64,000 nt of DNA, from positions 6,360,501 through 6,424,500 of the forward strand of contig NZ_JADBEG010000001.1 of NCBI RefSeq assembly GCF_014873755.1, read 5' to 3'. The notes beneath the pieces were generated by a model. It searched no databases and was not told the origin of the DNA. It worked only from the letters and a program-made list of their open reading frames with translations. This DNA comes from Amycolatopsis lexingtonensis. Lineage in GTDB: Bacteria > Actinomycetota > Actinomycetes > Mycobacteriales > Pseudonocardiaceae. The position numbers were made by a program, and so were the translations under genes. Below are positions 1-64,000 of this stretch, piece by piece (positions within the stretch are counted from its first letter, which is position 1; each line of letters begins with the position of its first letter).

Positions 1-491
1 GCGGTGTCCAGCATCCAGACACCGCGGCCGTCGTACCCGCCGGTCGACGCCTTGAGCACGACCGGCCAGCCGTGCTCGCCGCCGAACTTCACCACGTCGT
101 CCACTGTGGACACCTCGGCGAACGCCGGGCCCGGCACGCCGAGGCCCGCCATCATCTCGCGCATCACCAGCTTGTTCTGCGCGAAGCCCAGCGCCGACGG
201 CGCCGGCCGGATGACGTAGCCCTCCATCGCCAGCGTCAGCAGGTGCTCGCCCGGCACGTGCTCGTGGTCGAACGTGAGCACGTCGACCGAGGCCGCGAAC
301 TTCCGCAGGGCTTCGAGGTCGGTGTGGTGCCCCAGGGTGACGTCGCCCGCGACGAGCCCCGCGGCTTCGTTCTCGCTCGCGGCGAGCACGCGCAGGGACT
401 GGCCGAGGGAGATCGCCGCCTGGTGGGTCATCCGGGCCAGCTGGCCGCCGCCCACCATGCCCACGACGGGCAGACCGGTGTGTTTGTCCAT
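1..491 (-). CDS. purK: PurK, N5-carboxyaminoimidazole ribonucleotide synthase (3' end off the window)
   Basis: Only the first 163 codons are present; the gene runs off the left edge. PurK carboxylates aminoimidazole ribonucleotide with ATP and bicarbonate in de novo purine synthesis and is an ATP-grasp enzyme. The N-terminal motif MVGGGQLARM (about residues 13-22) is the family's nucleotide-binding start, followed by the stretches TFDHEHVP and VVLKASTGGYDGRGV, typical of PurK. The start is ATG at 491. A TAGGCT -10-like box on the minus strand (502-507) lies 10 nt upstream, so the leader is probably very short. In mycobacteria purK neighbours purE and a GtrA gene; here two GT87 genes and others intervene. 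Confidence 0.93.
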   Translation of the reverse strand, partial: MDKHTGLPVVGMVGGGQLARMTHQAAISLGQSLRVLAASENEAAGLVAGDVTLGHHTDLEALRKFAASVDVLTFDHEHVPGEHLLTLAMEGYVIRPAPSALGFAQNKLVMREMMAGLGVPGPAFAEVSTVDDVVKFGGEHGWPVVLKASTGGYDGRGVWMLDT

Positions 492-518
492 AGCGCCAGT
501 CAGCCTACTGCGCCGATT

Positions 519-607
519 TTTGACAATCCGACCGGCAGTCACGGCGGAAAGTGCGGTCAGCGGGTCGGCGCCGGACCGTTCCACCTGCTTTCGGCCGGAT
601 TGTCAAA
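519..607. repeat. Inverted pair of a 12-bp motif upstream of purK
   Basis: TTTGACAATCCG at 519-530 is exactly repeated in inverse orientation at 596-607. The match continues with one mismatch as CCG, so each copy reads TTTGACAATCCGrCCG from its outer end. The copies face each other across 65 bp of the purK upstream region, and the right copy overlaps the stop codon of the neighbouring glycosyltransferase gene. It could be a pair of operators for a looping regulator or a long-range hairpin; nothing in the sequence decides between these. Confidence 0.5.
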
Positions 608-1817
608 CTGTCACGACCTGGGGTGACCGCCGGACCAGGCGAAGCTCACGCGCCGCCAGCCCGAGGATCCCGGCCGCCGCCGCGAGGACGTAGACGTTGC
701 CGAGGACCGACCAGCCCAGGCCCCAGCCGAACTCCCGGTCACCGCCGTTGGGCACCAGCATCACGATCTGCGAGAGGAACAGCGCCGCCACCGCCGCCGC
801 GGCCCACCAGCGGGCCTTGACCACCAGCAGCGTGAGCAACGGCACGCACCAGACCCAGTGGTGCGACCACGACACCGGCGACAGCAGCAGCCCGTAGAAC
901 GCCGTCACGAGCAACGCCGCCGCGTCCTCACCGCGCCGGTGCAGCCGCACGACCAGCCACACCGCGGGCACCGCCAGCACCGCCGCCACCCCGACCGCCA
1001 CCGCCAGCGACCAGGGGGCCAGCGCCGAGGCCCGGTTGACCAGCCCGTTGAGCGACTGGTTGAAGATCCAGTGCACCGACCCGACCCGGCTCGGGTCGGT
1101 CGCCGAATCCCGCCAGAACCGCGCCGCGTCGACCGGGATCACCGCGAACATCACCGCTTCGAGCGCCACGAACGTGCCCAGGGCCCGCAGCCCGTCCTTC
1201 CACCGGCCCGTGAAGAACAGGTGCGGCACGAAGATCAGCGGGGTCAGCTTGATCGCCGCCGCCACGCCGATCAGCACGCCCGCCCACCGCGACCTCCGCG
1301 CGGACAGCACCAGGACGTCCAGCACCACGAACGCCATCAGTATCAAGTTGATCTGGCCCAGGAACAGCGTCTTCCACACCGGTTCCAGCGCCAGCGCGAT
1401 GGCCGTTCCCGCCGGCAGCGCCCACCGGCTTCTTCCCAGAAGCGACGAGCCCCCCGGCGACGACGAAACCACCGTGATCACGACCATAAGACCGACCACC
1501 GACAAAAACGCGATCACGCCCCAGACCAGGCCCGACGGCACGAGAGCCAGCGGCAGGAACAGCGGCGCGGCGGCGGGCGTGTAAGTGAACGGCAGCCGCA
1601 CCCAGTCCGGCAGCGCCGTCAGCACGTCGCGCGTGTAGAGCGGGTCACCGTGCAGCAGCGTCAGCGCGCTGGCGCGGTAGACGGCGCTGTCCGCGCCCAG
1701 GTGCCAGCCGGCCAGCCAGGCGAGGACGCCGAAAGCCAGCACCAGCAGCGCGATCCCGCCGGCCAGGAGCAGGCCGAGCCGGCCCCGCGGGTCAGACGCC
1801 GGCTTCGACGTCGACAT
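603..1817 (-). CDS. GT87 family membrane glycosyltransferase (DUF2029, mannosyltransferase-like)
   Basis: A 404-residue multispanning membrane protein with about ten hydrophobic segments. It matches the GT87 family of polyprenol-phosphate-sugar-dependent transferases, whose known actinobacterial member is PimE, an alpha-1,2-mannosyltransferase. The first extracytoplasmic loop carries GADSAVYR with Asp43, the position of the acidic catalytic residue in GT-C enzymes. Conserved blocks LGQINLILM and VAAAIKLTPLIF, and the late SWSHHWVW motif, are present. The start overlaps the end of the paralogous upstream gene (1792-3141) by 26 bp, so the two are probably one operon and translationally coupled. 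The acceptor cannot be told; envelope glycolipid is the usual role. Confidence 0.85.
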   Translation of the reverse strand: MSTSKPASDPRGRLGLLLAGGIALLVLAFGVLAWLAGWHLGADSAVYRASALTLLHGDPLYTRDVLTALPDWVRLPFTYTPAAAPLFLPLALVPSGLVWGVIAFLSVVGLMVVITVVSSSPGGSSLLGRSRWALPAGTAIALALEPVWKTLFLGQINLILMAFVVLDVLVLSARRSRWAGVLIGVAAAIKLTPLIFVPHLFFTGRWKDGLRALGTFVALEAVMFAVIPVDAARFWRDSATDPSRVGSVHWIFNQSLNGLVNRASALAPWSLAVAVGVAAVLAVPAVWLVVRLHRRGEDAAALLVTAFYGLLLSPVSWSHHWVWCVPLLTLLVVKARWWAAAAVAALFLSQIVMLVPNGGDREFGWGLGWSVLGNVYVLAAAAGILGLAARELRLVRRSPQVVTV

Positions 1818-3141
1818 GCTCGTCCGGTGCGGCCTTCTCCCGCGCTCGACGGAGGAGCCCCCAGCGCAGGATCAGCGCGAAGGCCAGCACGACCGGCATC
1901 AGGATGTAGGCGTCCCCCAGCACGTTCTGCCACACCTTCCAGTGCAGCTCGACGTTGCGGCCGTTCGGCAGGATCAGCAGCACGCAGCTGACGAACACGA
2001 AGGCGACCAGCCCGGTCCCGACCCAGCGCTTCCACGCCGTCTTCGGGGTGGTCTTCGGCAGTCGCGAGACCAGCAGCACGATCAGCGGGATGACCCACAC
2101 CCAGTGGTGGGTCCACGAGATCGGCGAGATCAGCAGCGTCCAGAACGCCGTGACGAGCAGCGCGGCCAGCGCCTGTCCCTTGCGGTGGAACCGCATGAGC
2201 AGCCACAGCGCCGGGATCGCGAGCAGGAAGCCGATGCCCATCGCCGCCTTCGACGCCCACGGCGCGAGGTCGGTGGCCCGGTTCATCAGCGCGTTCAGCG
2301 ACTGGTTGCCCGCCCAGTGCACCGGCCCGATCCGGCCGGTGTCCGGCAGCGTGACGGTCCAGTACTTGGCAGCGTCGTGCGTGTTGATCAGGAACATCAG
2401 GCCCTGGAGCAGCACGAACGTCGCGAAGCCGCGGATCGCGTCCATCCGGCGGCCGGTGACGAACAGGTGCCCGAGGAACACCAGCGGCGTCAGCTTGATC
2501 GCCGCGGCGACGCCGACCAGCACGCCGCCCCAGCGGCTCCCGCGGGCGCCGATGACCAGCATGTCCAGCAGGATCATGGCCATCAGGATCAGGTTGATCT
2601 GGCCGAGGAAGATCGTCCGCCACACCGGCTCGAGGCCGAGGAAGACCAGGAAGAACACGATGGTCGAGCGGGCGGGCGAGGCCCACCAGCGCGGGCCGTC
2701 GGCGGCGGGACGCGGCAGGGCGCCGATCGCGATCCGGATCGACAGCGCCATCGCGCCGAGCGAGACGGCGGTGATCAGGCCCCACGAAATCTGCGTCGGG
2801 AAGGCCGCGAGCGGCACGAAGATCAGCGCCGCCGTCGGTGGGTAGGTGAACGGCAGCAGCGCCCACCACGGTTCGTTGGGCAGCGTGTTCGCGTCGTAGA
2901 GCGAATCGCCGTGCAGCAGCGTCAGCGCACCCGCCCGGTACACCGCGCTGTCGACGCCGAGCACCCAGTCGTGCTGCCAGCCGTAGATGCCGTACCCGAT
3001 CGCGACCAGCGGGATCACCGACAGGATCAGGATCGACCGCGGGCGGACGGACAGGCGGGCGAGTGACTTCCGCAGGGCCAGCCGGTGCTCGGATCTGGCT
3101 GCGACTTCGCCGTCGACGTCGGTGGGTACGGTCCTGGTCAC
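1792..3141 (-). CDS. GT87 family membrane glycosyltransferase, paralogue of the next gene
   Basis: A 449-residue polytopic protein closely resembling the neighbour at 603-1817, with the same order of motifs: GVDSAVYR in the first loop (Asp64), LGQINLILM, VAAAIKLTPLVF and SWTHHWVW. It has a longer cytoplasmic N-terminus and a hydrophilic, acidic C-terminal tail. The family transfers mannose or arabinose from polyprenyl-phosphate donors on the outer face of the membrane. The tandem arrangement indicates local gene duplication; the two may add successive sugars to the same glycolipid, which is inference. The start is GTG at 3141. Confidence 0.85.
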   Translation of the reverse strand: MTRTVPTDVDGEVAARSEHRLALRKSLARLSVRPRSILILSVIPLVAIGYGIYGWQHDWVLGVDSAVYRAGALTLLHGDSLYDANTLPNEPWWALLPFTYPPTAALIFVPLAAFPTQISWGLITAVSLGAMALSIRIAIGALPRPAADGPRWWASPARSTIVFFLVFLGLEPVWRTIFLGQINLILMAMILLDMLVIGARGSRWGGVLVGVAAAIKLTPLVFLGHLFVTGRRMDAIRGFATFVLLQGLMFLINTHDAAKYWTVTLPDTGRIGPVHWAGNQSLNALMNRATDLAPWASKAAMGIGFLLAIPALWLLMRFHRKGQALAALLVTAFWTLLISPISWTHHWVWVIPLIVLLVSRLPKTTPKTAWKRWVGTGLVAFVFVSCVLLILPNGRNVELHWKVWQNVLGDAYILMPVVLAFALILRWGLLRRAREKAAPDEHVDVEAGV

Positions 3142-3212
3142 CGCACCAGGAAATCATGACCGGCCCGGTCCAGGTCAGCGAGGTCCGGGCGGAAGCGGAC
3201 TTTTCGGGCGTT

Positions 3213-4061
3213 CTACGCTCGCGCGAGCTGGGCCAGCAGGTCGCAGGCGAGTTCGTGGGTGGCCGGCAGCCGCACCGCGGACACGCGAGGTTTGCCCGCG
3301 TCGGCCAGCTGCGCGTCCACCGACAGGCGCTCGTTCAGCGCCCGCCGCAGCGCGACGCCGTGCGAACCGACCCGGTCGTCCTTCGGGACCAGCGCGGCGA
3401 CGACGGACGGCCCGAGCGAAGCGACGCTCTGCCCGCTGTCGAACACCGCCCGCAGCGCGTCCGCGACCAGGATCATCCCGGTCAGCCGCGGGAAGCCGGC
3501 CACGGTGCTGAGGTCGAGCGAGACGACCAGGAGCACGTGCTCCTCGGCGGCGGGCCGCTCCCGCGCGGCGGCCGCCCGGTAGACCTCGTAGAGCCGGGTG
3601 CGCAGGTACGCGGCCGAGGGCAGGCCGGTCAGCGGATCGGTCACCTCGGTGTGCACGAGCTGGTCGGTGGCGACGTCGGCCCAGGCCAGCGCGGTGGTCC
3701 GGAGCAGCCGCGCCGGGGTGGCGTCGACGTCCGGCGAGACGAAGCCGTCGCCGCCGTGGTCGAGGACGGCGTGCAGCGCGGCGAGGTCGGCGAGGGTTTC
3801 CGCGAGGCCGGCGCCTGCCGCCGCCCGTGCCCTGGCCAGCCCGGCGAGCGCGGTTTCCGCGGCCTCGGCCCGGCCCTTGACCATCACGGCCGCGCAGACG
3901 GCGTCGACCTCGGGCAGGGCCCAGTCACTGGGGAACCGCCAGCCCGCGGCCAGGCTGGCCGTCCGCCAGCGGGCGCGCAACGCGCGCAGCGAGCGATCGC
4001 GCTCGGCCTGTGCCTTGGGCGGGACGTCACCGGGGCCGGAGCGCGTAGCCGGAACGTCCAC
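3213..4061 (-). CDS. Degenerate GGDEF-domain protein, probably catalytically inactive
   Basis: A 282-residue soluble protein. The C-terminal half starts with TDPLTGLPSAAYLRTRL (about 141-157), the classic entry to a GGDEF diguanylate cyclase domain, and continues with the beta strand VVSLDLS where cyclases carry a metal-binding Asp. At the place where the RxGGDEF signature should be, the protein reads SLGPSVVAALVP (about 215-226), so the catalytic loop is absent. The N-terminal 130 residues are alpha-helical and Ala/Arg-rich with no recognised domain. The likely role is a c-di-GMP or GTP-binding sensor or protein-interaction module, not synthesis. It stands alone, divergent from the ECF fusion gene. 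Confidence 0.7.
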   Translation of the reverse strand: MDVPATRSGPGDVPPKAQAERDRSLRALRARWRTASLAAGWRFPSDWALPEVDAVCAAVMVKGRAEAAETALAGLARARAAAGAGLAETLADLAALHAVLDHGGDGFVSPDVDATPARLLRTTALAWADVATDQLVHTEVTDPLTGLPSAAYLRTRLYEVYRAAAARERPAAEEHVLLVVSLDLSTVAGFPRLTGMILVADALRAVFDSGQSVASLGPSVVAALVPKDDRVGSHGVALRRALNERLSVDAQLADAGKPRVSAVRLPATHELACDLLAQLARA

Positions 4062-4330
4062 TGGCCCCCCATCCCTTTCGTCCGGTGCGTGTGGATCTTG
4101 GTCGGTGCTTCACGGTGAGGACGTGCCCCACCGGACCCCGTGACGCGTACTCGCGAGTTTTGTTAAGAAGCTTTTCCACGCCGTGACCCGGGGGTGGGTG
4201 ATTTTGCTGCGCCGTCGGAGTCAACACCCCGACCACCGCGTGACGGCCCGGGGTGGGTCAGTCACACTTGTCTCGCGTCCCGGATCGGCCTGTAATGGCA
4301 GGTCCTGGCCCTAGCCGACCGAGGAGTGCC

Positions 4331-6535
4331 GTGTCCACCGTTCCCGCCGATCTCAGCGGAAAGAGTGACGCCGAGCTGATCGCGGAAGTCCGCTCGGGAA
4401 AGATCGCCTCGTACGGGGCGCTTTACGAACGGCACACCGGTGCGGCCCACAACCTGGCCCGCCAGCTGGCCCGCTCGAGCTCCGAGGCGGATGACCTCGT
4501 GTCCGAAGCGTTCGCCAAGGTGCTGGACACGCTGCGTGGCGGAAAGGGCCCGGACACCGCCTTTCGGGCCTACCTGCTGACCGCTCTTCGTCACACGGCG
4601 TACGACCGCACCCGCAAGGAACGCCGGATCGACCTCAACGAGGACATGAGCGAGGTCGGCGGGGCCGCGGCCGAGGCGCTGACCGTCCCGTTCTCCGACA
4701 CCGCCGTCGCCGGGCTCGAACGGACGATGGCCGCGAAGGCGTTCGCCCGGCTGCCCGAACGCTGGCAGGCGGTGCTCTGGCACACCGAAATCGAGCAGCA
4801 GAGCCCGGCCGAGGTCGCGCCCCTGCTCGGGCTGACCGCAAACGGCGTCTCCGCGCTCGCCTACCGCGCCCGCGAGGGCCTCCGCCAGGCCTATTTGCAG
4901 GTCCACCTGCAGGAAAACGCCGAGGAACGCTGCCGCGCCTGCGCCGACCGGCTGGGTGCCTGGACGCGAGACGGGCTGTCCAAGCGCGAACGCAACCAGG
5001 TCGAGAACCACCTCGACGAGTGCGAGAACTGCCGGGCGCTGGCAGCCGAGCTCGCCGACGTCAACGGCGGGCTGCGCGCGATCATCGCCCCGATCGTCCT
5101 GGGCGGCGCGGCCCTCGGGTACCTCGCCACCATCGGCGCCGCGAAAGCGAGCGCGGCCACGGCGGCAGCAGCCGGTGCGGCCGCCGCGGGTGCGGGTGCG
5201 GCCGCCGGGGGCAAGGCCGGCGCGGCCGCCGGAGCCGCCGCGGCCGGCCCCCGCCAGTTCGCCGGGGTGGCCGCCTCGGGCACGGCGGTCGTCGCGGCCA
5301 TCGTCATCGCGCTCACCGCCGGCGGCGGGGCCCAGGAGATCCCGGTCGCGGCCGCGGTGCCGCCGCCGGCCGCCCAGCCCGTCCAGCCGCCGGCGCCGAA
5401 GCCCCAGCCGCCGGCTCCCCCCGCACCGCCGCAGCCCCCGGCCCCGCCCGCGGCGCCCGCGGTCGAGCCCCCGCCGGCGCCCGTCGCGCCGCCCGCGCCC
5501 GCGCCGCCGGCACCCCCGGCCCCGCCCGCGCCGGCCGCGCCGTCGATGTCCGCGACGACCCCGCCGGGCGGCGTCGAGCTGAGCCCCGGCGCCGCGACGA
5601 ACCTGCCGATCACGGTCCGCAACGACGGCGGCAGCGTGTCGGAGCCGGTGGCCGTCGCGCTGACGCTGCCGCAGGGCGTGCACGCGGTCGACGCGGCCGG
5701 CGGCGGCGCCCCGATGGCGTTCGCGCAGGGCGGAGCCCCGATCTCGGTGAACTGCCCCGGCGGCGACGGCACGGTCGTCTGCAAGACCGGCAGCGGCCTC
5801 GAGCCCGGCCAGAGCGCCACGCTGAACTTCCGGCTCAAGGCCGACGACGACGCCAAGGGCGGCGTGGTCACCGGGTCGATCACCGCGGGCGGGCAGGTGA
5901 GCGTCAAGATCAGCGTCACCGTCACCGTCAAGCAGCCGCCGGACGCGGTGGTCCTGGAAGCGCAGGGCGACGGGCTTTCGGCGTTCCCGTGGACCCGCAA
6001 CCCGCTGGTCTACGTGCGCGTCCGCAACACCGGCGAGACGACCAAGCCGGTCACGGTCACCTTCGACCACCCGCTCTGGCAGTGGTGGAGCCTGCGCGGC
6101 TTCCCGTGCGCGCCGTCCGGCGAGGGCGCGACCTGCACGACGAACAGCGCGCTGGCCCCCGGCCAGCACGTCAACCTGTGGGTGCGGCTGAAGGGCCGTC
6201 CCGACGACGGGCGCGTGACGATCACGGCGACGCTCGGCAAGGCCTCCGCGCAACCGGTCACCATCGACTTCGGCTGCTGGCACCACTGGTGCGGCAAGGA
6301 CCCGCTGCCGACGAGCACCTCACCGTCGTCGACGACGACCACTCCGACCACCCCGTCGAAGCCGACTCCGTCGAAGCCCTCGTCGACCCCGCCGACGACG
6401 ACGGAGACCAAGCCGACGAGCGAGCCCCCGGCGTCGACGACCACGACCAGCGCGCCGCCGCGGCCGGGCACGAACCCGGGCCCGAAGCAGCCGACCGTTA
6501 CCCCCGAAAAGGGTTTCGGCTGGCTGACGGGGTAG
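4331..6535 (+). CDS. ECF sigma factor fused to zinc-finger anti-sigma-like domain, membrane segments and secreted CARDB-like domains
   Basis: Start GTG 4331 is chosen because GAGGAG at 4321-4326 is 4 nt upstream. The 734-residue protein contains sigma region 2 (about 28-98), sigma region 4 (about 138-186, with LPERWQAVLW), a putative zinc finger (C201, C204, H227, C231, C234), a hydrophobic segment (about 251-271), an Ala/Gly-rich stretch, a second hydrophobic segment (about 313-331), a long Pro/Ala linker, two immunoglobulin-like CARDB/DUF11-type domains (about 440-670) and a Thr/Ser/Pro-rich tail. The layout resembles actinobacterial ECF proteins with a built-in zinc-finger regulator, where the sigma part stays at the membrane until an envelope signal releases it. 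Signal and regulon are unknown. Confidence 0.85.
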   Translation: MSTVPADLSGKSDAELIAEVRSGKIASYGALYERHTGAAHNLARQLARSSSEADDLVSEAFAKVLDTLRGGKGPDTAFRAYLLTALRHTAYDRTRKERRIDLNEDMSEVGGAAAEALTVPFSDTAVAGLERTMAAKAFARLPERWQAVLWHTEIEQQSPAEVAPLLGLTANGVSALAYRAREGLRQAYLQVHLQENAEERCRACADRLGAWTRDGLSKRERNQVENHLDECENCRALAAELADVNGGLRAIIAPIVLGGAALGYLATIGAAKASAATAAAAGAAAAGAGAAAGGKAGAAAGAAAAGPRQFAGVAASGTAVVAAIVIALTAGGGAQEIPVAAAVPPPAAQPVQPPAPKPQPPAPPAPPQPPAPPAAPAVEPPPAPVAPPAPAPPAPPAPPAPAAPSMSATTPPGGVELSPGAATNLPITVRNDGGSVSEPVAVALTLPQGVHAVDAAGGGAPMAFAQGGAPISVNCPGGDGTVVCKTGSGLEPGQSATLNFRLKADDDAKGGVVTGSITAGGQVSVKISVTVTVKQPPDAVVLEAQGDGLSAFPWTRNPLVYVRVRNTGETTKPVTVTFDHPLWQWWSLRGFPCAPSGEGATCTTNSALAPGQHVNLWVRLKGRPDDGRVTITATLGKASAQPVTIDFGCWHHWCGKDPLPTSTSPSSTTTTPTTPSKPTPSKPSSTPPTTTETKPTSEPPASTTTTSAPPRPGTNPGPKQPTVTPEKGFGWLTG

Positions 6536-6545
6536 CGTCCGCGCG

Positions 6546-7043
6546 GTGCGCGAGCTGCTGAAAAAGCATCGCGAGCTCCTCCGCTTCGCCGTAGTCGGCG
6601 GGATCAGCTTCGTGATCACGATGTCGGTCAACTACGGCCTGAAGTTCACCGTGCTGCGGACCCACCCGGTGACGGCGCTGATCCTCGGCGTCCTGGTCGC
6701 GACGATCTTTTCCTACGTCGCCAACCGCGAGTGGTCGTTCCGCACCCGCGGCGGCCGCGAGCGGGCGCACGAAGCGGCGTTGTTCTTCTTGTTCAGCGGT
6801 ATCGCGCTGGGCCTGAACGCGCTGCCGCAGTGGTTCTCGCGGTACGTGCTGGACCTGCAGGCGCCGCGGCTTTCTCCGATCGGCGTCGAGGTGGCCGACT
6901 TCGTCAGCGGAATCGTCATCGGAACGCTGCTGGGGACGGCGTTCCGCTGGTGGGCGTTCAAGAAATGGGTGTTCCCGGCCGAGGACGCGCGGTTCGTCGC
7001 GCTCGCGGAGGATCCGGACATTCAGGACCGGAAAGCCGCCTGA
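6546..7043 (+). CDS. GtrA-like membrane protein (first copy)
   Basis: A 165-residue protein with four predicted membrane helices, matching the GtrA family of small membrane proteins that take part in moving polyprenyl-linked sugars across the membrane. Motifs LLRFAVVGGISF near the N-terminus, NREWSFRTRGGR in the middle and RWWAFKKWVF near the end are shared with the next gene. The GTG start has no ribosome-binding site; a TAGCGT -10-like box (6533-6538) lies 7 nt upstream and includes the stop codon of the sigma fusion gene, so the transcript may be leaderless. In mycobacteria a single GtrA gene sits beside purK. Confidence 0.85.
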   Translation: MRELLKKHRELLRFAVVGGISFVITMSVNYGLKFTVLRTHPVTALILGVLVATIFSYVANREWSFRTRGGRERAHEAALFFLFSGIALGLNALPQWFSRYVLDLQAPRLSPIGVEVADFVSGIVIGTLLGTAFRWWAFKKWVFPAEDARFVALAEDPDIQDRKAA

Positions 7044-7081
7044 ACCACAGGTCATCGCGGTGTGCTCCTAGACTGCGTGGT

Positions 7082-7606
7082 GTGACCGTTGTGGAAACCG
7101 TGCTCAAGCGCACGCCGGAACCACTGCGTTCGGTGCTGATCAAGCACCGGGAGCTGCTGAAGTTCGCGATCGTGGGCGGCACGACGTTCCTGGTCGACAA
7201 CGGGGTCTGGTACGTCCTCAAGCTGACGGTGCTGGAGCCGAAACCGACCACCGCGAAGGCGATCGCGATCATCGTCGCGACGATCGTGTCGTACATCCTC
7301 AACCGCGAGTGGTCCTTCCGGACCCGCGGCGGCCGCGAACGCCACCACGAGGCGGCGCTGTTCTTCGTGATCAGCGGGATCGCGGTCGTGGTGAACCTGA
7401 TCCCGCTGTACGTGTCGAGGTACGTGCTCCACCTGGAGATGCCACACGTGACGCGGCTGGTGCAGGAGGTCGCGGACTTCGCGAGCGGGTCGATCATCGG
7501 CATGCTGCTCGCGATGTTCTTCCGGTTCTGGGGCTTCAAGAAGTGGGTGTTCCCGGACGAGCTCGGCGAGCGGCGGCGCGACAGCGACGTCACCCGGATC
7601 CGCTAA
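7082..7606 (+). CDS. GtrA-like membrane protein (second copy)
   Basis: A 174-residue paralogue of the preceding gene: LLKFAIVGGTTF, NREWSFRTRGGR and RFWGFKKWVF are aligned in the same order, with four membrane helices. GTG 7082 is chosen over the long upstream open frame because homology to copy one begins here and TAGACT (7069-7074) lies 7 nt upstream, the spacing of a leaderless promoter. The two copies may form hetero-oligomers or serve different lipid-linked sugars; that is inference. The two GT87 enzymes nearby are the kind that use polyprenyl-phosphate sugars. Confidence 0.84.
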   Translation: MTVVETVLKRTPEPLRSVLIKHRELLKFAIVGGTTFLVDNGVWYVLKLTVLEPKPTTAKAIAIIVATIVSYILNREWSFRTRGGRERHHEAALFFVISGIAVVVNLIPLYVSRYVLHLEMPHVTRLVQEVADFASGSIIGMLLAMFFRFWGFKKWVFPDELGERRRDSDVTRIR

Positions 7607-7611
7607 GGTAC

Positions 7612-7643
7612 TTGTCTTCAGACATGTAGTTGTCTACAGTCAT
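7612..7643. promoter_or_regulatory. Tandem dyad operator upstream of MFS gene
   Basis: Two 14-bp direct repeats, TTGTCTTCAGACAT (7612-7625) and TTGTCTACAGTCAT (7630-7643), share 12 of 14 bases with starts 18 bp apart. Each overlaps a dyad: TGTCT-TC-AGACA at 7613-7624 and TGTAG-ttgt-CTACA at 7625-7638. The AT content stands out from the surroundings. This is the format of a TetR- or MarR-type operator, placed about 200 bp before the transporter start; the cognate regulator is not adjacent. Confidence 0.55.
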
Positions 7644-7836
7644 CTTCGTCAGTGTTCCTTCGTGAGGACGCCGTCCGGGTTCGGCCGGGCGAGCGGGACG
7701 ATTAGAGGTGGTTTCCGAGCGTGAAGAGGTCGCACCCGCCCAGCGGGTGACGATGGAACCTTTTCCCGGCTCGACGGGACGCGTTTTCCCGCGCGTCCGC
7801 ATCTCTCGTCCCTTCTGACGAAACAAGGACTTTCTC

Positions 7837-9126
7837 GTGCACACCACCGCGCTTCAGCGCGCCCGAAAAACGGCCCTCGCAGGCCTGTTCCTGTCCGTTT
7901 TCCTCGCGATGCTCGACGCACAGGCCGTCGCCACCGCGCTCCCGGCGATTTCCGCGGAATTCGGCGGGACCGGCGCGTACGCCTGGGTCACCACCGCCTA
8001 CCTGCTCGCCGGCAGCGTCACCGCTCCCCTCTACGGGAAACTCGGTGACGTCCACGGCCGCAAACGCGTGCTCCTCGGCGCGCTCGCCCTGTTCCTGCTC
8101 GGTTCGCTCGCCTGCGGGCTGGCGCCGTCGGCCGCGTGGCTCATCGCCGGCCGGGTGCTGCAGGGCGCCGGCTCGGGAGGCCTCTTCGTCTCCGTCGGCG
8201 CTTCGCTCGGCGAGATGTTCTCGCCCCGCGAAGGTGCGAAGTACTTCGGGTGGTTCTCGATCTGCTTCGCCGTCGCCTCCCTGGCCGGGCCGGTCGCCGG
8301 CGGGTTCCTGACCGGGCTCGCCGGGTGGCGGTCGATCTTCCTGATCAACCTGCCGCTCGGCCTGGTCGCCGTCGCCTTCCTGCTGCGCCTCGAACTGCCG
8401 CGACGGCGGAAGGACGCGCCGTTCGACTACACCGGCGTCGTCCTCCTCGGCGCGGCGATCACCGGGTTCACCCTGCTCACGCCGTGGTCGGTCGCGCTCG
8501 GAGCCATCGCGGCCGTCGCGTTCGTGGCGGCCGAACGCCGGGCGGAAGCGCCTGTGCTGCCGCTCAGGCTCTTCCGAGACCGGACCTTCACGGTTTCCGT
8601 GCTGCTCAGCGTGCTCGCCGGGTTCTCGTTCCTCGGCTCGGTCAACTACATCGCGGGCTACCTCCAAGCCGACGCGGGTCCCGCGGAAGGCGGGCTCCTG
8701 CTGGTGCCGATGACGCTCGCAGTCGCGCTGTCCTCCGTCGTCGCGAGCAAGATCATCGCCCGCACCGGCGCCTACCGGTGGGCACCCCGGCTCAGCATGG
8801 CGCTCGGCCTGCTCGCGGTGCTCGGCTTGACGACGCTGCCCGGCCTCCCGGAAGTCCTGGCCTGCCTGGTCGTCTTCGGCCTCGCCGCGGGCCTCAACCT
8901 CCAGGTGCTCGCCTTGGCCACGCAGAACACCGCGCCGCCCGGCGATCGCGGCGCGGTCGCCGCCGCGATCAACCTCGCCCGCGCGCTCGGCTCGGCCCTC
9001 GGGCCGGTCGCGCTCGGCTTCGCCTACAACGCGGGCGCCCACGGCGTTTTCCTCGCCCTGCTGCCCGTCCTCGCGCTCGCCCTCGTCACGGCGTTCGCGC
9101 TCCCCCACGTCCCGCTCCACCGCTAG
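7837..9126 (+). CDS. MFS drug:proton antiporter, DHA2-like
   Basis: A 429-residue transporter with about twelve to fourteen hydrophobic segments. It opens with LSVFLAMLDAQAVATALPAI, the motif D1 type of drug exporters of the DHA2 class, followed by motif A in the form GKLGDVHGRKRVLL and motif C-like GPVAGGFLTGLAGWR. It would pump a hydrophobic compound out at the expense of the proton gradient. The start is GTG 7837 with a weak AAGGA upstream. The next gene's ribosome-binding site overlaps its stop codon, so the two are one operon. Tandem dyads at 7612-7643 suggest repressor control. Confidence 0.85.
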   Translation: MHTTALQRARKTALAGLFLSVFLAMLDAQAVATALPAISAEFGGTGAYAWVTTAYLLAGSVTAPLYGKLGDVHGRKRVLLGALALFLLGSLACGLAPSAAWLIAGRVLQGAGSGGLFVSVGASLGEMFSPREGAKYFGWFSICFAVASLAGPVAGGFLTGLAGWRSIFLINLPLGLVAVAFLLRLELPRRRKDAPFDYTGVVLLGAAITGFTLLTPWSVALGAIAAVAFVAAERRAEAPVLPLRLFRDRTFTVSVLLSVLAGFSFLGSVNYIAGYLQADAGPAEGGLLLVPMTLAVALSSVVASKIIARTGAYRWAPRLSMALGLLAVLGLTTLPGLPEVLACLVVFGLAAGLNLQVLALATQNTAPPGDRGAVAAAINLARALGSALGPVALGFAYNAGAHGVFLALLPVLALALVTAFALPHVPLHR

Positions 9127-9136
9127 GAGAACCACG

Positions 9137-9991
9137 ATGATCTTCGTCCTCGGCGCCACCGGCAAGGTCGGCCGCGCCCTCGTCCCCGCCCTCCTCGACG
9201 CCGGCGCCGCCGTCCGCGCCCTGACCCGCGACCCGGCGAAGGCCCGGATCGACCCACGCGCCGAAGTCGTCCAGGGCGACCTCGACACCGCCGACCTGCC
9301 CGCGCTGCTCGACGGCTCGGACCGCGTGTTCGTGCTGACCCAGGGGCACAGCGCCGACCGGGAAGCGGCGGTCGCCCAGGCGGCCGCCCGTGCCGGGGTC
9401 ACCCACCTGGTCAAGCTGTCCACCACCGGTGTCCACTTCGGACAGACGGACCCGATCACGCGCACCCACGCCGAAGCCGAGCAGGCGATCCGCGAAGCCG
9501 GGCCCGCCTGGACGATCCTGCGGCCGGGCGCGTTCATGGACAACCGGTTCGCCTGGCGCGACTCGATCCGCGAGGAGAACGCCGTGTACGTGCCCGAAGG
9601 CGATCCGGCGTCCGCGCTGGTCCACGTCCGGGACATCGCCGCGGTCGCGACCCTCGCCCTCACGACGCCGGACCACGAAGGCGCGACCTACGAACTCACC
9701 GGCGGTGAAGCCCTCACCACCGCGGAGCAGGTCGCGATCCTTTCCGATGCCCTCGGCCGTCCAATCGAATACGTCGAAGAACCGCAAAGCGCCGCTCGCG
9801 AGCGGATGATGCGCAAGTACGGCTGGCCCGCCGAGGCCGTCGACGGTTTCTTCGCGCTGAAGCGGGAGTCCGCCGAGCGCGAACACGTCGTTTTCGACAC
9901 CGTGGAACGCCTGCTCGGCAGGCCGCCGCTGAACTTCGCGAAATGGGCACGTGAGAACGTGGCCACGTTCGCCTACCATTACGGGGGGTGA
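9137..9991 (+). CDS. NmrA-like NAD(P)-binding Rossmann-fold protein
   Basis: A 284-residue atypical short-chain dehydrogenase. The N-terminal GATGKVGRALV (residues about 6-16) is the dinucleotide-binding motif; the sequence lacks the YxxxK catalytic pair, as in NmrA/HSCARG-type sensors and NAD(P)H:quinone oxidoreductase 2 relatives. Motifs ILRPGAFMDN and ALVHVRDIAAVA are typical of the family. AGGAG at 9126-9130 lies 6 nt before the ATG and overlaps the transporter stop, showing operon structure. Possible roles are redox sensing or a quinone-type reduction linked to the exported compound; the sequence does not decide. Confidence 0.82.
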   Translation: MIFVLGATGKVGRALVPALLDAGAAVRALTRDPAKARIDPRAEVVQGDLDTADLPALLDGSDRVFVLTQGHSADREAAVAQAAARAGVTHLVKLSTTGVHFGQTDPITRTHAEAEQAIREAGPAWTILRPGAFMDNRFAWRDSIREENAVYVPEGDPASALVHVRDIAAVATLALTTPDHEGATYELTGGEALTTAEQVAILSDALGRPIEYVEEPQSAARERMMRKYGWPAEAVDGFFALKRESAEREHVVFDTVERLLGRPPLNFAKWARENVATFAYHYGG

Positions 9992-10009
9992 CGGCGGGGA
10001 GGTGACGGG

Positions 10010-10654
10010 ATGGGTCTGCGCGTCCTGGTCGTGGACGACCATCCCCTGTTCCGCTTCGGCGTGGTGACACTGCTGGGGAACGAACCGGGGATCGAGGTCG
10101 TCGGCGAAGCCGCCAGCGGCGCGAACGCGGTCGACGCCGCCGCCGCGTTGCGGCCGGACGTCGTCGTCATGGACCTGCACCTGCCCGACCTCTCCGGGAT
10201 CCAGGCGGCCCGGCACATCGTGACGGCCAACCCGGACACCGGCGTGCTGATGCTGACGATGGCCGACGAAAGCGAGTCGGTCTTCGCGGCGATGCGCGCC
10301 GGTGCCCGGGGCTACCTGCTCAAGGACGCCGAGCCGGACGAGATCATCCGCGCGGTGCAGGCGGTCGCCCGGCGCGAAGCCATCTTCGGGCCTGACATCG
10401 CCAACCGCGTGCTCGGCTTCTTCAACCAGCCCGCGCCGGCCAGCGAACCGGTGTTCCCCGACCTGACCACGCGCGAGCGCGAAGTGCTGGAGCTGATCGC
10501 GGCCGGGCACAGCAACAGCGTCATCGCGAACACGCTGTGCCTGAGCCCGAAGACCGTCCGCAACCACATCTCGAACGTCTTCGCCAAGCTGCACGTCACC
10601 GACCGCGCCGGGGCGATCGTCCGGGCCAGGGAGGCGGGCCTCGGCCGGTCCTGA
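10010..10654 (+). CDS. NarL/FixJ-type response regulator, orphan
   Basis: A 214-residue regulator with an N-terminal receiver domain (VVDDHPLF at the start, phosphoacceptor Asp55 in VVVMDLHLPD, Lys in YLLKDAEP) and a C-terminal LuxR-type helix-turn-helix (TTREREVLELIAAG, KTVRNHISNVFAKL). GAGGTG 5 nt before the ATG supports the start. No histidine kinase is adjacent, so the partner is elsewhere or the protein works without phosphorylation. A second LuxR-type gene follows 113 bp downstream in the same direction. Confidence 0.9.
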   Translation: MGLRVLVVDDHPLFRFGVVTLLGNEPGIEVVGEAASGANAVDAAAALRPDVVVMDLHLPDLSGIQAARHIVTANPDTGVLMLTMADESESVFAAMRAGARGYLLKDAEPDEIIRAVQAVARREAIFGPDIANRVLGFFNQPAPASEPVFPDLTTREREVLELIAAGHSNSVIANTLCLSPKTVRNHISNVFAKLHVTDRAGAIVRAREAGLGRS

Positions 10655-10767
10655 CGGGCAGCTTTCCGGGCAACATCGGGACGCCGGTCCCATGCGCCCG
10701 GGACACCTCTACGGGCACTGTGGTGACGTGGGGGCTGGACCCCCTTCGCACCGTTCGAGGGGAATGG

Positions 10768-11406
10768 GTGACGATGTTCGAATCCGACCGGACTCCGGTG
10801 GTGGTCCGCGCCACCGATCCGATCCTGCACAACGGCGTCTGCGTGGCGCTGCGTTCGCGTGACGAAATCCGGGTGGTCGACGGGGACTCGGCCGGCCCGG
10901 GCGTGGTCGCGCTGCTGGTCGCCGACCGGCTCGACGAGACGATGACCCAGCTGCTGTCCGCGTTGCACCACCAGGGCTTCACCCGGATCGTGCTGATCGC
11001 GGGCGAAGTCGACGACAACGAGGTCCTCAACGCCGTCGAGCACGGCGTCTGCGCGGTCGCCCGCCGCGCCGACGCCGGGCCGGAGGTGCTCGTCCGGCTG
11101 ATCAAGGCGGCCGCGGCGGGCGAGGGCGCGCTGCCGCCGGACCTGCTCGGCCGGCTGCTCAACCGGGTTTCCCGCCTGCAGCGCCAGGTGCTCCAGCCGC
11201 GGGGCCTGCACATGGGCGGGATGAGCAACCGGGAGACGGAGGTGCTCCGGCTCGTCGCGGCGGGATATTCGACGCAGGAGATCGCCGACCAGCTGTGCTA
11301 TTCGCAGCGCACGGTGAAGAGCATCCTGCACGACGTGACCAACCGGTTCCAGCTGCGCAACCGGTCGCACGCCGTCGCGTACGCGTTGCGTGAAGGGTTG
11401 ATCTAG
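10768..11406 (+). CDS. LuxR-family regulator with degenerate receiver-like domain
   Basis: A 212-residue protein from GTG 10768, chosen because GAGGGG (10757-10762) is 5 nt upstream; ATG 10774 is the alternative. The C-terminal LuxR helix-turn-helix is clear (NRETEVLRLVAAGYSTQEIADQL, then RTVKSILHDVTNRF). The N-terminal 140 residues have receiver-like spacing, but the acidic pocket and the Asp-containing strand are poorly conserved (VVALLVADRLDE), so ordinary phosphorylation is doubtful. It ends tail-to-tail with the histidine kinase gene; the two stop codons overlap at 11403-11406. Confidence 0.8.
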   Translation: MTMFESDRTPVVVRATDPILHNGVCVALRSRDEIRVVDGDSAGPGVVALLVADRLDETMTQLLSALHHQGFTRIVLIAGEVDDNEVLNAVEHGVCAVARRADAGPEVLVRLIKAAAAGEGALPPDLLGRLLNRVSRLQRQVLQPRGLHMGGMSNRETEVLRLVAAGYSTQEIADQLCYSQRTVKSILHDVTNRFQLRNRSHAVAYALREGLI

Positions 11407-12686
11407 CGCGGGACGCGTTCGGCGGGCCAGCGGACTTCGGGGACGTCGCTGGGCCGCGGCACCTTGAGGAAGAGGCTGAAGACGGCCGGGCGGCGGTTGG
11501 ACAGCTCCAGCCGCCCGCCGTCGGCCTCGACCAGCGCGCGGGCCAGCGCCAGGCCGACGCCGGTGGAGCCGCCGCCGGAAAAACCGCGTTCGAAGATGTG
11601 CGGGGCGAGTTCGTCCGGCACGCCGGAGCCGGTGTCGCTCACCTCGATCACCACCGTGCCTTCGGCGTCGCCGCGGCGGGCGACCAGCGTCACCGTGCCC
11701 GAGCCGTGGCGCAGCGCGTTGTCGAGCAGCACCCCGATGACTTCGCGGAGCCGGCCGGGCGTGGCCCGCGCCATCAGCCCGTCGGCCACGCGCGTGCGGA
11801 GATTGCGGCCTTCGGAGCGGAGCAGTTCCCGCCACTCCTGGGCCATTTCGGGCAGCTGCGTGGGCAGATCCACCGGTTCCGCGCCGACTTCGCGCGCCGC
11901 GCGCGCTGCCGCCAGCAGCTCGTCCAGTGCCTCCGCGAGCCGGTCGGCCTGTTCCTGGGCCGCCTTCGACTCGTCGGCCACTTCTTCGTCCGGGTGCACG
12001 GTGAGCGGTTCCAGCCGCAGCTGCAACGCCGTCAGGCGGCTGCGCAGCTGGTGCGAGACGTCGCCGACGAGCTGGCGCTCCCGCTGCACGAGCTGGGCGA
12101 GCGCGGTCCCGGACGCGTCCAGCGCCTCGGCGACCATGTCGAGCTCGCCGACGCCGTAGCGGCTCGGGTCGGGCCGGAAGTCGCCGCCGCCGAGCCGGGC
12201 CGCTCGTTCGGCGACGTGCCGCAGCGGCTTCGCGAGCCGCCGTGCCGTCGCGATCGCCACCACCGCGCCGGTCCCGATCGACAGCAGCACCAGCAGGACG
12301 ACGACGAGCGTCACCGTCGTCTGCCGCTCGTGCATCGGCCCGGCGGGAACGGCGATCTCCACCTTGCCGTCGCGCGCGAGGTCGGCCGTCTCGGTGACGG
12401 TGACGCTGCCCGGGTCGCTGCCGTAGCGCTTCTCGATCTGCCCGCTGGCCCGCACGGTCAGCAGCCCGTTCGCCGGGACCGCGGCGCGGACCTGGTCGAG
12501 GTCGATCTCCTGGCCGTTGGCGATCTCGGTGTCGAGGATCGCCGCCGCCGCGCGGGCGTTCTCGGCCAGGGTTTCGCGGTAGCTCGACTCGATCTGCCAG
12601 CTCGCCACGATGCCCAGCGGGATGCCGAGGACCGCCGCGGTGACGGCGACCGCGAGCAGGATGGCGAGCAGGATGCGGCGGCGCAC
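11403..12686 (-). CDS. Membrane sensor histidine kinase of an OmpR-type system
   Basis: A 427-residue kinase with a transmembrane helix (about 7-29), an extracytoplasmic sensor of about 90 residues, a second helix (about 123-147), a HAMP region, the H-box DVSHQLRSRLTAL with His212, an N-box (EVIGVLLDNALRHG) and G-boxes (VSDTGSGVPDEL, GVGLALARALV). It would autophosphorylate His212 and pass the phosphate to the regulator encoded 3 nt upstream (12690-13391). The H-box reads HQLRSRL instead of the usual HELRTPL. The signal is unknown. Confidence 0.92.
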   Translation of the reverse strand: MRRRILLAILLAVAVTAAVLGIPLGIVASWQIESSYRETLAENARAAAAILDTEIANGQEIDLDQVRAAVPANGLLTVRASGQIEKRYGSDPGSVTVTETADLARDGKVEIAVPAGPMHERQTTVTLVVVLLVLLSIGTGAVVAIATARRLAKPLRHVAERAARLGGGDFRPDPSRYGVGELDMVAEALDASGTALAQLVQRERQLVGDVSHQLRSRLTALQLRLEPLTVHPDEEVADESKAAQEQADRLAEALDELLAAARAAREVGAEPVDLPTQLPEMAQEWRELLRSEGRNLRTRVADGLMARATPGRLREVIGVLLDNALRHGSGTVTLVARRGDAEGTVVIEVSDTGSGVPDELAPHIFERGFSGGGSTGVGLALARALVEADGGRLELSNRRPAVFSLFLKVPRPSDVPEVRWPAERVPR

Positions 12687-12689
12687 GGC

Positions 12690-13391
12690 TTATTCGGCGT
12701 TGAACCGGAAGCCGACGCCGCGGACGGTCGCGATCCGCCGTTCGCCGTCGTGGGCCTTGCTGGTGCGGCCCGCGGCTTCGTCGGCGGCGATGGCGAGCTT
12801 CCGCCGCAGCCACGACATGTGCATGTCGAGCGTCTTCGAGGTCTTCGACTCGAGGTCGTTCCAGACCTCGGCGAGGATCTCGTCGCGGCTGACGACCTGC
12901 CCGGCGCGGCTCATGAGCACGCGCAGCAGCTCGAACTCCTTGTTCGCCAGCTGCACCTCGTGCAGGTCGACCGTCACGAGCCGGGCGCCGACGTCCATCC
13001 GCACCCCGCCCGCTTCGAGCACCTCGGGCACCCGGCGGCGCAGCAGCGCGCGGATCCGGGCCAGCAGCTCGGCGAGCCGGAACGGCTTGGCGACGTAGTC
13101 GTCGGCCCCCGCGTCCAGCCCGACGACGAAGTCGACCTCGTCGGTGCGCGCGGTGAGCATCAGGACGGGCAGCTCGGTGCCGTTGGCGCGCAGCCGCCGG
13201 CACACCTCCAAGCCGTCCATCCCGGGCAGGCCGAGATCCAGCACGAGCAGGTCGACGCGCTGGGCGGCGGTGGCGTCGAGGACCGAAGGACCGTCGGTGA
13301 CGACGTGGATCTCGTATCCCTCGCGTTCGAGGGCGCGGGAGAGCGGTTCGGCGATGGCCGGATCGTCTTCGGCAAGTAGGACCATGCTCAC
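12690..13391 (-). CDS. OmpR/PhoB-type response regulator
   Basis: A 233-residue regulator: receiver domain with AEDDPAIAEPL and phosphoacceptor Asp52 in LVLDLGLPGMDG, Lys in YVAKPFRLAELLARI, then a winged-helix DNA-binding domain (KEFELLRVLMSRAGQVVSRDEI, and GVGFRFNAE at the end). It pairs with the kinase gene 3 nt downstream. Start GTG 13391 is preferred over ATG 13385 because TAGAGT on the minus strand (13399-13404) is 7 nt away, giving a leaderless promoter. hisN diverges 36 bp away. Confidence 0.93.
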   Translation of the reverse strand: MSMVLLAEDDPAIAEPLSRALEREGYEIHVVTDGPSVLDATAAQRVDLLVLDLGLPGMDGLEVCRRLRANGTELPVLMLTARTDEVDFVVGLDAGADDYVAKPFRLAELLARIRALLRRRVPEVLEAGGVRMDVGARLVTVDLHEVQLANKEFELLRVLMSRAGQVVSRDEILAEVWNDLESKTSKTLDMHMSWLRRKLAIAADEAAGRTSKAHDGERRIATVRGVGFRFNAE

Positions 13392-13427
13392 CTGGTCGAC
13401 TCTACGGCGCGAGGGCGTGAAACCATC

Positions 13428-14213
13428 GTGACCGTGCCTGGCTACGGAGATGATCTGGCCCTCGCCACCCGGCTGGCTGACGCCGCCGACGCGATCACGA
13501 CGGCGCGGTTCCGCGCCCTGGACCTGGCGGTGTCGCGCAAACCCGACCGCACTCCGGTGACCGACGCGGACACCGCGGTCGAGGACGCGATCCGCGCGCT
13601 GCTGGCATCGGAACGCCCGGCCGACGCGGTGCTCGGCGAGGAGCGCGGCGGCTCCGCGGCGACCGGCCGCGCGTGGGTGCTCGACCCGATCGACGGGACC
13701 AAGAACTTCCTCCGCGGACTACCCGTCTGGGCGACACTGATCGCGCTCGTCGAAGACGGCGACCCGGTGGTCGGCCTGATCAGCGCGCCCCTGCTGGGCC
13801 GCCGCTGGTGGGCGGCCACCGGTTCCGGCGCGTTCTCGTCGGACTCCGCGGGGACCCGCCGGCTGTCGGTATCCGGCGTTTCGTCCCTTTCGGACGCTTA
13901 TCTGTCCACAACGGACTTGAACTCGTGGGTCGAGTACCACTCGCGCGAGAAGTACCTGGACCTGGTGAACGTGTGCTGGGAGTCCCGCGCGTTCGGCGAC
14001 TTCTGGTCGCACGTCCTGGTCGCGGAGGGCGCGCTGGACTTGGCGGCGGAGTGCATCGTGAACCCGTGGGACGTCGCCGCGGCGCAGGTGATCGTCACCG
14101 AGGCGGGCGGGCGGTTCAGCGACCTGGACGGCGCCGGGCGCTACGACAACGGGAGCGCGCTGTCGACGAACGGCCTCCTGCACGACGAGGCGCTGGCGAT
14201 CCTCAAGCGCTGA
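13428..14213 (+). CDS. hisN: HisN-type histidinol-phosphatase (inositol monophosphatase fold)
   Basis: A 261-residue member of the metal-dependent inositol monophosphatase family. Metal-binding motifs are LGEERGG (Glu71), DPIDGTKNF (86-94) and NPWDVAAAQVIVTEAGG (about 208-224). In actinobacteria this subfamily dephosphorylates L-histidinol phosphate in histidine synthesis, although inositol-phosphate phosphatase activity cannot be ruled out from sequence. It is divergent from the two-component system. The start is GTG 13428; GTG 13434 is possible. A compact hairpin follows the stop. Confidence 0.85.
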   Translation: MTVPGYGDDLALATRLADAADAITTARFRALDLAVSRKPDRTPVTDADTAVEDAIRALLASERPADAVLGEERGGSAATGRAWVLDPIDGTKNFLRGLPVWATLIALVEDGDPVVGLISAPLLGRRWWAATGSGAFSSDSAGTRRLSVSGVSSLSDAYLSTTDLNSWVEYHSREKYLDLVNVCWESRAFGDFWSHVLVAEGALDLAAECIVNPWDVAAAQVIVTEAGGRFSDLDGAGRYDNGSALSTNGLLHDEALAILKR

Positions 14214-14215
14214 CG

Positions 14216-14236
14216 TCCATGGGGGCCCCTCATGGA
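14216..14236 (+). terminator. Compact GC hairpin after hisN
   Basis: A 21-nt near-perfect palindrome built on TCCATG...CATGGA with GGGG/CCCC inside and one G:U pair starts 3 nt after the hisN stop codon. It is most simply the terminator of hisN. Confidence 0.55.
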
Positions 14237-14252
14237 CTTGAAAGCCACGGGC

Positions 14253-14400
14253 CCGGCAAAGTCGCGCGGCCAGGCACTCCACCGCCGGTAACCCGCTCGC
14301 CCCACGTCTTGAATGACTCATTCAGGTCTTCGGACGTCCTGAATGAGTCATTCAAGACGCCGGCGCAACGCCGCGGACCGCACCGACCCGACTTTGCCGG
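14253..14400. repeat. Outer inverted repeat enclosing the nested palindrome
   Basis: A perfect 12-bp inverted repeat, CCGGCAAAGTCG at 14253-14264 and CGACTTTGCCGG at 14389-14400, encloses the TGAATGACTCATTCA element at 14306-14358. ACTTTGCCG also occurs 24 bp after the second copy of that element (62862-62870). The whole 148 bp lies between two convergent genes. Confidence 0.6.
14306..14358. terminator. Nested inverted repeat, copy 1 (20-13-20)
   Basis: Left arm GTCTTGAATGACTCATTCAG (14306-14325) and right arm (14339-14358) are perfect reverse complements, separated by a 13-nt spacer. Each arm contains the odd palindrome TGAATGACTCATTCA, so the sequence can fold either as one long stem or as two short hairpins. 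The same arms and spacer length recur at 62785-62837 with a different spacer. Position between hisN (+) and the toxin partner gene (-) suggests a bidirectional terminator. Confidence 0.65.
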
Positions 14401-14430
14401 AGCTCCGGGCTTGAAGGCGATCCTCGAACG

Positions 14431-14691
14431 TCAGGAACCCGGGAGCAGGCCGACCGCGCCGCGAGCCACCTGGGCCCAGGCCAGCCGGCCGAAGAGGTAG
14501 TGGCACGCCACCTGTTCACTGGTGAACCGCGCCCAGTCGTAGCGGTTGCCCTGCTCCCGCCAGAACACCTCCCACGCCTCGTCCTCGCCCTGCATCAGGC
14601 ACCAGGCGTTGTCGACCTCGGCGCCGAGCGAAACGACCTCCGGCGGCACGCCCAGCACGCCTAGCCAGCGCTGGATCGACTGGGTGTTCAT
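14431..14691 (-). CDS. Small protein coupled to the TNT toxin gene, putative immunity protein
   Basis: An 86-residue acidic, Trp-rich protein (six Trp) with no family I recognise. Its ATG at 14691 shares a base with the TGA stop of the upstream TNT-domain gene (TGATG junction), so it is translated by coupling and made in fixed ratio with the toxin. Such coupling of a small acidic product directly behind an NADase toxin is typical of immunity proteins. The known M. tuberculosis immunity factor IFT is about twice as long, so any relation is structural at best. The assignment is inference from position. Confidence 0.55.
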   Translation of the reverse strand: MNTQSIQRWLGVLGVPPEVVSLGAEVDNAWCLMQGEDEAWEVFWREQGNRYDWARFTSEQVACHYLFGRLAWAQVARGAVGLLPGS

Positions 14692-15596
14692 CAATCGTCT
14701 TCCCCCTTGGCCTCGGCCAGGTAGCCGAGGGTCACGAGCTCGTCCGCGGCCAGCAGGGCACGGTACCGGGTACCCCCGCCGACCTGTCCGAACCAGTTCG
14801 CCGTCTCCGCCCGCCACATCGGCACCGCGCGCACCACGACGTACCGGCGGTACTCGGCGTCCAGCATCCCCGGCGGCAGCGAGCGTTCCGCGAACGGCGT
14901 GCCGTCGGCGAAGAACACGCGCCCGTACGCCGGGCCGAAGCGGTCGAGCACGGTGTTCATCGGGACCATCACCGGCTCGCCGTGGTCGACGCCGCCTTCC
15001 GGGTAGTAGTCGCCCGGCGGCCACGCGTATTCGGGCCCGAGCTCGCTGTGCCCGACGACGAACCGGCGGATCCACACCGCCTGCGTCGCGTGGGCGTACG
15101 GCACGTAGCCCTCGGTCAGGTGCCGCGGCACCGGCCGCGACGGCGCGGTCGGCGACCGGCGGAAGCCCGCCGTGACGTTGGTGAGCGCCTGGTCGTCGAA
15201 GATCAGCCGGGCGTCCGGGTGGTCGTTCGGGCCGAAGCCGTCCGGGTCGTCGGGCAGCGGGAGCTGCCGCGCCGGCTTGTCCATCGCGATCGGCAGGTGC
15301 CCGATCGGGAACATGTGCACCAGGAACAGCGCGACAACGCTTTCCCGCTCCGTGCGCGGCGAACCCAGCGGCGGCAGCGGCGCGGGTGCGAGCGGCGCCG
15401 GCGAAACCGGGGGCGGCGGCGCCGCGGGCATCGGCGGGGCCGGGGGCAGCGGGAACGGCGGCAGCAGCGGCGACACGGCGTGCGGCCACGCGGCCGGGCT
15501 GCCCGAAGGCGGCGTCGGGGCGTCCTCGTACCCGCCGGGCAGTCGCACCGGCCCCGTGTCGAGGTCGTCCTCGCCCGCCTCGGAAGGCTCCGTCAC
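14691..15596 (-). CDS. TNT-domain protein, predicted NAD(+) glycohydrolase toxin
   Basis: A 301-residue protein: short acidic start, Pro-rich stretch (about 25-80), an uncharacterised central part, and a C-terminal TNT domain (about 189-294). The domain shows YAWPPGDYYPEGG, LDRFGPAYGR (Arg219), DGTPFAERSLPPG and WFGQVGGGTRYR with Gln271, matching the tuberculosis necrotizing toxin pattern in which the Gln and Arg serve NAD(+) hydrolysis. GTG 15596 is chosen over ATG 15602 because GGAGG abuts that ATG but lies 6 nt before the GTG. There is no channel domain or signal peptide, so delivery is unclear. Its stop overlaps the start of the putative immunity gene. Confidence 0.8.
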   Translation of the reverse strand: MTEPSEAGEDDLDTGPVRLPGGYEDAPTPPSGSPAAWPHAVSPLLPPFPLPPAPPMPAAPPPPVSPAPLAPAPLPPLGSPRTERESVVALFLVHMFPIGHLPIAMDKPARQLPLPDDPDGFGPNDHPDARLIFDDQALTNVTAGFRRSPTAPSRPVPRHLTEGYVPYAHATQAVWIRRFVVGHSELGPEYAWPPGDYYPEGGVDHGEPVMVPMNTVLDRFGPAYGRVFFADGTPFAERSLPPGMLDAEYRRYVVVRAVPMWRAETANWFGQVGGGTRYRALLAADELVTLGYLAEAKGEDD

Positions 15597-15633
15597 CCAC
15601 ATCCTCCGGCTCGGTCGTGCACGGTGGTCCGCG

Positions 15634-16563
15634 TCAGCTCAGCGCGTTGACCACGCGGGACGGGCTCGGGCGGCCGAGCTGTCCCGCCATCCAGGAACTG
15701 GCCGCCACCAGCACGTCGAGGTCGACCCCGGTTTCGATCCCGAGGCCGTCGAGCATCCACACGAGATCCTCGGTGGCCAGGTTCCCGGTCGCCGACTCCG
15801 CGTACGGGCAGCCGCCCAGCCCGCCCGCCGAAGAGTCCACAGTCGACACTCCACATCGGAGCGCCGCCAGCGTGTTCGCGAGAGCCTGACCGTAGGTGTC
15901 GTGGAAGTGCACGGCCAAAGTACCGACATCGCCGAACAGCCCGATCAGGTTTTCGACCTGGCCGGCGGTCGCGACGCCGATGGTGTCGCCCAGCGACAGC
16001 TGCGAGCACCCCATGTCCAGCAGGCGGCGGCCGGCGTCGGCGACCTGCTTCGCCGGCACGACGCCCTCCCACGGGTCGCCGAAGCACATCGAGAGGTACC
16101 CGCGCACGTCCAGGCCGGCTTCCCGGGCCCGTGTGACGACCGGCTCGAACATCGCGAACTGCTCGTCCAGCGACGAGTTCAGGTTCTTGCGCGCGAACGT
16201 CTCCGTCGCGCTGGCGAAGATCGCGATGTGCTCGACACCGGCTTCGAGGGCCCGGTTCAGGCCCTTTTCGTTCGGCACGAGCACCGGGTACCGGACGCCT
16301 TCGCGGCGGTCGAGCCCGGCCAGCAGCTGCTCGGCGTCGGCGAGCTGCGGCACCCACTTGGGGTGCACGAAGCTGGTCGCCTCGAGCGTGGTGAGCCCGG
16401 CGCCGGCGAGCCGGTCGAGGAACTCCAGCTTGACCTCGACCGGGACGATCGTCTTCTCGTTCTGGAGGCCGTCCCGCGGGCCGACCTCCCAGATCGTGAC
16501 CCGCTCCGGCAGCTCGCCCGCCGCGGGCGAGCGCTCGGGCAGGCCCAGTTCGCGCGTGCCCAT
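15634..16563 (-). CDS. Hydroxymethylglutaryl-CoA lyase
   Basis: A 309-residue TIM-barrel lyase of the HMGL family, which splits HMG-CoA into acetoacetate and acetyl-CoA in leucine breakdown. Visible signatures are VGPRDGLQNE (27-36, catalytic Arg/Asp), SLGDTIGVATAG, HFHDTYGQALAN (metal-binding His pair) and the active-site Cys loop GLGGCPYAESATGN. ATG 16563 shares one base with the stop of the upstream PH-domain gene (TGATG), so the genes are coupled. Other leucine-degradation genes are not in the window. Confidence 0.92.
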   Translation of the reverse strand: MGTRELGLPERSPAAGELPERVTIWEVGPRDGLQNEKTIVPVEVKLEFLDRLAGAGLTTLEATSFVHPKWVPQLADAEQLLAGLDRREGVRYPVLVPNEKGLNRALEAGVEHIAIFASATETFARKNLNSSLDEQFAMFEPVVTRAREAGLDVRGYLSMCFGDPWEGVVPAKQVADAGRRLLDMGCSQLSLGDTIGVATAGQVENLIGLFGDVGTLAVHFHDTYGQALANTLAALRCGVSTVDSSAGGLGGCPYAESATGNLATEDLVWMLDGLGIETGVDLDVLVAASSWMAGQLGRPSPSRVVNALS

Positions 16564-17141
16564 CAGCGGCGTCGCTCGCCGCGCGGCGGGTGCCCGCCGC
16601 CCTGGGGCGGCAGCGGCGTGGTCTGCTGGGCGCCCGGCCGGTAGTCGTCGTACGGGTTGTCGTTGACCTCGCGGTAGATCACCGTGTGCACCTTTTCCAC
16701 GTGCGGGATGTCCTCGAACCGCAGCGGCTCGTCCGACGCGGACTCGATGATCAGCGTGCCGCAGCCGAACACCCGGTCCAGCAGGCCGTGCTCGAACTGG
16801 ACGCTGTTGATGCGGCCCATCGGGATGTCGATGCCGGTGCGCTTGAGCACGCCCTCGCGGGCGATGAGGCGGTCGGTCGTCACGATGAAGTGGGTGGTCC
16901 GCCAGCGCACCAGCGGGGCCAGGAACAGCCACACGATCAGCACGAGCGCGACGACCGCGATGGCGATCAGCCCGACCGTGTTCCACGGCGACCCGGCGTC
17001 CTTCGCGAGGATCGCGAGCCAGATTCCCGCGCCCAGGGTGACCAGGAACGCGAGCGTCGGGAAGATCAGCATCTTGAAGTGCGGGTGACTGTGCACCACG
17101 ACGTGCTCTTGCTCGCTGAGCAAATCGTCCGGATAAGCCAC
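16563..17141 (-). CDS. PH-domain membrane protein of the actinobacterial purK-birA-acc block
   Basis: A 192-residue protein with two transmembrane helices (about 24-45 and 55-78) followed by a bacterial PH-like domain (about 80-155, with FIVTTDRLIAREGVLKRTG) and a Pro/Gly-rich tail. It corresponds to the PH-domain gene beside birA in mycobacteria. GTG 17141 is chosen over TTG 17156 because GGGAG lies 8 nt before the GTG and homologues begin near YPDDLL. The function is unknown; related YdbS/YdbT proteins influence envelope stress resistance. It overlaps the HMG-CoA lyase start by one base. Confidence 0.85.
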   Translation of the reverse strand: MAYPDDLLSEQEHVVVHSHPHFKMLIFPTLAFLVTLGAGIWLAILAKDAGSPWNTVGLIAIAVVALVLIVWLFLAPLVRWRTTHFIVTTDRLIAREGVLKRTGIDIPMGRINSVQFEHGLLDRVFGCGTLIIESASDEPLRFEDIPHVEKVHTVIYREVNDNPYDDYRPGAQQTTPLPPQGGGHPPRGERRR

Positions 17142-17226
17142 GGCGGACGCTCCCAAGGTCGGTGCGGCGGTGTCGCTTCACCGTACCGGCGAGACGCTCG
17201 GCCGGTGAGTGCAACGCCCCGAGAAA

Positions 17227-18024
17227 TCAGGCCGGTCGGACGTGCACCACGTCACCCGCGAACACGGTGTGCCGCTGTCCGCCCGCCATGTCGACCTGCA
17301 GCTGCCCGGCGGCGTCGATGTCGGCCGCGCGCCCGGTCAGCGACGTCCCGTCCGGCAGCTGCACCTCGACGTCCTGGCCGAGGGTCGTGCAGTGGGCGCG
17401 GTAGTCCCCCAGCAGCCCGGCTTCGGTCAGGTCGCCACCGACCAGCCGCCAGCGCTGTTCGAGGTCGGCGAACCCGGTGAGCAGCGCGACGGCGACATCG
17501 GTGCGGTCGGTGGTGGTGGCGCCCTGCTCGGCGAGCGAGGTCGCGGGCAGGCCGCCGGGCCCCGGGGTGACGTCGCCGAGCGGGAGGACGTTGAGGCCGA
17601 TGCCGAGCACGATCGACGGCTCGGTGCCGGCGACGGCTTCGGCCAGGATCCCGGCGCACTTGGCGCCGCCGATGAGGACGTCGTTCGGCCACTTCAGCCC
17701 GGCGTCGACGCCGACGGAGGCGGCGGCCGCGCGGACGGCGAGCCCCGCGACGATGGAGAGCGAGCCGAGGGCGGCGAACGGCACGCCCGGCCGGAGCGCG
17801 ACGCTCAGGTACAGCCCGGCGCCTTTAGGCGAGCTCCACGGGCGGGCCCGGCGCCCGACGCCCGCGGTCTGCTCTTCGGCGAGCAGGACGGTCCGGTCCG
17901 CGGCGCCTTCCTCGACGGCTTTCCGCAGGTCGGCGTTGGTGGAACCGGTCCGCTCGACGACGTCGATCTTCGCGTACCGATCCTGGAGGGCCGCTCGCAG
18001 GCGGGCAGCGTCGATCTCAGCCAT
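17227..18024 (-). CDS. birA: BirA, biotin-[acetyl-CoA-carboxylase] ligase (no DNA-binding domain)
   Basis: A 265-residue monofunctional biotin protein ligase that activates biotin as biotinyl-AMP and attaches it to carrier lysines. Motifs are TGSTN (26-30), the biotin/AMP loop GVGRRARPW (55-63; the usual form is GRGRRGRxW) and KWPNDV (111-116), with a C-terminal SH3-like domain. It lacks the N-terminal helix-turn-helix of E. coli BirA, so it does not act as repressor. The target is presumably AccA3 Lys563 in this window. TATGGT on the minus strand (18031-18036) lies 6 nt before the ATG, so the message is probably leaderless. Confidence 0.95.
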   Translation of the reverse strand: MAEIDAARLRAALQDRYAKIDVVERTGSTNADLRKAVEEGAADRTVLLAEEQTAGVGRRARPWSSPKGAGLYLSVALRPGVPFAALGSLSIVAGLAVRAAAASVGVDAGLKWPNDVLIGGAKCAGILAEAVAGTEPSIVLGIGLNVLPLGDVTPGPGGLPATSLAEQGATTTDRTDVAVALLTGFADLEQRWRLVGGDLTEAGLLGDYRAHCTTLGQDVEVQLPDGTSLTGRAADIDAAGQLQVDMAGGQRHTVFAGDVVHVRPA

Positions 18025-18105
18025 GTGCCCACCATATGGGAGTCCCCCTAACGTGCAAGCTACTCAGTCGTTCACTAAGAGGTGCGCTCTTCTAAGTTGG
18101 ACCCC

Positions 18106-19128
18106 GTGACGACGAAGCCGAGTTCCTGGGCCCGTGGGGCGGCCCTGCGCGGCCTGGTCGCGCTGCCGCTCGTCGCCGGTCTGGCGACGGCGGGCTGGCT
18201 GCTGGCCGACCGCTCGCCGGAACCCCCGCCGGCGCCGCTGCCGGTGGCCCGGGATGTGGCCTCCGGCCCGTCGGTCCTCGAGGTCAGCGCACCCGTGAAG
18301 GCGCAGGAGCCGGGCCAGGGCGCGTCCGGCCAGGGCGGCAAGAGCCCGCTGCAGCAGTGGGCCGAGCAGCTGGCCGGCCCCCTCGACATCCCCGCGGACG
18401 CGCTGATCGGCTATGCCAACGGCGAGCTGGCGCTGCGGAAGGAAGACCCGTCCTGCCACCTCTCGTGGGTCACCCTCGCGGGCATCGGTTCGGCAGCGTC
18501 GAACCACGGCCGCGGTGGCACGAACCTGCTCGGGCTGTCCTCGGCGCAGACGAAGAAGTACGGCGGCGACGCACCCGCCGCGGCCGGGCGGGCGCTCTGC
18601 GCGGGCGGCACGGACCTCGGCGCCGGCACCGGCTGGTGGAAGGCGATCGCGGCCTACCACCCCGGCGGCGACTCGGAGCTGTTCCGCCAGCGGGTCCTCG
18701 GCATGGCCCAGCTGTACGCGACGCTGTCGCTGGACCCGGCCTCGGCGAGTTCGCCCCGGGTCAAGGCGACCCGCTTCGCGCTCGGCCAGCTGGGCCTCCC
18801 CTACGTCTGGGGCGGCAACGGGCCGGACGCGGGCGCGGCGGGCTTCGACTGCTCCGGCCTGACGAAGGCGGCCTACGACAGCGCCGGCGTGGCCTTGCCG
18901 CGGACGGCCGACAGCCAGTTCCGCGCCCTCCCTCCGGTGCCCGCGTCGGAAGAGCCGCGCCTCGGCGACCTCGTGTTCTACGGCAGCCCGGCGACGCGCA
19001 TCCACCACGTCGGGCTGTACCTGGGCAACGGCCTGATGATCAACGCGCCGACCGAGGGCCAGGCCATCCAGATCCACACGTACCACTCGAAGGGCGACGA
19101 CTACGCGGGCGCGGGCCGGCCGGCCTGA
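18106..19128 (+). CDS. Envelope NlpC/P60 endopeptidase with inactive lytic-transglycosylase-like domain
   Basis: A 340-residue protein from GTG 18106, chosen because TAAGTT (18093-18098) is 7 nt upstream; GTG 18082 is the alternative. It has an N-terminal signal anchor (about 14-33), a Pro-rich linker, a lytic-transglycosylase-like domain (about 80-210) and a C-terminal NlpC/P60 domain (about 220-335) with Cys249 in FDCSGL, His301 in IHHVGLYLG and Asn313. In the first domain CHLSWVTLAGIGSAASNHG has Ala131 where active enzymes carry the catalytic Glu, so that domain probably only binds peptidoglycan. The stop overlaps the convergent regulator gene by 28 bp. Confidence 0.85.
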   Translation: MTTKPSSWARGAALRGLVALPLVAGLATAGWLLADRSPEPPPAPLPVARDVASGPSVLEVSAPVKAQEPGQGASGQGGKSPLQQWAEQLAGPLDIPADALIGYANGELALRKEDPSCHLSWVTLAGIGSAASNHGRGGTNLLGLSSAQTKKYGGDAPAAAGRALCAGGTDLGAGTGWWKAIAAYHPGGDSELFRQRVLGMAQLYATLSLDPASASSPRVKATRFALGQLGLPYVWGGNGPDAGAAGFDCSGLTKAAYDSAGVALPRTADSQFRALPPVPASEEPRLGDLVFYGSPATRIHHVGLYLGNGLMINAPTEGQAIQIHTYHSKGDDYAGAGRPA

Positions 19129-19778
19129 GGGCCCGGCGGCACGAGCCCGGACTCGTAGGCGAACACCACGAGCTGCGCGCGGTCACGGGCGCGCAGCTTG
19201 ACCATGGCCCGGTTGACGTGCGTCTTCGCGGTCAGCGGGCTGATCACCATCCGCGCGGCGACCTCGTCGTTGGACAGCCCCCGCGCGACCAGGGCGACGG
19301 CCTCGCGCTCGCGGTTGGTCAGCTCCGCCAGCCCCGCGCCGGGTGCGGGCGGCTGGGTGACGTACCGGTCGATCAGCTTGCGGGTGATCGACGGCGCGAG
19401 CAGGGCGTCACCCCGGGCGGCGACGCGGACGGCGTGCAGGAAGTCCTCCGGCCGGATGTCCTTGACGAGGAACCCGGCCGCGCCGGCGCGCAGGGCTTCG
19501 AAGACGTACTCGTCCAGGCCGTAATTGGTCAGGATGACGACGTGCACCGCGGCCAGCGCGGGGTCCGCCGCGATGCGCCGGGTCGCTTCGAGGCCGTCGA
19601 CGCCCGGCATCCGGACGTCGAGGAGCACGATGTCCGGCAGGTATTCGCGGGCCAGCGCCACGGCTTCGCGGCCGTCGGCGGCCTCGGCGACCACCTCGAC
19701 GCCGTCCTCGGCGTCCAGGAGCGCGCGGAAGCCGCTGCGGATGAGGGGCTGGTCGTCGGCCAGCAGGACGCGGATCAT
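19101..19778 (-). CDS. NarL-type response regulator of the DesK-like pair
   Basis: A 225-residue response regulator with receiver domain (ADDQPLIRSGF, phosphoacceptor Asp54 in IVLLDVRMPG, Lys in FLVKDIRP) and LuxR helix-turn-helix (TNREREAVALVARGLSNDEVAARM). Its ATG overlaps the kinase stop (ATGA), so the pair is coupled. The C-terminal tail is Pro/Gly/Ala-rich and its last codons overlap the convergent NlpC/P60 gene by 28 bp. Confidence 0.92.
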   Translation of the reverse strand: MIRVLLADDQPLIRSGFRALLDAEDGVEVVAEAADGREAVALAREYLPDIVLLDVRMPGVDGLEATRRIAADPALAAVHVVILTNYGLDEYVFEALRAGAAGFLVKDIRPEDFLHAVRVAARGDALLAPSITRKLIDRYVTQPPAPGAGLAELTNREREAVALVARGLSNDEVAARMVISPLTAKTHVNRAMVKLRARDRAQLVVFAYESGLVPPGPQAGRPAPA

Positions 19779-20875
19779 GCCGGCTGGTCCACGGGCAGTT
19801 CGGCCTCGACGCGGAAGCCGCCTCCGGTGCGCGGAGCGGCTTCGAGCCGTCCGCCGAGCGCGGTGACGCGTTCGCGCATCCCGAGCAGGCCGACTCCGGG
19901 TGCCGGTGCGGCGGCCACGGTGGCCCGGCCGTCGTCGTCGACGCGGATGACGAGCGCGCCGGGCCGGTGGTCGATCCGGACCGACGCGGTGGCCGCGGCG
20001 GCGTGCCGGGCGACGTTGGTCAGGGCTTCCTGGACGATCCGGTAGGCGGTCCGGCCCACCGTGGCCGGCACCCCGGCGCCGTCGCCTTCAATCGTGAGCC
20101 GCGCGTCGAGGCCCGCGGTCCGGGCCTGGCGCACGAGTTCCGGGACGTCGTCGAGGCCGCGTGGCGGGTTCTTGTCGTCGTCGCGCAACGCCTCGAGGGT
20201 CGCGCGCAGTTCCCGGGCCGCTTCACGACCGGCGTCCCGGATCGCCAGCAGCGACTCCGGCACGTCCTCGCCGCGCTTGTGCGCCAGGTGGACGGCGACT
20301 TCGGCCTGCACCTTGATGACCGAGATCTGGTGGGTGAGCGAGTCGTGCAGCTCCCGCGCGATGTGCAGGCGTTCCTCGTCGGCCCGCCGCCGGGCGGTCT
20401 CCTCGCGGGTGCGCTCGGCTTCGTCGGCGCGGCGCTCGGCCTGGCGCAGCGCCTCGCCCGCCGCGCCGGCCGCGATCAGCCAGGCCAGCTGGAGGACGTC
20501 CCGCGTCTGCGTGAAGGCCTGGCTCGCGTCGGGCAGGCCCGAGACCAGGAGCGCGAGCGGGACTGCGGCCAGCATGCCGACCGACGCCACCACCGCGGCG
20601 ACGCGGTGTCCCGCGCGAACCGCCGCGTACACCGCGAAGAGGTAGGCCACGACGGGCACTTCGAACCCGGCGGCCTGGTAGACCAGCGCGCACACCGCGG
20701 TCGCCACCAGCACGGCGACCGGCGCCCGGCGGCGCGCGGCCAAGGCCAGCCCGCCCGCGGCCAAGGCCGCGTACCCCAGCAGGGACGGCGGGTGGTCCGC
20801 GGACAGCCCGGCACTCAGCAACGCCGCCGCCACGCCGGCGGCGATCACCCCGTCCACGATCCGCGCGCGGCTCAT
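19775..20875 (-). CDS. Membrane histidine kinase, DesK/NarL class
   Basis: A 366-residue kinase with about five N-terminal membrane helices, a coiled-coil rich in Arg/Glu (about 140-170), the HisKA_3 H-box IARELHDSLTHQIS with His177, and a HATPase domain (YRIVQEALTNVARHA, VDDDGRATVAAAP, GLLGMRERV). The signal is probably sensed within the membrane part. On the minus strand TAGGGT (20882-20887) lies 6 nt before the ATG, implying a leaderless message. A strong dyad (20923-20942) lies between it and the divergent small membrane protein. Confidence 0.92.
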   Translation of the reverse strand: MSRARIVDGVIAAGVAAALLSAGLSADHPPSLLGYAALAAGGLALAARRRAPVAVLVATAVCALVYQAAGFEVPVVAYLFAVYAAVRAGHRVAAVVASVGMLAAVPLALLVSGLPDASQAFTQTRDVLQLAWLIAAGAAGEALRQAERRADEAERTREETARRRADEERLHIARELHDSLTHQISVIKVQAEVAVHLAHKRGEDVPESLLAIRDAGREAARELRATLEALRDDDKNPPRGLDDVPELVRQARTAGLDARLTIEGDGAGVPATVGRTAYRIVQEALTNVARHAAAATASVRIDHRPGALVIRVDDDGRATVAAAPAPGVGLLGMRERVTALGGRLEAAPRTGGGFRVEAELPVDQPA

Positions 20876-20922
20876 CCCCGCACCCTAGCCGCGCGGAACT
20901 GCCGCGCAGGGAGCATCTTCCG

Positions 20923-20942
20923 GCTACCGCGAACGCGGTAGC
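20923..20942. promoter_or_regulatory. Perfect 9-bp dyad in a divergent promoter
   Basis: GCTACCGCG-AA-CGCGGTAGC is a perfect palindrome with a 2-nt centre between the kinase gene (-) and the small membrane protein gene (+). A second, shorter inverted repeat (GCGCGG/CCGCGC) lies just to its left. The placement suits an operator for the adjacent response regulator. Confidence 0.55.
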
Positions 20943-21027
20943 GCGGTGCCGACGTCCGCACGACGACCGGCGGCGGCTTCGCGGACATGCTCGGGGACGT
21001 CCGATCCGGGAAGCGAAGGAGCAGCTC

Positions 21028-21348
21028 ATGAACATCGTCACCGCCGCAAGCGCGTACGACCTGACGCCCGGACGGCTGTGGTCCCTGCTGGGTGCGGTGC
21101 TGGGCCTGGCCGGCGTGGTCGCGGGCGGGCTGGCCCTGCGCCGCGGCCGGGGAGCGGTCGTCGCGCTGGTCGCCGGGGTGGCGGGCATGGTCGTCGGCGG
21201 GTGGGTCGTGGCCGCCGCCAAGGGTGGTCCGGGCACCGGCTACGGGATCGTCGGCGGCTACGTGGCGCTGGTGATCGGGCTGGTCGCCGTGGCACTCGGC
21301 GCACTGGCCGCGGCCCGCTCGCGCGGTTTTGTCGGTGGTCGCCGCTAG
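21028..21348 (+). CDS. Small three-helix membrane protein (DUF6223-like)
   Basis: A 106-residue protein with three hydrophobic segments (about 17-38, 43-64 and 73-95) separated by Arg- or Gly-rich turns. It resembles small actinobacterial membrane proteins of the DUF6223 type, whose role is unknown. AAGGAG about 7 nt before the ATG supports the start. It is divergent from the two-component pair and may be its target gene, with the dyad at 20923-20942 between them. Confidence 0.65.
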   Translation: MNIVTAASAYDLTPGRLWSLLGAVLGLAGVVAGGLALRRGRGAVVALVAGVAGMVVGGWVVAAAKGGPGTGYGIVGGYVALVIGLVAVALGALAAARSRGFVGGRR

Positions 21349-21358
21349 CGTCGGCGGC

Positions 21359-21697
21359 ATGTACGAAGTCGACTTCGCCGAGTTCCCGTCCACGTCGGCC
21401 GCGGCGTCCGGGCGGTTCTTCGAGCGCGCGTTCGGCTGGAGCGTGACACCGTACGGCCCGGACTACACCGACGTCCGGGCCGCCGGCCTGACGCTGGGGT
21501 TCCAGTCCGACGCGGCGGAGCGACCCAGCGCACCCTTGATCACGATCCGCACGGACGACCTCCCCGCCGCCCGCGAGGCGGTGGTGGCCGCGGGCGGCGT
21601 GGTGACGAAGGAACCGTTCGCCTTCCCCGGCGGGCGGCGGTTCCACTTCCGGGAACCAGGCGGGAGCGAGCTGGCGGTGTGGTGCCCGCAGGAGTAG
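21359..21697 (+). CDS. Short VOC/glyoxalase-fold protein
   Basis: A 112-residue single-domain vicinal-oxygen-chelate protein. It opens with EVDFAEFPSTSAAASGRFFERAFGW and ends with FHFREPGGSELAVW, the usual first and last motifs of the fold. Metal-binding residues are incomplete, so the enzyme class cannot be named. ATG 21359 is preferred because TAGCGT (21346-21351) lies 7 nt upstream and includes the stop codon of the preceding gene. It ends one base before the convergent oxidoreductase stop. Confidence 0.75.
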   Translation: MYEVDFAEFPSTSAAASGRFFERAFGWSVTPYGPDYTDVRAAGLTLGFQSDAAERPSAPLITIRTDDLPAAREAVVAAGGVVTKEPFAFPGGRRFHFREPGGSELAVWCPQE

Positions 21698-22741
21698 TTA
21701 CCGGGACACCGCCACCTGCGGCTGATCGACGTACCCGGCCGCGCCGCCGCCGTAGTACGTCGCCGGGTCGCCGGGCGCGAGCGGGAGGTCGAGCGCGAAC
21801 CGCGTCACCAGGTCCGGGTTCGCGACGAAGTGCCGGGCGAAGGAGACCGCGTCGGTGATCCCCGCGTCGACCACGGCGTTCCCGGTGTCGCGGCCGAAGC
21901 CGTTGTTGACGATCACGAAACCGCCGAACAGCCGCCGGTAGCGCGCGAAGGCGGCGAAGTCCGGTCCGGTGTCGGGCCCGCGGAGGTGCAGGTAGTCCAC
22001 GTCGAGCGCGGCGACCAGCGCGTCGTACTCGGTGCGGAGTTCTTCGTCGACGGTGAACAGCCCGCCGGTCCACCACGGCGACAGCCGGACGCCGACCCGG
22101 CCGTGTTCGCGGGCCGCCTCGACGACCTCGGTGAGCAGGCGCCGCCGGTTGGCCGCGGACCCGCCGTAGGCGTCGGTGCGGTGGTTGAGCCGCGGGTGCA
22201 GGAACTGGGCGAGCAGGTACACGCCGTTGGCCGCGATCTCGACGCCGTCGAAGCCGGCGCGGCGCGCGTTCCTCGCCGCCGTGCCGTAATCCGCGACGGT
22301 GGCCCGGATCTCGGCCACGCTCAGCTCCCGCGGCGTCGGTGTCGAACTTCGTCCGGTGGCGAGGTACACCGGCTCTTCGGGGTTCACCGCCGAGGGCCCG
22401 GCCGGGTGCGCGCCGAGGATGTCCGGGTGCGAGACGGACCCGGTGTGCCACAGCTGCACCACGATCCGCCCGCCGAGCGAGTGCACGACGTCCGTGACCC
22501 GCCGCCAGCCCGCGACCTGCGCTTCGGTGTAGAGGCCCGGGACGTTCGCGAAGCCGATGGCGCGTTCGCTCACCCAGGTCCCCTCGGCGATGACGAGCCC
22601 CGCGCCGGCGCGCTGCGCGTAGTAGGCGGTCTGCAGGTCGCCGGGCACACCGCCGGGGACGCGGGCCCGGGTGGTCGGCGCCAGCACGACGCGGTTCGGC
22701 AGGCGCCATCCGCCCAGGTCGGCGGGGGTCAGCAAGCTCAT
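21698..22741 (-). CDS. Old Yellow Enzyme family protein with altered substrate-binding pair
   Basis: A 347-residue FMN-binding TIM-barrel oxidoreductase of the NemA/OYE family (LPNRVVLAPTTRARV start, QLWHTGSVSHPD, NHRTDAYGGS, GVRLSPW). In active OYEs the motif EIHxANGY supplies the His/Asn pair that binds the carbonyl of the substrate. Here it reads EIAANGVY, with Ala170 and Gly173 at those places, while the Tyr (175) is kept. The flavin site appears intact. The enzyme may use different substrates or have weak ene-reductase activity. It is divergent from an ECF41-like sigma gene, which probably controls it. Confidence 0.85.
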   Translation of the reverse strand: MSLLTPADLGGWRLPNRVVLAPTTRARVPGGVPGDLQTAYYAQRAGAGLVIAEGTWVSERAIGFANVPGLYTEAQVAGWRRVTDVVHSLGGRIVVQLWHTGSVSHPDILGAHPAGPSAVNPEEPVYLATGRSSTPTPRELSVAEIRATVADYGTAARNARRAGFDGVEIAANGVYLLAQFLHPRLNHRTDAYGGSAANRRRLLTEVVEAAREHGRVGVRLSPWWTGGLFTVDEELRTEYDALVAALDVDYLHLRGPDTGPDFAAFARYRRLFGGFVIVNNGFGRDTGNAVVDAGITDAVSFARHFVANPDLVTRFALDLPLAPGDPATYYGGGAAGYVDQPQVAVSR

Positions 22742-22806
22742 TCGGTCACCTCTGGTTGTCAGTGGTCGTCGGAGAAGCGACGGTGGGCGACGGCGAAAGG
22801 TGACCG

Positions 22807-23667
22807 ATGGACGAGCTGGCGGAGTTGTTCGAGGCCGAGCGCGGCAGGCTGCGCGGGCTGGCCTACCGGATGCTCGGCTCGGCGGCCGAAGCGGACGACG
22901 CCGTCCAGGAAGCGTGGCTGCGGCTCACCCGGACCGGGTCAGTCGACAACCTGGCGGCCTGGCTGACCACGGTCGTTTCCCGCGTCTGCCTCGACGTGCT
23001 GCGCTCCCGGAAGGCGCGCGGCGAGGAGCCGTTCGCGGTGGTGCCGGAGCCGGTCGACGACGCCGATCCGGCCGGCGAAGCCGAGCTGGCCGACTCGGTG
23101 GGCCGCGCGCTGCTCGTCGTTCTCGACGCGCTGGGGCCGGCCGAGCGGATCGCGTTCGTGCTGCACGACCTGTTCGCGGTGCCGTTCGACCGGATCGCGC
23201 CGGTGCTGGACCGCACGCCGGTGGCGGCGAAGAAGCTGGCGAGCCGGGCGCGGCAGCGGGTGCGGGGCACGTCGCCGCTACCGCCGGCCGATCTGGCGAG
23301 GCACCGCCGGGTGGTGGACGCGTTCCTGACCGCGGCCCGCGGCGGCGACCTCGCCGCGCTGCTCGAAGTGCTGGCGCCGGATGTCGTCCGCCGCGCCGAC
23401 GCGGCCGCGCTGCCGGCGGGAGCGGCGCTCGAGGTGCGCGGAGCCCGTGCGGTGGCGGAGGAAACGCGGGTGTTCGGGAAGCGGGCCCGGTTCGCCGAGG
23501 CGGCGCTGATCGACGGCTCGATCGGGGTCGTCGTCGCCCCGCGCGGACGGCTTTCGCTCGTGCTCACCGTGGTGGTCGACGGCGATCGGGTGGCGGCGTA
23601 CGAGGTGATCGCGGCACCCGCTCGCCTCGCTTCGCTGCACATCGCGGTCGACCACTCGAACAGGTGA
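22807..23667 (+). CDS. ECF41-like sigma factor with SnoaL-type C-terminal domain
   Basis: A 286-residue sigma factor: region 2 (about 5-70, with LRGLAYRMLGSAAEADDAVQEAWLR), region 4 (about 105-155) and a C-terminal SnoaL/NTF2-like domain (about 165-280). In ECF41 factors this domain replaces the anti-sigma factor and adjusts activity, and the sigma gene usually sits beside an oxidoreductase-type target; here the divergent neighbour is an OYE homologue. The start is ATG 22807 with AAAGG upstream. The usual ECF41 C-terminal motifs are not obvious, so subgroup placement is tentative. Confidence 0.85.
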   Translation: MDELAELFEAERGRLRGLAYRMLGSAAEADDAVQEAWLRLTRTGSVDNLAAWLTTVVSRVCLDVLRSRKARGEEPFAVVPEPVDDADPAGEAELADSVGRALLVVLDALGPAERIAFVLHDLFAVPFDRIAPVLDRTPVAAKKLASRARQRVRGTSPLPPADLARHRRVVDAFLTAARGGDLAALLEVLAPDVVRRADAAALPAGAALEVRGARAVAEETRVFGKRARFAEAALIDGSIGVVVAPRGRLSLVLTVVVDGDRVAAYEVIAAPARLASLHIAVDHSNR

Positions 23668-23682
23668 TCGAATCGCTTTTCC

Positions 23683-23712
23683 TTGACAGCGGGCGTCTCG
23701 GCGGGCCACGAT
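23683..23712 (+). promoter_or_regulatory. Promoter of the methyltransferase-TetR operon
   Basis: TTGACA (23683-23688) and CACGAT (23707-23712) are separated by 18 nt. The -10 box is immediately followed and partly covered by the tandem ATGAAC...GTTCAT operator, so binding there would block initiation. Confidence 0.6.
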
Positions 23713-23740
23713 GAACAGGTGTTCATGAACGAGTGTTCAT
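23711..23740. promoter_or_regulatory. Two overlapping 16-bp palindromes, probable TetR operator
   Basis: ATGAACA-GG-TGTTCAT (23711-23726) and ATGAAC-GAGT-GTTCAT (23725-23740) share their junction AT, with starts 14 bp apart. They overlap the -10 region ahead of the methyltransferase gene, whose operon ends with a TetR gene, so autoregulation by that repressor is the simplest reading. Confidence 0.72.
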
Positions 23741-23755
23741 AACTGGGAGGACGAG

Positions 23756-24574
23756 ATGACCGGGATCGTCAACACCGCACAGGCCGAAGCGTGGAACGGG
23801 TACGAGGGGGAACACTGGGCGACGCACGCCGACCGCTACGACGCGGTGAACAGCGGCTTCAACCGGTACCTGCTCGAGCAGGTCGGCTTGACGGACCGGG
23901 TACTCGACATCGGCTGCGGCAACGGCCAGCTGACCCGGCTGGCCGCGACCCGGGCCCGGTCGGTGATCGGCGTGGACCTGTCCGGGCCGATGCTCGCGAC
24001 AGCACGCGCCCGGGCGGCGGAGGTCCCGAACGTGAGCTTCGAGCAGGGTGACGTCCAGGTCCACCCGTTCCCCGGCGGCGCGTTCGACCTGGCGGTGAGC
24101 CGCTTCGGGGTGATGTTCTTCGCCGACCCGGTGGCGGCGTTCGCCAACGTCCACCGCGCCCTGAGCCCGGGCGGGCGCCTGGCGTTCCTGTGCATGACGG
24201 CCCTGGCGGGCACGGACATCGGGCGGCTGTTCGGCGCGATGGCGCCGTACCTGCCCCAGCCGACCGGCCCGGACGGCAGCGGCCCGACGTCCTTCGCGGA
24301 CCCGGACCGCACGAAGGCGGTGCTGACCGAAGCCGGCTTCGAAGACGTGGCGTGCACCCACGTCGAGGCGGACCAGGTCTGGGGCCACGACGTCCCGGAC
24401 GCGGCGAAGTTCATCGCCGACTGGGGCCCGGTCCGCCACCACTTGGGCCTCGTCGACAGCGCGACGGCCGCCCGAGCGACCGACGCCCTCACCGCGGCCT
24501 TGGAAGAGTTCGCGACACCGGACGCGGTCCGCCTGCGCGGCACGGCGTGGCTGGTCACGGGAAGGAGGTCGTGA
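23756..24574 (+). CDS. Class I SAM-dependent methyltransferase
   Basis: A 272-residue methyltransferase of the UbiE/type 11 group. Motif I is VLDIGCGNGQL (49-59), followed by GVDLSGPML (motif II) and FDLAVSRFGVMFF with ALSPGGRLAF (motifs IV-VI). The methyl acceptor, a small molecule, cannot be predicted. GGGAGG upstream supports ATG 23756. Its expression is probably repressed through the double palindrome just upstream; the TetR gene starts 25 nt after its stop. Confidence 0.9.
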   Translation: MTGIVNTAQAEAWNGYEGEHWATHADRYDAVNSGFNRYLLEQVGLTDRVLDIGCGNGQLTRLAATRARSVIGVDLSGPMLATARARAAEVPNVSFEQGDVQVHPFPGGAFDLAVSRFGVMFFADPVAAFANVHRALSPGGRLAFLCMTALAGTDIGRLFGAMAPYLPQPTGPDGSGPTSFADPDRTKAVLTEAGFEDVACTHVEADQVWGHDVPDAAKFIADWGPVRHHLGLVDSATAARATDALTAALEEFATPDAVRLRGTAWLVTGRRS

Positions 24575-24599
24575 CGCGGGTCCCCGTACGATGGCGGTG

Positions 24600-25202
24600 A
24601 TGTCACCGAGGAAAGCCGCGGCCCAGAAGGACGGGCAGTCCCTGCACGACCTCTTGGTCGAAGCCGCCGAGAAGCTGATCGCCACCCGCGGCACAGCGGG
24701 CCTGACGGTGCGCGAAATAGCGCGCTCGGCAGGCGTCGCCGACGGCGTGCTGTACAACCACTTCTCCGACAAGGAGGAGCTGGTGGCCTGGGCCCTGGAC
24801 CGGCACGTGCGCGCGGCGGAGATGTTCCTGGGCAAGCTGCCGGTGGCGGGCGAAGGAACGCTGGCGGACAACCTCCGGCGCCACCTGGAGTACGGCTTGG
24901 GTCTCCACCGCGTGATCGTCCCGGCCTTCAGCGGCCTCTACGGCAACCCGGAGATCCTCCAGCGCTTCGCGGACCTCGGCGAGCGGCCGGCCGACTGGCG
25001 CGACCGCCTGCTGGCGTACCTGAAGGAGGAGCAGGCCCTGGGCAGGCTCCGCCCCGAGTCCGAAGTGGACGCAGTGGCGGCCCTGCTGGTGGGCTACTGC
25101 CACGAGACGGTGCTGGGCACGATCTTCCCCCACGCGAGCCGAACGAACCCCCCGGAGCCGGACGCGGTGGTCCGGACGGTGCTCAACGGCATCGCCCCAT
25201 AG
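24600..25202 (+). CDS. TetR-family repressor of the methyltransferase operon
   Basis: A 200-residue TetR regulator with a helix-turn-helix (about 20-66: TVREIARSAGVADGVLYNHFSDKEELV) and a C-terminal ligand-binding domain. ATG 24600 is preferred over ATG 24591 because TACGAT (24587-24592) is 7 nt upstream, giving its own leaderless promoter besides read-through from the methyltransferase. It probably binds the ATGAAC-type palindromes at 23711-23740; that is inference. Confidence 0.88.
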   Translation: MSPRKAAAQKDGQSLHDLLVEAAEKLIATRGTAGLTVREIARSAGVADGVLYNHFSDKEELVAWALDRHVRAAEMFLGKLPVAGEGTLADNLRRHLEYGLGLHRVIVPAFSGLYGNPEILQRFADLGERPADWRDRLLAYLKEEQALGRLRPESEVDAVAALLVGYCHETVLGTIFPHASRTNPPEPDAVVRTVLNGIAP

Positions 25203-25751
25203 CGGCGGTCCCCCACCACCCCACGGCTCGCCCGGCACTCTCACCACACCCACCCCAGGGCCCGCGCGGCGCTCTCCCACTGCGCCCACCGCACGGCCCC
25301 GCCCGGCACGCTCCCACCCAGCCCGCCCGGCGATCACTCACCGCGCCTACTTCCCCATGCCTCGCCCGGCGGCGGCCGCGCATGCCTCCGGCCAACGCAC
25401 CCCCTCCGCCCGCCAGCCGACCCTCCTCGCCCACGAACCCTGCGCCCGCCAGTGCACCTCTAACCACGCACCCACCTGCCCCGGCGGCCCGGGTCCCACC
25501 CACCGCCTACCGGCACGCCCTTCACCACCAACCGCAACTCCGGAAATTCCTCCACGAACCCACCCGGATACCGGGCCGATTTCACCGGACATTTCCCCCG
25601 AACACCACCCGGAGGCCCCAAGGACCACTTCCTTGTTCCGCCGCGAATCGGCAATCACCGTCCGTCCTTTGTGGAGTTATCGACACCAACCCCGCCATTC
25701 GCGAAACAGAAAGGGAAAGACCTGTGGACTCCGCCGCGATACTCTCCCGGT
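25203..25751. other. Gene-free, C-rich stretch with degenerate GCCCGGC repeats
   Basis: No convincing gene is seen here. The first 180 bp are strongly C-rich on the plus strand and contain irregular repeats of a GCCCGGC-type core followed by a pyrimidine/A-rich segment, at roughly 25-40 bp intervals (examples near 25227, 25299, 25324, 25365). The last 100 bp before 25752 are more AT-rich and should hold the LysR promoter. Open frames in this stretch have unnatural Pro/His or Trp/Gly composition. Confidence 0.45.
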
Positions 25752-26651
25752 ATGGACGATGTCGAGGTCCGTGAGCTGCGGTATTTCCGCGCGGTCGCCG
25801 AGGAGCTGAACTTCTCCCGCGCCGCCGAGCGGCTCGGGATGGCGCAGCCGCCGCTGTCGCGGGCGATCCGGTTGCTGGAGCGGCGGCTCGGCGTGCAGCT
25901 CTTCGAACGCACCAGCCGGCACGTGGCGCTGACGCCGGCCGGGGACGTCCTGTTCGTCGAGTCCGCGAAGGCGCTGGATGCCGTCGCCGCGGCGGTGCGG
26001 CGGACGCGGCGGGCGGTGCAGCGGATGCCGGCGCTCGTCGTCACCGCGAGGCCCGGGGTCGCGACCGATCTGCTGCGGCGGATCGCCGACGCGCACCCGG
26101 ATCCGGTGGAGATCCGCGTCAGCGGGTTCGGTGAGCAGGCGGGCCTGCTGCGCGACGGCCAGGCCGACGTGGCGGTGCTCGGGTGCCCGGGCGACCACGA
26201 CGGGCTGGACGTCGAAGTGCTCGTCAGCGAGCCGCGTGTCGCCGCGCTGCCTGCGGGGCACGAGCTGGCCCGGCGCTCGGTGCTGACCTGCGCCGACTTC
26301 GCCGGGCGGGCCACGCCGTTCTGGCCGGGTTCGTCCGCCGCGGAGCGGGCGTACTGGTCGGGGCAGGACGTCACCGGCGGGCCGGTGACGCCGGGGCCGG
26401 TGGTGCGCGACAGTGCCCAGCTGCTGGAGACCGTCGCGCTCGGGCAGGCGATCGCTCTACTCCCGGCGTCGGTGGCCGACCTGCGGTCGCGCAACGACGT
26501 CGTCTACCGGCCGGTGGTGGACGCGACGCCGTACGCGCTCGCGCTCGCCTGGGCGGCCACCGCGCGGGACGTGCGGATCGCGCGGTTCGTGCGGACAGCC
26601 GTCGAGATCAGCGAAGCACGACTTCGACCGGGAGCTGTGCCGGCGGGGTGA
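25752..26651 (+). CDS. LysR-family transcriptional regulator
   Basis: A 299-residue LysR regulator: N-terminal winged helix (about 5-65, ELRYFRAVAEELNFSRAAERLGMAQPPLSRAIRLLE) and a periplasmic-binding-protein-like effector domain (about 90-290). ATG 25752 is chosen because TACTCT (25740-25745) lies 6 nt upstream, a leaderless layout, and homology starts here. Its end overlaps the convergent transglutaminase-like gene by 44 bp. Target and co-inducer are unknown. Confidence 0.9.
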   Translation: MDDVEVRELRYFRAVAEELNFSRAAERLGMAQPPLSRAIRLLERRLGVQLFERTSRHVALTPAGDVLFVESAKALDAVAAAVRRTRRAVQRMPALVVTARPGVATDLLRRIADAHPDPVEIRVSGFGEQAGLLRDGQADVAVLGCPGDHDGLDVEVLVSEPRVAALPAGHELARRSVLTCADFAGRATPFWPGSSAAERAYWSGQDVTGGPVTPGPVVRDSAQLLETVALGQAIALLPASVADLRSRNDVVYRPVVDATPYALALAWAATARDVRIARFVRTAVEISEARLRPGAVPAG

Positions 26652-27468
26652 GCGAGCGGATCACCGGCGGCACCCGGACGTCGCCGGCCTCGAACGCCAC
26701 CCGCAGCTGATCGACGTCGGCGTCGGCCATCAGCTCGGCCAGCTCGTCGGTGCGGGCGAAGGCCGCCGGGTCGAGCGCGGCGGTGCCGAGGTCACCCCAG
26801 AGGTCCCACTGGAGCATCTCGTGCTTGTTGAGCGAGGCGAGATCGAGCACGAGGCTGTGGCGCGCGTACGGGAGGCCGCGCAGGAACGGCGCGTCCAGGT
26901 CCGGGGAGACGACCAGCTTGGCCGGGTCGAGGTCGCCCGCGCGGGCCGCCGTCCACGCGTCGGCGCCGGTCAGGAAGTGGTCGCGGGGGACGTCGAGGAG
27001 GTCGAACCCGACGTTGCCGCCGAAGCCCGGTTCGACCAGGTGCCAGTCGGTGCCGTCGTGGACTTCGGCGACGACGTGGTCGAGGTACCAGCCGGGCATC
27101 AGGTAGTCGGCGAAGCCGACGCGGGCGCGGGCCGGGATGCCGTGGTGGCGGGCCATCGAGACGAACAGGAGGGTGGAGTCGCGGCAGCAGCCGACGATCC
27201 GGTGCAGCGGCGGGCGTGGCCCACCGGGTGGTGCGGGATCGAGCTCGCGCAGGCGCGCGAGCATGTCCGACGCGTAGCGCAGGGTGATCTCGTCCCGGCG
27301 GGAAGCCGGGAATCCGTGCCGCGTGATGTCGCCGTGGGCCCAGTAGTGGAACACGAGCTGGAACGCCGCCGCGCGCAAGGCCGCCAGGTCGCGTGGTGCC
27401 GCGTCGAGCCAGGACGCGTGCGCGCCCGGGTCGGTGAAGCGGCTGTGGCTGACGTAGAAGTCGTCCAT
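26608..27468 (-). CDS. Transglutaminase-like cysteine-protease-fold protein
   Basis: A 286-residue protein with a transglutaminase-like core: IVGCCRDSTLLFVSMARHHGIPAR supplies the nucleophile (Cys95), YLDHVVAEV the His (131), and WHLVEPGFG stands where the third residue, usually Asp, is expected (here Glu146). Bacterial members act as peptidases or amidases more often than cross-linkers. On the minus strand TAGCGT (27475-27480) is 6 nt before the ATG, indicating a leaderless transcript. It lies beside a GlxA-type regulator on the same strand, 19 nt from that gene's end. Confidence 0.8.
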   Translation of the reverse strand: MDDFYVSHSRFTDPGAHASWLDAAPRDLAALRAAAFQLVFHYWAHGDITRHGFPASRRDEITLRYASDMLARLRELDPAPPGGPRPPLHRIVGCCRDSTLLFVSMARHHGIPARARVGFADYLMPGWYLDHVVAEVHDGTDWHLVEPGFGGNVGFDLLDVPRDHFLTGADAWTAARAGDLDPAKLVVSPDLDAPFLRGLPYARHSLVLDLASLNKHEMLQWDLWGDLGTAALDPAAFARTDELAELMADADVDQLRVAFEAGDVRVPPVIRSLTPPAQLPVEVVLR

Positions 27469-27487
27469 GGTCCGACGCTAGCCGGAT

Positions 27488-28486
27488 TTACCCGGCTTGC
27501 GTGGCCAGTTCGCCGCGGAACGTCGAGCGGTACGCGCTCGGCGACACCCCGAGGGCCGCTTGGAAGTGCTGGCGCAGGGACGCCGCCGTCCCGAAGCCCG
27601 CTTCGGTGGCGACGCGGTCGACCGGGAGGTCGGTTTCCTCGAGGAGCTGGCGGGCGCGCTCGACGCGTTGCTGGGTCAGCCACTGCAAGGCCGAAATGCC
27701 GACTTCCTCGCGGAAGCGGCGGGTGAACGTCCGGGTGCTCATCGCCTCGCGGGCGGCGAGTTCGCGCAGGGTCAACGGCCGGTGCAGGTTTTCCAAGGCC
27801 CACGCGCGGGCTTCCTTCGTCGACGACGTCCGCGGTTCCGGCACCAGGCGGCGGACGAACTGGGCCTGGCCGCCCTCTCGGTGCGGGGAGACGACCGTGC
27901 CGCGGGCGACCTCGTTGGCCACGGCCGCGCCGTGGTCACGGCGGATCATGTGCAGCACCAGGTCGATGCCGGCGGCGACGCCCGCCGAGGTCAGGACGTC
28001 GCCGTCGTCGGTGTAGAGCACGCAGGGATCGACGTCGACCTCGGGGAACCGGTCCTGCAGTTCCTCGGCGGAGCGCCAGTGGGTGGTGGCCGGGCGGCCG
28101 TCGAGGAGCCCGGCCGCGGCGAGCACGAACGCGCCGGTGCAGATCGACGCGATCCGGGCGTGGCCGGGGATGCGGGCGAGCGCGGCCTTGAGCGGCGGGG
28201 TCAGCACGCGGGCCATCGGCTCGTACTCGGCCAGGGACGCGGGGACGATCACCGTGTCCGCCTCGGCCAGCACTTCGGGGCCGCGGTCGATCGGGATGGT
28301 GAAGTCCGAGTCGGTGCGCACCGGGCCGGGCTCGAGCGTGCAGGTCACGACCTCGTACAGCGGCTCGCCGGAGGCCGACCGCGCCTGCCCGAACAGCCGG
28401 TGGACGATGCCCAGCTCCATCACGAGCATGCCGTGGCGGACCAGGACGGCGACGTGGTGGCGGTTCGGGTGCACGAATTCGGCCAT
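27488..28486 (-). CDS. GlxA-type AraC regulator with DJ-1/PfpI domain
   Basis: A 332-residue regulator with an N-terminal class I glutamine-amidotransferase-like (DJ-1/PfpI) domain, including SICTGAFVLAAAGLLDG, and a C-terminal AraC double helix-turn-helix (about 230-320: LTLRELAAREAMSTRTFTRRFREEVG, then VATEAGFGTAASLRQHF). ATG 28486 is favoured; ATG 28513 would add nine residues and has no better signal. The divergent quinone-reductase gene 71 bp away is the likely target; that is inference. Confidence 0.87.
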   Translation of the reverse strand: MAEFVHPNRHHVAVLVRHGMLVMELGIVHRLFGQARSASGEPLYEVVTCTLEPGPVRTDSDFTIPIDRGPEVLAEADTVIVPASLAEYEPMARVLTPPLKAALARIPGHARIASICTGAFVLAAAGLLDGRPATTHWRSAEELQDRFPEVDVDPCVLYTDDGDVLTSAGVAAGIDLVLHMIRRDHGAAVANEVARGTVVSPHREGGQAQFVRRLVPEPRTSSTKEARAWALENLHRPLTLRELAAREAMSTRTFTRRFREEVGISALQWLTQQRVERARQLLEETDLPVDRVATEAGFGTAASLRQHFQAALGVSPSAYRSTFRGELATQAG

Positions 28487-28557
28487 GGCCCGATTCTTGC
28501 ACAGGTTGGCCATCGGGCCACTCGAATCACCCCGCCGACCGCGTGACCATCGAGGTC

Positions 28558-29334
28558 ATGAACGTCTTGTGGGTTTTCGCGCATCCCGAACCGCGCTCGC
28601 TGAGCGGGGCCCTTCGCGACGACGGGCTCCGGACACTTCAGGAGCTCGGGCACGACGTCCGGGAGTCGGACCTGTACGCGATGAAGTGGAATCCGGTCGT
28701 CGACGCCGCCGACTTCGGGGCCGAGGCCGGGGACGAGCGGCTGGTCGTCGGGGCGACGTCGGCGCGGGCGCACGCGCGGGGCGAACTGAGCGCGGACATC
28801 GTCGCCGAACAGGAAAAGCTGACCTGGGCGGACGCCGTCGTCGTGCAGTTCCCGCTGTGGTGGTACGGCCTGCCGGCGATCCTGAAGGGCTGGTTCGACC
28901 GCGTTTTCGTGAAGGGCTTCGGGTACGGCGTCCGCGGCGAGGACGGCCGGACCCTGCGCTACGGCGAAGGCCGGCTCGCGGGCAAGCGCGCGGTGGTGGT
29001 GCTCACCGCGGGCGCCCGCGAGCCGGCCATGGGGCCGCGCGGGGTGAACGGCGCGCTGGCCGACGTCCTGTTCCCGCTGCACCACGGGACGCTGTTCTAC
29101 GCCGGGATGTCCGTGCTGCCGCCCGTTCCGGTCTTCGGTGCCGACCGGGTGTCCGACGAAGAATTCGCCGAAGCCCGCGAACTACTGCGAAGCCGCCTCC
29201 GCGCACTCGCCACGACCGAGCCGATCCCGTTCCGCACGCAGAACGGCGGTGACTACGACGACGACCTCGTCCTCCGCCCCGATCGCGCGCCGGGCGGCAC
29301 CGGCCTGGACGTCCACCTCACGCGGGCAGGGTGA
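28558..29334 (+). CDS. NAD(P)H:quinone oxidoreductase, flavodoxin-like fold
   Basis: A 258-residue flavoprotein of the NQO1/MdaB group. It begins [19 protein letters not shown], has the flavin loop [20 protein letters not shown] and [11 protein letters not shown], and would reduce quinones by two electrons. ATG 28558 matches the usual start of the family; GTG 28543 is possible. It is divergent from the GlxA-type regulator. Its 3' end overlaps the convergent SDR gene by 17 bp. Confidence 0.85.
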
Positions 29335-30067
29335 GGCGCTGGCCGAGACCGCCGTCCACGGGGAGGTCGGCGCCGGTGGTGAACGTCGCCTCGAAGGCCA
29401 GGAACAGCACCGCCGCCGCCACTTCCTCGGGCGTCGCGTGGCGTTTCAACGGCGTGATCTCGTCGCCGTGGGTCTTGAACCCCGCCAGGACTTCGGCCGG
29501 GACGCCGGTGACGCCCATCGTCGGCGTGTCCGTGTAGCCCGGGCTGACCACGTTGACCCGGATCCCGCGCGGCGCCAGCTCGGCCGCGTAGGTGCGCGCG
29601 AACGACCGCACCGCCGCCTTCGCCGCCGAGTACAGGCCCATCCCGGCGATCCCGGCCTCGGCGGCGACCGACGTCGTGAAGACGAACGAACCACCAGAGC
29701 GCACCAGCGGGGCCAGGCGCTGCGCCGTGAAGTACGCGCCCTTGGTGTTGACGTCGAAGGTGCGGTCGTAGACCTCGGGCGTCGCCGCCTCGTACGGGGT
29801 CAGCGTCGAAAAGCCGACGTTGAGGAACACCAGGTCCAGCTCGCCGAGCTTCTCGGCGGCGACCGCGCCCAGCTCGGCGACATCGGTCAGGCGGGCCGCG
29901 TCGGACGACAGCAGGTGGGCCTTGCCCGGCAGTTTCCCCTCGAGCGGCGAGACATCGCGGCCGGTCAGCAGCACCTCGGCGCCGCCGTCGAGCAGGGCGC
30001 GCACCACCGCCAGGCCCATGCCGTGCGTGCCGCCGGTGACGACGGCCTTCTTCCCCAGGTACTTCAC
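29318..30067 (-). CDS. Short-chain dehydrogenase/reductase
   Basis: A 249-residue classical SDR: cofactor motif TGGTHGMG near residue 10, FLNVGFS in place of the NNAG motif, the catalytic Ser in [14 protein letters not shown] as YxxxK, and [13 protein letters not shown] 30067 is chosen because GGAG is 5 nt upstream, and the GTGA junction overlaps the stop of the upstream reductase gene, showing a coupled two-gene operon. HxlR regulation from the divergent gene is likely. The substrate is unknown. Confidence 0.88.
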
Positions 30068-30930
30068 CGGATCTCCTCGATGACGCTCGCGATCGCGTGC
30101 GCGCCGTGGCCCGCCGCCACCGCGCGGTCGAACAACGCCCGCAGGGCGGCGGGCACCTCCGTGCTGATGCCCTGTTCGCGGCTCGTCTCGACGAGCAGGC
30201 CGAGCCCGGCCGCGTTGATGTCCAAAGCGGACACATCGGTTTCGTAATCGCCGCTGGCCACCTGCGCGCCGATCCCGGCCAGGAAGCCGCCGACCGACGA
30301 CAGCCAGTCCAGCGCCATCGGCGTGAACTCCGCCGGCGTGACGCCTTCGCTGCCGACCAGGGCGAGCGCGTGCAGGTAGCCGCCCATCGCCGACCACATG
30401 ATCCCGAGCAGCGCCAGGTCGTGGAGTGCCGCCATCCCGGCGTCCTCGCCGAGGAACACCGGCTCGCCCAGTACTTCCAGTACCTCTCGCTGGGCCGTGA
30501 ACGCCGGTTCCGAGCCGCTGTAGAGGATCCGCGCGCCCGGCGTGCCGATGCCCTGCGGCACCGCCATGATGACGCCGTCCACGTAATCGATGCCTTCCGA
30601 GGCCGCCCACTTCGCGACGCCGCGGGCCTGTTCCGGCGTCCCGGACGTGAGGTTCACCAGTGTCCGGCCCCGCAGCGAGGCCGCGTCCAGCACCGGTTGC
30701 TGGCTTTCGTAGGTGGACAGGCAGCTGACGATCACGTCCGCCGCGGCCGCCTCCGCCGGCGTGGCCGCGAGCCGGGCGCCGCGGTCGAGCAGCGGGCCCG
30801 CCTTGAGCGGCGACCGGTTCCACACCGAGACGTCGTGTCCCGCCCCCAGGAACGCGCCGGCGAGGGCGGAGCCCATCCGCCCCAGGCCGAGCACGCTCAC
30901 GTGTTTCTTGCTTTCTCCCATGGGTTCCAT
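30064..30930 (-). CDS. NADPH-dependent imine-reductase-like dehydrogenase
   Basis: A 288-residue protein with N-terminal Rossmann domain ([27 protein letters not shown]) and an all-helical C-terminal domain, as in 3-hydroxyisobutyrate dehydrogenases and imine reductases. The segment [21 protein letters not shown] fits the imine-reductase branch better. Its stop overlaps the SDR start (GTGA). ATG 30930 is used; ATG 30921 is possible. It is divergent from an HxlR gene, with a dyad in the 75-bp gap. Confidence 0.83.
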
Positions 30931-30944
30931 GCTGCGGGCAGCGC

Positions 30945-30981
30945 TTTACACTGGACAAGTACCGACTAATAAGTCAGGTAC
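30945..30981 (+). promoter_or_regulatory. HxlR promoter with overlapping dyad operator
   Basis: TTTACA (30945-30950) and TAATAA (30967-30972) are spaced 16 nt for the plus strand. Across the -10 box lies the near-perfect dyad GTACCGACT-aata-AGTC-a-GGTAC (30959-30981), whose arms differ by one inserted base. The position between the HxlR gene and the divergent reductase operon suggests control of both. Confidence 0.65.
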
Positions 30982-31005
30982 CCACCGAAAAGTAAGGATC
31001 GGCGC

Positions 31006-31371
31006 ATGCAGCCTCGGACCTACCGCTGCGGACTGGACGCGGCCGTCGACGTGATCGGCGGGCGCTGGAAGGCCCTGATCCTGTGGGCGTTGCACGCCGA
31101 GCCGCTGCGGTTCGGCGAGCTGAAGCGGAAGGTGGCCGGGATCAGCGAGAAGATGCTCATCCAGGCGCTGCGGGAACTGGAGGCGGACGAAGTCGTGCAC
31201 CGCGAGGTGTTCCACGAGGTCCCGCCGAAGGTCGAGTATTCGCTGACCGAGCTGGGTCAGCGGTTGAACACCGCATTGCTGCCGCTGGGCGACTGGGGCG
31301 AGGAGAACATGGCCGGCATCGCGAAGCGCCGCGGCGTCACACCGGCACCTCCGCATACTGCTTCAGCGTGA
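31006..31371 (+). CDS. HxlR-family winged-helix regulator
   Basis: A 121-residue HxlR regulator with the diagnostic CGLDAAVDVIGGRWKALILWALHAEPLRF stretch and winged-helix (ELKRKVAGISEKMLIQALREL, VPPKVEYSLTELG). AAGGA 8 nt before the ATG supports the start. HxlR proteins often sense quinones or electrophiles and control divergent redox genes, which fits the imine-reductase/SDR pair here. Its end overlaps the convergent monooxygenase gene by 35 bp. Confidence 0.92.
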   Translation: MQPRTYRCGLDAAVDVIGGRWKALILWALHAEPLRFGELKRKVAGISEKMLIQALRELEADEVVHREVFHEVPPKVEYSLTELGQRLNTALLPLGDWGEENMAGIAKRRGVTPAPPHTASA

Positions 31372-32521
31372 TCGCGTTGCCCGCCTTGAGCGGCAACTCC
31401 TCGATCAGCTTGCGCCACGGCAGGTACGGCAGCAGCCGGTAGGTGAGGTTGCGGAACTTCAGCCACGCGCGCGTCGGCGGGACGAACCACTTCCCGTTGC
31501 CCTCCGCCAGTTTCTGGCACGCGTCGACGAAGGGCCGCATTTCCCTTTCGTACGCGGCGAACGCCGTTTCGTACGACGCCGAAGCCAGCTCGCCCGCCAG
31601 CACGTACGCGCCGACGACCGCCAGGCTCGTGCCCATCCCCGAAAGCGGCGCGGCGCAGTAGGCGGCGTCGCCGACCAGCGCGACGCGCCCGCGTGCGTAC
31701 GAGTCGAGCTTGATCTGGCTCGCCGAGTCGAAGTAGAAGTCCGGCGCCGCACGCATGGCGTCGACCAGCGCCGGCGTCTCCCAGCCGACGCCGGCGAACC
31801 GTTCCTCGACGATCCGGCGCTGCTGCCCGACGTCTCGGTGGTCGTAGTCGAGCCGGTCGGCGCCGAACCAGAACAACGCCTTGGCTTCGCTGTTGTCCCG
31901 CGCGCTGTAGACGCCGACCGTGCGGTTGGGCTCGTTGTGGAACCGGCCGACGTGGTCGAGCGCCAGGTGGTTGGGCACGGTGCAGATCGAGACGTAGTAG
32001 CCGAGGTCGTGGCGGAACCGCCGCTCGTCGCCGAAGACCAGCGAGCGCACGTTCGAGTGCAGCCCGTCGGCGCCGATGACGAGGTCGAACTCGCGCGGTT
32101 CACCGTGCGCGAAGGTCACCGTGATGCCGTCGCCGCGCTCGGTGATGCCGGTGATCGAGTCACCGAAGACGTACTCGACGTCGTCCTTCGTGGCGTCGTA
32201 CAGGATGCGCGAGAGATCGCCGCGCAGGATCTCGAGTTCGCCGCTCTGGTACGTCGGGGGCGTGACGACCAGCGGCCGGTCTTGACCGTCCACATAGGTC
32301 ACTTCGCCCATCCGCGTCGCGGCCGCTTCGACCGCGCCGAGCAGGCCCATGCGGTCGAGGACGTCCAGCGACGCACCGCGGAAGTCGACCGCGTAGCCGC
32401 CGTCACGCAGTTCGGGTGCGCGTTCGACGACCGTCGGCGTGAAGCCGTACCGGCGGAGCCAGAAGGCGAGGGCGGGGCCGGCGACGCTCGCGCCGGAGAT
32501 GAGGACTCGGTTGCTCGTCAT
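31337..32521 (-). CDS. FAD-dependent monooxygenase (PHBH/TetX-like)
   Basis: A 394-residue group A flavoprotein hydroxylase: GASVAGPALAFWLRRYG at the N-terminus, DLVIGADGLHSNVR in the middle and VALVGDAAYCAAPLSGMG as the FAD-ribityl motif. Such enzymes hydroxylate aromatics or polyketides, or inactivate antibiotics. On the minus strand TACCGT (32529-32534) lies 7 nt before the ATG, so the message is probably leaderless. The divergent TetR gene likely represses it, as often seen for TetX-like genes. Confidence 0.88.
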   Translation of the reverse strand: MTSNRVLISGASVAGPALAFWLRRYGFTPTVVERAPELRDGGYAVDFRGASLDVLDRMGLLGAVEAAATRMGEVTYVDGQDRPLVVTPPTYQSGELEILRGDLSRILYDATKDDVEYVFGDSITGITERGDGITVTFAHGEPREFDLVIGADGLHSNVRSLVFGDERRFRHDLGYYVSICTVPNHLALDHVGRFHNEPNRTVGVYSARDNSEAKALFWFGADRLDYDHRDVGQQRRIVEERFAGVGWETPALVDAMRAAPDFYFDSASQIKLDSYARGRVALVGDAAYCAAPLSGMGTSLAVVGAYVLAGELASASYETAFAAYEREMRPFVDACQKLAEGNGKWFVPPTRAWLKFRNLTYRLLPYLPWRKLIEELPLKAGNAITLKQYAEVPV

Positions 32522-32560
32522 GACGGGAACGGTAACCCCGATTTGGGCGATCGCGCAAGA

Positions 32561-32580
32561 CGTTCGCCTAAGGCGTTCGT
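32561..32580. promoter_or_regulatory. Dyad between monooxygenase and TetR genes
   Basis: CGCCT-A-AGGCG (32565-32575) is a perfect dyad flanked on both sides by CGTTCG/GTTCGT, in the 73-bp gap between divergent starts. It lies just upstream of the TAGGCT -10 box (32583-32588) of the TetR gene. The cognate TetR protein is the obvious candidate to bind it. Confidence 0.5.
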
Positions 32581-32594
32581 GCTAGGCTCGCGGC

Positions 32595-33167
32595 ATGGGA
32601 AACCGGGAAGCGCTCCTGACCGGGGCGAAGCAGTGCCTGAACGAGAAGGGCTACGCCCGCACCACCGTCCGGGACCTGGCCTCGGCGGCGAACGTGAGCA
32701 TGGCCGCGATCGGGTACCACTTCGGCTCGCGCGAAGCGCTGCTCAACGCGGCGTTGATCGAGGCGAACGAGGAATGGGGCGAGACCCTGGCCAAGACGCT
32801 GCGGGTCGAAGCACCCGCGACCGCCTCGCCCGCCGAACGGTTCGAGCTGATCTGGCAGCGCGTCATCGAGTCGTTCCCGGAGCACCGCCGGATGTGGGCG
32901 ATGACGTTCGAGGCGTACTCGCAGCCGGATCTCGACGAAACCGTCCGCGCCCAGCTGGCCGGCGCGCTCGAACTGGCCCGCCACGGCTTGGCGAACCTCT
33001 TCCAGGGCCTCGACGACGGCAGCGCCGAAGCCCGGGCCGCCGGCACGGTGCACCAGGCCCTCCTCTCGGGCGTGATGCTCCAGTGGCTGATCGACCCGGA
33101 CCACGCGCCGTCGGGCGCCGACCTGCTCGACGGCCTGCGCCGGATAGCGCAGGCCGTCCTCGACTAG
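32595..33167 (+). CDS. TetR-family regulator next to the monooxygenase
   Basis: A 190-residue TetR protein with a helix-turn-helix (about 20-50: TTVRDLASAANVSMAAIGYHFGSREALL) and a TetR_C-type ligand domain. TAGGCT (32583-32588) is 6 nt before the ATG, a leaderless promoter. It is divergent from the FAD monooxygenase gene and ends in a 4-bp tail-to-tail overlap with the flavodoxin-like gene (33164-33167). Confidence 0.9.
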   Translation: MGNREALLTGAKQCLNEKGYARTTVRDLASAANVSMAAIGYHFGSREALLNAALIEANEEWGETLAKTLRVEAPATASPAERFELIWQRVIESFPEHRRMWAMTFEAYSQPDLDETVRAQLAGALELARHGLANLFQGLDDGSAEARAAGTVHQALLSGVMLQWLIDPDHAPSGADLLDGLRRIAQAVLD

Positions 33168-33727
33168 GCGGTGACCAGGTCCGCGCCGGTGAAGAACGCC
33201 GGTGCGGCCGCCATCGCGGCGTCGTCCAGGAGCACGTCACCGGGGCGGCTGCCGTTGCCGAGGAGCACCCCGCCCCAGTTCATGCCCAGGTACTCGGCGC
33301 ACAGTTCCAGCGTGCCGATCAGCGGCTGGGCCTCGCGCGCGGTTTCGCTCAGCACGCTGACGCCCCACAACGACTTCCCGCGCATCCGCGGCTTGAACTC
33401 CACCGGCAGGCGCATCCACCCGGACCAGTAGTCGAGGTAGAGCTTCACGCTCGCCGCGACCGAGTACCAGTACACCGGGGACACGATCACGATGTCGGTC
33501 GCGGCGAAGGTCGCGTCCATCAGCAGCTGCTCGTTCTCCCCCGGCTCGGGGTGCGAACCGGCGCCGTGGCGGCGGTCCTCGAACGGCGGCAGCGGCACCT
33601 CCGGCAGCCGGATCCAGCGCTGCTCGACGTCCGCGGGCAGCGCCTTCGCCGCCCGCCGGGCCAGCATCTCCGTGTTGCCGCCGGCCCGCGCGGCACCCAC
33701 CAGGAACAGGAAGCTGCGGTCACTCAT
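33164..33727 (-). CDS. NADPH-dependent FMN reductase / flavodoxin-like oxidoreductase
   Basis: A 187-residue flavodoxin-fold protein with VGAARAGGNTEMLARRAAKAL (phosphate-binding loop) and SPVYWYSVAASVKLYLDYWSGW (flavin loop). It reduces flavins or quinones. ATG 33727 is chosen because GGAGGGG lies 7 nt upstream; a longer frame exists but lacks signals. It is divergent from a MarR gene with a dyad in the shared promoter, the usual layout of a MarR-controlled redox enzyme. Confidence 0.85.
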   Translation of the reverse strand: MSDRSFLFLVGAARAGGNTEMLARRAAKALPADVEQRWIRLPEVPLPPFEDRRHGAGSHPEPGENEQLLMDATFAATDIVIVSPVYWYSVAASVKLYLDYWSGWMRLPVEFKPRMRGKSLWGVSVLSETAREAQPLIGTLELCAEYLGMNWGGVLLGNGSRPGDVLLDDAAMAAAPAFFTGADLVTA

Positions 33728-33747
33728 CTCGGAACCCCTCCAGTTAC

Positions 33748-33763
33748 TTGCATGTACATATAA
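33748..33763. promoter_or_regulatory. MarR-type operator in a divergent promoter
   Basis: TTgcATGTACATatAA is a 16-bp dyad with two mismatched pairs, centred between the flavodoxin-like gene (-) and the MarR gene (+). It overlaps AT-rich -10-like sequence (TATAAA), unusual in this GC-rich DNA. Confidence 0.6.
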
Positions 33764-33805
33764 AGACTGCCCATGGACTATCCTGGCGTCAAGAGGAGGC
33801 GTGAA

Positions 33806-34222
33806 ATGACCGTCGACGAACAGGCCTGGGGACGCGTACTCGTGCTGCACGCCCGGATCGAGCAGGACCTCGCGAAAGCCCTGCAGCGACGCCACGGGCT
33901 CGGCCTGTCCGAGTACCGCGCGCTCGGCAAGCTGGTCGCCGGACCGCGGGGCGGCTTGCGGATGCAGGAGCTCGCCGACGCGATCGGGCTCAACCAGAGC
34001 TCGGTCAGCCGGATGTGCGCCCGCCTCGAGGACGCCGGCCTGACCATCCGCGACCTGTGCGAAGACGACCGCCGCGGCGTCTACTCGGTGATCACCGACG
34101 CCGGCCGCAAGCGCTACGCCGAAACCGAGCCGACCTACTGCGCGGTGCTGCGGACGGCGCTCGACAAGGCCGCGAGCGACCCGGAGCTCGCCGGCGCGGT
34201 CGCCGCCGTCCGCGGCGCTTGA
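33806..34222 (+). CDS. MarR-family regulator
   Basis: A 138-residue MarR protein with winged helix (LRMQELADAIGLNQSSVSRMCARLEDAGL, then the wing region EDDRRGVYSVITDAG). ATG 33806 is chosen over ATG 33773 because AGGAGG (33794-33799) is 6 nt upstream. It probably represses itself and the divergent flavodoxin-like gene through the dyad at 33748-33763. Confidence 0.9.
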   Translation: MTVDEQAWGRVLVLHARIEQDLAKALQRRHGLGLSEYRALGKLVAGPRGGLRMQELADAIGLNQSSVSRMCARLEDAGLTIRDLCEDDRRGVYSVITDAGRKRYAETEPTYCAVLRTALDKAASDPELAGAVAAVRGA

Positions 34223-34256
34223 CCCTTATATGCCTCAGTGGTTATATACAGGCATG
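34218..34256 (+). promoter_or_regulatory. Leaderless promoter flanked by ATGCCT/AGGCAT arms
   Basis: TTGACC ending the MarR gene region and TTATAT (34242-34247) are 17 nt apart, with the -10 box 6 nt before the ATG at 34254. ATGCCT (34230-34235) and AGGCAT (34250-34255) form an inverted repeat around the -10 box. No ribosome-binding site is present. Confidence 0.5.
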
Positions 34257-35045
34257 CCCGCGAAACTGCAGACCATCGAGGAACGCCCGGTGCTCAGGCT
34301 GGAACGCCGGCTGAAGCACGCACCCGAGCGGGTCTGGCGCGCCATCACGGACCCGGCCGAGCTCGCGCACTGGTTCCCGGCGAAGGTCGACGTCGAGCTG
34401 CGCGACGGCGGCGCGATCCGGTTCACCTTCCCCGGCGAGGACACGTCGACGACCGGACAGGTCGTGACCGCCGACCCGCCGCGCGAGTTCACCTTCGTCT
34501 GGAACGACGACACCCTGCGCTGGCTGATCTCCCCGGACGGGGAAGGCAGCCTCCTGGAGTTCACGCACACCTTCGGCCGCGGCGACCCGGCGATCGCGAA
34601 GCTCGCCGCGGGCCGCAACGCCGCCGGCTGGGACGTCTGCCTCGACGCCCTCGACGCGCGCCTGGCCGGACGGGATTTCGAGCAACCACGGGAATGGCAC
34701 GACCGGATGGCGTCCTATGTGGACGAATTCGGCCTCGGCGAGGGCGAGGTCCTCGCCGACGGCACCATCCGCTTCCGCCGCGACCTGGTCTGGAAGCCGG
34801 TCGACGAGGTCCGGGCGCTGCTGCCGGACGAACCCGGCTGGGACGTCGTCCAGGATCCGGAGGACGGCACCCGCGTCGAGCTCACCGAGGCGGCCGAAGC
34901 CGACGTCGCCGCCCAGCTGACCCGGCGGCACGAGCAGCTCGACAAGCTGTTCGCCGCCACCCACGACGTCAAGCTGCCGGACTGGCCGCCGGACCGCGTC
35001 GAGGCCGTGCGCAAGCACTACGCGGAGCGTCCGACCCAGGGTTGA
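34254..35045 (+). CDS. SRPBCC/AHSA1-type START-like protein
   Basis: A 263-residue protein whose N-terminal 150 residues form an AHSA1-like SRPBCC domain (LKHAPERVWRAITDPAELAHWFPAKVDVELRDGG, VLLEFTHTF-type strand). The remaining 110 residues include a second, shorter alpha/beta part with no named domain. The fold binds hydrophobic ligands; specific function is unknown. ATG 34254 fits a leaderless promoter with TTATAT 6 nt upstream, and no ribosome-binding site is present. Confidence 0.8.
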   Translation: MPAKLQTIEERPVLRLERRLKHAPERVWRAITDPAELAHWFPAKVDVELRDGGAIRFTFPGEDTSTTGQVVTADPPREFTFVWNDDTLRWLISPDGEGSLLEFTHTFGRGDPAIAKLAAGRNAAGWDVCLDALDARLAGRDFEQPREWHDRMASYVDEFGLGEGEVLADGTIRFRRDLVWKPVDEVRALLPDEPGWDVVQDPEDGTRVELTEAAEADVAAQLTRRHEQLDKLFAATHDVKLPDWPPDRVEAVRKHYAERPTQG

Positions 35046-35080
35046 CGCGCGCCGCCGGGGCCCGGCATTACGTTCGGTTC

Positions 35081-36187
35081 ATGCGCATCCGCGTGGTTCT
35101 CGACGTGCTGGCGGTCCTCGTGCTGGCGATCGGCGCCGGCGGCAACCTCGCCGCCGGCGCGTGGGCGCTGCCGCTGTGGCTGCCCACCTGGCTCGGCTGG
35201 ACGATCCTGCTGACGAGCGTGACGCCGATCCTGCTGCGGCGCTGGTGGCCGCGGCCCGCCTACGTCCTGTCCCTGGTGCTGACCGCGGCGGCGGTGCCGA
35301 TCGGCGGGCCGGTGCTGGCGGTCGCCGTGGTGGCCGCCGGGTGCGCGCTGTACACGTTCGTCGTGCACCGCGGCAGCCGCGCCTCGCGGATCGGGTTCGC
35401 GGCCGGGCTGCTCGGGGTCGGCCTCCTCGGCATCGTGGTGCCGAACCCGAGCACCGCGACGACGGTGAACTTCGGGGCGTCGGCACTGATCGTCGGGTTC
35501 GCGCTCGGCATCGCCGTCCACGGCCGCCGCGAGTACGCCGCGATCGAGCGGGAAAACCACGCGCGGGAAGCGGTTTCCGCGGAACGGCTGCGGATCGCGC
35601 GCGAGATGCACGACGTCGTCGCGCACAGCATGAGCCTGATCGCGGTGAAGGCCGCGGTCGGCAACCACGTCGCGCTCGAACAGCCCGACCAGGCACGGGA
35701 AGCGTTGCGGGTCATCGAAGACACGAGCCGCGAGACGCTGGCCGAACTGCGGCGCGTGCTGGGCGTGCTGCGCGACGGCACCGGCGTCCCGGCGCTGGCG
35801 CCCGCGCCGACGCTCGCCGACCTGCGCGCGCTCGCCGACCGCGCGCAGCTGACGGGCCTGTCGGTCGACCTCGCCGTCGAGGACCTCGACGAACTGCCGG
35901 CCGGCGCCGGCCAGTCGGTGTACCGGATCGTGCAGGAGGCGCTGACCAACGTGGTCAAGCACGCGGCCGCGACGACGTGCCGCATCCGCGTCACGGGCAG
36001 CGACGGCGAAGTGGCCATCGAAGTCCGCGACGACGGCCGCGGCGGCGCCGTCGTGACCCCGGGCCACGGCCTGATCGGGATGCGCGAGCGCGTGGCGGTC
36101 TACGGCGGCGAGTTTTCCGCGGGCCCGTCCGACGACGGCTTCCGCGTGTTCGCGCGGCTGCCCTACGAAACGGCGGCGGCCCGGTGA
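35081..36187 (+). CDS. Membrane histidine kinase, DesK/NarL class
   Basis: A 368-residue kinase with about five membrane helices in the first 145 residues, the H-box LRIAREMHDVVAHSMSLI (His177) and a HATPase domain (YRIVQEALTNVVKHA, VRDDGRGGAVVTPGHGLIGMRERV). ATG 35081 has TACGTT (35069-35074) 6 nt upstream, suggesting a leaderless message. Its stop overlaps the response-regulator start (GTGA), making a coupled pair. The signal is unknown. Confidence 0.92.
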   Translation: MRIRVVLDVLAVLVLAIGAGGNLAAGAWALPLWLPTWLGWTILLTSVTPILLRRWWPRPAYVLSLVLTAAAVPIGGPVLAVAVVAAGCALYTFVVHRGSRASRIGFAAGLLGVGLLGIVVPNPSTATTVNFGASALIVGFALGIAVHGRREYAAIERENHAREAVSAERLRIAREMHDVVAHSMSLIAVKAAVGNHVALEQPDQAREALRVIEDTSRETLAELRRVLGVLRDGTGVPALAPAPTLADLRALADRAQLTGLSVDLAVEDLDELPAGAGQSVYRIVQEALTNVVKHAAATTCRIRVTGSDGEVAIEVRDDGRGGAVVTPGHGLIGMRERVAVYGGEFSAGPSDDGFRVFARLPYETAAAR

Positions 36188-36831
36188 CCCGCGTCCTGAT
36201 CGCCGACGACCAGGCGCTCCTGCGCGGCAGCTTCCGGGTGCTGGTCGACAGCGCACCGGGCCTGGAGGTCGTCGGCGAGGCGTCCGACGGCGTCGAGGCG
36301 GTCGCCCTGACCCGGCGCGAACAGCCGGACGTCGTGCTCATGGACGTCCGGATGCCGGAAATGGACGGCATCGAGGCCACCCGCCGGATCTGCGCGGAGA
36401 CCGCGGTCCGGGTCCTGATGCTGACGACGTTCGACCTGGACGAGTACGTCTACGCGGCCCTGCGCGCGGGCGCGAGCGGCTTCCTGCTGAAGGACACCCG
36501 CCCGGCGGACCTCCTGGCGGCGATCGAGGTGGTGGCGTCCGGGGACGCACTGCTGGCGCCTTCGGTGACGCGCCGCCTGGTCGCGGAATTCGCCCGGCTG
36601 CCGACGGGCCCGGTGACGCGCTTGGCCGGCGTGACCGCGCGGGAGCAGGAGGTGCTGACGCTGATCGCACGGGGGCTGTCGAACGACGAAATCGCCGCCC
36701 GCCTGCACCTGGGGATCGCGACGGTGAAGACCCACATCGGCCGGCTGCTGCACAAACTGGCGGCGCGGGACCGGGCGCAGCTGGTGATCGCGGCTTACGA
36801 ATCGGGATTGATTCGGCCGTCGGCGCAATAA
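36184..36831 (+). CDS. NarL-type response regulator coupled to the kinase
   Basis: A 215-residue regulator from GTG 36184, which overlaps the kinase stop by four bases. The receiver domain has IADDQALLRGSF, phosphoacceptor Asp54 in VVLMDVRMPEMDG and FLLKDTRP. The LuxR helix-turn-helix is TAREQEVLTLIARGLSNDEIAARL with TVKTHIGRLLHKL. It resembles the regulator at 19101-19778, so the two systems may be paralogues. Confidence 0.93.
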   Translation: MTRVLIADDQALLRGSFRVLVDSAPGLEVVGEASDGVEAVALTRREQPDVVLMDVRMPEMDGIEATRRICAETAVRVLMLTTFDLDEYVYAALRAGASGFLLKDTRPADLLAAIEVVASGDALLAPSVTRRLVAEFARLPTGPVTRLAGVTAREQEVLTLIARGLSNDEIAARLHLGIATVKTHIGRLLHKLAARDRAQLVIAAYESGLIRPSAQ

Positions 36832-36917
36832 CGGTTCAGGTATCAGCGGCGCGCACACCGTAACCGCGATCGCGCCGCGGGCGACTCACCGGCACACGAG
36901 ATTCCGAGGTGCCGGCC

Positions 36918-37592
36918 ATGAACAATCCACCGAACAACGAAACCCTGCGGACCTACATCGCCAAGACCTACTACTCCCTCCGCTGGGGAATGGCGGGAAT
37001 CGCCTTCCTGCTCCCTTTTTTCCTGCTCTTCGTCGGCCCGCTGGCCGACACCGGCCCGCAACCGGACTCGATCAGCGGTTACTACCACACGCCGTTGCGA
37101 GACGTGTTCGTCGGCGCCCTCGTCACCACGGGAACGTTCATGGTCCTGTACAAGATCTTCACCCCGCTCGAGAACTGGCTGCTGAACATCGCGGGGGTCA
37201 GCACGATCCTGGTCGCCATGCTGCCGTGCGCGGTGCCCGAGGGCAGGCCGCCCGCCGACTTCACCTTCCCGGCCGGCCACGCGGTCTTCGCGATCATCAC
37301 CTTCGTCGGCATCGGCTTGACCGCGATTTTCTGCGCGAAGAAGACCCTCACCCTGCTCCCGGAAGACAAACAGAAGATCTTCCGCGTCACGTACCGGACG
37401 ATCGGCTGGCTGATGATCGGGCTCCCCGTCTTGGTCGGCCTTTTCGACTGGGCGGGGTGGGTCAACCTATTCTGGGTGGAAGCCGCCGGGCTGTGGGTGT
37501 TCAGCGCCTACTGGATCGTGAAAACGATCGAATTCGGCATCACGGGCGCCGAAAAGAAAGCGATCACGGGAACACCCGAACCGGTTGCCTAA
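36918..37592 (+). CDS. Polytopic membrane protein of unknown function
   Basis: A 224-residue protein with about six hydrophobic segments (starting near residues 15, 58, 88, 113, 151 and 178). I cannot assign a family with confidence; DUF998-like proteins have similar layout. The loop PDSISGYYHTPLRDVFVG after the first helix and the Asp/Trp-containing LFDWAGWVNLFWVE near the end are distinctive. ATG 36918 is chosen because GAGG is 8 nt upstream; GTG 36909 would add three residues. It ends in a 4-bp overlap with the convergent GNAT gene. Confidence 0.7.
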   Translation: MNNPPNNETLRTYIAKTYYSLRWGMAGIAFLLPFFLLFVGPLADTGPQPDSISGYYHTPLRDVFVGALVTTGTFMVLYKIFTPLENWLLNIAGVSTILVAMLPCAVPEGRPPADFTFPAGHAVFAIITFVGIGLTAIFCAKKTLTLLPEDKQKIFRVTYRTIGWLMIGLPVLVGLFDWAGWVNLFWVEAAGLWVFSAYWIVKTIEFGITGAEKKAITGTPEPVA

Positions 37593-38374
37593 CCCACCGC
37601 CCGCGTGAACGGGGCGAACCGCTTCCCCGCGTCGCCGGGGAGCGGCCGCCCGCCGAGGACCAGGCGCGGCGCCAAGGCGCCCGGCGCCAGCCCGCGCTCC
37701 CGCACCCACGCCGTGAGCGCCGGGAACCGGAACTCCGGGTCCACCCGGACCTCCCCCGGCGCCGTCCGCGCCACCCCGCGGATCAGGGCCTTCGCCTGCT
37801 CCTCCGTCTCCGCCACCACCGGGCCGATCACGGTCACGTGGCCGATGTCCACTCCGAACGCGAAGCCGCCATCGACCACGAACGGCGTGCCCAGCCGCTC
37901 CAGCAGCGCCCTCCGGTCCACGCCGTGCGCCGCGCGGTCCAGCGGTAAGACGTCCGACAGCGTCCCTGGCGCCGCGCCCGGTCCCCCGTCGTCGACAAAT
38001 CGACCCACGTGCCCCTGGCAGCCGCCGTCGAGGAGGAAGCCCATCGACTCGTACAGCGGGCGGCCGGCCCGGGACGCGTGGAGCCACACCACCGCCTCGC
38101 CCGCCGCCGCGACCGCGTGGGCCGTGATCGCGCGGCCCAGCCCCCGCCGCTCGTAGCGGGACGCGACCAGCACCATCGAGATCGACGCCACCGATCCGAA
38201 CGCCACCAGCACGGCGGTGGCGGCCAGGCCCGCGCCGTCCGGAGCCGGCACGCCGAACACGCGCCCGACCTGGTGCAGCAGCTTCCACTTCGGCGGCTCG
38301 CGCGGCCACGAGCGGGATTCGGCCAGGTCGGAGCACGCGGGCAGGTCGGCCGCGCCGAGGGTCCGGATGTCCAT
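37589..38374 (-). CDS. GNAT-family acetyltransferase with extra C-terminal domain
   Basis: A 261-residue protein. The first 130 residues are a GNAT fold with the acetyl-CoA loop ASRYERRGLGRAITAHAV and LYESMGFLLDGG. The last 120 residues form a second alpha/beta unit that is probably another, degenerate GNAT-like or substrate-binding domain (GVDIGHVTVIGPVVAETEEQAKALIRG). Its substrate is unknown. TAGGCA on the minus strand lies 6 nt before the ATG, close to the local leaderless promoter pattern. Confidence 0.75.
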   Translation of the reverse strand: MDIRTLGAADLPACSDLAESRSWPREPPKWKLLHQVGRVFGVPAPDGAGLAATAVLVAFGSVASISMVLVASRYERRGLGRAITAHAVAAAGEAVVWLHASRAGRPLYESMGFLLDGGCQGHVGRFVDDGGPGAAPGTLSDVLPLDRAAHGVDRRALLERLGTPFVVDGGFAFGVDIGHVTVIGPVVAETEEQAKALIRGVARTAPGEVRVDPEFRFPALTAWVRERGLAPGALAPRLVLGGRPLPGDAGKRFAPFTRAVG

Positions 38375-38429
38375 GGACGTTGCCTACGCCACACGCGAAG
38401 TGACCGGCAAGTAGCTAAGCTCCCGTGGC

Positions 38430-40067
38430 ATGAGCAGTGCGACGGAGCCGCTCGGGACGCCGCCCGAGGATGAACCGGACATCCACACCACGGCCGGCAA
38501 GCTGGCCGACCTGTACCGCCGGTATGACGAGGCGGTGCACGCGGGCTCGGCCCGCGCGGTGGAGAAACAGCACGCCAAGGGCAAGAAGACCGCACGGGAG
38601 CGGATCGAGCTGCTGCTCGACGAGAACTCGTTCGTGGAGCTCGACGAGCTGGCCCGGCACCGCTCGACCAACTTCGGCCAGGAGAAGAACCGGCCGTACG
38701 GCGACGGCGTCGTCACCGGGTACGGCACCGTCGACGGCCGCCCGGTCTGCGTGTTCAGCCAGGACGTGACCGTCTTCGGCGGCAGCCTCGGCGAGGTCTA
38801 CGGCGAGAAGATCGTCAAGGTCATGGACCTGGCCATCAAGACCGGCCGCCCGATCATCGGCATCAACGAGGGCGGCGGCGCGCGCATCCAGGAAGGCGTC
38901 GTCTCGCTCGGCCTGTACGGCGAGATCTTCAACCGCAACGTCAAGGCGTCCGGCGTGATCCCGCAGATCTCGCTGATCATGGGCGCCAACGCGGGCGGGC
39001 ACGTCTACTCCCCCGCGCTGACCGACTTCATCGTGATGGTCGACGAGACCTCGCAGATGTTCATCACCGGCCCGGACGTCGTCAAGACGGTCACCGGCGA
39101 GGACGTCACCTTCGAGGAGCTCGGCGGCGGCCGCACCCACAACACGAAGTCCGGCGTCGCGCACTACCTCGGTTCCGACGACGAGGACGCCATCGCCTAC
39201 GTCAAGGAACTGCTGTCCTACCTGCCGCAGAACAACCTGTCGGACGCGCCGGTCTTCGAGCCGTCGGACGCGCCGGCGGGCTTCTTCGACGACGTCACCG
39301 ACTCGGACCGCGAGCTCGACACGATCATCCCGGACTCGCCGAACACGCCGTACGACATGCACGAGGTCATCAACCGCGTGGTCGACGACGGCGACTTCCT
39401 CGAGGTCCACGAGCTGTTCGCGCCGAACATCATCGTCGGCTTCGGCCGAGTCGACGGCCAGAGCGTCGGCGTCGTGGCGAACCAGCCGACGCAGTTCGCC
39501 GGCTGCCTCGACATCGACGCGTCCGAGAAGGCCGCGCGGTTCGTGCGCACCTGCGACGCGTTCAACATCCCGGTGCTCACCTTCGTCGACGTCCCGGGCT
39601 TCCTCCCGGGCACCGACCAGGAGTGGAACGGCATCATCCGCCGCGGCGCGAAGCTCATCTACGCCTACGCGGAGGCCACGGTCCCACTGGTCACGATCAT
39701 CACGCGCAAGGCGTACGGCGGCGCGTACGACGTCATGGGCTCCAAGCACCTCGGCGCCGACATCAACCTGGCGTGGCCGACCGCGCAGGTCGCGGTGATG
39801 GGCGCCCAGGGCGCGGCGAACATCGTGCACCGCAAGACCCTGGCGAACGCGGCCAATGAGGGTCGCGATGTGGACGCCCTGCGGGCCGAGCTGATCCAGG
39901 AGTACGAGGACACGCTGCTGAACCCGTACGCGGCGGCCGAACGCGGTTATGTCGACTCGGTGATCGTCCCCGCGCACACCCGCGGGCACGTGGCGCGGGC
40001 GCTGTCGCTGCTGCGGAACAAGCGCGAGTCGCTGCCGCCCAAGAAGCACGGGAACATCCCGCTGTGA
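38430..40067 (+). CDS. accD5: AccD5-type acyl-CoA carboxylase beta subunit (propionyl-CoA carboxylase)
   Basis: A 545-residue carboxyltransferase beta subunit with two crotonase-like halves. It transfers carboxyl from biotin to propionyl- or acetyl-CoA. Oxyanion-hole glycine motifs are [11 protein letters not shown] in the first half and [12 protein letters not shown] in the second, with the CoA-binding region around [10 protein letters not shown]. It works with AccA3 (52122-53915) and the epsilon subunit encoded immediately downstream. TAAGCT (38416-38421) is 8 nt before the ATG. In mycobacteria accD5 is next to birA; here 20 kb of other genes lie between. Confidence 0.95.
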
Positions 40068-40282
40068 GCGACGAAACGCGTCCCCTGCTGCGGGTGGTCC
40101 GCGGGAACCCGAGCGACGCCGAGCTGGCGGCGCTGACGGCGGTCGTCGCCGCGGCGTCGGCGGCTCCGCCCGCGAAGAAGCCGAAGCCGCGTACTTCGTG
40201 GTGGGGCGATCACGCGGCTTCGCTGCGTAGACCGCTCCACCCCGGCGAAGGTGCTTGGCGCGCTTCGGGCTTCCCCAGCTAG
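40064..40282 (+). CDS. accE: AccE, acyl-CoA carboxylase epsilon subunit
   Basis: A 72-residue epsilon subunit, which in actinobacteria stabilises the AccA3-AccD5 complex. The conserved start [24 protein letters not shown] and the late [27 protein letters not shown] are typical. The GTG overlaps the accD5 stop (GTGA), ensuring coupled synthesis. It is much shorter than mycobacterial AccE5, lacking the repeat-rich N-terminus. Its stop overlaps the convergent secreted-protein gene by 4 bp. Confidence 0.92.
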
Positions 40283-41664
40283 CTCACGGCAACGGCGGTG
40301 TCGTCGACGACGAAGGACGTCTGCAGCTGTGAGCCTTCGACGCCGCTGAAGCTGAGCGTCACGGACTGGCCCGCGTACGCGGACAGCGAGAAGCTTCGCT
40401 GCTGATAGCCGCTGGCGGCGTTGAGGTTGCTGTACGTCGCCAGCGTCGTGCTGCCCGCCTTGACCGTCAGCTTGTCGTACGCGGTCGTACCCGTCTCCGC
40501 CGTGTCGATGTGCAGCCAGAACGAGAACGTGTACGCCGAACACCCGCTCGGCAGCGTCACGGTCTGGCTGACGGTGTCCGTGTGCGCGGAGCCGTAGCCG
40601 TCGAGCCAGGCGCTCCACGTCCCGGTGCGGGCGGGTTCGTCGGTGCCGTGCTGGCCGATCACGCTCGTGGACGCCGACCACGCCGTGGCGCCCGACTCGA
40701 AGCCCGGGTTGGCGAGCAGCTGCCCGGCCGTGCACCCGCCCGGCGGCGGCGTCGTGGTGCCGCTGCCCGCGAGCCACGCCGTCGCGTTGAGACCGAGGGC
40801 CGCGTTGTCGGCCGTCGAGTCCGTCCAGCCGTTGTAGAGCGTGTTGCCGGACTGGCCGGTGCCGTCGTCGGCCGGCGAGCTGTCACCCCAGATCGCGACG
40901 CGGCCGGAGCCGAAGGTGCTGGTCACGAAGAAGGCGTTGGAGTTGCCCGGCGACGACGTGCTCAGGTACGCGAGGCCTTTGACGTTCGCGTTGTCGGCCG
41001 GCTTGAGGGTGAACGTCGTGCCGTTGGCGATCAGGCTGTGCTTGACCGTGCCGAACGCGCCGTTGAGCACGGGGTTCGTGGAGTCGCTGATGGCCACCGG
41101 GTGGTCGCTGGAGATGTTCTTCAGGTCGACCGAAAAGCCGAACGGGTCGGTGTTGTCGACGCCGTTGTTCGTCATCAGGTCGTTGATGATCTCCGGGGAG
41201 TCCCAGCCGTCGTTGTTGCGGTCGCTGCCGGTGTGGTCGGAGATGAGGAACAGCCCGCCGCCGTTCTGGACGAACCGCATCACGGCGGTCTTTTCGGACG
41301 CGCTCAGCACGACGTTCGGTTCGGGCAGCACGAATTCGTCGAAGTTCTGGAGGTCCAGCGCGCCGCCGGTGCCGTAGGTGATGGTGTTGCCGGCCGGCAG
41401 CGTCTTGATGCTGTACTGCCCGGTCTTCTGCAGCGCGACACCCCACGCCGAAAGCGCGCCGGTCCAGTCGGTTTCCTTCTGCGGCGCGGAGTTCTGCACC
41501 GTCGGGTCGGGCTGGGCGGTGCCGACGATCCAGTCGGCGTTCCCGGCGGTCTCGGCCTTGGTGTTGTCGAACAGGACGCGGTGGACGGTCGCCGCGTGCG
41601 CGGGCGCGGCGGCGAGCAGACCCGCGGCGAGCGCGGCGACGGCAACGGGGATCAGGCGCTTCAT
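40279..41664 (-). CDS. Secreted protein with GATase-like domain and C-terminal carbohydrate-binding-like module
   Basis: A 461-residue exported protein: signal peptide ending AHA about residue 24, an N-terminal class I glutamine-amidotransferase-like domain (about 30-300, with [21 protein letters not shown]), a TTTPPPGG linker, and a C-terminal beta-sandwich (about 315-460, from [14 protein letters not shown] to SFVVDDTAV) of the kind appended to actinobacterial extracellular proteases and glycosidases. The catalytic function of the first domain is uncertain. AGGAG before the ATG supports the start. Confidence 0.78.
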
Positions 41665-41734
41665 GGTGCTCCTCGGCGAAGGGGAACCTGGGCGCTCCCA
41701 CTGTCACCCGGCCACGGCCCGACGAAAGTCGGGA

Positions 41735-42187
41735 TCAGATGACGTCGAGGAAAACAGTCGGGGCCTCGTTGTCGGCGACGATCCGCCCCAGCAGCCCGGC
41801 CAGCCGGTCGCGGTCCGGTGCGGGCAGGCCCGCGGCCAGCTCGTCTACGCGCCGGCACGTCGCCGCGTAGAACTCCTCCACCAGGTCGCGCCCTTCCGCC
41901 GTGAGCACGACGTGCACCGCGCGGCGGTCGTCCGGGTCGGGCTCGCGGCGGACGAGCCCGCGCCGGACCGCGCGGTCGACCAGGCCGGTGAGGCTGGACT
42001 TCTCCAGGCCGAGCGTCGCGCCGAGCTCGCCCATGCCGTACGGCTGCGCCATCAGCACGCACAGCAGCTGCCCCTGCTGCACGGTCAGCCCGTACTCGCG
42101 GGCCGACTCGGCGTAGACGGCGTTCACCAGGAACGACGCCCGCACGAGCCCGGCCACGACACCGAGGTCCTCCCCGCGTTTCCCCAT
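41735..42187 (-). CDS. MarR-family regulator of the LLM oxidoreductase operon
   Basis: A 150-residue MarR protein with winged helix (MGELGATLGLEKSSLTGLVDRAVRRGL and wing REPDPDDRRAVHVVLTAEG). It is the second gene behind the LLM oxidoreductase, 9 nt after its stop, and likely represses the operon through the double dyad at 43105-43152. Confidence 0.88.
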   Translation of the reverse strand: MGKRGEDLGVVAGLVRASFLVNAVYAESAREYGLTVQQGQLLCVLMAQPYGMGELGATLGLEKSSLTGLVDRAVRRGLVRREPDPDDRRAVHVVLTAEGRDLVEEFYAATCRRVDELAAGLPAPDRDRLAGLLGRIVADNEAPTVFLDVI

Positions 42188-42196
42188 CGCACCAGC

Positions 42197-43090
42197 CTAC
42201 TTCGCGACGGCTTCCCGCACGGCGGGCACGATCTCGCCCGCCCAGCGCGCGGCGGACACCGCGTCGGGCGTGCTGCCGCCGGGACCGAACAGGACGAACC
42301 CGGCGGCGTCGTGCTCCAGCACCGCGCCGGTCAGCTCCTCGATCCACTGCTCCGGCGAGCCGCCGATCCAGCGTCCGTCTTCGGCGCGCGTCTTCGGCAG
42401 CGGCTGCTCGGTGATGCGGCCGGGGAAGTTGTAGACGGTGGCGATGTCGGCGGGATCCCGCCCGGCGTCGACGGCGGCCGCGTCGATCAGCGGCCGCGAG
42501 GTGCGAAAGCGCTCGCTGAGCCAGTCCGCGGCGTGGCCGGGCATCCACCCGTCGGCGACCCGCCCGGTGACGGCGAGCGACTTCGGCCCGACGGACCCGG
42601 TCCACACCGGCGGCATCTCTTCTTCTGCCGGTGCCAGATCGGTGACCTGGTGGAACTCGCCGTCGAAGGTGACGGGGTCGCCGCCCCCGCCGAGCATCTT
42701 TACCAGCCGGATGCCCTCTTCGAAGGCGCGGACGGCCTGCCCGGGGGTCAGTTTGGTGAACCCGAGCCGCGCGATGTCGTCCCAGAGGCCGCCGACCCCC
42801 ATCCCGAGCACGATCCGGCCGCCGGTGAGCGCGGAGAGGCTCGTGATGGTGCGCGCGAGCATCGGCGCCGGGCGCGTCGGCAAGTTGGTGACGCTGACCA
42901 GGCCGGAGATCCGTTCGGTGCGCCCGAGCAGGACGCCGAGTTCGGCGTACGCGTCGAGCCGGTCGGCGTGGTACGGGTGATCGGAGACGGTGAGCAGGTC
43001 GAGACCGGCGCGGTCGACCTGGACGGCGAGTTCGAGGGTGCTCGGGACGGCGGCGACCGCGGTGGAGACGCCGATGCCGAAGTGCGTCAT
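42197..43090 (-). CDS. LLM-class flavin/F420-dependent oxidoreductase
   Basis: A 297-residue luciferase-like TIM-barrel oxidoreductase. Features are the N-terminal FGIGVSTAVA strand, VSDHPYHADRLDAY, RIVLGMGVGGLWDD and GSVGPKSLAVTGRVADGWMPG. Actinobacterial relatives use coenzyme F420 or FMN; the sequence alone does not settle which. GGAGG before the ATG supports the start. A MarR gene follows in the same operon, and a strong double operator lies 15-62 bp upstream. Confidence 0.88.
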   Translation of the reverse strand: MTHFGIGVSTAVAAVPSTLELAVQVDRAGLDLLTVSDHPYHADRLDAYAELGVLLGRTERISGLVSVTNLPTRPAPMLARTITSLSALTGGRIVLGMGVGGLWDDIARLGFTKLTPGQAVRAFEEGIRLVKMLGGGGDPVTFDGEFHQVTDLAPAEEEMPPVWTGSVGPKSLAVTGRVADGWMPGHAADWLSERFRTSRPLIDAAAVDAGRDPADIATVYNFPGRITEQPLPKTRAEDGRWIGGSPEQWIEELTGAVLEHDAAGFVLFGPGGSTPDAVSAARWAGEIVPAVREAVAK

Positions 43091-43104
43091 GATTCCTCCC
43101 AGTG

Positions 43105-43152
43105 GTAGTTCGTGCTACGAACTTACTATATATAGTTCTTAGCACGAACTAC
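43105..43152. promoter_or_regulatory. Double MarR-type operator, 48-bp palindrome
   Basis: Two 17-bp dyads, AGTTCGTGCTACGAACT (43107-43123) and AGTTCTTAGCACGAACT (43134-43150), flank TACTATATAT. Together they form one 48-bp inverted repeat with 19-bp arms and a single mismatch (43105-43123, 43134-43152). The AT-rich centre supplies the -10 box (TATAGT in minus orientation), so occupancy would block the LLM/MarR operon. The right arm includes the stop codon of the upstream HEPN remnant. Confidence 0.8.
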
Positions 43153-43455
43153 TGTCGGCGTGCTCGCATCACCAACGCTTCGGCACTCCGACCGGCCCGC
43201 TTGAAGTCTTCGGCTGTGGCGGACGTGTGGCTGTAGCCCGCCTTGGTCTTCAACGAGAGGAGCGCCCGCAGAGCCCGGCTCGCATCCTTGTCCACCTTGG
43301 CGAGAAGCTCGACCGCGTCGCTGTGGTTTTCACCCTGCGCGTGCTCACCCAGCCCCGCGCAGCAGAGCGCGTCGGCGGCGATCCCCGCGTGCACATTGCT
43401 CCGCCTTCGCCAAGCGACCGCGCAGGACGTCGGGACTGCATCTTTTCGTTCGCAC
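43149..43455 (-). pseudogene. HEPN-domain gene remnant (partner of the MNT gene), frameshifted
   Basis: From GTG 43455, one base after the MNT stop, one frame reads MRTKRCSPDVLRGRLAKAEQ, the start expected of small MNT-associated HEPN proteins. It then fails, and the family continues in another frame as SNVHAGIAADALCC, LGEHAQGENHSDAVELL and LSLKTKAGYSHTSATAEDF to 43149. The total of 307 nt is not a multiple of three. Comparison with the family from memory suggests about 30 codons are missing near 43393-43402, so an internal deletion probably broke the gene. A short product from an internal GTG (about 80 residues) cannot be excluded. Confidence 0.62.
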
Positions 43456-43456
43456 T

Positions 43457-44080
43457 TCAGCTCTTTCTCTTCCGGATCTGCCCGGCCAGCCAGGCGTGCC
43501 GGCCGGCCACGGTGAGGCCGTCGCGCACCACGTCGCTCAACACCGGCTCGTCGCGGCCGCGAGCCGCGACCTCGGCCACGGTGAATTCGAGGATCCGGGC
43601 GTCGTTGCCCGTCCACCGGGAAACATCGGCAGCCAGACCGTCGACCTGAAGGCCCCAACGATCTTCGTCGGCGTCGTCCGGCCGGACCAGCAGGAGATCG
43701 ATATCGCTCTCGGCGGTCATCGAACCGCGTGCGGCCGAGCCGAACACCGCCGCGTAGCGCGGCCGCGGTTTCCAGGCCGTCAAAGTGGTTTCGATCCGGT
43801 CGAGCAGCTTCGCACGCAGACCCGCCAGCCCGGCGATGTGCTCCGCGGCGAGGTGGTCCCGGTTGAACCGGTAGGCGAAAGCGTTGCCCACCCGGTCGGC
43901 GTGCACGACACCCTGGCGCACCAGCCGCTGCAGGACTTTCCGGATTCCTTCTTCGGAATGCCTGCCGAGCACCCGGTGCAGCTGACCGGTTGTGAACGTC
44001 CCGTCGAAGCCCGCCAGAACAGCGAGCACGTCGCCGTCCAGCGTCGGGGTCACCGTGGCCAGCGGCCGGTTCAACTCCAT
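43457..44080 (-). CDS. MNT-type nucleotidyltransferase with N-terminal winged helix (antitoxin of an MNT-HEPN pair)
   Basis: A 207-residue protein: winged-helix DNA-binding part (about 15-75) and a minimal nucleotidyltransferase domain with GSAARG (114-119) and SDIDLLLV (Asp126, Asp128). In MNT-HEPN systems this enzyme adds AMP residues to the HEPN ribonuclease and neutralises it; the DNA-binding part would allow autoregulation. Its partner gene downstream looks broken. Two copies of TAGTACGCATAC upstream (44097-44128) are the likely operator. Confidence 0.8.
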   Translation of the reverse strand: MELNRPLATVTPTLDGDVLAVLAGFDGTFTTGQLHRVLGRHSEEGIRKVLQRLVRQGVVHADRVGNAFAYRFNRDHLAAEHIAGLAGLRAKLLDRIETTLTAWKPRPRYAAVFGSAARGSMTAESDIDLLLVRPDDADEDRWGLQVDGLAADVSRWTGNDARILEFTVAEVAARGRDEPVLSDVVRDGLTVAGRHAWLAGQIRKRKS

Positions 44081-44096
44081 CGCCGCACCTGTACTT

Positions 44097-44128
44097 TAGT
44101 ACGCATACACCAACTATAGTACGCATAC
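44097..44128. promoter_or_regulatory. Direct-repeat operator of the MNT-HEPN operon
   Basis: TAGTACGCATAC occurs at 44097-44108 and 44117-44128, exactly 20 bp apart (two helical turns). The core AGTA-cgca-TACT is itself a dyad, complete in the second copy. It covers -10-like sequence for the minus-strand MNT gene, fitting autoregulation by its winged helix. Confidence 0.65.
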
Positions 44129-44177
44129 TGAAGCCGGTAAAATCGGTTTCCGCTTCTCGTTCCCCTTGCTAACGTCT

Positions 44178-44270
44178 TCTTCGCCCGGTGCGGCGGTGAG
44201 GGTTACTTCTCTGGTATCCCTTGGGTTCGACTCCCGAAAGCCTTCACCACTTCGATCTCGGGCGACCAAC
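44178..44270 (+). ncRNA. Y RNA-like element 1 (short, without acceptor/D-arm)
   Basis: This segment shares with the YrlA-like element downstream the blocks GAGGGTTACTTC (44199-44210) and CCTTCACC-ACTTCGATCTCGGGC (44241-44263), in the same order. Outer bases TCGCCC (44181-44186) can pair with GGGCGA (44260-44265). Between the blocks is a T-arm-like hairpin (GGG-TTCGACT-CCC, 44223-44235), but no acceptor stem or D-arm. It looks like a reduced tandem copy of a Y RNA. A small hairpin CGCAC-tcccg-GTGCG (44270-44284) follows and could end it. Boundaries are estimates. Confidence 0.55.
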
Positions 44271-44291
44271 GCACTCCCGGTGCGAGCAAGA

Positions 44292-44475
44292 CCTCGGGAG
44301 TCACGGCTTCACCGATGCCCGGTGCGCAGGCGAGGGTTACTTCCACTTCTAATGGGCAGGTCGGGGGTTCGAATCCCTCCCGGACCACGTGGTCCGGTAG
44401 CTCAGGTGGCAGAGCAGCAACGTACCTTCACCGACTTCGATCTCGGGCATCGCTGAAGCCGTGACTCCCCCACCA
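44292..44475 (+). ncRNA. yrlA: YrlA-type Y RNA with circularly permuted tRNA-like module, upstream of rsr
   Basis: The ends pair in a 25-bp stem with one mismatch (44296-44320 with 44445-44469), the expected Ro60-binding stem of a Y RNA. Inside is a tRNA mimic in permuted order: T-arm GGGGG-TTCGAAT-CCCTC (44363-44379), acceptor 3' strand CCGGACC (44380-44386), tetraloop ACGT, acceptor 5' strand GGTCCGG (44391-44397), TA, and D-arm GCTC-aggtggca-GAGC (44400-44415). This is the arrangement known for bacterial YrlA RNAs, which tether Ro60 to partners. The gene directly downstream encodes the Ro60 orthologue. Exact ends and promoter are not determined. Confidence 0.85.
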
Positions 44476-44491
44476 AAAATCAGGGGGAGAA

Positions 44492-46075
44492 ATGAGCAAG
44501 TTCAACACCGCACGCGCGCCCGCCGCGACCTCTCCGGTCCGTGGTGAGGCCACGCCGTCCGGGGTCACCTACGAGGGTGGCGCCGGTTACGCGCGCGACG
44601 CCCGGTCCGAGCTCTTCCTGCTCGCCGTCACCAACATGGTCGGTGAGCACACCTTCTACGAGTCCGCGGGCGCGCGCGACACCCGGTACGCCGAGCTGGT
44701 CCGGAAGTCGACCCTCGAGGATCCACAGTGGACCGCGCGGTTCCTGCGCTGGCTGCGCTCCGAGGCGAACCTGCGCACCGCGTCGCTCGTCGGCGCGGCC
44801 GAGTTCGCCAAGGCGCGCCTCGACGCCGGGCTCGACGGGCTCGGGCGGCAGGCCGTCGCCGACGTGCTGCAGCGGGCCGACGAGCCCGGGGAGCTGCTCG
44901 CCTACTGGACTTCCGTGCACGGCAAGAACATCCCGAAGCCGGTCAAGCGCGGCGTGGCCGACGCGGCGCGGAAGCTCTACGACGAGCGCTCGTACGCCAA
45001 GTGGGACTCGGCGGCGCGGGCGTTCCGCTTCGCCGACGTCCTCGAGCTGACGCACCCGGCCAACCGCGACGCGACCCAGGGCGCGCTGTTCAAACACGTC
45101 CTCGACGAGCGCCACGACCGCGGCAACCCGCTCCCGGCCGAACTGAACGTGCTGCGCGCCCGCGCCGAGCTGACGGCGTGGGACGCGCCGCGCCGGCGCG
45201 AGCTGTTCGCGCGGCCGGACGCGGCGGACGTCCTGCGCGCGGCGGGGATGACGTGGGAGTCGGTCGCCGGCTGGCTGCAGGGTCCCCTGGACGCGCGCGT
45301 TTGGGAGGCGCTGATCCCGTCCATGGGCTACATGACGCTCTTGCGGAACTTGAGGAACTTCGACGAGGCCGGTGTCTCGGACGACGTCGCGCAGCGCGTT
45401 GCCGCGAAGCTCGCCGATCCCGCGCAGGTCGCGAAGTCGCGGCAGCTGCCGATGCGGTTCCTCTCGGCCTACCGGGCGGCGCCGTCGCTGCGCTGGGCGT
45501 GGGCGCTGGAGCAGGCGATCGCGCGCTCGCTGGCGAACGTTCCGCAGCTGCCCGGCCGGACGCTCGTGCTCGTCGACACCTCGACGTCGATGAACATGGG
45601 CTTCAGCCGCGACGGCACCCTGATGCGCTGGGACGCCGCCGCGGTCTTCGGGCTCGCGCTCGGGCGGCGGTGCGCCGAGGCCGACGTCGTGACGTTCTCG
45701 GACCGGCTGCTCGGCGGCACGCGCACGAAGACGTTCAAGCTGCGGCCCGGCGGGTCGCTGCTGAGCGACGTCGAGCGCTGGAAGTCCGGCGGGTTCTTCC
45801 TCGGCGGCGGCACCAACACCGCCGGCGCGGTGCGGAAGCACTTCGCGAAGCACGACCGCGTCGTCATCCTGACCGACGAGCAGGCCGGCTACGGCGACGT
45901 CGGGCAGGCGCTGCCCGCGCGCGTTCCGCTGTACACGTGGAACCTGGCGGGCTACCGGTTCGGCCACGCGCCGTCCGGCGGCCCGCACCGGCACACCTTC
46001 GGCGACCTGACCGACCAGGCCTTCCGGATGATCCCGCTGCTCGAGGCGGGCGAGAACGCCGACTGGCCGTTTTGA
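44492..46075 (+). CDS. rsr: Rsr, bacterial Ro60 orthologue (TROVE + vWA)
   Basis: A 527-residue protein with an alpha-helical repeat (TROVE) ring over about residues 25-350 and a von Willebrand factor A domain after it. The MIDAS metal site is complete: DTSTS (Asp362, Ser364, Ser366), Thr441 in GGGTNT and Asp462 in LTDEQ. Ro60 proteins bind Y RNAs on the outer ring and misfolded RNA ends in the central hole; bacterial forms work with ribonucleases in RNA decay and stress survival. GGGGGAG lies 2 nt before the ATG. Tandem Y RNA-like sequences lie immediately upstream. No rtcA/rtcB gene is nearby. Confidence 0.94.
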   Translation: MSKFNTARAPAATSPVRGEATPSGVTYEGGAGYARDARSELFLLAVTNMVGEHTFYESAGARDTRYAELVRKSTLEDPQWTARFLRWLRSEANLRTASLVGAAEFAKARLDAGLDGLGRQAVADVLQRADEPGELLAYWTSVHGKNIPKPVKRGVADAARKLYDERSYAKWDSAARAFRFADVLELTHPANRDATQGALFKHVLDERHDRGNPLPAELNVLRARAELTAWDAPRRRELFARPDAADVLRAAGMTWESVAGWLQGPLDARVWEALIPSMGYMTLLRNLRNFDEAGVSDDVAQRVAAKLADPAQVAKSRQLPMRFLSAYRAAPSLRWAWALEQAIARSLANVPQLPGRTLVLVDTSTSMNMGFSRDGTLMRWDAAAVFGLALGRRCAEADVVTFSDRLLGGTRTKTFKLRPGGSLLSDVERWKSGGFFLGGGTNTAGAVRKHFAKHDRVVILTDEQAGYGDVGQALPARVPLYTWNLAGYRFGHAPSGGPHRHTFGDLTDQAFRMIPLLEAGENADWPF

Positions 46076-46084
46076 GAGACGCCG

Positions 46085-46121
46085 TGAAGGCCCCCGTGAC
46101 GAGATCATGGGGGCCTTCACG
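46085..46121 (+). terminator. Strong hairpin after rsr
   Basis: Arms GTGAAGGCCCCC (46085-46096) and GGGGGCCTTCAC (46110-46121) are perfect complements. With the GTGA/TCAT continuation inside (one G:U pair) they form a 16-bp stem with loop CGAGA. It begins 10 nt after the rsr stop codon. Confidence 0.8.
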
Positions 46122-46150
46122 CTGTGCACGGACGGTCACAGGAATGGCCG

Positions 46151-46188
46151 TGGACCAGTCGCTACCCCACGTCGTATAGTCCACGTGG
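46151..46188 (+). promoter_or_regulatory. PadR operon promoter and operator
   Basis: TATAGT (46175-46180) is a good -10 box with TGGACC 18 nt upstream as a poor -35. Inverted arms CCACGT (46167-46172) and ACGTGG (46183-46188) surround the -10 box, so a dimeric repressor there would block the promoter. PadR is the first gene of the operon. Confidence 0.6.
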
Positions 46189-46214
46189 AATAACCGACCT
46201 GGAGGGATCTACCC

Positions 46215-46841
46215 ATGGCCTCGGCCAAGCTGACGCCGCTCGGCATCGCCGTGCTGGAGCTGCTGCACGAGAAGCCGATGCACCCGTACGAGATGGCTCA
46301 GCTCATGCGTGAGCGGTACGTCAACACGCGGGTCAACGTCAAAGCCGGCTCGCTCTACCACACCGTGGAACGGCTGCGGCGCGACGGATTCATCGAGGTC
46401 GTCGACACGCAGCGTGATGGCAAGCGGCCCGAACGGACCGTCTACGGCATGACGCAGACGGGCCTCGACGAGTTCAACCAGCGCGGACGCGAGCTGCTCG
46501 GCGACCTCGCCGCGGAGTTCCCCGCCTACCTGACCGGGCTCGCCGTGATCGACGAACTGGGGCGCGAAACCTCGTTGATCGAGCTCGACCACCGGGTCAC
46601 GCGGCTGCGTGCCGCGGTGGCCGCCGACCAGGCCGTGCTGCAGCGGCTGGCCGACGACGCGACGCCGCCGATCTACTGGCTCGACTGGCGCTACCAGTGC
46701 GACCACCGGAAGTTCGAGCTCGAGTGGACCGAGCGGCTCCTCGACGACCTCAAGTCCGGGCGGATCCCGTTCCAGGACTGCGAACAACCCAAGCTCACGC
46801 TCATCACCAGGGAAGACGACGATGAACGCCAGACAAGCTAA
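46215..46841 (+). CDS. PadR-family regulator
   Basis: A 208-residue PadR regulator: N-terminal winged helix (TPLGIAVLELLHEKPMHPYEMAQLMRER, then GSLYHTVERLRRDGFIEVV, wing GKRPERTVYGMTQTG) and a long C-terminal helical dimerisation domain. GGAGG upstream of the ATG supports the start. Its last codons overlap the MFS start by 20 bp, so repressor and exporter are made together, typical for drug-responsive PadR-exporter pairs. Confidence 0.92.
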   Translation: MASAKLTPLGIAVLELLHEKPMHPYEMAQLMRERYVNTRVNVKAGSLYHTVERLRRDGFIEVVDTQRDGKRPERTVYGMTQTGLDEFNQRGRELLGDLAAEFPAYLTGLAVIDELGRETSLIELDHRVTRLRAAVAADQAVLQRLADDATPPIYWLDWRYQCDHRKFELEWTERLLDDLKSGRIPFQDCEQPKLTLITREDDDERQTS

Positions 46842-48435
46842 CCCGTGGGCCGCGCTCGGCGCGCTGTGCCTCGGCTTCTTCATGATCCTGCTCGACACGA
46901 CGATCGTGTCGATCGCGATCCCGACCATGTTGCGCGAACTGAACGCCGGGCTGAACTCGATCGTCTGGGTGATCAGCGTCTACCTGCTCACCTACGCGGT
47001 GCCGATGCTGTTCACCAGCCGGCTCGGCGACCGCTTCGGCCCGAAGCGGGTGTTCCTCGCCGGGCTGGTCGTGTTCACCGGCGCGTCGCTGTGGTGCGGC
47101 CTGTCCGGCAACGCCGAGATGCTGATCGCCGCGCGGGCCGTGCAGGGGCTCGGAGCCGCGCTGATGACGCCGCAGACGCTGGCGTTCATCACGCACCTGT
47201 TCCCGCCGGCCAAGCGCGGCCCGGCGATGGGCATGTGGGGCGGCGTCGCCGGCCTGGCGACGATCGCCGGCCCGCTGCTCGGCGGCGTGCTGGTCGACCA
47301 CCTCGGCTGGGAGTGGATCTTCTTCGTCAACGTGCCGATCGGCGTGATCGCCATCGTGCTCACGCTGCTGCTGGTCCCGGACTGGCAGCCGAAGCACTCG
47401 CATTCGTTCGACCTGCTGGGGATCTTCCTGTCGAGTGCGGCGCTGCTGTGCATCGTGTTCGGCGTCCAGAACGGCCAGCAGTACGACTGGGGCACGGTCT
47501 TCGGCGGCGTCACCGTCTTCGAGATCATCGGCGCCGGCGTGATGCTGCTGGCCGCGTTCCTGGTGTGGCAGCGGTACAACAAGCGCGAGCCGCTGCTGCC
47601 GCTGCAGGTGTTCTCGAACCGGAACTTCTCCGCGGGGACGCTCACCGCGACCACGGTCGGCTTCGCGATGACCGGCATGTTCCTGCCGCTGGTCATCTAC
47701 ATCCAGTCGGTGCTCGGGCTGACCCCGACCCTGGGCGGCCTGCTGACGGCGCCGATGTCACTGCTGTCCGGGATCGTGGCGCCGTTCGTCGGGCGCGCGT
47801 CGGACAAGGTGAACGGCAAGTACCTGGTGGTGTTCGGCCTCGCCGCGCTCGCGGCCGGGCTGGGGATCATCGCGCTGCAGGCGACGCCGACGAGCAGCGC
47901 GTGGTCGTTCATCCCGGCACTGCTGGTGTGCGGGCTCGGCATCGGCTGCATCTTCTCGCCGATGAGCAACATGACGATGGGGTCGGTCGAGCCGCGGCTG
48001 GCCGGGACGGCGTCCGGCATCTTCAACACCGCCCGCCAGGTCGGCGGCGTGCTGGGCAGCGCGGCGATCGGCGTGCTGCTGCAGGCACGGATCAGCGCGT
48101 CCATCGCGGACGAAGCGACGAAGGCGGCTTCGCAGCTGCCGGAGCAATACCGGGCGCCGTTCGCGGAGGGGATCGCGCACGCCGCGGCGAGCACGGGTGA
48201 GTTCGGCTCGGCCGGCGGCCCGTCGCCGATGCCGGGGCTGCCGGCGGAAATCGCCGCGCAGGCCGGGAAGCTGGCCACCGACGCGGTCCACAGTGGACTC
48301 ACGGACGCGGCCCGCGTGACGATGCTGCTGCCGATGGGCGTGCTGCTGCTGGGGATTCTCTCGGCGGCGTTGCTGCGGAAGGTCAAGCCGCACTGGGAAA
48401 CCCCGGCACCGGCGCCCGAAGCCGCCGCGGCCTGA
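46822..48435 (+). CDS. MFS multidrug exporter, DHA2/EmrB-QacA type (14 helices)
   Basis: A 537-residue transporter with fourteen predicted helices. Motifs are LDTTIVSIAIPTM (motif D1), GDRFGPKRVFLAGL (motif A), RAVQGLGAALMTPQTLAFI (motif B) and GGVAGLATIAGPLLGGVLVDHLGWEWIF (motif C). A central loop between helices 13 and 14 is enlarged and Ala/Gly/Pro-rich. ATG 46822 is supported by AGGGA 8 nt upstream. Expression is probably controlled by the PadR protein encoded just before it. The exported compound is not predictable. Confidence 0.92.
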   Translation: MNARQANPWAALGALCLGFFMILLDTTIVSIAIPTMLRELNAGLNSIVWVISVYLLTYAVPMLFTSRLGDRFGPKRVFLAGLVVFTGASLWCGLSGNAEMLIAARAVQGLGAALMTPQTLAFITHLFPPAKRGPAMGMWGGVAGLATIAGPLLGGVLVDHLGWEWIFFVNVPIGVIAIVLTLLLVPDWQPKHSHSFDLLGIFLSSAALLCIVFGVQNGQQYDWGTVFGGVTVFEIIGAGVMLLAAFLVWQRYNKREPLLPLQVFSNRNFSAGTLTATTVGFAMTGMFLPLVIYIQSVLGLTPTLGGLLTAPMSLLSGIVAPFVGRASDKVNGKYLVVFGLAALAAGLGIIALQATPTSSAWSFIPALLVCGLGIGCIFSPMSNMTMGSVEPRLAGTASGIFNTARQVGGVLGSAAIGVLLQARISASIADEATKAASQLPEQYRAPFAEGIAHAAASTGEFGSAGGPSPMPGLPAEIAAQAGKLATDAVHSGLTDAARVTMLLPMGVLLLGILSAALLRKVKPHWETPAPAPEAAAA

Positions 48436-48438
48436 AAA

Positions 48439-48479
48439 CCGGTCGAGCCCCCGGTGTCGGGTGCCGGGGGCTCGACCGG
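48439..48479 (+). terminator. 16-bp hairpin terminator after the MFS gene
   Basis: Perfect arms CCGGTCGAGCCCCCGG (48439-48454) and its complement (48464-48479) with a 9-nt loop, starting 3 nt after the MFS stop codon. Confidence 0.8.
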
Positions 48480-48507
48480 ACCGCGGGAGCGGTGGTCGGA
48501 GAAGTCG

Positions 48508-48606
48508 TCAGCGCGGAGTCAGCTTCGGCTGCGGCCGCCGCGGCGACCGCCGTTTCGCCCACCACGGCGGTCGCGCCGGTGTCGACTCCGTCACGCGCAC
48601 GGTCAT
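48508..48606 (-). CDS. 32-residue Arg/Pro/Trp-rich microprotein
   Basis: From ATG 48606 the frame reads MTVRVTESTPARPPWWAK followed by RRSPRRPQPKLTPR, then a stop: 32 residues, strongly basic. GGGAGG sits 4-5 nt before the ATG, a good ribosome-binding site, and an AT-rich promoter-like stretch lies further upstream. The sequence is not repeated elsewhere in the window. No function is known to me. It is divergent from maf and lies in the accE-maf interval, where actinobacteria often carry small unannotated genes; that last point is recollection. Confidence 0.5.
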   Translation of the reverse strand: MTVRVTESTPARPPWWAKRRSPRRPQPKLTPR

Positions 48607-48716
48607 GGCACCTCCCGCACCGGATCCATATGTTGCGAGCCACAACAAAATAACTCTCCCCCGAAGTGGCGCCGGTCACAATTCGGTCACGACAGGCGTC
48701 CGGGTACGTTTCCGGG

Positions 48717-49346
48717 GTGCAGTTCGTCCTCGCCTCCCAGTCCCCCGCCCGGCTCGCCCTCCTGCGTTCCGCGGGCCTCGATCCCGCCGTGTTCGTCTCC
48801 GGCGTCGACGAGGACGCCGTCGCCGCCGCGCTGACCGATCCCTCGCCGTCCGAGCTCGTCGCCGCCCTCGCCGCGGCCAAGGCCGAAGCCGTCATCGACA
48901 AGGTCGCCGAGGTGCACCCGGACGCCGTCGTCGTCGCCTGCGACTCGATGCTCAACATCGGCGGGCAGATGGTCGGCAAACCGGGTGATCCGGACACCGC
49001 GCGGCAGCGCTGGGCCGCGATGGCCGGAACATCCGGTAAACTCCTCACCGGCCACGCGGTCGTCCGGCTCGACGGCGGGACGCGCGCGAAGGACGCCGCG
49101 GGCTGGGAGTCGACAACCGTCCGGTTCGGCACGCCGAGCGAGCACGAGATCGACGCCTACGTCGCCAGCGGCGAGCCGCTGAACGTGGCCGGCGGCTTCA
49201 CGATCGACGGCCGGGGCGGCTGGTTCGTCGAAGGACTCGACGGCGGCCACACAAGCGTCATCGGGATCAGCCTGCCGCTGACGCGCCGGCTGCTGGCCGA
49301 GGTCGGGGTGGGTGTCGTGGATCTCTGGGCGCGTCCCGCATCCTGA
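48717..49346 (+). CDS. maf: Maf-family nucleoside triphosphate pyrophosphatase
   Basis: A 209-residue Maf protein, which hydrolyses dTTP, UTP or modified nucleotides to monophosphates and guards nucleotide pools. The family start VLASQSPARLALLRSAG, the middle VVACDSMLNIGGQMVGKPGD (catalytic Asp) and LNVAGGFTIDGRGG are present. GTG 48717 has TACGTT (48705-48710) 6 nt upstream, a leaderless layout, and this start matches homologues. It lies between accE and accA3 as in the mycobacterial block. Confidence 0.92.
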   Translation: MQFVLASQSPARLALLRSAGLDPAVFVSGVDEDAVAAALTDPSPSELVAALAAAKAEAVIDKVAEVHPDAVVVACDSMLNIGGQMVGKPGDPDTARQRWAAMAGTSGKLLTGHAVVRLDGGTRAKDAAGWESTTVRFGTPSEHEIDAYVASGEPLNVAGGFTIDGRGGWFVEGLDGGHTSVIGISLPLTRRLLAEVGVGVVDLWARPAS

Positions 49347-49385
49347 GAAGGGCGCCACACGAACGGGTGATCCGGAAGAGTGCCC

Positions 49386-49416
49386 TCTTGCCTAACGTTC
49401 TCTTCACGAGGCAAGA
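49386..49416. promoter_or_regulatory. Inverted repeat in the symporter leader
   Basis: TCTTGCCT (49386-49393) and AGGCAAGA (49409-49416) are perfect 8-bp arms 15 nt apart, with TAACGT between them. The element lies 30 bp before the symporter start and could be an operator or an RNA hairpin. Confidence 0.45.
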
Positions 49417-49445
49417 CAGGAAATTTCGAGCACCGGAGTCGCCCC

Positions 49446-50798
49446 GTGTCTTTCGTACGGACATACACCAAGCCGCGGGTGTTCGCGGCCGCGGTTCTCG
49501 GCTCGCTCGTCGTCGGCGCCGCGCTCGGCGTCGTCGCACGGCAGACCGAAGCCGGCTGGCTGACCGATCTCCTCGACCAGATCGGCACCATCTTCACCAC
49601 GCTGCTGCAGATCGCGGTGATCCCGCTGGTCTTCACGGCCATCGTGGTCGGCATCAACAGCCTCCGCGGGCTCGGCGGCGGCCGCACTGCCGCGCGCCTC
49701 GGCGGCAAGACGGTGCTGTGGTTCGCGATCACGTCGTTCATCGCGTCCCTGATCGGCATCGCGGTCGGCCGGATCTTCGACCCCGGCGCGGGCGGGCTCG
49801 GTGGCGTCGCGGCGACGGCGAAGAACGCCGACAAGGCCGCGGCCAGCGTCGACCACTGGGGCTCGTGGGGCGCCTTCGTGAACGGCCTGGTGCCCGAGAA
49901 CTTCGTGAAAGCGTTTGCCGACGGCGAGACGCTGCAGGTGCTCTTCCTCGCGCTGGTGATCGGCGCGGCCGCGTACAGCCTCGGCGACAAGGCCAAGCCG
50001 TTCGTGGACTTCACCACCAGCGTCTTCGAGATCATCCAGCGCTACCTCGGCTGGATCGTCCGGCTGGCCCCGATCGGCATCGTCGGCCTGATCGGCGCGG
50101 CCGTCTCCAACTACGGCGACGCGCTGTTCCGGCCGCTGTTCTCCACCACGCTCGCGGTGTACGTCGGCTGCCTGATCGTGCTCTTCGTCGTCTACCCGAT
50201 CCTGCTGCGGTTCGTGGCGAAGGTCAGCCCGCTGAAGTTCTTCGCCAAGGCGGGCACGGCGATCCAGTTCGCGTTCGCCTCGCAGTCCTCGGCCGCGACC
50301 CTGCCGCTGACCCGCCAGTCCGCGGTCAACCTCGGCGTCCAGCCGGCGTACGCGGCCTTCGCGACCCCGCTCGGCAGCGCGACCAAGATGGACGGCTGCG
50401 CGGCGGTCTTCCCGGCGATCGCGGCGATCTTCGTCGCCAACCTGGCCGGGGTGTCGCTGAACTTCTGGCAGTACGTGGGCATCGTGGTGGTCGCCGTGGT
50501 CGGCGCGCTGGCGACGGCCGGGACCACCGGTTGGCTGACGGCGTTCACGCTGACGACGTCGTTCATCGGCCTCGACGCCAAGCAGGTGGCGATCGGCCTG
50601 GCGCTGATCTACTCGGTCAACCCGATCATGGACATGATGCGGACGGCGACGAACGTGGCCGGCCAGATCACGGTCCCGGTGATCGTGGCGCGCGGCGAAG
50701 GCCTCCTCGACGACGAGGTCCTCAACGCCCCGACCGACACCCCGCTCCACAGCGACGACGGCACCGAGGCCCGCCACACCGAGCCCGCGCCCGCCTGA
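49446..50798 (+). CDS. Dicarboxylate/amino-acid:cation symporter (DAACS, DctA/GltP-like)
   Basis: A 450-residue transporter with eight membrane helices and two re-entrant loops. The first re-entrant loop carries QFAFASQSSAATLPLT (the serine-rich motif), followed by PLGSATKMDGCAAVFPA and the last-helix motif YSVNPIMDMMRTATNVAGQ. It takes up C4-dicarboxylates, glutamate or related compounds with sodium or protons. GTG 49446 is chosen at the start of homology; GGAG lies upstream. Convergent with a secreted-protein gene across a bidirectional hairpin. Confidence 0.92.
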   Translation: MSFVRTYTKPRVFAAAVLGSLVVGAALGVVARQTEAGWLTDLLDQIGTIFTTLLQIAVIPLVFTAIVVGINSLRGLGGGRTAARLGGKTVLWFAITSFIASLIGIAVGRIFDPGAGGLGGVAATAKNADKAAASVDHWGSWGAFVNGLVPENFVKAFADGETLQVLFLALVIGAAAYSLGDKAKPFVDFTTSVFEIIQRYLGWIVRLAPIGIVGLIGAAVSNYGDALFRPLFSTTLAVYVGCLIVLFVVYPILLRFVAKVSPLKFFAKAGTAIQFAFASQSSAATLPLTRQSAVNLGVQPAYAAFATPLGSATKMDGCAAVFPAIAAIFVANLAGVSLNFWQYVGIVVVAVVGALATAGTTGWLTAFTLTTSFIGLDAKQVAIGLALIYSVNPIMDMMRTATNVAGQITVPVIVARGEGLLDDEVLNAPTDTPLHSDDGTEARHTEPAPA

Positions 50799-50805
50799 CC
50801 CGTCA

Positions 50806-50862
50806 CTTTCCCCGTGAAAGTGTTGTGGAGGACCGGCCTCCGCAACACTTTCACGGGGAAAG
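50806..50862. terminator. 26-bp bidirectional hairpin with palindromic arms
   Basis: Arms 50806-50831 and 50837-50862 pair over 26 bp with one G:U and a 5-nt loop. Inside the first arm, ACTTTCCCCGTGAAAGT (50805-50821) is itself a dyad, so each arm can fold alone, like the elements at 14306 and 62785. It separates two convergent genes. Confidence 0.8.
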
Positions 50863-50875
50863 CTGCGGGTTCGGG

Positions 50876-51610
50876 TCAGGAGGTGGGGCAGGTGCGGAGG
50901 TCGGCGCGGGTGAGGCGGATGTCGGGCCAGCCGCGCAGGTCCGAGGGCGCGGTGTAGCGGCGGGTGCAGCCGACCGACTTGCCCGTCAGGTCGTACACCT
51001 CGCCCAGCACCGGCGACGCTTCGCACTTCGGGGTGCCGGACGCCGCGCCCGGGCAGTCGTGGCGGACCACGATGACGTCCGCGCGGCCGTCGGCGGTGAC
51101 GTCGTAGAGCGACAGCGTCCCGGCGTCCGCGTAGTACGGCTTGCCCGGGTCGCGCCACACTCCCCCGCTGCCGACCAGCAGCTCGCCGTACGCGGCCGTG
51201 CCGTCGTCGCTGTCGTCGCCGACGTCGCCGCGGACCAGGCACGCCGGGGCGGCGCCGTCGATGCAGCGCAACGAGTCCTGGTCCAGCCGGACGCCCAGCT
51301 GCGCGATCGCCAGCTCGAACACGGTGCCCGGCTCGGGCCCGACGCGCAGCCGCGCCGAGCCGCCCGACGTGTCGGTCAGCAGCACCACCGGCGTGCCCCC
51401 GACGGTGACCGCCGCGAGCTGGCGGCAGGGGCCTCCGCCGCAGGTCACCGCGGGTGCCACCGGTGCCGCCGCGGGTTCGGCCGCGCCGGCGGGCGCCTCG
51501 GGGTGCGGGCGCAGGGCGAACACGGCGCCGATCGCGGCCAGCGTCACCACCGCGGCCAGCACCGCCGTGAGCAGCGCCGACCGGGGCGTCCGCGCTGCCG
51601 TAGTCCGCAT
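50876..51610 (-). CDS. Membrane-anchored secreted protein with FG-GAP-like beta repeats
   Basis: A 244-residue protein with an N-terminal hydrophobic anchor (about 12-33) and an extracytoplasmic, Cys-containing domain of beta strands. DVTADGRADVIVVRHDC resembles FG-GAP calcium-binding repeats, and LRCIDGAAPACLVRGDVGDDSDDG is a second acidic turn. Four or more Cys could form disulfides. ATG 51610 is chosen because TACGCT (51618-51623, minus strand) is 7 nt away, a leaderless promoter. Function unknown. Confidence 0.7.
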   Translation of the reverse strand: MRTTAARTPRSALLTAVLAAVVTLAAIGAVFALRPHPEAPAGAAEPAAAPVAPAVTCGGGPCRQLAAVTVGGTPVVLLTDTSGGSARLRVGPEPGTVFELAIAQLGVRLDQDSLRCIDGAAPACLVRGDVGDDSDDGTAAYGELLVGSGGVWRDPGKPYYADAGTLSLYDVTADGRADVIVVRHDCPGAASGTPKCEASPVLGEVYDLTGKSVGCTRRYTAPSDLRGWPDIRLTRADLRTCPTS

Positions 51611-51739
51611 AAGACAGAGCGTAAGCCGCTTCGCGACGGTGTGTGGGCGACGCCCGGGCCGATGTGGCTGAAATCCCCCGGCGGTGCACCCGATCGGTGA
51701 GGTCGCAGCTCGCGCAGCGTGTCCGTCTATGTTGTCCCG

Positions 51740-52015
51740 GTGACCAACCCCAATCTTCCCCCCGCCCTTTACCTGCCCACCGGCCCGGCCAGCGCCGAGA
51801 CCGAAGGCGCGTCGATCGAGCTGCGCCGGACGCCGGACGGCCGCACCGCGCTGGTCGCGTTCACCGCGCTCGACCGGCTGATCGACTGCTGCGGCGAGCA
51901 CCAGCCGTGGGTGCTGGTGAACACCGAGCACCTGCCGAAGGTCCACGCGGCGAACCCGTACGACGTCATCGTGCTCGACTCGCCGCTGCCCCAGGAGCTG
52001 CGCCACCACGTCTGA
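51740..52015 (+). CDS. SseB/SAV_915-like small protein
   Basis: A 91-residue protein with the pattern [38 protein letters not shown] typical of the SAV_915 branch of SseB-like proteins, small domains often found near secretion or regulatory genes in actinobacteria. Function unknown. GTG 51740 has TATGTT (51728-51733) 6 nt upstream, so the transcript is probably leaderless. Confidence 0.72.
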
Positions 52016-52121
52016 GCGTGGTTCACCTCTCACTCAACTGACTCGCGACGTCATATCCGTAGACTCCCCGTTACCGCGTGGGCGGTCAGCGATGGAGCTG
52101 TCGGGACGCAGGAGGTGCGGG

Positions 52122-53915
52122 GTGGCCGAGCAGGTCGGCGAATCCACCGGTGGTCCGGTGACCAAGATCCTGGTCGCCAACCGGGGCGAGATCGCGGTAC
52201 GCGTGATCAGAGCGGCCAAGGACGCCGGTTTGGCCAGCGTCGCGGTGTACGCCGATCCGGATCGCGACGCACCGCACGTCCGCCTCGCGGACGAAGCTTT
52301 CGCGCTCGGCGGGACCACGGCCGCCGAGAGCTACCTGAACATCGAGAAGCTCCTGGACGCCGCCAAGCGCTCCGGCGCCGACTCGGTGCACCCGGGCTAC
52401 GGCTTCCTCTCCGAAAACGCGGACTTCGCCCAGGCCGTCATCGACGCCGGGCTGACCTGGATCGGGCCGGGCCCGCAGGCCATCCGCGACCTCGGCGACA
52501 AGGTCACCGCCCGCCACATCGCGATGCGCGCCGGCGCGCCGCTGGTGCCGGGCACCAAGGAGCCGGTGCAGGACGCCGCCGAGATCGTCGCGTTCGCCGA
52601 CGAGCATGGCCTGCCGGTGGCCATCAAGGCCGCGTTCGGCGGCGGCGGCCGCGGCCTCAAGGTCGCGCGCACCCGCGAAGAGATCCCCGAGCTGTTCGAG
52701 TCGGCCACCCGCGAGGCGGTCGCCGCGTTCGGCCGCGGCGAGTGCTTCGTCGAGCGCTACCTGGACAAGCCGCGTCACGTCGAGGCGCAGGTGCTGGCCG
52801 ACATGCACGGCAACGCGATCGTCGTCGGCACCCGCGACTGCTCGCTGCAGCGGCGGCACCAGAAGCTCGTCGAGGAGGCGCCCGCGCCGTTCCTGAGCGA
52901 CGAGCAGCGGGCACGCATCCACGAATCGGCGAAGGCGATCTGCAAGGAAGCCGGGTACTACGGCGCCGGCACGGTCGAGTACCTCGTCGCCACCGACGGC
53001 ACGATCTCCTTCCTGGAGGTCAACACCCGCCTGCAGGTCGAGCACCCGGTTTCGGAGGAAACCACCGGGCTCGACCTCGTCCGCGAGATGTTCCGCATCG
53101 CGCGCGGCGAGAAGCTGCGGATCACCGAAGACCCCGAGCCGCGCGGCCACTCCATCGAGTTCCGCATCAACGGCGAGGACGCCGGCCGCGGCTTCCTGCC
53201 CGCGCCGGGCACGGTGACCAAGTTCGTCGCGCCGAGCGGCCCGGGCATCCGCGTCGACTCCGGTGTCGAGTCCGGCAGCGTCATCGGCGGGCAGTTCGAC
53301 TCGATGCTGGCCAAGCTGATCGTCACCGGGTCGGACCGGAACAACGCCCTCGAGCGGAGCCGCCGCGCCCTGGCCGAGATGGTCGTCGAGGGCATGGCGA
53401 CGGTGCTGCCGTTCGACCGCGTGATCGTCGACGACCCCGCGTTCGTCGGCGACGAGAACGGCTTCAGCGTGCACACGCGCTGGATCGAGACGGAGTTCGA
53501 CAACAAGATCGAGCCGTTCGTGGCGCCGGACGTCGAGGCCGCCGAAGAAGAGCCGCGGCAGAACGTCGTGGTCGAGGTCGGCGGGCGGCGCCTGGAAGTC
53601 TCGCTGCCGGGCGGGTTCGCGCTCGAAGGCGGCGGCGGGGGCGGCACCGCCGTCAAGGCGAAGCCGCGCAAGCGGGCCGGCGGCACCAAGGCCGCGGTCA
53701 GCGGCGACGCCGTCACCGCGCCGATGCAGGGCACCATCGTCAAGGTCGCCGTCGAAGAGGGCCAGACGGTCGAAGCCGGTGAGCTGATCGTCGTCCTCGA
53801 GGCGATGAAGATGGAGAACCCGGTCACCGCACACAAAGCGGGCACCGTGACCGGACTTTCCGTCGAGGTCGGCGCCGCCGTGACGCAGGGCACGCAGCTG
53901 CTCGAGCTCAAGTAG
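52122..53915 (+). CDS. accA3: AccA3-type biotin carboxylase / biotin carboxyl carrier protein
   Basis: A 597-residue alpha subunit that joins biotin carboxylase (about 12-460) to a C-terminal biotin-carrier domain (about 525-597). Motifs are [18 protein letters not shown], the ATP-grasp loop [29 protein letters not shown] and the biotinylation site EAMKM with Lys563. AGGAGG (52110-52115) lies 6 nt before GTG 52122, which decides the start. It carboxylates biotin with ATP and bicarbonate for AccD5-type partners and supplies malonyl- and methylmalonyl-CoA for lipid and polyketide synthesis. BirA (17227-18024) would biotinylate it. Confidence 0.96.
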
Positions 53916-53973
53916 GACAGTTCGTTACGGATGTCGTGGTGGGCCGCCCCCGAGGCGGCCTACCATCGACTAC

Positions 53974-54507
53974 GTGACCGAAGTCCCGTCTCCGCAGCTG
54001 CGGATCAGCGACCAGAACCGCGAGTCCGCGCTGTCCGCGCTCGGTGAGCACATGACCGCGGGGCGGCTGGACATCGACGAGTACGGCGAGCGCTCGGCCC
54101 GGATCACCGCGGCCAAGACGCGCGGCGAGCTCGGCGAGGTCTTCGCGGACCTCCCGGCCCCGCACCCCCGGTACGACGACGTCCCACAGGCCGTGGCGGC
54201 GCCCGAGCCGGCGGCCGTACCCGCGCCGCGGCCCTCGGGGACCCCCGACGGCTGGTCACCACCGCAGCGGTTCCTCGCCGCGATCTTCCCGCTGACCCTG
54301 ATCGCCGCGATCGCGCTGATCGCCACCAGCACGCTCGCGTGGCCGATCATCTTCGTCCCGATCGGCGTCGGCGTCTTCGGCAAGGCGATGTGGGGCCACG
54401 GCTGGAACCACGACGAGCACCAGCGCCGCCGCCACGACCGCCACCTGCGCGACCGGGAGCGCCGCCGCGAACTGCGCGACTCCTACCGGCGCGAGCTGGG
54501 CCGCTGA
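53974..54507 (+). CDS. DUF1707 membrane protein (first of two)
   Basis: A 177-residue protein: an N-terminal DUF1707 (SHOCT-like) domain (about 8-58, RISDQNRESALSALGEHMTAGRLDIDEYGERSARITAAKTRGEL), a Pro/Ala linker, two membrane helices (about 103-143) and a His/Arg-rich C-terminal tail. DUF1707 proteins are widespread in actinobacteria; function unknown. GTG 53974 has TACCAT (53961-53966) 7 nt upstream, indicating a leaderless message. A second, shorter DUF1707 gene follows. Confidence 0.85.
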   Translation: MTEVPSPQLRISDQNRESALSALGEHMTAGRLDIDEYGERSARITAAKTRGELGEVFADLPAPHPRYDDVPQAVAAPEPAAVPAPRPSGTPDGWSPPQRFLAAIFPLTLIAAIALIATSTLAWPIIFVPIGVGVFGKAMWGHGWNHDEHQRRRHDRHLRDRERRRELRDSYRRELGR

Positions 54508-54514
54508 TCCCGCC

Positions 54515-54901
54515 GTGGGCGACATGCGCTTGAGCGACGCCGAACGCCAGGACGCGCTGGACGTCCTCGAAGAGCACGTCCGCAGCGGCCGCCTCGACAT
54601 CGACGAGTACGGGTCCCGGACCGCGAAGGTCACCGCGGCCAAACGGGTCAGCGAACTCGTCCCGCTGTTCGACGACCTGCCGTCCCCGCGGCCGAGCGCG
54701 TTGCTGAACGGCGCTTTCGCACCGGTGACGGCACCCGCCGGGGAAACCGCGCTGTCGCAGTTCCTGACGCGCAGCGCGGTGCCGATCGCGATCGTGCTGG
54801 CGATCGCGGTGCTCATCCTTTCGCGCGGCAGGCTGCTGATCATCTCGGTCGCGCTGCCGCTCGTGGTCGCGGCGCTCGCGCGGGTCCGCCGCCCGCGCTG
54901 A
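54515..54901 (+). CDS. DUF1707 membrane protein (second of two)
   Basis: A 128-residue protein with DUF1707 domain (about 5-55, RLSDAERQDALDVLEEHVRSGRLDIDEYGSRTAKVTAAKRVSEL) and two membrane helices near the C-terminus. It begins 7 nt after the first DUF1707 gene, so the two are one operon and probably arose by duplication. ATG 54524 is an alternative start that removes three residues. Confidence 0.8.
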   Translation: MGDMRLSDAERQDALDVLEEHVRSGRLDIDEYGSRTAKVTAAKRVSELVPLFDDLPSPRPSALLNGAFAPVTAPAGETALSQFLTRSAVPIAIVLAIAVLILSRGRLLIISVALPLVVAALARVRRPR

Positions 54902-54975
54902 CCCTTCCTTTCCCAGGGCAACCGAACCCCCGCACCGGACGTGGTGGGGGTGCAGGTCGGGGACAAGGGAGAGAA

Positions 54976-55995
54976 ATGAAGACCAAGTTCTGGGGGCGGG
55001 TCGTGGCGCCCGTCGTCGCCGCGCTTTCCGTGGCGGTACTGGCGCAGCCCGCCGACGCCGCGATCCGCATCGCGTGGAAGCCGACGGTCCTGCCGCTGCC
55101 GTCCGGCGGGGGCACCGGCAGGCTGACCGGATCGGACGGCAAGGGCGAATACACCGGCACGTTCGACGTGAACGGCGTGCAGACGGTCGTCAGCTGGCGG
55201 AACGGGCAGCCGGTGGTGCGGGGCGTGCCGAGCGGGTACGAAGCCGCGCTCGCCGAGGACGAGAACGCGGCCGGCGTGGTGGCCGGCACGGTGCACGACT
55301 ATGACACCTTCATCAGCCGGGCGTACACGCTGGACGCGACCGGGTTCCACATCCGGGACGTCCCGGCGGGCTACGACTACGTCTACGGCGTCGCGATCAA
55401 CGCCCGCGGCGACCTGCTCGGCCGGGCCACGAAGTTCGGCAGCGGCGGCGCCGAGGCCGCGGTCCTGTGGCGCGCCGACGGCAGCGCGCCGGTGCTCATC
55501 CCGAGCACGCCGGACACGTACTACGCGCGCGACCTCGACGAGGACGGCACGATCCTGTTCGACTCGGGCAACAGCTCGGCGCTGTGGAAGGACGGCGTTC
55601 TCCGGCACCTCTCGCCGGAGCCGTCCCTCCAGGCCTGGGGCTACGCGATCCGCAACGGCGTCGTGGTCGGGACGGCGATCCGGGGCGGCGTCGAGCAGGC
55701 CGTGCGCTGGTCCTCCGCGACGAGCCCGTGGGCCGAGCTGCCGGGCGGCGGGCGCGCGCTGAGCGTCAACAAGGCGGGCCTGACGGCCGGGCTGGTGCCG
55801 AACCCGTCGGGGCCGGTCATCGTCGGCAACGCGATCGTGTGGCGCACCACGACCCCGGGCGAGGTCCGCGCGCCGAGCGGCTACTCGACGTTCGAGGCCC
55901 GGGTGGCGGCGGACGACGGCTCACTGGCGGGCTTCGCGGCGAACAGCCCGGGGGACTCGTACGGCGTGCCGGTGGTCTGGCGCCTGGCTCCTTGA
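54976..55995 (+). CDS. Secreted repeat protein, probable beta-propeller
   Basis: A 339-residue exported protein with signal peptide cleaved after about residue 28 (AQPADA). The mature part consists of strands with repeated patterns of W-x-x-G and GxAINxxGD or GYAIRNG, as in HAF-repeat extracellular propeller proteins. No catalytic residues are recognisable. AGGGAGAG before the ATG supports the start. Function unknown. Confidence 0.7.
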   Translation: MKTKFWGRVVAPVVAALSVAVLAQPADAAIRIAWKPTVLPLPSGGGTGRLTGSDGKGEYTGTFDVNGVQTVVSWRNGQPVVRGVPSGYEAALAEDENAAGVVAGTVHDYDTFISRAYTLDATGFHIRDVPAGYDYVYGVAINARGDLLGRATKFGSGGAEAAVLWRADGSAPVLIPSTPDTYYARDLDEDGTILFDSGNSSALWKDGVLRHLSPEPSLQAWGYAIRNGVVVGTAIRGGVEQAVRWSSATSPWAELPGGGRALSVNKAGLTAGLVPNPSGPVIVGNAIVWRTTTPGEVRAPSGYSTFEARVAADDGSLAGFAANSPGDSYGVPVVWRLAP

Positions 55996-55998
55996 TCA

Positions 55999-56029
55999 CC
56001 AGGCCGGGAGCGGCGTGCTCCCGGCCTGG
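55999..56029 (+). terminator. 13-bp hairpin terminator
   Basis: Perfect arms CCAGGCCGGGAGC (55999-56011) and GCTCCCGGCCTGG (56017-56029), loop GGCGT, starting 3 nt after the secreted-protein stop. The TAGGCT -10 box of the next gene begins 2 nt after the stem, so terminator and promoter are back to back. Confidence 0.8.
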
Positions 56030-56043
56030 CTAGGCTGGGCGGA

Positions 56044-56574
56044 GTGGAACCGGTGGAGATCAACGCGGGCACCTACTACCTGCGCCAGCTGCGCGCCGAC
56101 CGGCACCTGGACGACCGCCCGCTGCTGATGGAGGCGTTCGCCGACCCGACGCACCGCAAGTACGTGCTGAACTACCGCCTGCGGACCCTGGCCGAGGCCA
56201 CGGAGTACGTGGCGCTGCGCGCGGCCCAGTGGGCGGGCGACGAGCGCTGTTCGTGGGCGATCGCCGAGCCGACGTCCGGGCGCCTGCTCGGCGAGGTCGG
56301 CCTGCGCGAGCTCGACCTGGACGCGGCGTACGCGGAAGCGACGGTCTGGGTCCACCCGGCGGAGCGGGGCAAGGGGATCGCCACGACGGCGTTGAGCGCG
56401 GCCCTGCGGTTCGGTTTCGGCGGGCTGGGGCTGGCCGAGGTGAGCTACCGGTACGAGGAGAGCAACGCGGCTTCGGCGATCGTCGCCGAGCGGTGCGGGT
56501 TCACGCCGCTGGGCCCGGAGGACGAGCTCGCCCCGACGGGTGAACGCCTGATCCGCTGGCACCGGACGGCGTGA
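56044..56574 (+). CDS. GNAT-family N-acetyltransferase (RimJ-like)
   Basis: A 176-residue GNAT protein of the ribosomal-protein/antibiotic acetyltransferase branch: LRQLRADRHLDDRPLLMEAF start, ATVWVHPAERGKGIATTALSAAL as the acetyl-CoA loop, and SNAASAIVAERCGF. GTG 56044 has TAGGCT (56031-56036) 7 nt upstream, a leaderless promoter immediately behind the preceding terminator. The acceptor is unknown. Confidence 0.85.
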   Translation: MEPVEINAGTYYLRQLRADRHLDDRPLLMEAFADPTHRKYVLNYRLRTLAEATEYVALRAAQWAGDERCSWAIAEPTSGRLLGEVGLRELDLDAAYAEATVWVHPAERGKGIATTALSAALRFGFGGLGLAEVSYRYEESNAASAIVAERCGFTPLGPEDELAPTGERLIRWHRTA

Positions 56575-56606
56575 TCACCCGCCCGGGTTGAACACCGGTC
56601 AAGGGC

Positions 56607-56630
56607 GTGGGACCCTCGGAGGGTCTCCAC
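56607..56630. terminator. Hairpin between acetyltransferase and glpD
   Basis: GTGG-GACCC (56607-56615), loop TCGGA, GGGTC-t-CCAC (56621-56630): a stem with one bulge between convergent genes. The remaining 200 bp up to 56836 hold no supported gene. Confidence 0.45.
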
Positions 56631-56836
56631 AACTCCACACCGCGCATCGCCGCTCACGGATTTCTCTGCGGGGAAGCCCGGCTCGTCCCGAGCCAGGACC
56701 AGGAAATCCCGGGCGGCGCGTTCGCGCGGGCGAGTGGAACTGTCGGAGACGGCCGTCCGGCGGGTGCCGCCGGACCGGTCGCCGTGCGGCTCGTGCGGGC
56801 AGCGGACGCAAGCTGCTCACACGGGCCTCACGGGGT

Positions 56837-58570
56837 TCAGCTCACCGGTTCCACGATGCCGGCCCGCGCCTCCGGGGCCGCCGACCTCAGCGCGTCCGCG
56901 GCTTCGTCGCTCGGCTGGGACTGGGACTCCCGCTCCGCCTCGACCCGCGCGTTGTAGACCTCGATCTCGCGCTTGACCGTTTCGGGCGACCAGCCGAGGA
57001 CCTCGCCGACCAGCGCCGCCACCTGCTCCGCGCAGTCCACCCCGCGGTGGGCGTACTCGATCGAAATGCGCGTCCGGCGGGCCAGGACGTCCTCCAGGTG
57101 CAGCGCCCCCTCGTGCGAAGCCGCGTACACTACCTCGACGCCCAGGTAGTCCGGTGCGTGCTCGATCGGCTTCAGCAGCTCCGGGCGGCCGTTCGCCGCC
57201 GCCAGGACCTCGTTGACCAGCGAGCCGTAGCGGTCCAGCAGGTGCCGCACGCGGTACGGGTGCAGGCCGTGCTCGGCGGCCACGTGATCGGCCTGGTTGA
57301 CCAGCGCGTGGTAGCCGTCCGCGCCGAGGAGCGGGACCTTGTCCGTGATCGACGGCTGCGAGCGGCCCGGCAGGTCCACCGCCGCCGCGTCGACGGCGTC
57401 GGCCGCCATCACCCGGTACGTCGTGTACTTGCCGCCCGCGATCGCCACCAGGCCGGGCGCCACCCGCGCCACCGCGTGCTCGCGCGAAAGCTTCGACGTC
57501 TCTTCGCTCTCCCCCGCCAGCAACGGACGCAGGCCCGCGTACACGCCCTCGATGTCGTCGTGCGTCAACGGGGTCGCCAGCACGCTGTTGACGTGCTCGA
57601 GGAGGTAGTCGATGTCGTGCTTCGTCGCCGCCGGGTGGGCGAGGTCGAGGTTCCAGTCCGTGTCCGTCGTGCCGACGATCCAGTGATTGCGCCACGGGAT
57701 CACGAACAGCACCGACTTCTCGGTGCGCAGGATCATCCCCGACTCCGAGACGATCCGGTCGCGCGGCACGACGATGTGCACGCCCTTGCTGGCGCGCACG
57801 CGGAACCGCCCGCGGCCACCGGAGAGCCGTTGCAGCTCGTCGGTCCAGACGCCGGTGCAGTTGATCACCGCGGCCGCCGAAATCTCCGTCTCGCGGCCGT
57901 CTTCGACGTCCCGCACGCGCACGCCGGACACCCGGTCCGCCTCGCGCAGGAACCCGACGACCTGCGTCGACGTCCGCACGACCGCGCCGTAGTGCGCCGC
58001 CGTCCTGGCCACCGTCATGGTGTGGCGGGCGTCGTCGGACTGGGCGTCGTAGTAGCGGATCCCGCCGATCAGCGCGGACCGCTTGAGCGCCGGCACCATC
58101 CGCAGCGCGCCCGCGCGGGTCAGGTGCTTCTGGCCGGGCACGCTGCGGGCGCCGCCCATCGTGTCGTACATCAGCAGGCCGGCCGCGGTGTACGGGCGTT
58201 CCCACACGCGGTGCGTCAGCGGGTAGAGGAAGCTCACCGGCTTCACCAGGTGGGGCGCGATCGTCGTCAGCATCAGCTCGCGTTCGCGAAGCGCTTCCCG
58301 GACCAGGCCGAACTCGAGCTGTTCGAGGTACCGCAGGCCGCCGTGGAACAGCTTGCTCGACCGGCTCGACGTCCCCGAAGCGAGATCGCGGGCTTCGACC
58401 AGCGCGACCCGGAGCCCGCGCGTCGCGGCGTCCAGCGCCGTGCCGGCGCCGACCACGCCGCCGCCGATGACGACCAGGTCGAAGGTCTCCTTGCCGAGGC
58501 GCTGCCACGTCTCTTCCCGCTTGACCGGACCCAGTCGAGCCGGGTTCGTCTCCGCTGCGTACTGCGCCAC
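56837..58570 (-). CDS. glpD: GlpD, glycerol-3-phosphate dehydrogenase (FAD-dependent)
   Basis: A 577-residue flavoprotein that oxidises glycerol 3-phosphate to dihydroxyacetone phosphate at the membrane. FAD motif DLVVIGGGVVGAGTALDAATRGL lies near the N-terminus; SGTSSRSSKLFHGGLRYLEQ, INCTGVWTDELQ and VAIAGGKYTTYR are family signatures. GTG 58570 is chosen because AGGAGG is 8 nt upstream; earlier frames have no signal. It is divergent from glpF-glpK, so the 235-bp gap should contain control sites for both. Confidence 0.94.
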   Translation of the reverse strand: MAQYAAETNPARLGPVKREETWQRLGKETFDLVVIGGGVVGAGTALDAATRGLRVALVEARDLASGTSSRSSKLFHGGLRYLEQLEFGLVREALRERELMLTTIAPHLVKPVSFLYPLTHRVWERPYTAAGLLMYDTMGGARSVPGQKHLTRAGALRMVPALKRSALIGGIRYYDAQSDDARHTMTVARTAAHYGAVVRTSTQVVGFLREADRVSGVRVRDVEDGRETEISAAAVINCTGVWTDELQRLSGGRGRFRVRASKGVHIVVPRDRIVSESGMILRTEKSVLFVIPWRNHWIVGTTDTDWNLDLAHPAATKHDIDYLLEHVNSVLATPLTHDDIEGVYAGLRPLLAGESEETSKLSREHAVARVAPGLVAIAGGKYTTYRVMAADAVDAAAVDLPGRSQPSITDKVPLLGADGYHALVNQADHVAAEHGLHPYRVRHLLDRYGSLVNEVLAAANGRPELLKPIEHAPDYLGVEVVYAASHEGALHLEDVLARRTRISIEYAHRGVDCAEQVAALVGEVLGWSPETVKREIEVYNARVEAERESQSQPSDEAADALRSAAPEARAGIVEPVS

Positions 58571-58805
58571 GTGACATTCCTCCTCGTGCCGGCGAGGCTT
58601 CCAGCATCGCACGACCCGGTGATCATCCGCCCGTCCACGGATGACACTTGTGGCGTAACCCTCCGCGATCTTGGAGAGATTCGACTACCCGGCGCCTGGA
58701 ATGATCTTCGACACACCGGTAACGTCGCCCGGACGTGGGTCGGCAACGGTGCCGTGGCACGCCGTGATCGACCCTGCGCAGAGTGTCCAGTGTGGAGGTG
58801 CAGCG

Positions 58806-59555
58806 GTGAGTGCTGGGGCAATAATCGTCTGGGAAATACTGGGAACGGCCGCGCTGATCCTGCTCGGCAACGGTGTGGTCGCGAACCACGTGCTCCGCAA
58901 GAACAACGGACACGGCGCGGGCTTCCTGTTCATCAACTTCGGCTGGGCGTTCGCCGTCTTCACCGGCGCCAGCATCGCCGCCCCCAGCGGGGCGCACCTC
59001 AACCCGGCGGTGACGCTGGGCCTGGCCATCTCGGGCAAGACCGAGTGGGCCGACGTCCCGTTCTACTTCCTCGGCCAGATGGTCGGCGCCATCCTCGGCG
59101 CCGTGCTCTGCTGGGCCGCCTACAAGCTGCAGTTCGACGACCACCCCGAGCCGGAGAACACGCTCGGCATCTTCTCCACCGCACCGCAGATCGCGAACAC
59201 CGCGTGGAACCTCGTCACCGAGATCATCGGCACCTTCGTGCTCGTCGCGTGGATCCTGCTCAGCCCGGTCTTCGCCGCCGGCGACGGCGGCACGCCGAAC
59301 TTCGGCAACTCGGCGCTCGGCTACGCGGGCGTCTCGTTCGTCGTCCTCGTGATCGGCACGTCGCTCGGCGGGCCGACGGGCTACGCCATCAACCCGGCCC
59401 GCGACCTCGGCCCGCGCATCGCGTACGCCTTCCTGCTGCCGATCAAGAACAAGGCCAACGCCAACTGGGGCTACTCGTGGATCCCGGTCGTCGGCCCGCT
59501 CGCCGGCGGCGCGCTGGCCGCGCTGCTCTACCTCCTCGTCCACAACCTGAAGTGA
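58806..59555 (+). CDS. glpF: GlpF, glycerol uptake facilitator (aquaglyceroporin)
   Basis: A 249-residue MIP channel with six helices and two NPA boxes, HLNPAVT and AINPARD. It lets glycerol diffuse into the cell for GlpK. GTG 58806 is chosen because GGAGG (58794-58798) is 7 nt upstream and homology starts at [20 protein letters not shown]. glpK follows 31 nt downstream in the same operon. Confidence 0.94.
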
Positions 59556-59586
59556 TCGCCAGACCTACCGAATTCCTGGAGCGCAC

Positions 59587-61101
59587 ATGACTTCGTACGT
59601 AGCCGCGATCGACCAGGGCACCACGTCGACCCGCTGCATGATCTTCAACCACGAAGGCCGCGTGGTCTCGGTCGACCAGCGCGAGCACGAGCAGATCTTC
59701 CCGAAGGCCGGGTGGGTCGAGCACAACGCCGAGGAGATCTGGGAGAACACCCGCCGGGTCGCCGCGGGCGCGCTGGCCAAGGCCGACCTGACCGCGAAGG
59801 ACATCGCCGCCGTCGGCATCACCAACCAGCGCGAGACCGCGCTCGTCTGGGACAAGAAGACCGGCAAGCCGGTCTACAACGCGATCGTCTGGCAGGACAC
59901 CCGCACCGACCGGATCGTCACCGAGCTCGGCAACCTCGGCGGCGGCCAGGAGCGCTACCGCGCCAAGGTCGGCCTCCCGCTCGCGACGTACTTCTCCGGG
60001 CCGAAGATCAAGTGGATCCTCGACAACGTCGAAGGCGCGCGCGAGAAAGCCGAAGCCGGCGACCTGATCTTCGGCAACATGGACACCTGGGTGCTGTGGA
60101 ACATGACCGGCGGCGCCGACGGCGGGGTGCACGTCACCGACCCCACGAACGCGTCACGCACCATGCTGATGGACCTCGACACCCTGCAGTGGGACGCCGA
60201 GATCGCCGGCGAGATGGGCATCCCCCTTTCGATGCTGCCGGAGATCCGTTCCTCCTCGGAGGAGTACGGCAAGGTCCGCGAGAAGGGCGCGCTCGCGGGC
60301 GTCCCGATCTCGGGCATCCTGGGCGACCAGCAGGCCGCGACGTTCGGCCAGGCCTGCCTTTCGCCCGGCGAGGCCAAGAACACCTACGGCACCGGCAACT
60401 TCATGCTGCTCAACACCGGCACCGAGAAGGTGATGTCGCAGAACGGGCTGCTCACCACGGTCTGCTACAAGATCGGCTCGAACGACACGGTGTACGCGCT
60501 GGAAGGCTCCATCGCCGTCACCGGTTCGCTGGTGCAGTGGCTGCGCGACAACCTCGGCATGATCGCCACGGCGGCCGAGATCGAGGAGCACGCCCGCAGC
60601 GTCGAGGACAACGGCGGCGCGTACTTCGTCCCGGCGTTCTCCGGCTTGTTCGCTCCTTACTGGCGTTCCGACGCCCGCGGCGCGATCGTCGGCCTCACCC
60701 GGTTCGTCAACAAGGGCCACCTCGCCCGCGCGGTGCTGGAGGCGACGGCGTTCCAGTCGCGCGAGGTCATCGACGCGATGAACGCCGACTCCGGGGTCGC
60801 GCTCACCTCCCTCAAGGTCGACGGCGGCATGGTGGTCAACGAGCTGCTCATGCAGTTCCAGGCCGACATCCTCGGCGTGCCGGTGATCCGCCCGGTGGTC
60901 AACGAGACGACCGCGCTGGGCGCCGCGTACGCCGCCGGGCTGGCGGTCGGGTTCTGGAAGTCCGAAGACGACATCCGGACCAACTGGGCGCAGGACAAGC
61001 AGTGGGACCCGTCGATGGACGACTCCCGCCGCGAGCGCGAGTACCGGAACTGGAAGAAGGCCGTGACGAAGACCTTCGACTGGGTCTCCGACGACGACTG
61101 A
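59587..61101 (+). CDS. glpK: GlpK, glycerol kinase
   Basis: A 504-residue FGGY kinase that phosphorylates glycerol to glycerol 3-phosphate with ATP. Motifs are [11 protein letters not shown] at the N-terminus, [41 protein letters not shown] and [23 protein letters not shown] 59587 follows GGAGCGC. It completes the glycerol path with GlpF and GlpD: uptake, phosphorylation, oxidation. Confidence 0.95.
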
Positions 61102-61109
61102 CCGATCCG

Positions 61110-61139
61110 GGCCGGGGGCGCGGTGACGCGCCTCCGGCC
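61110..61139. terminator. Bidirectional hairpin after glpK
   Basis: Arms GGCCGGGGGCGCG (61110-61122) and CGCGCCTCCGGCC (61127-61139) pair with one mismatch around a GTGA loop, between convergent glpK (+) and the VOC gene (-). Confidence 0.7.
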
Positions 61140-61146
61140 TGCTCGC

Positions 61147-61950
61147 TCACTCCTCCCAGCCCTCCGGCTTGCCCGACTGCTCGTTCGGCGCGATCACCAG
61201 GAACGGCACGCCCTGGTCGTCCAGCACCCGCACCTGCCGGCCGTACGGTGAGTCGAACGGCTGGTCCAGCACCTGCCCGCCGAGCTCCACGACCTTCGCC
61301 GCGCTCGCGTCGGCGTCCGCCACCGAGAAGTACGCCGACCAGTTCGACGGGACCTCCGCCGGGACCGACGCCGGCAGCGCGCCCAGGCCGCCGACCGGGC
61401 GGCCGTCGAGCAGCAGGACCGCGTACGTGAAGTCGTCGTTCGACAGGTCCTGGAAGCCGTAGCCGAAGACCTTTTCGTAGAACGCCTTCGCCGCCGGGAA
61501 GTCGCGGCTCATGCACTCGTTCCAGGCCAGCGTGCCCGGGGCCGCCGTGACCTGGGTGCCGATGTGGTTCCCCGCCTCCCACAGGCCGAAGACCGCGCCC
61601 GCCGGGTCGGCCGCCACGGCCATCCGGCCTTCCTTCATGACCTCCATGACCGGCATCACGACCTGGCCGCCGGCCTCGGTGATCGCCGCGACCGTCTTGT
61701 CCACATCGGACACCGCGAGGTACGTCGTCCACACCGCGGGCATTTCCTGACCCGGTGGCGTCTGCCCGATGCCGGCGACGGGACGGCCGCGCAGCTCCGC
61801 CATGCCGTAGAAGCCGGTCTCCTCACCGCCCGTCCGCACGTCCCAGCCGAACAGGCCGCTGTAGAAGGCCACCGCTTTCGCCTGGTCCGGCACCATCAGG
61901 TCCACCCAACTGGGCGTGCCGTCCGGCCACCGCTCGTCCCGGAACACCAT
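61147..61950 (-). CDS. Two-domain VOC/glyoxalase-fold protein
   Basis: A 267-residue protein with two VOC modules in tandem: first from SWVDLMVPDQAKAVAFYSGLFGW to PAGAVFGLWEAG, second from NECMSRDFPAAKAFYEKVFGYG to DDQGVPFLVIAPNE. Relatives such as CFP-30B-type proteins are reported as hydroxylases or have unknown roles. ATG 61950 is chosen because GGGAG is 5 nt upstream. It is convergent with glpK. Confidence 0.85.
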   Translation of the reverse strand: MVFRDERWPDGTPSWVDLMVPDQAKAVAFYSGLFGWDVRTGGEETGFYGMAELRGRPVAGIGQTPPGQEMPAVWTTYLAVSDVDKTVAAITEAGGQVVMPVMEVMKEGRMAVAADPAGAVFGLWEAGNHIGTQVTAAPGTLAWNECMSRDFPAAKAFYEKVFGYGFQDLSNDDFTYAVLLLDGRPVGGLGALPASVPAEVPSNWSAYFSVADADASAAKVVELGGQVLDQPFDSPYGRQVRVLDDQGVPFLVIAPNEQSGKPEGWEE

Positions 61951-62036
61951 GTCGACTCCCAACCCTCGTGAACGCCGCCGGGGTGACGGCCGACACAGTC
62001 TGGCACCCACCACCGACAAAACCAGGGCCGAAGGAC

Positions 62037-62696
62037 TCAGTGCCCGACGAGCTTCGCGTAGACGACGATGTTGTCGACGTAGTTGCGCGCGGTCCGGTCG
62101 AAGACGCCGCCGCAGGTGATGAGGCGCAGTTCGGGACCGGGGGTGTCGTCGTAGACGCCTTCGGCCTCGAAGTCCTTCTTCGGCACCTGGTGCACCTTCG
62201 TCACCTCGAAGACCGCCGTCGTGCCGTCCTCGCGGGCGATCGACACGCGGTCGCCGGCGGCGAGCTCCTTGAGCCGGAAGAAGATCCCCTTCTGGTGGTT
62301 CCCGTCGACGTGCCCGAGCACGACGGCCGGGCCGGTCTCGCCCGGCGTCGGCGCGTAGGTGTACCAGCCGGCCTGCAGCGGGGTGGTCACCGGCGGCACC
62401 TCGACGGTGTTGTCGGCGTTGAGCCCGAGCGGGACCAGCGACGAGTGCGCGGCGATCTTCGGGATGTCGATCGAGACGGGGGCGGACTTGGGCAGCGCCG
62501 CGACGGCGTTCTGCCCGGCGACGGCGGGTTCGGGGTCGGGTTCGGGCTGCACGGCGACCGGGCGCGCGGGCGGCGGCTGGGCGGTCGGCGGCTCGGACCC
62601 GCCGCTGAACACCAGCGCCACGACGACCAGCGCGGCCAGCAACGCGAGGACGAGGGCGATCAGGTAGCCCCGTCTGCTCGTGATCCTCGTCGGCAT
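62037..62696 (-). CDS. Class F-type sortase
   Basis: A 219-residue membrane-anchored transpeptidase with an N-terminal membrane helix (about 10-32), a Pro-rich spacer (about 36-60) and a sortase barrel (about 72-219). Catalytic residues are His129 in LGHVDG, Cys195 in LITCGG and Arg204 in RTARNYVDN. ATG 62696 follows GGGGGAG. It would cleave at the TG bond of a sorting signal and attach the protein to peptidoglycan. A candidate substrate with PQTGG is encoded just upstream (62889-63401). Confidence 0.9.
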   Translation of the reverse strand: MPTRITSRRGYLIALVLALLAALVVVALVFSGGSEPPTAQPPPARPVAVQPEPDPEPAVAGQNAVAALPKSAPVSIDIPKIAAHSSLVPLGLNADNTVEVPPVTTPLQAGWYTYAPTPGETGPAVVLGHVDGNHQKGIFFRLKELAAGDRVSIAREDGTTAVFEVTKVHQVPKKDFEAEGVYDDTPGPELRLITCGGVFDRTARNYVDNIVVYAKLVGH

Positions 62697-62784
62697 GTTC
62701 TCCCCCGTCGTTCCTCGCCCGCCGTTCACACGTCCGGGTGGTCTCTTCGGTTGAGTCCCGACGGTACCCGGCCGCCCCGCCGAC

Positions 62785-62837
62785 GTCTTGAATGACTCAT
62801 TCAGGACCTCCGGGAACCTGAATGAGTCATTCAAGAC
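62785..62837. repeat. Nested inverted repeat, copy 2 (20-13-20)
   Basis: Arms 62785-62804 and 62818-62837 are identical to those of copy 1 at 14306-14358 (GTCTTGAATGACTCATTCAG and its complement), again with a 13-nt spacer but a different spacer sequence. It lies between the sorted-protein gene and the sortase gene, both on the minus strand, so here it would act as a terminator for the former. Confidence 0.65.
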
Positions 62838-62888
62838 AACCGCGAGCGCCGCCCGGCGCCACTTTGCCGAGGTGCGCGGGCCACGCCG

Positions 62889-63401
62889 TCAGCGTTGGCG
62901 AGACCGGCGGGCGAGCACGAGACCGGTGCCGCCGAGGGCGAGCGCGCCCATGGCGGCCGCCGCCGCGAGCGGGGAGCCCTCGGCCGGGGCGTCAGTGCCG
63001 CCCGTCTGCGGTGCGCCCGCGGGCACCTTGACGACCTGCTTCCGCACCGGCAGGACTTCCAGGGTCGCGGTCGAGGTCTCCGGGCCGCAGTGCAGCGTGA
63101 CGGCGTACTTGCCGGGCTTCACGTCCTTCACGGTGCCGGTGGCCCACATCCCCTTGCCGAACACGAGCGCGGCCGACCGCACGGCGACCTTTTCGGCGGG
63201 CTCACGGGTCTGGCAGGCGAAGTCCAGCTTCACGCGCGCGCCCGGCTGCGCCTGGGCGGGGGACACAGTCAGCAGCCGGGTGATCCGCGAGAACGGGCCG
63301 TCCGGCGCCGGGCCGGTGGCCGGCGTCGCCGCCAGCGCCGCGCCTGGTGCGAGAACCAGGAAAACGGCGGCGAAACCCGTGGCGACGGCAGTCTTCTTCA
63401 T
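62889..63401 (-). CDS. Secreted cell-wall protein with PQTGG sorting signal
   Basis: A 170-residue exported protein: signal peptide cleaved after ALA (about residue 24), a beta-rich domain with two Cys (DFACQTR and LHCGPE), and a C-terminal sorting signal APQTGG (about 130-135) followed by a hydrophobic helix and RRSRQR. The motif is PQTGG, not LPXTG, and would be the substrate of the adjacent class F-type sortase. GGGGAG before the ATG supports the start. It resembles the next gene in layout (xKVPAGA near the end). Confidence 0.85.
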   Translation of the reverse strand: MKKTAVATGFAAVFLVLAPGAALAATPATGPAPDGPFSRITRLLTVSPAQAQPGARVKLDFACQTREPAEKVAVRSAALVFGKGMWATGTVKDVKPGKYAVTLHCGPETSTATLEVLPVRKQVVKVPAGAPQTGGTDAPAEGSPLAAAAAMGALALGGTGLVLARRSRQR

Positions 63402-63495
63402 TCTTTCTCCCCTGTCGAATGAACGCGCTCGTTACCTCCAAAGACGTCCCCACCTGCGATCGGTTGCACCGGAAGGTCACGAACGCGTCATGAAA

Positions 63496-63527
63496 AAACC
63501 GCCCCGGAGCGCACTCCGGGGCGGTTT
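63496..63527 (-). terminator. 14-bp hairpin with A/T tract
   Basis: Perfect arms AAACCGCCCCGGAG (63496-63509) and CTCCGGGGCGGTTT (63514-63527) with a 4-nt loop. In the minus orientation the stem is followed by a T-run (from the A-run at 63493-63498), a classic intrinsic terminator for the gene at 63544. Confidence 0.85.
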
Positions 63528-63543
63528 CGGAAAAAAGAAAGAA

Positions 63544-64000
63544 TCAGCCTGCCATGCTGCCGTCGCCAGCTTTCGCGGCACCGGCCGGCACCTTCGCCAC
63601 CTGAGCGGCCGGCACCGTGAACTTCGTGGTGTACGTCTGGCCGCCGCAGGTGACGGTCAGCGGGTACTCCCCCGCGGCCGTGCCCGGCTTGAGGGTGGCG
63701 TCCGCGCTGATGTTCGCGTCCGCGCCCATGAACGGGCCCGGGGTGTAGTTGGCGAAGTCCAGCACCGGCGAGGCGAACTTCGGCGAAGCGCCTTCGCACT
63801 TGGCCAGCGCGACGTTCGGCGCGTCGCGCACGTACTTGTCCACGAGCGATTGGTTGATCGCGGTGTTCACGTTGAGCTGGACGCTGCCGGCCGGCGCGGG
63901 CGCCGTGGGACTGCCGCTCTGCGCCGTCGCGGGCGCCGCCAGCGCCGCCAGCGCCGTCGCCCCGAACACCGCTGCCGCAACGAAAACCACCGTCTTGCGC
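63544..64000 (-). CDS. Secreted protein related to the sorted protein, without sorting signal (5' end off the window)
   Basis: At least 152 codons; the frame continues past the right edge (RKTVVFVAAAVFG), so the true start is outside and the GTG at 63990 is not it. A signal peptide ending near PATAQ precedes a domain with two Cys (LAKCEGA and LTVTCGG), as in the neighbour. The end reads QVAKVPAGAAKAGDGSMAG: the KVPAGA of the neighbour is kept but the PQTGG motif, membrane helix and basic tail are missing. It is probably a released paralogue; function unknown. The terminator at 63496-63527 follows. Confidence 0.75.
   Translation of the reverse strand, partial: RKTVVFVAAAVFGATALAALAAPATAQSGSPTAPAPAGSVQLNVNTAINQSLVDKYVRDAPNVALAKCEGASPKFASPVLDFANYTPGPFMGADANISADATLKPGTAAGEYPLTVTCGGQTYTTKFTVPAAQVAKVPAGAAKAGDGSMAG

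Follow-up and report, generated by a model that had tools for sequence, protein, structure and literature searches.

Which RNAs stand in front of the gene for a bacterial relative of human Ro60 in the soil actinomycete Amycolatopsis lexingtonensis, and how much of a tRNA do they contain? The locus was analysed within a window of 64,000 nt (GCF_014873755.1, NZ_JADBEG010000001.1, positions 6,360,501-6,424,500, forward strand), from the first letter of which all positions are counted. In 5' to 3' order it presents a short Y RNA element, a decayed Y element, a long Y element and rsr; these and all features described below lie on the plus strand. The rsr gene (44492..46075) codes for a Ro60-like TROVE/vWA protein of 527 aa, and an earlier note had rightly placed it 3' of the Y RNAs. 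Its product carries the TROVE domain (PF05731, E 4.4e-16) and a DTSTS motif, read directly in the sequence, which we take to be the MIDAS-type motif, so that the combination of TROVE and vWA/MIDAS that defines a Ro60/Rsr protein is present. A separate vWA model did not match the product, and the NCBIfam Rsr equivalog model reached just 34 of 900 bits.

The long Y RNA element (class A, 44296..44469) was delimited by folding, arm pairing and the covariance model R1, built from 68 rows including the window's own element. Its outer stem consists of two arms of 26 nt (44296-44321 and 44444-44469) with 96 % complementarity, and 25 of the 26 pairs recover the end-pairing stem of 25 bp proposed before; the outermost part was weaker across the 68 aligned elements (55-69 % of cells paired). 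None of 200 shuffled sequences folded as well (z -5.53). Further inside, the 5' strand of the predicted Ro-binding helix (44329..44337) pairs with 44424-44432 (87.9 % of cells paired), with the UACUUC motif coming directly after it. The T arm, closed 7-bp acceptor and D arm claimed in permuted order for 44363-44415 were all located. The T arm (nt 49-65) covers 44363..44379, followed at 44380..44397 by the acceptor stem as nt 66-72 and then 1-7, a stem of 7 bp closed by a four-base loop (98.5 % of cells paired, changes on both sides in six of seven pairs). The next segment, 44398..44418, holds U8 and A9, the D arm (44400-44415), nt 26 (44416) and nt 27-28 (44417-44418), with 96.3 % of cells paired and a covariation score of 0.973 versus 0.243 after shuffling. 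On the 5' side of the T arm, alignment covariation located the main part of an anticodon arm (44343..44357), composed of nt 29-31 (CCA, 44343-44345), the loop 32-38 (CTTCTAA, 44346-44352) and nt 39-43 (TGGGC, 44353-44357). The variable loop 44-48 (AGGTC, 44358..44362) follows, and its C48 forms the tertiary (Levitt) pair with G15. The anticodon stem is completed by nucleotides 27-28, located 3' of the D arm, through their pairs with 43 and 42; the Ro-binding stem enters the tRNA at the break between nt 28 and 29. By comparison of sequences, the long element holds every tRNA part, including the anticodon arm, in circularly permuted order.

The proposed affiliation of this tRNA mimic to the YrlA class was supported in a restricted form. 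A match of 39.7 bits to the Rfam model YrlA (RF02553) was found at 44356-44418 (E 2.7e-7 when 571 bases were searched). The Rfam check recommended in the earlier note gave this match, but it stays below the gathering score of 69, which nothing in the window reached. Across the phylum, none of 296 sampled genomes attained the gathering score, thus the curated family seems not to cover this lineage. The hallmarks of the class are present: a position beside rsr, an end-pairing stem, and a permuted T arm, closed acceptor and D arm. Because the gathering score was not reached, the element is named YrlA-like; it is not a member of the Rfam family. A tRNA gene has an open, chargeable acceptor end and the normal order of arms, whereas the acceptor strands are here closed by a loop and the order is permuted, and ARAGORN called no tRNA in the window.

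The tRNA fold was evaluated in an alignment of 68 elements from 65 loci, the window's element included. Over these elements, 94.1 % of the cells were paired with a covariation of 0.442 versus 0.128 in shuffled alignments (0 of 500 as high), and the observed structure scored far above slid versions of the same pairing. The anticodon stem was paired at 27-43 in 64 of 67, at 28-42 in 66 of 68, at 30-40 in 48 of 58 and at 31-39 in 46 of 54 aligned elements. Each position showed more than one pair type, and none of 2000 shuffles reached the observed value; the covariation shuffles do not keep the relatedness among elements. The tertiary contact 15-48 was formed in 67 of 68 elements (42 G-C, 25 A-U, one exception), while a pairing signal for 26-44 was looked for in the aligned elements and not found. 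All five anticodon-stem pairs together with a 7-nt loop were present in 42 of the 66 elements usable after omission of two rows for gaps; re-dealing one strand yielded on average 16 and 17 full arms, with a maximum of 26. The full arm was missing in 24 usable rows, including L023, L025-L027 and L029. U33 and A38 occurred in all 42 full arms and a purine at position 37 in 39. The loop C-U-N-N-U-A-A, the kind that receives t6A37, was found in 22 of them, and positions 34-36 presented 19 different triplets. The loop shape is kept and the triplet drifts; a role in decoding is thus very unlikely.

Independent changes were counted on a tree of 63 Rsr proteins, with L068 and L091 left out as truncated or broken in frame and loci with two long elements counted once. 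For 15-48, seven to eight of eight changes were concordant (p 0.008-0.016), for 28-42 five to six of six (p 0.03-0.06) and for 30-40 six to seven of eight (p 0.016-0.03), none of them opposite. Four of five changes agreed at 27-43, again with none opposite (p 0.125, too few pairs for 0.05), and 31-39 gave a weak signal, with three to five of seven independent pairs in agreement and none or one opposed. The compensatory changes in related genomes by which the earlier note wanted its stems judged are therefore present, in the alignment covariation as well as on the Rsr tree. Folded by itself, the long element had no anticodon hairpin in its minimum-energy structure, and the centroid left the stretch open; MFE folding was dropped as evidence for the arm. 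ARAGORN called 58 of 68 re-ordered elements, yet also 525 of 680 with the arm shuffled, and was abandoned for lack of discrimination; it called 14 of 68 elements in native order.

Ordinary tRNA genes next to each other give the same half-molecule order, and they are a plausible origin of the permutation. That the long element itself is a tRNA pseudogene or the debris of tandem tRNA genes beside rsr is most improbable. In a whole-genome search with R1 it scored 151.4 bits (core 44313-44454), and the next match in the host genome outside the locus, at 35.1 bits, lay within ordinary tandem tRNA genes. Among the Amycolatopsis genomes, an R1 match of at least 90 bits occurred in 34 of 35 with rsr versus 0 of 45 without, a co-occurrence that is partly circular on its positive side, as 29 of the 34 genomes contributed rows to the model. 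The rsr-less genomes presented matches up to 53.7 bits, which speaks for debris; matches below about 55 bits in these genomes were read as tandem-tRNA background. Low-scoring sites were inspected in the host genome alone, where L136 and L138 were tandem tRNA genes and L139 and L140 each a single tRNA gene. L039 was left out as a duplicate of L017. In rsr-bearing relatives, the tRNA pairs have not decayed but are kept by compensatory change.

The short Y RNA element (class B, 44179..44269; 41.9 bits with R1) combines the Ro-binding motifs with a T-arm-like hairpin (TTGGG TTCGACT CCCGA, 44221..44237). It has a T-stem of 5 bp, and neither an acceptor hairpin nor a D arm, in line with the claim that only the T-arm-like hairpin was kept. 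Its fold was less clear than that of the long element (z -2.55, 2 of 200 shuffles as good). In the short element of L003, the T-stem is down to three pairs. The conserved blocks said to be repeated between the two elements were recovered as 27 nt with 89 % identity (44183/44317) and 15 nt with 100 % (44249/44434), and a 13-nt T-arm block is common to both with 92 % (44223/44365). Sequence comparison with other loci revealed at 44272..44300 what remains of another Y element, the third of the array (class C), which has kept its ends CACTCCCGGTGCG...CTCGGGAG and lost the middle with GGNTACTTC; class C elements are intact in L007, L009, L012, L019 and L020. This decayed middle element, the anticodon arm and the single promoter-like box are all absent from the earlier note.

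Across the loci, the elements form a graded series from complete ones over those with T arm and acceptor hairpin without D arm (L011, L013, L020) to the T arm only, as in the window. The suggested duplication with later loss of the tRNA body is partly supported by this series. In the earlier note it came with a putative division of labour, in which one RNA would tether and the other would bind Ro only. One may ask whether the short and middle elements are dead duplicates and the long element alone works. The middle element has no Ro-binding core, and the short one, without acceptor hairpin and D arm, folds mildly above chance. But among the eight near relatives that share the short element (L001-L007 and L009), GGGTTACTTC is identical in all eight and CTTCGATCTCGG in six, T-arm-only elements also occur in Rhodococcus, Asanoa and Streptosporangium, and in three Amycolatopsis species (L060, L061, L081) the sole called element has a T arm and a short hairpin and no D arm. 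Dead duplicates are quite unlikely. The regular expressions that assigned the element classes are coarse, and among the 50 elements placed in class B several were complete or nearly so, with another D arm. The B-binned element of L010 at -166 has a GTTC/GAAC arm, those of L040, L023, L025, and L073 at -536 have by eye GTCC/GGAC- or GACC/GGTC-type arms, and ARAGORN named the L023 element tRNA-Glu(ttc) and one L126 element tRNA-Glu(ctc), with no call for L040. By such rough expressions, about 64 of 79 loci have at least two Y elements ahead of rsr. The tandem arrangement, of which the earlier note knew no description, is thus common, and Salmonella (in the available excerpts of the literature) and phages offer further cases; the layout is not new, because the YrlA class and loci with several Y RNAs are known.

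A -10-like box (TAACGT, 44170..44175) stops 10 nt ahead of the first Y core motif and is predicted to be the single promoter of the Y array and rsr. Of 69 loci, 52 had the pattern TANNNT ahead of their first called element, compared with 2 of 88 spacers and 0 of 69 last stretches before rsr; 11 of 80 loci were left out of this count (start codon mis-set, locus truncated or no usable element). No sigma-70 consensus promoter was found on the plus strand at the box, the -35 region deviating from consensus, and no terminator was found. Y array and rsr are probably one transcript. Such a transcript could act mainly in cis, as a leader autoregulating rsr: the long stem, whose 3' end lies 22 nt ahead of the ATG, and a hairpin covering the Shine-Dalgarno sequence (44465..44489) would compete for CTCCC (44465-44469), and folding of the Y elements or their occupancy by Rsr would set rsr translation. 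The missing box between the last called element and rsr and the lack of a terminator agree with this, as does the hairpin itself (CTCCCCC, 44465-44471, with GGGGGAG, 44483-44489), the 5' arm of which overlaps the 3' end of the long stem, making the pairings mutually exclusive. The hairpin has 7 perfect bp in the window (p 0.023 against shuffles) and reaches 14-15 bp in L074 and in L065 (p 0.003 for both), but was modest over 73 loci (median p 0.206; p ≤ 0.05 in 11 and ≤ 0.01 in 5) and absent in L006 and L084; 7 loci were left out of this run and 3 out of the other hairpin run for the same reasons as in the box count. The long stem would normally win and free the site, and the kept tRNA fold would be left unexplained. 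A mainly regulatory leader appears rather unlikely.

Sequence comparison shows the elements, the full tRNA fold with its anticodon arm, the link with rsr and a lone -10-like box. On this basis we consider it likely that the window holds a YrlA-type locus of Ro60 (Rsr) and its Y RNAs, transcribed as one unit and with a complete permuted tRNA in the long element. The transcription, processing, Rsr binding and PNPase tethering that we infer may proceed as follows. The transcript would start at about 44182 and run through short, decayed and long Y elements into rsr, and the Y RNAs would either be excised or stay within the leader. In every element, the conserved helix GGNUACUUC / GAUCUCGGG would be the binding site of Rsr. 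The tRNA of the long element runs from the anticodon arm over variable loop and T arm to the capped acceptor stem and the D arm; the 5' strand of its anticodon stem is split after nt 28, where the Ro-binding stem leaves as an extra helix. By analogy to Deinococcus, the tRNA-like part may dock PNPase (RYPER) or tRNA-modifying enzymes while Rsr grips the stem; the available excerpts of PMC7790460 and PMC8058203 describe for Deinococcus RYPER a tRNA-like domain that tethers Rsr to PNPase.

The long element shares end stem, Ro-binding helix, permuted T, acceptor and D arms and the adjoining rsr with YrlA (RF02553; Salmonella, structure PDB 6CU1, cited in the excerpts of PMC8394870). In the Rfam YrlA consensus, the junction stem (gccu/ggcg) continues to the end stem without an anticodon hairpin, whereas in the window's element just nt 27-28 pair with the strand after the D arm, and 29-31 with the 7-nt loop close the arm. 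In the same excerpts, bacterial YrlA is described as a mimic of D, T and acceptor arms; the anticodon arm appears neither in this description nor in the Rfam consensus, and its novelty in a Y RNA is unproven. In Salmonella, yrlB and yrlA lie together in rsr-yrlBA-rtcBA (excerpts of PMC7790460), a tandem that resembles the window's pair of Y RNAs by arrangement; in contrast, the window's Y RNAs are upstream of rsr, and the two RtcB homologues of the host genome are more than 1 megabase away from the locus. A D. gobiensis plasmid carries a Y element just upstream of a TROVE gene (82.3 bits with R1) with a TCA/TGA hairpin, C-G at 27-43 and G-C at 28-42, but the loop of this hairpin is 6 nt long and, unlike in the window, a seven-T run follows the element. 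Tandem Y elements before a Ro-like gene were also found in the phages Gordonia VanLee and Xanthomonas 10KY502B, the latter with three elements by R1 and two more by eye; the anticodon loops are CTTCTAA and CTTGTAA. Unlike the window, the phage records annotate tRNA-Arg(tct) and tRNA-Thr at the Y elements, because these contain a full tRNA with anticodon arm.

An anticodon arm within a full tRNA changes the range of proteins that the RNA could engage, and the long element may serve tRNA enzymes as a docking site or as a decoy. A more far-reaching reading, which we regard as rather unlikely, is that the Ro60 particle of actinomycetes and some phages, with Rsr co-transcribed, baits enzymes acting on anticodon loops with a variable anticodon, as their decoy or gauge. 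The complete tRNA would then bear a working-looking anticodon arm across the strand break, and selection would keep the loop shape, not the triplet. Modification enzymes and anticodon nucleases are candidate targets in that case. The tRNA-like domain has been suggested as a competitive inhibitor of an anticodon nuclease in the excerpts of PMC7790460, and the full anticodon arm makes this idea directly testable. If the single transcript is true, the Rsr messenger carries its own RNA ligands, which would offer a simple route for feedback.

The rsr gene at 44492-46075 (+) encoded a TROVE-domain protein of 527 aa (PF05731, E 4.4e-16) with a DTSTS motif. Two PDB chains titled TROVE domain-containing protein matched the product (E 1.7e-27), and its closest named relatives were from Amycolatopsis species. 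The elements proposed upstream of this gene in an earlier note were borne out at its coordinates, within 320 bases before the ORF. The full order in the window is class B (44179-44269), decayed class C (44272-44300), class A (44296-44469) and then rsr. These classes recurred among the compared loci: class A has T arm, acceptor and D arm, class B a T arm with the acceptor hairpin present or absent, class C neither of the two. The middle class C element was intact in three loci (L007, L009, L020). The Rfam YrlA model, suggested as a check, matched the window with 39.7 bits, but below the gathering value of 69, and recognized the tRNA-like part only. Earlier reports describe YrlA with D, T and acceptor arms and PNPase tethering (PMC8394870), cite a Y RNA of Mycobacterium smegmatis (PMC4726728) and predict yrlA for some mycobacteria (PMC9569102); see also PMC7824862, PMC7765460 and PMC8058203.

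The long element contains a complete tRNA in circularly permuted order. In tRNA numbering, the window element starts with nt 29-31 CCA, the loop CTTCTAA, 39-43 TGGGC, the variable loop AGGTC and the T arm, and continues with 66-72, a four-base cap, 1-7, U8 A9, the D arm, A26 and G27 C28. Its anticodon stem GCCCA/TGGGC is complete, with the 5' strand assembled from two places: for the pairs 27-43 and 28-42 the 5' side is the strand after the D arm, for 30-40 and 31-39 the strand before the loop. An alignment of 68 class-A elements out of 65 loci, the window's included, had 27-43 paired in 64/67 and 28-42 in 66/68 elements, by G-C, C-G, A-U and U-A pairs, 30-40 in 48/58 and 31-39 in 46/54; none of 2000 shuffles reached the observed pairing of any of these four. 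Compensatory changes in related genomes, whose absence the earlier note had named as an argument against the stems, are present. Pair 29-41 was uninformative due to an invariant C29. By the tool's own count, 96.3 % of the cells were paired for strand 27-28, with a covariation score of 0.973 vs 0.243 in shuffled data, and strand 29-31 reached 79.3 % vs 65.1 %. The whole structure was paired to 94.1 % (covariation 0.442 vs 0.128 shuffled, 68 elements); the outermost portion of the long end stem was less well kept, with 55-69 % of cells paired in all elements. U8 and A14 were invariant across the 68 elements, and the tertiary Levitt pair 15-48 was G-C in 42, A-U in 25 and broken in one. To allow for relatedness, independent changes were counted along a protein tree built from 63 Rsr sequences. 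Agreement was observed for 7-8 of 8 changes in 15-48 (p 0.008-0.016), 5-6 of 6 in 28-42 (p 0.03-0.06) and 6-7 of 8 in 30-40 (p 0.016-0.03), each with no opposite change; 27-43 had 4 of 5 in agreement and none opposite (p 0.125), too few changes for 0.05, and 31-39 had 3-5 of 7 with 0-1 opposite (p 0.06-0.6).

A complete arm, with all five pairs of the stem closed by a loop of 7 nt, was present in 42 of 66 usable rows; re-dealing either strand among the rows gave 16-17 complete arms on average and 26 at maximum. An alignment-free search detected a [CU]UNNN[AG]A loop over at least three pairs in 42 of 67 elements vs 1 % of shuffles. U33 and A38 were present in all 42 full arms, C32 and a purine at 37 in 39 each, and CUNNUAA in 22. 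Positions 34-36 were occupied by 19 triplets, in the closest group (L001-L020) by six among 12 full-arm elements. That the loop is conserved while its triplet drifts speaks against simple decay and against decoding; decoding is also precluded by the closed acceptor end. Since the other 24 of the 66 rows lacked the full arm, it is not indispensable everywhere. PMC7790460 proposes the tRNA-like domain as a competitive inhibitor. No title or abstract on an anticodon or permutation in Y RNAs was found in the open-licence literature.

The element is tied to rsr, a gene carried by 35 of the 80 genomes searched within the genus. Covariance model matches of at least 90 bits were obtained in 34 of these 35 and in none of the 45 genomes without rsr, where the best match had 53.7 bits; because 29 of the 34 had supplied model rows, the weight rests on the five that had not and on the absence of such matches where rsr is lacking. 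The exception among the rsr genomes, G068, had 40.8 bits. A broken or partial rsr with a remaining strong Y element was seen in G070, G079 and G029 (93.5, 95.3 and 142.5 bits, respectively). The model search revealed no further copy in the window's genome of 10.7 Mb.

One scan of species genomes, partly the same as in the genus set, contributed 61 rsr loci. Once loci with identical upstream stretches had been collapsed, 80 of 91 were left, among them L039, a shifted duplicate of L017, hence 79. A regular-expression scan, rough in that it missed the elements of L083 and L084 found by the model and split some others, detected Y elements, one or more, in 76 of the 79 loci. The tandem arrangement, for which the earlier note knew no description in this group, is real but not special to the window: at least two elements were present in about 64 of the 79 loci, a 5' motif counting even when no 3' end was called. 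Chen et al. in 2014 reportedly saw likely Y RNAs close to Ro60 in more than 250 species, each with a tRNA-like domain in at least one of its Y RNAs, a wording that already implies tandem Y RNAs without such a domain. By eye, a linker CAACTTCA recurred in the spacers between tandem elements of several loci (L005, L074, L078, L079, L082) and is possibly a processing site. In Asanoa ishikariensis (L087) the rsr match started at residue 282, and the preceding reading ended, by eye, like an intein C-terminus.

Phages and one Deinococcus plasmid also had Y elements, located by the model near their Ro-like genes. In Gordonia phage VanLee the arm was CGC CTTCTAA GCG, and the record annotates the stretch as tRNA-Arg(tct); the Y element at 1201-1344 overlaps this annotation at 1204-1275. 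In a Xanthomonas phage the last tandem element had a full arm, CGA CTTGTAA TCG. Five tandem Y-like elements, three by model and two by eye, precede the Ro-like gene there (748-1343), alternating with and without tRNA-like domain; the one at 1204-1343 overlaps an annotated tRNA-Thr (1211-1278), and within that at 986-1126 ARAGORN called 990-1059 as tRNA-Glu(ctc). ARAGORN also called tRNA-Glu(ttc) at 1169-1242 of L023, and no tRNA in the L040 element. Another D arm (GTCC/GGAC or GACC/GGTC) was noticed in elements of L040 (-175 relative to the rsr start), L023 (-327), L025 (-326) and L073 (-536), with a variable loop of 4 nt by eye; the Glu triplets were CTC in L040 and TTC in L023. The coincidence of another D arm with Glu-type anticodons in some elements suggests that different tRNAs may have been captured. 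Ordinary tandem tRNA genes have the same half-order and matched the model weakly; they are a possible origin of the permuted order.

In 52 of 69 loci a TANNNT box stood ahead of the first element called, in the window as TAACGT at 44170-44175 (+). Such a box occurred in none of 69 stretches from the last element to the ATG and in 2 of 88 spacers; the spacers often fall short of the 42 nt allowed, so that their chance of a match is somewhat lower. The window's upstream region contained no detectable terminator or other plus-strand promoter, unlike the D. gobiensis plasmid, where a seven-T run (L128, 1420-1455) follows the Y element as if its own terminator. Together, this box distribution and the lack of a terminator or further promoter make it likely that Y RNAs and rsr share one transcript, with some processing. 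In Salmonella the gene order is rsr-yrlBA-rtcBA (PMC7790460). The CTCCC at 44465-44469 has two potential and mutually exclusive pairing partners, the long Y stem and the Shine-Dalgarno sequence. The Shine-Dalgarno hairpin recurs in form, over all loci only modestly above chance, so a switch regulating rsr is hypothetical; no title or abstract on autoregulation was found in the open-licence literature. An operator-like direct repeat, ACTTTAGTACGCATAC / ACTATAGTACGCATAC, lies at 44093-44128 ahead of a divergent gene (43457-44080) with a nucleotidyltransferase domain, weakly MntA-like and under the NCBIfam cut-off.

The locus is genuine and for the most part belongs to a known kind. What merits a specialist's attention is the anticodon arm assembled across the strand break, together with its drifting triplet and the probably shared transcript.
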